From: Thermoplasmata archaeon
GTDB lineage: Archaea > Thermoplasmatota > Thermoplasmata > SG8-5 > JAGLSY01
Direction of reading: 5' to 3'
Assembly: GCA_023137005.1 (NCBI GenBank)
Contig: JAGLQE010000170.1
Span: 1-13,027 of the forward strand
Length of the DNA stretch: 13,027 nucleotides
The notes under the pieces are model-generated. The model did not search any database. It was not told the DNA's origin and saw nothing but the letters and a program-made list of their open reading frames with translations. Below, piece by piece: positions 1 to 13,027 of this stretch (position 1 is the stretch's first letter; each line of letters opens with the position of its first letter). Position numbers and translations under genes: made by a program.

Positions 1-1021
1 TCATCGTGGTGCTTCCCAAAGTCTCCACAGAAGGTAGATTTCTGATTATGGCTTTCTCATCGGCCATCCTTCTCACACTGAGTGCCAGAGCGATGGTCAC
101 GAGGGCCGGTAGCCCCTCGGGTATCGCAGCGACTGCGATCGAAACTGAGGCAAGGAAGATGAATACTGGCTCCTGGCCTGCGAGAAGACCGCCCACAAAG
201 GTCAATACTGCCAGGACGGCCACGGTTCCAGAGAGGTATACGGCGAAGGACGATATCTTCTTCTGCAATGGGGTCACGATCTCTTCAGCCTCTCTCATGC
301 ACGCGGATATTCTGCTTATCTGTGTATTGTTAGCAGTGCATACGACCACTCCTCGCCCCCTGCCATAGGTGACCAGTGTGCCGGCGAAGGCCATGTTCTT
401 CATATCTCCGGCAGAACAAATATCATCAGCCAGACTTTCAGTGATCTTTTCAGAGGGTACGGATTCTCCAGTAAGCATTGCCTCATCTATCTGCAAGCCC
501 TTGGAATATACCAATCTTATGTCAGCTGGCACTTTATCTCCGGATTCCATGAGGACGATATCCCCTGGAACTACCTCTCTGGATGGTATGACCTTTCTTT
601 GCCCGTCACGAACTACTGTGCACTCCGACACGATCATCTTATCCAGGGCATCTATGGCCTTGCCTGCTTTGTGTTCCTGTGTGAGCCCGATGATGACATT
701 GGCCAGCACCACTGCCAGTATCACGGCGGTGTCGATCCAGTGATCGAGAAGTGCGGTGACCACGGCCGATAATAATAGGATATAGATAAGAAGTGAATGA
801 ATTTGATGGAAGATGGCTATGAGGATTCCATCCTTTTTCTTGCCGGTCATTTCATTATAGCCATGGACCGCACGACGACCTTCCAGCTCGCTCTCGCTGA
901 TGCCTGAAGTTCCAGTTCTCAGGGTGGACATTACTTCTTCAGTAGAAATGGCGTGCCATTTGCGATCTTCAGAGAGCCCCGGCTCTACAGCTTTCTTTCG
1001 ATTAGAATCACTATGTGTCAT
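1..1021 (-). CDS. Cation-transporting P-type ATPase, N-terminal part (partial)
   Basis: This is the first 340 residues of a P2-type (Ca2+ or Na+/K+ family) ion-pumping ATPase of the membrane; the rest lies beyond the left edge. The start is ATG at 1021. Residues about 20-60 match the cation-ATPase N-terminal domain. Two membrane helices follow at about 64-115 (HSLLIYILLLSAVVTALL, then AVILAVVLANVIIGLTQE). The actuator domain holds LTGES at residues 183-187. Two more helices lie at about 258-300, the second running into the ion-binding PEGLP motif at 301-305. The visible part ends in NLPSVETLGSTT, which normally precedes the phosphorylated Asp of DKTGT by a few residues, so the catalytic Asp is just outside the window. 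The PEGLP version fits a P2A/P2-type pump rather than a heavy-metal P1B pump, but the transported ion cannot be told from this part. The gene is divergent from the nucleotidyltransferase gene at 1185. Confidence 0.93.
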   Translation of the reverse strand, partial: MTHSDSNRKKAVEPGLSEDRKWHAISTEEVMSTLRTGTSGISESELEGRRAVHGYNEMTGKKKDGILIAIFHQIHSLLIYILLLSAVVTALLDHWIDTAVILAVVLANVIIGLTQEHKAGKAIDALDKMIVSECTVVRDGQRKVIPSREVVPGDIVLMESGDKVPADIRLVYSKGLQIDEAMLTGESVPSEKITESLADDICSAGDMKNMAFAGTLVTYGRGRGVVVCTANNTQISRISACMREAEEIVTPLQKKISSFAVYLSGTVAVLAVLTFVGGLLAGQEPVFIFLASVSIAVAAIPEGLPALVTIALALSVRRMADEKAIIRNLPSVETLGSTTM

Positions 1022-1060
1022 TGCGGTATCCCATCCGTAAGCTGGTGCATGCGCGTTGGC

Positions 1061-1073
1061 TATTTAATATTTT
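1061..1073 (-). promoter_or_regulatory. TATA-like box for the P-type ATPase gene
   Basis: An AT-only stretch (AAAATATTAAATA on the minus strand) lies about 40-50 bases before the ATG at 1021. A start of transcription about 25 bases downstream would leave a leader of roughly 20 bases. Assigned by position and composition only. Confidence 0.3.
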
Positions 1074-1092
1074 CTCATATTCTTTCATAATA

Positions 1093-1151
1093 CTTACAAT
1101 ATTTTTGTATGTAAGGGATTGGATATGATTTTGTATTTGCGATTCAAATAC
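1093..1151. promoter_or_regulatory. Two inverted repeats in the divergent promoter region
   Basis: CTTACA at 1093-1098 is mirrored by TGTAAG at 1110-1115, and GTATTTG at 1133-1139 by CAAATAC at 1145-1151 with a 5-base centre. Both lie between the divergent ATPase and nucleotidyltransferase genes. The second overlaps a TATA-like stretch (1146-1154) that would place the transcript start close to the ATG at 1185. They could be operators, but the region is AT-rich and short repeats arise by chance. Confidence 0.3.
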
Positions 1152-1184
1152 ATAGAAATATCATGATACCATTAATCGTTCAAT

Positions 1185-1559
1185 ATGGATCATTGGACCT
1201 GGAGGATGAAGAAGGTCGAGGAGATCGCCGCTGCTCTGGATGCTGAATTATACGGGGTGCAGGCACTCTATGTCTTCGGGAGTACGAAAGAGGCGACCGC
1301 AGGCCCAGCAAGTGATATTGACCTTCTGATACATTTCAATGGAAATGAGGAACAGGGAGATAACCTCGAATCGTGGCTGCATGAATGGAGTTTGAAGCTG
1401 GCCAAGGAAAATGAGGAAAGGACAGGCACCCTGGTGGAGGAAATATTGGACATTCACATGATCACTGATGAGGATATAAAGAACAAGACCTCGTGGGCGG
1501 TGCACATAGATTCACCACATCGTGCTGCAAAAAGGCTCCCATTGAGAAATGATGGTTGA
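1185..1559 (+). CDS. Stand-alone nucleotidyltransferase-domain protein (NTP_transf_2, pol-beta fold)
   Basis: A 124-residue protein with the nucleotidyltransferase signature: FGS at 31-33, then D44-I-D46 (SDIDLLIH), which in this superfamily bind metal and nucleotide. The last part (WSLKLAKENEERTG, DIHMITDEDIKNKTSWAVHI) resembles, from memory, the small nucleotidyltransferase domain found at the end of some PEP-synthase-like proteins; here it is a separate gene. Substrate and role are unknown. The start is ATG 1185, which has no Shine-Dalgarno site and may be leaderless. An in-frame ATG at 1206 has GGAGG directly against it, too close to serve it. The 3' end faces the phosphoesterase gene with only 3 bases between the stop codons. 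A MNT-type antitoxin is an alternative, but no HEPN partner is adjacent. Confidence 0.82.
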   Translation: MDHWTWRMKKVEEIAAALDAELYGVQALYVFGSTKEATAGPASDIDLLIHFNGNEEQGDNLESWLHEWSLKLAKENEERTGTLVEEILDIHMITDEDIKNKTSWAVHIDSPHRAAKRLPLRNDG

Positions 1560-1562
1560 TAG

Positions 1563-2417
1563 CTAAGAAAGGGGAACCAATTCCCGAGATGCATTAGCCA
1601 GGTCATTTGTATCGAACCTTATCAAAGCCAGCTCGGGCCCCTCATGGGCCGCGGAAAAGGAATGTGTTCTGCCTTTCATTTCTCGCCAGTGACCAGTTAT
1701 CCTGGCAGATTCATGAATATGTCCATGCAATGTGAGCAATGGCTGAACCTCATCAATGAAGCGCTGGACCGCGATGCTTCCTACATGAACATCCAGGGGC
1801 ACATGGTCCACCATCATGCCATCCAATGCCGCCCTGTCCAGATGTGAATCGTAGGGCGGGGCGTGGAATAAGTAAATGGTCTTCTCGGGAGGAGATGCCA
1901 GCACCAAATTCTTCAGATCCTCGGCAATGGTAGTTGTTTCAATGTCCTTTTGGGGGATTGGAACCGTACGAACACCCTCTTCCGGTGAGACACAGCCCAC
2001 ATCCACATGCCTTGAAACATCATAGCGCTCCCAATCTTTGAATTGAAAGGGAGTGGGATTAACATAGGAATAGCCAGTTATGAACAGATCATCGAAGGGC
2101 ACTGTCTTATCATGGACATAATCTATAATTCCCTCTTCATTGGCCTTGATGAAGGATCCTTCATACTTGCGAGGGTCATCATTGCCCATTATCACGAAGA
2201 AACGGGTCTTTAACCCATCACCTTCCACCAGGGCTCTGATGCGTGATAAGAACTCATCCTCGATGAAGGCCTCGGGGTCTTCCACCAATCCCAGGCCTTT
2301 GGGAAGGATATCCCCTCCGAACAGGACAGCATCGGGCTTCTCGCCAGATACCAGTTCAAAGAGCTTTCTGAGACCTGGAACATTACCATGGATATCCGAT
2401 ATAAAGAAATATTTCAC
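1563..2417 (-). CDS. Calcineurin-like metallophosphoesterase
   Basis: A 284-residue soluble protein with the full metal-ligand set of the calcineurin-like phosphoesterases in order: D8-x-H10 (SDIHGN), D36 (GGDILP), N79-D80 (GNDD), H185 (LFHAPP), and H231-G-H233 (LHGHIHES). These bind two divalent metals and hydrolyse phosphomono- or phosphodiesters. The substrate cannot be deduced. The start is GTG at 2417, chosen because GAGGTG (2425-2430) lies 7 bases upstream and translation from it begins directly at the first motif (MKYFFISDIHG). The gene follows the acs terminator and appears to have its own promoter. It ends 3 bases from the convergent nucleotidyltransferase gene. Confidence 0.9.
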   Translation of the reverse strand: MKYFFISDIHGNVPGLRKLFELVSGEKPDAVLFGGDILPKGLGLVEDPEAFIEDEFLSRIRALVEGDGLKTRFFVIMGNDDPRKYEGSFIKANEEGIIDYVHDKTVPFDDLFITGYSYVNPTPFQFKDWERYDVSRHVDVGCVSPEEGVRTVPIPQKDIETTTIAEDLKNLVLASPPEKTIYLFHAPPYDSHLDRAALDGMMVDHVPLDVHVGSIAVQRFIDEVQPLLTLHGHIHESARITGHWREMKGRTHSFSAAHEGPELALIRFDTNDLANASRELVPLS

Positions 2418-2450
2418 AGTCGAGCACCTCGCTTCAAATGGATATTCATC

Positions 2451-2463
2451 GATATAGCATAAA
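2451..2463 (-). promoter_or_regulatory. TATA-like box for the metallophosphoesterase gene
   Basis: TTTATGCTATATC on the minus strand lies about 35-45 bases before the GTG start. It would place the transcript start near 2430, just before the GAGGTG site. It sits downstream of the acs terminator, consistent with a separate transcript. Confidence 0.3.
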
Positions 2464-2483
2464 CAATTCGGTAAGTGTTCTTG

Positions 2484-2520
2484 GTAAAAGGAAGAGTGGG
2501 CTCGCCTCTCAGCGAGCCCA
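2484..2520 (-). terminator. Hairpin plus T-rich terminator after acs
   Basis: A perfect 9-bp stem pairs 2497-2505 (TGGGCTCGC on the plus strand) with 2512-2520 (GCGAGCCCA) around a 6-base loop. Read on the minus strand it lies about 20 bases after the acs stop codon and is followed by a pyrimidine-rich tract ending in TTTT (2486-2489). This is the clearest terminator in the window. Confidence 0.8.
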
Positions 2521-2539
2521 TTACTTATCTGGTTGTGAC

Positions 2540-4474
2540 CTAGTCGCTCTTCATCAGATCATCGACCACGCTGGGGTCTGCCAGTGTGGATACATCTCCG
2601 ACCTGATCGTATTCCTTGGCCGCGATCTTTCTTAGGACACGCCTCATGATCTTCCCGGACCTGGTCTTTGGAAGTCCTGGGGCCCAGTGGATGACATCCG
2701 GAGTCGCTATCGGTCCGATCTCCTTCCTGACATGGGTCCTGAGCTCTTTCTTCAGCTCGTCGGTGTATTCCTGACCTGTCTTGAGGGTGACATAGGCGTA
2801 TATGCCCTGTCCCTTGATCTCATGAGGGTAACCGACAACGGCTGCCTCTGCCACTGCCATATTGGAAACAAGTGCTGATTCCACCTCGGCGGTTCCCATC
2901 CTGTGTCCGGATACATTTATGACATCGTCAATTCTGCCGGTGATCCACCAGTAGCCGTCCTCGTCACGCCTTGCACCATCGCCGGTGAAGTATGATCCTG
3001 GGTACATGGCGAAGTAGACCTCTTTGAATCTCTGGTGGTGGCCGTAAACAGTTCTCATGATCCCTGGCCAGGCACCTCTCAGCAGAAGTGTTCCGCTGGT
3101 CGCGCCTTCCAGTTCATTGCCCTGCTCGTCCACGAGGAATGGTTCGACACCGAAGAAAGGCAGTGTTGCGGATCCTGGCTTGGTCGGTATTGCACCGGGA
3201 AGTGGTGTGATCATGATACCACCGGTCTCGGTCTGCCACCATGTGTCCACGATAGGACAGCGGCTGTCCCCTATGACCTCGTTGTACCAGTTCCATGCTT
3301 CCGGGTTGATGGGCTCTCCCACTGTTCCCAGGAGCTTCAGGCTCTTTCTGGATGTCTTCTTTACTGGCTCGTCTCCCTCCTTCATGAGAGCGCGAATGGC
3401 TGTTGGAGCTGTGTAGAACTGTGTGACCTGGTGTTTGTCCACTATCTGCCAGAACCTGCTGGCATCTGGATAGTTAGGAACTCCTTCGAACATGACGGAT
3501 GTTGCTCCGTTGAGGAGAGGTCCATAAACGATGTACGAATGTCCGGTTATCCAGCCGATATCGGCCGTGCACCAGTATATGTCACCATCGTGGTAATCGA
3601 AAACATATTTGTGGGTGGTTGCAGCGTACACCATGTATCCCGCGGTCGTGTGGAGAACGCCCTTTGGCTTTCCAGTGGAACCACTGGTGTAGAGAATGAA
3701 TAATGGATCCTCAGCATCCATCTCTTCCCAAGGGCTGTCGCCTTTGACATCCTCGGCATCCATCACATCATGCCACCAGACATCACGGCCGGCCTTCATT
3801 GGCACGTCCAATCCAGTCCTCTTGAAGACGATACTCTTCTCGATGCTGGGGCATTCTTCCAGTGCCCTGTCCGCATTGGTCTTCATCGGGATATCCTGCT
3901 TTTTGCCTCTTAGAGCTGTATCCTGTGTGATCAGTATCTTGCACTTGGAATCATTGATCCTGTCCTTCAATGAATCAGCGGAGAAAGCTCCGAACACGAT
4001 GGAGTGAACCGCGCCTATCCTGGCACATGCCAGCATGGCGATGGGGAGCTCGGGCAGCATCTGCATGTACATACAGACTCTGTCGCCCTTCTCGACACCC
4101 ATTTTCCTCAGAACATTGGCGAATTTGCATACTTCAGTGTGTAATTCCCGGTATGTGAGCTTGGAATCATCGCCGGGTTCATTGCCTTCCCAGATGATGG
4201 CCACCTGGTTACCACGGGTCTCCAATTGCCTGTCCAGGCAATTGTATGTGATATTGGTCTTCGAACCCTCGAAGAATTTTATGTGGCCTTCTGTGAAATC
4301 ATATTCTCTGACCTTGTCCCACTTCTTGAACCAGGTGAACTCCTCGGCTATATTGGCCCAAAATTTATCGGGATCATTGATCGATTCCTCATACATTCTC
4401 TTGTACTCTTCCATGCTGTTTATGTGTGCTTTACCACGCATAGATTCTGGAACTGGATATATTTTGTCGCTCAT
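2540..4474 (-). CDS. acs: Acetyl-CoA synthetase (AMP-forming)
   Basis: A 644-residue enzyme, the usual length for Acs, which makes acetyl-CoA from acetate, ATP and CoA through acetyl-AMP in the cytoplasm. Visible motifs: the N-terminal Acs domain (about 20-75), the nucleotide loop [11 protein letters not shown] (262-272), GEPINPEAW (386-394), WWQTETGG (412-419) whose Trp pocket favours acetate over longer acids, [18 protein letters not shown] (497-514), and the hinge [23 protein letters not shown] (602-612) has K608 as the catalytic lysine that is regulated by acetylation in bacteria. The ATG at 4474 has AGGAGG (4483-4488) 8 bases before it. The gene has its own terminator and probably its own promoter with a 20-bp dyad at the predicted start. 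Propionyl-CoA synthetase is less likely given the motifs. Confidence 0.97.
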
Positions 4475-4482
4475 TTTTCAAC

Positions 4483-4499
4483 CCTCCTGCAATAGCAGG
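4483..4499 (-). promoter_or_regulatory. Shine-Dalgarno site of acs overlapped by a small hairpin
   Basis: AGGAGG (4483-4488) is a strong ribosome binding site for acs. On the transcript CCUGC (4495-4499) can pair with GCAGG (4486-4490) around a UAUU loop, so the stem takes up the first bases of the site. Such a 5-bp stem could mildly reduce translation, or it may be chance. Confidence 0.5.
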
Positions 4500-4505
4500 T
4501 TTTCC

Positions 4506-4525
4506 TCCCATCATAGATGATGGGA
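4506..4525. promoter_or_regulatory. 20-bp dyad at the predicted acs transcription start (candidate operator)
   Basis: Bases 4506-4514 (TCCCATCAT) are the exact reverse complement of 4517-4525 (ATGATGGGA), with AG at the centre. A TATA-like box (4548-4554) about 25 bases upstream on the minus strand would start transcription near 4525, so a protein bound here would block or control acs. A hairpin in the leader RNA is the other reading, but the 2-base centre favours a DNA site. Confidence 0.45.
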
Positions 4526-4547
4526 AATGATGGACAATGTGATTAGG

Positions 4548-4554
4548 TATAAAA
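4548..4554 (-). promoter_or_regulatory. TATA-like box for acs
   Basis: TTTTATA on the minus strand lies about 75 bases before the acs ATG and about 25 before the dyad at 4506-4525. A second AT-rich candidate (ATAAAATA, about 4582-4590) lies further upstream. Confidence 0.35.
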
Positions 4555-4656
4555 CAATATCTCTTCAATCCAATTTACGGCCCTATTTTATGTTTGTATG
4601 GGCGTGCATAAGCTATTAACCAACCAATTAAACGAAAACAATCTGAATTAAGTGGA

Positions 4657-4706
4657 TTAATAATGTTGAATCACATACTTTTTTCTGAATAATTCAACAT
4701 TATTAA
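4657..4706. repeat. Perfect 15-bp inverted repeat across the 3' end of glyA
   Basis: Bases 4657-4671 (TTAATAATGTTGAAT) are the exact reverse complement of 4692-4706 (ATTCAACATTATTAA), with 20 bases between. On the glyA transcript one arm ends in the UAA stop codon and the other encodes residues VNNVEL near the C-terminus, so the last codons and the stop would form a long A/U-rich stem. It may act in termination or mRNA stability. Confidence 0.75.
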
Positions 4707-5868
4707 CAATTTTTTCGCCATTCAATGCCTTTTTGATGAATTCCGCGATGATTTCCATTTCACTCTCTTTCATCCCAAGCCTTGTGACCTCATTGGTTCC
4801 CAATCGTCCAACCGCATCGGTGATGATATTGTTCGTCTCAAGCTTGATGGCCATTGTATTGAAGTCCATGTTCCATTCATCCTGAAGTGCCTGGGGGTCG
4901 AGAATGACCTGGTGGGAGGCAGTATATCCGAGTTCCTTGAAAAGTGGGATCATTCCCCTTTCTTCAAGAGCCTGTGCTAGTGCCTTCGAGTTCTTCACTA
5001 CCTGATCCGCATATATCTCACCGCCCCTGCTGAACTCCGCCAGTGCTTGAGCCGTGGCCGCGATCCTGTTCCAGTGGATATTATCAACGGTCCTCCAGGT
5101 GAGGTTTTCCTTTATCTTCCCGAATATGGCATCATCATTGGTCATCAGACACCCGCCCTGGGGCCCGTAGAATGACTTGTGAGTATTGCCGATGAGTAGA
5201 TCCGCCCCCTCGGCCAGTGGGTCCTGGAACTCGCCCCCGCCGATCAGGCCTAGGACGTGGCAACCATCATAGGCCAGGTACGCTCCAACCTCCTTGCAGG
5301 CCTTGGAAAGCTCCTTGACAGGATGGGGGAATGGGAAAAAACTGGCCCCTAGGACCACCAATTTCGGCTTGAGATGAATTATCTTCTCAATGGTCGCTTC
5401 CACGTTTATGTTCCAAGTATCCGTGATAAAAGGTATTGCCTCGTATTTGAAGCCCAGCATGTCTGGGATATAATCCGCATTGTAGCCATCGTATCCTCCA
5501 TGCTTGGAGGCGAGTGCCATGATCGTATCGCCTTTCTCACACAGGGACAGGCAGGCGCCTATGGCCGCGATGTGACCCGATAGGGGGGCGAATGTGACAT
5601 GTTTTACATTGAATATGCTGGATGCCAAACTATTGGCCAGAGCCTCGATATCATCCAGTCCTGCTGTTCCACGATAGGCATTCTCCACGAAGGTTCCGTG
5701 AATTTCCTTATTGATGGGCAGGGTGTAACGGCTGGCCATGTCTGATGCGAGCATCCTTCTTGTCTCATTGCTCAGGATATTCTCTGAAGAAATAAGGTTG
5801 ATACACTGGGAGCGCCATATCTCATGCTTTTCCACAATATCAGATATCTGGTTCATGATATCGCTCAA
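4657..5868 (-). CDS. glyA: Serine hydroxymethyltransferase, archaeal type
   Basis: A 403-residue PLP enzyme of fold type I that interconverts serine and glycine while moving a one-carbon unit to or from a pterin carrier. Evidence: INLISSEN (23-30) matches the SHMT N-terminal substrate motif, DGCHVLGL (201-208) carries the Asp that holds the PLP ring nitrogen and the His stacking on it, and NTHKSFYGPQGG (228-239) holds the PLP lysine K231. It is divergent from bacterial GlyA, as archaeal forms are. The start is taken as TTG 5868, which overlaps the stop of the 58-residue ORF (TTGA) and suggests translational coupling; the alternative is ATG at 5856 (residue 5). Neither has a clear Shine-Dalgarno site. 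The 3' end lies in a 15-bp inverted repeat. Acs follows downstream, probably on a separate transcript. Confidence 0.93.
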   Translation of the reverse strand: MSDIMNQISDIVEKHEIWRSQCINLISSENILSNETRRMLASDMASRYTLPINKEIHGTFVENAYRGTAGLDDIEALANSLASSIFNVKHVTFAPLSGHIAAIGACLSLCEKGDTIMALASKHGGYDGYNADYIPDMLGFKYEAIPFITDTWNINVEATIEKIIHLKPKLVVLGASFFPFPHPVKELSKACKEVGAYLAYDGCHVLGLIGGGEFQDPLAEGADLLIGNTHKSFYGPQGGCLMTNDDAIFGKIKENLTWRTVDNIHWNRIAATAQALAEFSRGGEIYADQVVKNSKALAQALEERGMIPLFKELGYTASHQVILDPQALQDEWNMDFNTMAIKLETNNIITDAVGRLGTNEVTRLGMKESEMEIIAEFIKKALNGEKIVNNVELFRKKYVIQHY

Positions 5869-6041
5869 TTGTACATCAGAAAGTTCTCTGTGCTGTCTGG
5901 CAGGAACATCTCGGTCTCCTCGTCCATACCTTCTACATCGATAATGATACTTACCAATGAGTTGACTATGTTCCTCATCTGCTGCATTTCGGCTCGAAGC
6001 TGCCTAATTTCCCTAAGTAATTCTTCTGTGCTGACAGTCAT
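5865..6041 (-). CDS. Small coiled-coil protein, 58 residues, upstream of and overlapping glyA
   Basis: The ATG at 6041 follows GGGAG (AAGGGAGATGC before the start). The product begins MTVSTEELLREIRQLRAEMQ and has heptad-spaced Leu, Ile and Met (LL, I, L, M, M, IV, L, V) through about residue 35, then an acidic tail (EGMDEETEMFLPDSTENF). A short coiled coil with an acidic tail fits a small partner or oligomerising protein; I do not recognise a family. Its TGA overlaps the glyA TTG by 4 bases, so the two are probably translated together, and a TATA-like box lies upstream. Coding is supported by the start context, the coupling and the heptad pattern. It could instead be a non-functional leader. 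Confidence 0.68.
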   Translation of the reverse strand: MTVSTEELLREIRQLRAEMQQMRNIVNSLVSIIIDVEGMDEETEMFLPDSTENFLMYN

Positions 6042-6056
6042 GCATCTCCCTTCATC

Positions 6057-6077
6057 ATACCCTATGTTACCGGGTAT
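6057..6077. promoter_or_regulatory. Inverted repeat between promoter and start of the glyA operon
   Basis: ATACCC (6057-6062) is mirrored by GGGTAT (6072-6077) with 9 bases between. It lies between the TATA-like box and the ATG at 6041, at or just after the predicted transcript start, so it could be an operator or a 5' hairpin. Confidence 0.35.
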
Positions 6078-6096
6078 TCATAATGTTTTCGTCTAA

Positions 6097-6106
6097 GATA
6101 TAAGGT
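6097..6106 (-). promoter_or_regulatory. TATA-like box for the small ORF and glyA
   Basis: CCTTATATCT on the minus strand lies about 55-65 bases before the ATG at 6041, predicting a start near 6075 and a leader of about 35 bases. It falls in the 92-base gap after csl4, suggesting glyA is transcribed separately from csl4. Confidence 0.45.
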
Positions 6107-6133
6107 CGATAGAATGAATTTCAGGCTCAAGGA

Positions 6134-6691
6134 TCAATACTCCAGGCCGTAATTCTCGGCTATCTTCCTCTCTTCACGAATATTGCATCGAGGGCACCAT
6201 AATCCCTCCCCCTTGATGACGAGGACATTGCGGCATCGCCGGCAGTAGGCCTTCAAGATCCCCAGCTCGTGCTCGGCGGTCGAAAGTTGAATGGATGGTC
6301 CTGCCTGGATGACCCTGGCTCTTACCAGTTCCATGGCCTTGTACACCATTTTGGGATTTGAGACCGGTTTTGAATCCATATTGGAGATGTGTATGGCCCC
6401 ATTCTCCCTTGTGGCCAACTGTCTTTCCTCGCCTTCTATTCTTAATAGATCCACTTTCACCATCTTGGGGCCGACACTGTCGATCATTCCATGAACAATA
6501 TCATCGACCTCGGGAAGTGCCGGATGCTTCAGTGCCTTGACACTAGCCATCATCTCCTCCCTGTCGAAATGCGGTATTCCCGCAATGGATGAACAGATAT
6601 TCCCATCATCCAGATAAGCACCCTCTCCGGCCATGAATTCCTCTGCAGTGGCCAGTACATCCCCTGGAAAAACAATATCATCCTTGATCAA
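6134..6691 (-). CDS. csl4: Exosome complex RNA-binding subunit Csl4
   Basis: A 185-residue cap subunit of the archaeal RNA exosome, which feeds RNA into the Rrp41/Rrp42 ring for 3'-5' degradation or tailing. The order is typical: N-terminal beta domain (about 5-45, FPGDVLATAEEFMAGEGAY), central S1 RNA-binding domain (about 60-140, beginning EVDDIVHGMIDSVGPKMVKV), and a C-terminal zinc ribbon with C150-x2-C153 and C166-x2-C169. Length and all four cysteines are intact. The ATG at 6691 overlaps the stop of the methyltransferase gene by ATGA, so the two are translationally coupled. Confidence 0.95.
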   Translation of the reverse strand: MIKDDIVFPGDVLATAEEFMAGEGAYLDDGNICSSIAGIPHFDREEMMASVKALKHPALPEVDDIVHGMIDSVGPKMVKVDLLRIEGEERQLATRENGAIHISNMDSKPVSNPKMVYKAMELVRARVIQAGPSIQLSTAEHELGILKAYCRRCRNVLVIKGEGLWCPRCNIREERKIAENYGLEY

Positions 6692-7317
6692 TCTGTACCT
6701 CTCCTTGACAGCCTGAACATGGTGACATCGAATATCTGTTTTTCTTTTTTGTGGAATTTGAAGGTGTGGCGTATCTCAAAAGGATATTTTCTTTTCATAT
6801 CTATTTTGAACCCTTGACCATTGGCCAGCTTCTCAATGAACTCTCGTGTTTCGCTCATGTGGATGGTGTAGATCACATCCCCGCTCTCCATCGCCTTCTC
6901 CAGGAAAGGACGGTCCGCATGCTTGTTCTGGGATCCAAAGGGTGGATTCTGAAAGACCACGTCACATTTCATATCATACTTCCTGACATCCATCTTTTGA
7001 AAATCAATGTCCAGGTCCAGGGAAGAGGCATTCTTTCGTGATATCTCAATGGCCTTAGCATCGATATCCACACCCACCACGGACCCCGCACCCAGAAGGC
7101 CAGCACCTATGGCGAATACACCATTTCCACAGCCGAGGTCCAATATCCTCTTATCATCGATGTCCCCGATACCTTTGGCAATGAACAAGATGTCCGCGAC
7201 CATGGCTGCGGGTGTTGGATATTGCTCCAGTCTGGCTGATGGCTCTGATAGATCGGCAAGGGATTGTAGCTTCATCTCCAGCTCCCTTTGCTTCATGATC
7301 GTCCTATTCCTTGACAT
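6688..7317 (-). CDS. METTL5-like RNA N6-adenine methyltransferase
   Basis: A 209-residue SAM-dependent methyltransferase of the Rossmann type. Motifs: LEQYPTPA (30-37), typical of the METTL5/archaeal N6-adenine group, DLGCGNGVFAIGA (60-72) for SAM binding, acidic D84 (GVDID), and the catalytic NPPFG (124-128). Human METTL5 methylates an adenine in 18S rRNA; by family, this one probably modifies small-subunit rRNA, though the target is not shown here. Start: ATG 7317 fits a leaderless mRNA given the AT-rich box at 7341-7350. ATG 7296 (residue 8, MKQRELEMKLQSL) is equally plausible and closer to the usual N-terminus. The end overlaps csl4 by 4 bases. Confidence 0.9.
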   Translation of the reverse strand: MSRNRTIMKQRELEMKLQSLADLSEPSARLEQYPTPAAMVADILFIAKGIGDIDDKRILDLGCGNGVFAIGAGLLGAGSVVGVDIDAKAIEISRKNASSLDLDIDFQKMDVRKYDMKCDVVFQNPPFGSQNKHADRPFLEKAMESGDVIYTIHMSETREFIEKLANGQGFKIDMKRKYPFEIRHTFKFHKKEKQIFDVTMFRLSRRGTD

Positions 7318-7340
7318 GAAGGATACATATGGACATTGGG

Positions 7341-7350
7341 TAATAATTAT
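7341..7350 (-). promoter_or_regulatory. TATA-like box for the METTL5-like/csl4 operon
   Basis: ATAATTATTA on the minus strand is about 25-30 bases before the ATG at 7317, which fits a leaderless transcript. The surroundings are AT-rich, so the exact box is uncertain. Confidence 0.35.
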
Positions 7351-7459
7351 TTTGTTTGTTTTGGTATTAATTTGTTATTATGTAGATATTCAGTCATGCC
7401 TTTTGCGCATCTGGCCATAGAAAGACTTATGAATGACCTCTAGCAATATTTTCTTTTAG

Positions 7460-7582
7460 ATGATGAGGATAAAAGTGTCTGATACTATAGAATATCAGAT
7501 AGACAAACTTCAAGAGGGGATTGAGGGTTGCAGGGACATTCCAAGGTTCTTGATATATCATAATTTATTTGAGGACGACTAG
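7460..7582 (+). CDS. Possible 40-residue ORF
   Basis: ATG at 7460 (or the next codon, 7463) opens a frame to TAG at 7580-7582. The product begins MMRIKVSDTIEYQIDKLQEG and ends in an acidic FEDD. It has the balanced, partly helical composition of a protein, and a T-rich tract follows about 20 bases later. There is no Shine-Dalgarno site and no clear TATA box, and 40 codons can be open by chance. Unrecognised. Confidence 0.22.
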   Translation: MMRIKVSDTIEYQIDKLQEGIEGCRDIPRFLIYHNLFEDD

Positions 7583-7658
7583 CCTTAGGGCAAGGAAAGC
7601 AATTCTTTTTCCATTTTCAGCTCTCCTAGAGTACTCTATTTAAAAATCGTTAAGGCCT

Positions 7659-7670
7659 ATATTATAAATA
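7659..7670 (+). promoter_or_regulatory. TATA-like box for the MATE transporter gene
   Basis: ATATTATAAATA is centred about 25-28 bases before 7691-7693, so transcription would begin at or next to the GTG codon at 7693, giving a leaderless mRNA. Confidence 0.5.
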
Positions 7671-7692
7671 AAAGCCGAACTTACACCAGAAT

Positions 7693-9210
7693 GTGCCAGA
7701 TGATGAAAAAGAAATGATGGATAGCCCAATTGAGGAGGCAGATCGACCTCAAGCCGATAGGCCGACCTCCCACGCCCCCCCACCGGGAGCCGGGAGACAC
7801 ACAATGGGTGTCAAGACACTTCTGGGCGACCCGAAAAAAGCCATCATCAAGCTCGCGATCCCGATGATAATTGCCATGTCCATCCAGACCATTTACAATC
7901 TCGTGGACGCTCTCTGGGTATCCCTTCTTGGGCCAGAGGCATTATCCGCGGTCGGATTCTTCTTCCCATTCTTCTTCCTGCTCATAGCACTGGCCACTGG
8001 CCTGGGGGTTGGCGGAGGCGCGGCCGTATCCCGCAGAATAGGCGCGAATGATAAGGACGGGGCGGACAGTGTCGCGAGCCATACTATGGTGTTCATGGCA
8101 ATACTGGCCGTGCTGGTCACGATACCTTTCATGATCTCCATTCGGGCGATATACATCGGCATGGGGGCCGAGGGAATAGTCATTGACTGGGCTACGGATT
8201 ATTCACAGATCATCTTCGCCGGCGCCATTATCATCTTCTTTGCCAATGTTTCCAATGCCCTTCTGAGATCCGAGGGGGATGTGAAGAAGGCCATGCTGGC
8301 CATGGTATTGGGAGGTGTGCTGAATATCGTTCTCGACCCCATCTTCATATTCGGGCCAGGCACTCCCGGCATATTCGGGGAGTTCGGTTTCGGTCTGGGG
8401 GTCACGGGTGCCGCGTGGGCCACATTGATCTCAATGGCCTTGACATCGGCCATGCTGTTCTACTGGCTCTTCATAAAAAGGCAAACCTATCTGGATATTA
8501 GATTCAAGGGCTTCAAGTTCAATAAAGGCATCATCCGGGATATCTTCAAGGTCGGGCTCCCAGCCTCGGTCCAGCAACTTTCCATGTCCATAAATATGAT
8601 ATTCCTCAATGTGATAATCGTCATGGTGGCCGGGAATGATGGAGTGGCCATATTCACCACTGGCTGGAGGATAGCGATGCTTGGAATATTACCATTATTG
8701 GGGATCGCGACAGCGGTCATATCCGTATCCGGGGCCATGTACGGTAAAAAAGCCTACAGGAATATCAATATCGCACTGGACTACTCCATCAAGATCGGTT
8801 TCATCTTCGAATTCATCGTCATGCTCATCGTGATGATCTTCGCGGCCCAGATAGCCGGGATATTCACCACGGCCGATGCCTCGGCAAGACTGGCTCCCGG
8901 CCTGACCGTGTTCTTCCAGATATCCGCGCTCTTCTTCCCGGGTGTGGCATGGGGAATGCTGTCATCCTCCATGTTCCAGGGAGTGGGCGAAGGCTCCAAG
9001 GCTCTCACACTCACACTTCTCCGCACGGTGATACTCACACCACTGTTGGCAGTGCTATTTGTTTTCACGCTCGATATGGGGCTCGAAGGTGTTTGGTGGG
9101 GGCTGGTCGTGGCCAATGTCATAGGATCTATTGTGTCGTATGTATGGGCCAAAAGCTATCTGAAAAAACTGATGCGGAAGCGTAAAGCTAGCAAAACACC
9201 AACCCATTAA
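7693..9210 (+). CDS. MATE-family multidrug/cation antiporter
   Basis: An integral membrane transporter with about 12 helices that exports drugs or metabolites in exchange for H+ or Na+. The first helix is at about residues 51-77 (IIKLAIPMIIAMSIQTIYNL). GVGGGAAVSRRIGANDKDGA (105-124) is the conserved loop after helix 2 of MATE proteins, and the pseudo-repeat is seen in the second half (GLPASVQQLSMSINMIFLNV). Translation from GTG 7693 gives 505 residues with a hydrophilic, proline-rich tail of 37. From ATG 7804 (MGVKTLLGDPKKAII) it gives 468, the usual family length, and GGGAG lies shortly before it. The position of the TATA-like box favours the GTG; the conserved part begins near the ATG. The substrate is unknown. 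A hairpin follows the stop codon. Confidence 0.93.
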   Translation: MPDDEKEMMDSPIEEADRPQADRPTSHAPPPGAGRHTMGVKTLLGDPKKAIIKLAIPMIIAMSIQTIYNLVDALWVSLLGPEALSAVGFFFPFFFLLIALATGLGVGGGAAVSRRIGANDKDGADSVASHTMVFMAILAVLVTIPFMISIRAIYIGMGAEGIVIDWATDYSQIIFAGAIIIFFANVSNALLRSEGDVKKAMLAMVLGGVLNIVLDPIFIFGPGTPGIFGEFGFGLGVTGAAWATLISMALTSAMLFYWLFIKRQTYLDIRFKGFKFNKGIIRDIFKVGLPASVQQLSMSINMIFLNVIIVMVAGNDGVAIFTTGWRIAMLGILPLLGIATAVISVSGAMYGKKAYRNINIALDYSIKIGFIFEFIVMLIVMIFAAQIAGIFTTADASARLAPGLTVFFQISALFFPGVAWGMLSSSMFQGVGEGSKALTLTLLRTVILTPLLAVLFVFTLDMGLEGVWWGLVVANVIGSIVSYVWAKSYLKKLMRKRKASKTPTH

Positions 9211-9518
9211 ACATGCCCCGCCTGAAGAAAATTGTGGCCCCGGTTACCGGGTGGCCATATTTTCGAAGGTTGTGAGGGTAACTAGTGATGTTGGAACAGA
9301 CATTCACTCATTAGCTACATACGAGCAATCGCGAATAATGGAGAGGCGGGGTACTGGATTTGATGTATTAGCGAGTGACAATGCCAACTGGTATTCCGCG
9401 AACCTCGTCTAGAGGGCGAGGGGGTCTTCATCCTTTGAGACATTATTCCGACACACGCTGGTTGGGGAGATTCAATTCTTTTTCCCCCATAGATTGTAGC
9501 ATTTACTACATTCGGAAC
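9211..9518 (+). other. Non-coding stretch between MATE gene and AT-rich island
   Basis: No convincing ORF, tRNA or known RNA is seen. Besides the terminator candidate at 9233-9263 it has two further stems: CCTCG 9403-9407 with CGAGG 9417-9421, and GGGGAGA 9464-9470 with TTTCCCC 9481-9487 (one G-U pair). It also holds the first copy of an 11-base direct repeat, TGATGTATTAG (9361-9371), whose second copy (9532-9542) lies just after the island's TATA-like box. Composition is intermediate between the MATE gene and the island. Confidence 0.5.
9233..9263 (+). terminator. Hairpin and T-run after the MATE gene
   Basis: TGGCC-CCGG (9235-9243) pairs with CCGG-GGCCA (9247-9250 and 9253-9257) around a 3-base loop with a 2-base bulge. 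TATTTT (9258-9263) follows. It lies about 22 bases after the stop codon, as expected for a terminator. Confidence 0.6.
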
Positions 9519-9529
9519 ATTTAAATAAA
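9519..9529 (+). promoter_or_regulatory. TATA-like box of the AT-rich island operon
   Basis: ATTTAAATAAA is a good match to the archaeal TATA element. A start of transcription about 25 bases downstream would be near 9545-9550, giving a leader of about 200 bases before the first ORF at 9756. Confidence 0.5.
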
Positions 9530-9544
9530 CATGATGTATTAGGG

Positions 9545-9750
9545 GGTCAGTAAGAACGGACTGCTGCTATTATGGGATTGGTGGCTAAAGTTTTAACTTA
9601 CAAAAGCAACGCAGAGCAACGCAAAACAACTAACGTAAATGATAAGGGAGCCATACGTGTAGCACACGGGAAAAATGCTAAAAGCCCCCCAATAGGAGAT
9701 GAAAAAATCTACAACCTCTGGGGTTCGGGGGGCTACCCGGAAAGGAGGTG
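9545..9750 (+). ncRNA. Structured leader RNA candidate of the island operon
   Basis: This stretch has much potential structure. Bases 9683-9690 (AGCCCCCC) pair exactly with 9727-9734 (GGGGGGCT), enclosing AGG and AGAT (9694-9700) that can pair with ATCT and CCT (9707-9717). Upstream, CGTGT 9656-9660 pairs with ACACG 9664-9668, competing with TAGCA 9660-9664 with TGCTA 9676-9680. GGGAGCC 9646-9652 can pair with GGCTACCC 9731-9738 (one bulge), competing with the 8-bp stem. ACCTC (9713-9717) can pair with GAGGT of the Shine-Dalgarno site at 9745-9749. A tandem repeat AGCAACGCA occurs at 9605-9613 and 9615-9623. It could be a regulatory leader or a functional RNA; no known family is recognised. 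Confidence 0.45.
9741..9750 (+). promoter_or_regulatory. Perfect Shine-Dalgarno site of the 34-residue ORF
   Basis: AAAGGAGGTG ends 5 bases before the ATG at 9756. It is the strongest ribosome binding site in the window and the main reason for calling the very short ORF behind it. Confidence 0.8.
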
Positions 9751-9755
9751 TGTAG

Positions 9756-9860
9756 ATGAAGGAAGAAATAGTCGCGATAGCACTAAAAGTACTGATTGAA
9801 GAAATCGCAAAACGGGTCGCAAAAAAGGCCGGTCGTAAGGATAAAAAAGTGAAAAGATGA
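9756..9860 (+). CDS. Small basic protein, 34 residues, first ORF of the island operon
   Basis: The ATG at 9756 follows a perfect Shine-Dalgarno site. The product begins MKEEIVAIALKVLIEEIAKR, a likely amphipathic or hydrophobic helix over residues 2-22, and ends in a strongly basic tail (KKAGRKDKKVKR). The TGA overlaps the ATG of the winged-helix gene by ATGA. It could be a small nucleic-acid or membrane-binding peptide, a small antitoxin or toxin, or only a leader peptide that sets translation of the regulator by coupling. No family recognised. Confidence 0.65.
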   Translation: MKEEIVAIALKVLIEEIAKRVAKKAGRKDKKVKR

Positions 9861-10174
9861 CACTAAATGAAAAATGGTTGAAAAACCAAGTGTTGAAAGA
9901 CACTCTCAATTTATTTAAGGTTGGGTGTGACGATAAGAACTACAAAATATTACTGATGGTGCCAACTACTATTGAGGAGGTTCAAATTAACCTCAATTTG
10001 AGCACCGTTAAATCTGCATACACTAGAGTAAATGCCCTAGAAGATTCGGGTTTAGTAATTAGAGAAAGAGGGAACGGAATGGTAAAACCATCTCCAATGA
10101 CAGAGAGTTTTTTAGATATTATTGAACACATATCAACAGAAGTTATCAATGCCGTACCAAAATACATTGAGTAA
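9857..10174 (+). CDS. Winged helix-turn-helix transcriptional regulator
   Basis: A 105-residue DNA-binding protein. After a helix at 5-22, residues 28-36 (NYKILLMVP) match the first helix of ArsR/MarR-like winged domains. TTIEEVQINLNLSTVKSAYT (37-56) is the helix-turn-helix, with the recognition helix at about 49-62, and GLVIRERGNGMVKPSPM (65-81) is the wing with the usual final strand. A C-terminal helix (about 82-98) may dimerise. It overlaps the 34-residue ORF by 4 bases and has no Shine-Dalgarno site of its own, so it depends on coupling. As the regulator of a small operon it probably controls its own promoter at about 9519. Sampled GC is about 33%. Confidence 0.82.
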   Translation: MTLNEKWLKNQVLKDTLNLFKVGCDDKNYKILLMVPTTIEEVQINLNLSTVKSAYTRVNALEDSGLVIRERGNGMVKPSPMTESFLDIIEHISTEVINAVPKYIE

Positions 10175-10207
10175 TTAATTCCAAACACTCTTAGGTTAAT
10201 TTGGTGA

Positions 10208-10214
10208 GGAGGTG
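10208..10214 (+). promoter_or_regulatory. Shine-Dalgarno site that sets the start of the 329-residue ORF
   Basis: GGAGGTG lies 6 bases before GTG 10221. The frame also has a GTG at 10212, but that codon is part of this site, so 10221 is the better start. Confidence 0.7.
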
Positions 10215-10220
10215 GAAGAG

Positions 10221-11210
10221 GTGGAAATAAAAGATGAGTGGAAGATAGAGCTACCAAAGCCACCAGAAAATGAAAAATGGGTCTATTATCCCTGTATAAC
10301 AAATATTTCTGGTGATGAGATTATGACTTTCGATAACTTCAGAAATAGAATTCTAATTGATTTTTTACTATTTGACAAGATAGTAATCGATAATAAAATT
10401 ATGATGATAATGCGCTTACCAGATCAAGATAATACATTAGGCCATATAATAACCGATGAGAATGATCAATATTATGAAGCATATACTATGATTGAAAATG
10501 AAAAAAATAAACAAGATAGGCAATTTCAGACAGGCGGAATGGATGTAAGAGAATACTTAACTGGAGATCCCAAGAAATGGGCTCAACAAATATTTAATGA
10601 AGATGTCATTAAAAAAAGCAATGCATTCATATTTACTGATATCTGTAATAATGAAACAAGAAGAATTATCGGGAATAAAAGCGCGTATGCTAGCAGACCT
10701 CTAATTACAGGATGGCCTGACTTAGATGGTGAAATAGCAATGGGGGTGAATATTGCTAAACAAATATCAAATAGCATTGGTCATCCGACATCAATGAGCC
10801 AGCTTCATATGTTTTCTATGAATAAACCTGAGATATCACATAATAATTCTAAAATTGTGAATCTCCCCATTCAGAATTTACCCGTTAGCAATTTCTTTGA
10901 TGATCAAATAGCTGGAGATGATTTACTTTATCTACGCTCAGATCCTATTATAAATGATTTTAGAAATTGTGTATTTGATTTTGCAGATGAAAAGAAAAAT
11001 ATGTTATCATTAGAGGAGTATAATGAGAGCAATATCAAAGATTTAGATAATAAATTTATAATGGTAACAAATGAAATCATTCAGTCTATGAATAGACAAG
11101 TTACTAAAATAAAATTTAAGCTTGATTTTGCTATAAATGATGAACACGAATATGATAATTCCCCTACATATTCTTCTTGGATGGCAACTAGTAGTAAACA
11201 AATAAAATAA
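10221..11210 (+). CDS. Unrecognised 329-residue protein of the AT-rich island
   Basis: I do not recognise this protein. The start is GTG 10221 behind GGAGGTG (an in-frame GTG at 10212 would add three residues). It looks soluble: no signal peptide or membrane helix, rich in Asn, Asp, Ile and Lys. The N-terminal third has hydrophobic strand-like runs (WVYYPCITNI, NRILIDFLLFDKIVIDNKIM) suggesting an alpha/beta core. The middle has a D/N-rich segment, and the C-terminal part contains a probable helix (NKFIMVTNEIIQSMNRQVTK). No nucleotide-binding loop, protease or nuclease motif is evident. It follows the regulator by 46 bases and precedes the R-x4-H protein by 19, so it is probably in one operon with both. 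The very low GC suggests acquisition by transfer. Confidence 0.8.
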   Translation: MEIKDEWKIELPKPPENEKWVYYPCITNISGDEIMTFDNFRNRILIDFLLFDKIVIDNKIMMIMRLPDQDNTLGHIITDENDQYYEAYTMIENEKNKQDRQFQTGGMDVREYLTGDPKKWAQQIFNEDVIKKSNAFIFTDICNNETRRIIGNKSAYASRPLITGWPDLDGEIAMGVNIAKQISNSIGHPTSMSQLHMFSMNKPEISHNNSKIVNLPIQNLPVSNFFDDQIAGDDLLYLRSDPIINDFRNCVFDFADEKKNMLSLEEYNESNIKDLDNKFIMVTNEIIQSMNRQVTKIKFKLDFAINDEHEYDNSPTYSSWMATSSKQIK

Positions 11211-11229
11211 TAATGGAGATTATATAGCT

Positions 11230-11829
11230 ATGGTTCAAATGTGGATAACACCAAAAAGTAAGGCCAATGAATTTGATAATCCCCTTAATATCGAAGATAA
11301 AATTAGAATTTTTGAAGAGCAAGTTCTAGGGTGGCAAATTGAAATAGCAGAAAAATTAGCAACCGTACCAGATTCAGGATATGGGGTTTTAGCGATTATG
11401 TTCAGCTATTTTGAAATGATTGCAAAATTTTATGATGGCTATGGCGGCTATTCCAAAAGTGAAAAATATTTTAACAATGGCTTTTTGATGGTTTTTGTTG
11501 ATGTAAAAGAGATAGATAAAAAGGAAATAAAGTCTGCTTTAAAAATATTATATCAAAGCGGCAGATGTGGACAATATCATTCAGGATTAGCTGAGGGGAA
11601 GATATTTTTATCTGGTTCTATTCAACATGCCATTGAATTCAATCCTGAAATTGAAGGTATATTCATAAATCCAGAAAAATTAATAAGTGCTATTAAGCAG
11701 CACTTTTATGAATATGTAGCTAAATTAAAAAATACTAATAATGATGAACTAAGAGCTAACTTTGAAAGGCGATTTAATTTTATAAAAAAGTATAATGATG
11801 ATATCAAAACACCAGTTAGTTTTAAATAA
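11230..11829 (+). CDS. 199-residue protein with R-x4-H motif (possible HEPN-like)
   Basis: The ATG at 11230 is preceded by GGAGAT (11215-11220), 9 bases away. The protein is probably mostly helical: a hydrophobic helix at about 50-69 (GYGVLAIMFSYFEMIAKFYD), another at 99-110 (EIKSALKILYQS) leading into R112-CGQY-H117, and a long helix at about 149-170 after FINPEKL. R-x4-6-H after a helix is the catalytic signature of HEPN-domain ribonucleases of toxin-antitoxin, CRISPR and abortive-infection systems, and similar R-C-G-x-x-H segments occur in several uncharacterised families. The fold is not proven and the motif is short. It is the last gene of the operon; lpdA converges with 15 bases between the ends. 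Confidence 0.78.
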   Translation: MVQMWITPKSKANEFDNPLNIEDKIRIFEEQVLGWQIEIAEKLATVPDSGYGVLAIMFSYFEMIAKFYDGYGGYSKSEKYFNNGFLMVFVDVKEIDKKEIKSALKILYQSGRCGQYHSGLAEGKIFLSGSIQHAIEFNPEIEGIFINPEKLISAIKQHFYEYVAKLKNTNNDELRANFERRFNFIKKYNDDIKTPVSFK

Positions 11830-11844
11830 TTAACAGCTACCCCA
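11830..11844. other. 15-base gap between convergent island operon and lpdA
   Basis: The composition changes from AT-rich to GC-rich here, marking the right edge of the island. No terminator hairpin, tRNA or obvious direct repeat is seen. Confidence 0.5.
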
Positions 11845-13027
11845 TCACTCCACCAGCCCTCTCGCCCCTTCCCAAATCCCCTCAGCCAGCGTCGGATGCG
11901 GGTGGATGATCTTCGAAATATCTTTGGCAGTAAGTCCCTTCTCGATGGCCAGAGTGATCTCTGAAATAAGATTGGATGCTTCATGGCCAACGATCGTGCC
12001 CCCTATGATCTTTCCATCGGTATCTGTAAGAAGCTTGACAAAGCCCTCTTTCTCGTCCATGGCCAGTGCCTTGCCCAGGGCCGCGAAATAATAGCGCTTT
12101 GACAGGTATTCAATGCCCTTTTCCTTTGCCTCCCACTCGTGCAGGCCCGCACTTGCGAGCTCGGGTTCGGTGAACAGGACATAGGGGATGACGGGTTCTT
12201 TTGCATCTCCTTTTCCAAGGATGGTGCAGGCAACTCTGATGCCGTCCATCGATGCTTTGTGGGCGAGCATGGGGTTTCCTCTAATGTCCCCGATGGCGAA
12301 GATGCTGGCAATGCTGGTTCGCAATTCGGAATTCGTCTTGACGAATCCATCATCGTCCAGCAGAATTCTCACATCCTCCAATCCCAGTTCCTCCAGGTTA
12401 GGCCGGCTGCCGACCCCGATAAGTATCTTCTCGAATTCCACAGTATCGGTTCCCGATGGGCTGTGGATGTTCACGCTGACATTATTCTCGCTCATGCTGT
12501 TTAACTTCGCCTGGCTTCCCATGTGCAGGGTGATGCCCAGGTTCTTCAAGCCCTTCTTGATGGTCCGGGTGACATCATCATCAGAGAATGGCAATATGTC
12601 ATCCAATATCTCGATTATCGTGATATCACAGCCGAGCTTGGCCATGACGGTTGCCAGCTCAAGTCCTACAACACCACCGCCGACAACGCACATTGAGGAT
12701 GGGATATGATCCAGTTCCAGAAGTCCGGTGGAGCTCATGATGGTTTTTTCATCTATATCGAAACCAGGAACATCTCGCGGGCTTGAGCCCGTGGCCAGTA
12801 TGATGTTCTCGGCCATGATATCCTCATCCGGGTTTCCATCTGCAAAATGAATATTCACACTCTTTTCTGAAGTCAATTTAGCAGTTCCATGAAGTATATC
12901 CACGCCCGCCTTCTTGCACTGACTCTCGATGCCCTTCACCATCTTGTTGATAATGCCCTCTTTCCATTCCTGGATGCGGGTCATGTCAATGGCTAGCTCG
13001 CCCAGTTCAATGCCGATGCCGCTCGCC
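11845..13027 (-). CDS. lpdA: Dihydrolipoyl dehydrogenase (N-terminus beyond window)
   Basis: The visible 393 residues are the middle and C-terminal parts of a flavin disulfide reductase that reoxidises dihydrolipoamide of 2-oxoacid dehydrogenase or glycine cleavage complexes with NAD+. The reading frame is open to the right edge, so the ATG at 12984 is internal; the FAD-binding GxGxxG and the redox-active Cys pair must lie outside. Seen here: LATGSSPRDVPG, the NAD-binding VVGGGVVGLELATVMAKLG, the FAD-contacting SIFAIGDIRGNPMLAHKAS, the dimerisation domain beginning PYVLFTEPELASAG, and the catalytic HPHPTLAEG near the end, whose His-Glu pair is the mark of lipoamide dehydrogenase rather than mercuric reductase. 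No E1, E2 or glycine cleavage gene is in the window; a partner role with glyA in glycine metabolism is possible but not shown. Confidence 0.92.
   Translation of the reverse strand, partial: ASGIGIELGELAIDMTRIQEWKEGIINKMVKGIESQCKKAGVDILHGTAKLTSEKSVNIHFADGNPDEDIMAENIILATGSSPRDVPGFDIDEKTIMSSTGLLELDHIPSSMCVVGGGVVGLELATVMAKLGCDITIIEILDDILPFSDDDVTRTIKKGLKNLGITLHMGSQAKLNSMSENNVSVNIHSPSGTDTVEFEKILIGVGSRPNLEELGLEDVRILLDDDGFVKTNSELRTSIASIFAIGDIRGNPMLAHKASMDGIRVACTILGKGDAKEPVIPYVLFTEPELASAGLHEWEAKEKGIEYLSKRYYFAALGKALAMDEKEGFVKLLTDTDGKIIGGTIVGHEASNLISEITLAIEKGLTAKDISKIIHPHPTLAEGIWEGARGLVE

Follow-up and report, generated by a model that had tools for sequence, protein, structure and literature searches.

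A predicted HEPN-type ribonuclease of an unnamed family in an AT-rich, putatively acquired island of a Thermoplasmata archaeon

HEPN ribonucleases carry an Rx4-6H motif as their main active-site motif, and in the HEPN survey PMC3710099 a polar residue after the Arg, mostly N, D or H, is described as typical but not obligatory. Many HEPN families, though not all, also have a second acidic residue on the N-terminal side of Rx4-6H, frequently within Ex3[KR], and an antitoxin-first gene order is noted in the survey as well. The HEPN fold is all-helical, with Rx4-6H placed where helix 3 ends. For overlapping genes, experiments in Haloferax volcanii and E. coli gave strict translational coupling for 13 of 14 pairs (PMC6728339). 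Here we describe a small archaeal island whose last gene product is predicted to be a HEPN-type ribonuclease of an unnamed family, and whose first two genes overlap by ATGA.

The window analyzed is an entire contig of 13,027 bp; the genome assembly it comes from totals 2.01 Mb, comprises 459 contigs and is 79% complete. Four co-directed ORFs of 34, 105, 329 and 199 aa lie on the plus strand downstream of a TATA-like box, TTTAAATAAA (9520 to 9529, plus strand), which is a putative archaeal-type promoter; this box and a match to an exosome-subunit domain (ECR1_N) both indicate an archaeal host. The island is flanked by a MATE transporter gene (7693 to 9210) on one side and, on the other, by a convergent dihydrolipoamide dehydrogenase-like gene, lpdA, whose stop at 11845 is 15 bases from the end of ORF4. 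Distances between consecutive ORFs are -4 (ORF1/ORF2), +46 (ORF2/ORF3) and +19 bases (ORF3/ORF4). The box, the ATGA overlap and the short gaps named in the original prediction are all present in the claimed place.

A foreign origin of this block had been suspected from its composition, with a GC content of 58% quoted for the MATE gene. The value for that gene is in fact 53%, and those for ORF1 to ORF4 are 39%, 35%, 30% and 30%; the contrast is still extreme. Third-position GC drops to 22-24% in ORF3 and ORF4, against 57-66% in six other genes of the window with an overall GC of 47-53%. For reference, the genome was sampled at 16 loci totalling 106 kb, which gave 412 overlapping N-free segments of 1.6 kb, after seven of the 23 fetched loci were dropped for being all N; three of the 16 had been chosen for holding the dispersed repeat described below. 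The ORF3-ORF4 region, with 29.9% GC, lies 7 sd under this sample (mean 46.7%, sd 2.4, minimum 39.1%), and none of the 412 segments is as low.

Among 20 relatives searched for an empty site, closer homologues of lpdA and MATE were found together only in G002, a genome of the same family, where they (46% and 52%, respectively) are adjacent and face each other with a 35-base overlap, the MATE gene being truncated at the contig end. The site is therefore empty in G002, the sole comparable case, and this agrees with the composition in marking the block as foreign. Weaker pairs of lpd (29%) and MATE (26-27%) genes in G004, G005, G006 and G009 are likewise convergent, with about 0.95 kb between match ends and, in G009, two ORFs (114 and 152 aa) in between; being paralogues, they are uninformative for the island site. 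For database entries identical to the ORF3 and ORF4 proteins the longest contig recorded measures 41,796 bp, so that an artefact confined to the window contig does not account for the block. Its genes are patchily distributed: ORF3 was found in one of 150 genomes (its own) and ORF4 in two of 150 (its own and G027), while a profile search for ORF4 gave three of 389 genomes, one of them with a weak match containing an in-frame stop. The best reading of these sequence data is that the AT-rich island was horizontally acquired, its absence at the site being seen in one relative.

The 310 bp from the MATE stop to the TATA-like box consist mostly of a structured repeat that is dispersed in multiple copies over the genome. 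One copy occupies 9209 to 9458 (plus strand), with matches in three other contigs of the genome and shorter pieces in a fourth; shorter matches to the repeat core were found in G001, G004, G006, G007 and G011. The repeat is present in six of 13 genomes of the same order and in none of 107 others, with at most four first-look candidates scored per genome. Its closing stem has 7/7 pairs in seven of the 14 extracted rows, one of which has a changed pair set; three rows have 6/7 pairs, two have fewer, with the arm probably misplaced by the script, and in two the contig ends before the arm. One row resembles a chance match. No Rfam match was obtained in the window, nor for the repeat in eight loci at E 1, where the matches seen (tRNA, C/D-box sRNAs) lie elsewhere. 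The repeat is a possible 5' border of the island, outside the operon, and could flag a place where insertions are frequent; a part of the repeat in moving the island would be conjecture.

The leader had been described as structured. The stability of the whole leader is ordinary (z -1.1; 27 of 200 shuffles as good), and what stands of the description is a hairpin at 9707 to 9757 (plus strand), in which the arm 9707-9719 pairs with 9744-9757. Its 13-bp stem covers the Shine-Dalgarno (SD) sequence of ORF1 (GGAGGT, 9744-9749) together with the first two bases of the start codon. Among 1000 shuffled leaders, 12 formed a duplex as strong as the observed one (-16.9 kcal/mol), and the SD was equally hidden in 14 of 300 shuffles. 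Inverted repeats within the block, scored with no control run, were not significant. ORF1 (9756 to 9860, plus strand) encodes the basic 34-residue microprotein originally proposed, with a net charge of +7; the amphipathic character of the peptide is not significant (1558 of 5000 shuffles as high).

ORF2 (9857 to 10174, plus strand), which overlaps ORF1 by ATGA, encodes a 105-aa protein for which no solved chain was matched at E 1 by the single sequence. A three-sequence profile, A4, matches the winged-helix (wHTH) protein MJ223 (1ku9) at E 2.5e-4, which bears out the proposal of a winged-helix regulator; the TrmB profile was reached at E 0.019 only, under its cut-off. This wHTH protein was found in three of 300 genomes of the class, namely the genome studied, G080 (43%) and G022 (32%), which belong to three different families. 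In both G080 and G022 the wHTH gene is preceded by a micro-ORF with a lysine-rich stretch, and the micro-ORF of G022 extends into and overlaps it. The similarity of these peptides is modest, with shuffles as good in 127 (window/G080), 721 (window/G022) and 9 (G080/G022) of 5000, and the position ahead of the wHTH gene is a stronger argument for their relatedness than peptide similarity. Neither the ORF3 nor the ORF4 profile gave a match in the 15.4 and 6.5 kb around the G080 and G022 wHTH loci, and judged from sequence the micro-ORF/wHTH pair is a unit separate from ORF3-ORF4. Weaker wHTH matches across the phylum (35 of 389 genomes at E 0.001, all partial and at E 1.6e-5 or weaker besides the window's own) were rejected; at the loci read they look by eye mostly like general Lrp/MarR/ArsR-type regulators with no convincing micro-ORF, and two further weak matches, in G484 and G119, were likewise set aside.

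ORF3 (10221 to 11210, plus strand) starts with GTG and has a good SD, GGAGGTGG. The ORF list places its start at a GTG at 10212; the GTG at 10221 was adopted because the two database copies of the protein have 329 and 330 aa. This near-orphan protein is as unrecognized as originally stated: Pfam, NCBIfam, PADLOC, PHROGs, PDB sequences, phages, plasmids and 149 other genomes gave nothing significant. When 5.8 billion proteins were searched by word seeding, with 547 candidates, one relative was obtained at E 0.001, P0002, which is 80% identical. A relative of ORF4, P0004 (71%), and P0002 each come with a longest contig of 6173 bp, and by this equality the two are taken to be neighbours. ORF3 and ORF4 thus appear to travel together, with one further pair deduced in this way.

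No ORF3 was found near the ORF4 relatives at the 10 loci read, nine of which include the upstream side, and an ORF3 HMM run on the loci fetched by then recovered the window's own gene only. Since ORF4 relatives occur without it, ORF3 is, as far as these sequences tell, not a required partner of the ORF4 family. The original prediction treated the four genes as one operon, to be doubted if homologues were unlinked elsewhere. This was found in part, for ORF4 (10 loci without ORF3) and for ORF2 (both loci read, without ORF3 or ORF4), and the four genes were rejected as one conserved system; ORF3 and ORF4, apparently paired on a second contig, seem to be the only part that holds together.

ORF4 (11230 to 11829, plus strand) encodes a 199-aa protein that carries the predicted R-x4-H as R112-CGQY-H117, and E62-MIA-K66 upstream. 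A profile built from four sequences recovers 217 proteins, defining a large unnamed family. In an alignment of the best 120 of these 217, E62, C113 and H117 are present in 120/120, R112 in 119/120, and K or R at position 66 in 117/120. Alignment A3, of 57 members hand-picked from those 120, has R112, C113, H117 and E62 in all 57 rows, and Ex3[KR] together with Rx4H in 55. Among the relatives read at their loci, Rx4H is found in nine of 10, and the tenth is truncated at a contig end. The residue after the Arg is Cys in all 120 listed members and Asn only in an Anaerolineaceae relative. The proteins of G027 (YFEAHAI) and G202 (LIETLQ) keep the E and lack the K, and an Ex3K-type site was not found by pattern in the Synechocystis and Sinorhizobium fredii proteins. 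Six contig loci had been retrieved with the pattern YFEMIAK and hence give no independent support for ExxxK.

Compared with described HEPN proteins, ORF4 has the Rx4-6H motif and the upstream acidic Ex3[KR], and departs from them in the polar residue after the Arg. No profile in Pfam, NCBIfam, PADLOC or PHROGs matched ORF4 better than E 0.011, and no HEPN model of Pfam, NCBIfam or PADLOC matched the 57 members, for which the best stray hit was E 0.002 (JetC, one member). The family alignment matched no solved structure at E 10. With hhalign, the family gave 0.1-0.2% against an ApeA-type HEPN protein (domain or whole) and against a 433-aa neighbour in G027 with a similar motif, and controls gave 0.1-0.6%; with single sequences these are weak tests. 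None of ORF1 to ORF4 had a PADLOC match at E 1, so no catalogued anti-phage component is recognized among them. From its motifs, ORF4 looks like a HEPN-type ribonuclease of an unnamed family.

The neighbourhoods of ORF4 relatives were read at 10 loci: two in genomes from the phylum (G027 and G202), two on plasmids from Synechocystis PCC 6714 and S. fredii, and six on contigs (Dehalococcoidales, Thermincola (two), Verrucomicrobiales, Anaerolineaceae, Deltaproteobacteria), with at least 4.5 kb upstream in nine and at least 4 kb downstream in seven. Defence or toxin-antitoxin neighbours are present at three of them. The G202 relative is oriented divergently from LmuA, behind which come LmuC, LmuB, AbiEii and AbiEi in that order (Lamassu/AbiE); the one in G027 has a methyltransferase with an Mrr-type domain at a distance of 3.5 kb; and the Synechocystis plasmid one lies among VapC/Phd, YhaV/PrlF and PIN/HicB annotations. 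No defence gene was recognized, mostly by eye, at the other seven. One gene of the S. fredii locus was profile-searched and gave DUF6538. On both Thermincola contigs the ORF4 family member is part of a fusion protein with a UDG-superfamily domain (E 2.7e-14 and 2.1e-8). A term search of the HEPN survey (PMC3710099) did not return "glycosylase", and no title on a fusion of this kind was among those listed by a literature search for HEPN with uracil-DNA glycosylase. Glycosylases are known antiviral proteins in prokaryotes, as noted in PMC11078745, and we suggest a link between them and the ORF4 family. A toxin or defence role, originally a guess, is now moderately supported because ORF4 has both HEPN hallmarks and three of the 10 loci have such neighbours; the HEPN fold and the RNase activity are predictions.

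We infer ribonuclease activity of ORF4, a role for ORF3, repression by ORF2 and a function in defence as follows. Module 1 (leader, ORF1 and ORF2) would be a portable control cassette, in which the leader conceals the ribosome site of ORF1, and its opening would lead to ORF1 and then ORF2 translation; this switch is suggested by the SD-hiding stem and by the coupling described for such overlaps (PMC6728339). The wHTH protein would be translated by coupling and probably represses its own promoter. Module 2 (ORF3 and ORF4) would be the cargo. ORF4 may act as a metal-independent RNase that arrests growth once released. ORF3, whose gene precedes that of ORF4 as antitoxin genes usually do and so fits the order noted above, may be its inhibitor or a sensor of infection. 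Two things would keep ORF4 silent, ORF3 itself and the low output of the gated, self-repressed operon, until infection or loss of ORF3 releases it. A horizontally acquired two-module island with an RNase-effector defence or addiction pair as cargo has, in our estimate, about an even chance of being correct, and any single step has less.

Two other explanations were weighed against this one. The block could be what is left of a plasmid or virus that had integrated, with the micro-ORF and wHTH as its control genes and ORF3 and ORF4 as incidental cargo without a defence role. Its AT-richness, the near-orphan ORF3, the patchy wHTH family and the repeat at the 5' border fit such an origin; however, no integrase, replication or structural gene was recognized in the block, ORF2 and ORF3 are unmatched in phages and plasmids, and ORF2, ORF3 and ORF4 are unmatched in viral contigs with the patterns used. 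ORF4 itself has no phage match and two distant plasmid matches. As ORF3 and ORF4 are moreover intact and apparently conserved as a pair, we regard a remnant as unlikely.

Slightly less probable again is that ORF4 has a HEPN-like fold but is no toxin, acting as an RNA-binding protein or housekeeping RNase of a stress-response operon under ORF2. The bacterial relatives read do resemble single genes with no common partner, seven of 10 loci are without a defence neighbour by eye, and the Cys after the Arg is atypical; against this, Arg and His are nearly invariant in the best 120 of 217 members, three loci lie in defence or toxin-antitoxin neighbourhoods, and the sign of horizontal transfer is strong.

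If the preferred reading of an acquired island with effector cargo is extended, ORF3-ORF4 would be an antiviral pair new to archaea, with ORF3 detecting infection and then setting free an RNase of a new HEPN family. In the bacterial relatives with a fused glycosylase, recognition of unusual bases in viral DNA would trigger a shut-down through RNA cleavage, and the micro-ORF/wHTH pair would be a portable switch, gated by translation and independent of the cargo of this kind to which archaea join it; the whole of this is improbable in our view.

A family of 217 proteins with HEPN hallmarks, unrecognized by Pfam, NCBIfam and PADLOC in the 57 members scanned, provides a concrete candidate effector that can be tested. 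From the two glycosylase fusions, base excision and RNA cleavage may be connected, and the micro-ORF/wHTH pair can serve as a simple model of the way in which dangerous cargo may be kept quiet in archaeal islands.

The island can be compared with three kinds of described systems. As in the CapK-CapS and WYL-domain regulators of CBASS (PMC13373217 and PMC9122588), a small DNA-binding regulator stands ahead of the putative effectors; here, in contrast to those operons, it is a solitary wHTH protein whose gene follows a structured leader and a micro-ORF, and it occurs elsewhere without ORF3 and ORF4. Like type II toxin-antitoxin dyads (MNT-HEPN and others), ORF3 and ORF4 are adjacent and co-directed, with an uncharacterized gene upstream of the predicted RNase. 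ORF3 differs from the antitoxins of these dyads in its 329 aa and its lack of a match to a nucleotidyltransferase or other known antitoxin profile, and, unlike in the dyads, no ORF3 was found beside the ORF4 relatives at the 10 loci read. With respect to HEPN ribonucleases as covered by PMC3710099, ORF4 differs by the Cys after the Arg and by matching no curated HEPN profile, and its family by the UDG-superfamily glycosylase fusions in two Thermincola MAGs, whereas the Rx4H motif, the upstream acidic ExxxK and the small size are shared, a likeness at the level of primary structure, and some of its relatives are likewise located near R-M, Abi or TA genes.

A dispersed repeat lies at the 5' side of the island, between the MATE stop codon and the island promoter (9209-9458 in the window), and further copies were found at L110 (1-238), L111 (3045-3201), L112 (2657-2954) and loci L113-L122. 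It is distributed in six of the 13 genomes of the window's order. The repeat possesses two or three hairpins, whose arms, in several of the copies, change together; its linker is conserved around TTAGCGAGTGAC. The single-sequence fold gave a z-score of -2.75, which was equalled by 2 of 200 shuffles, and the repeat gave no Rfam match at E 1 in the eight loci searched. The repeat is possibly an undescribed structured RNA or a MITE-like element.

A second, paralogous lpd-MATE pair, likewise convergent, was found in four relatives (L028 in G006, L027 in G009, contig C110 of G004 and contig C164 of G005). The two genes are spaced by about 0.95 kb, measured from match end to match end, and in G009 this interval contains two small ORFs. 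Seven of the 20 contigs sampled from the window's own genome (C1, C20, C30, C40, C50, C60 and C90, each below 3 kb) consist of N throughout, and therefore provide no basis for claiming genome-wide absence.

The window also encodes a minimal nucleotidyltransferase of 124 aa (1185-1559; NTP_transf_2, E 7e-10), next to which no HEPN-like partner was seen by eye in the window's ORF list.

Among the relatives of ORF4, the predicted HEPN-type ribonuclease, are two from Thermincola MAGs (L011, 6001-7131; L012, 6007-7185) in which the ORF4-family domain is joined to a DNA glycosylase domain of the UDG superfamily (PF03167 in Pfam), and such a single protein is predicted to combine RNase activity with base excision. 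Another relative belongs to a defence island in G202 (L016, 3963-9773), where it adjoins AbiEi, AbiEii, LmuB, LmuC and LmuA, the assignment of LmuC being weaker (only E 3.7e-5). In G027, the ORF4 relative is adjoined by a 433-aa protein (L005, 9467-10768) without Pfam match at E 0.1. This protein carries RGLLLHG close to its C-terminus and, judged by eye, resembles the ApeA-type HEPN proteins.
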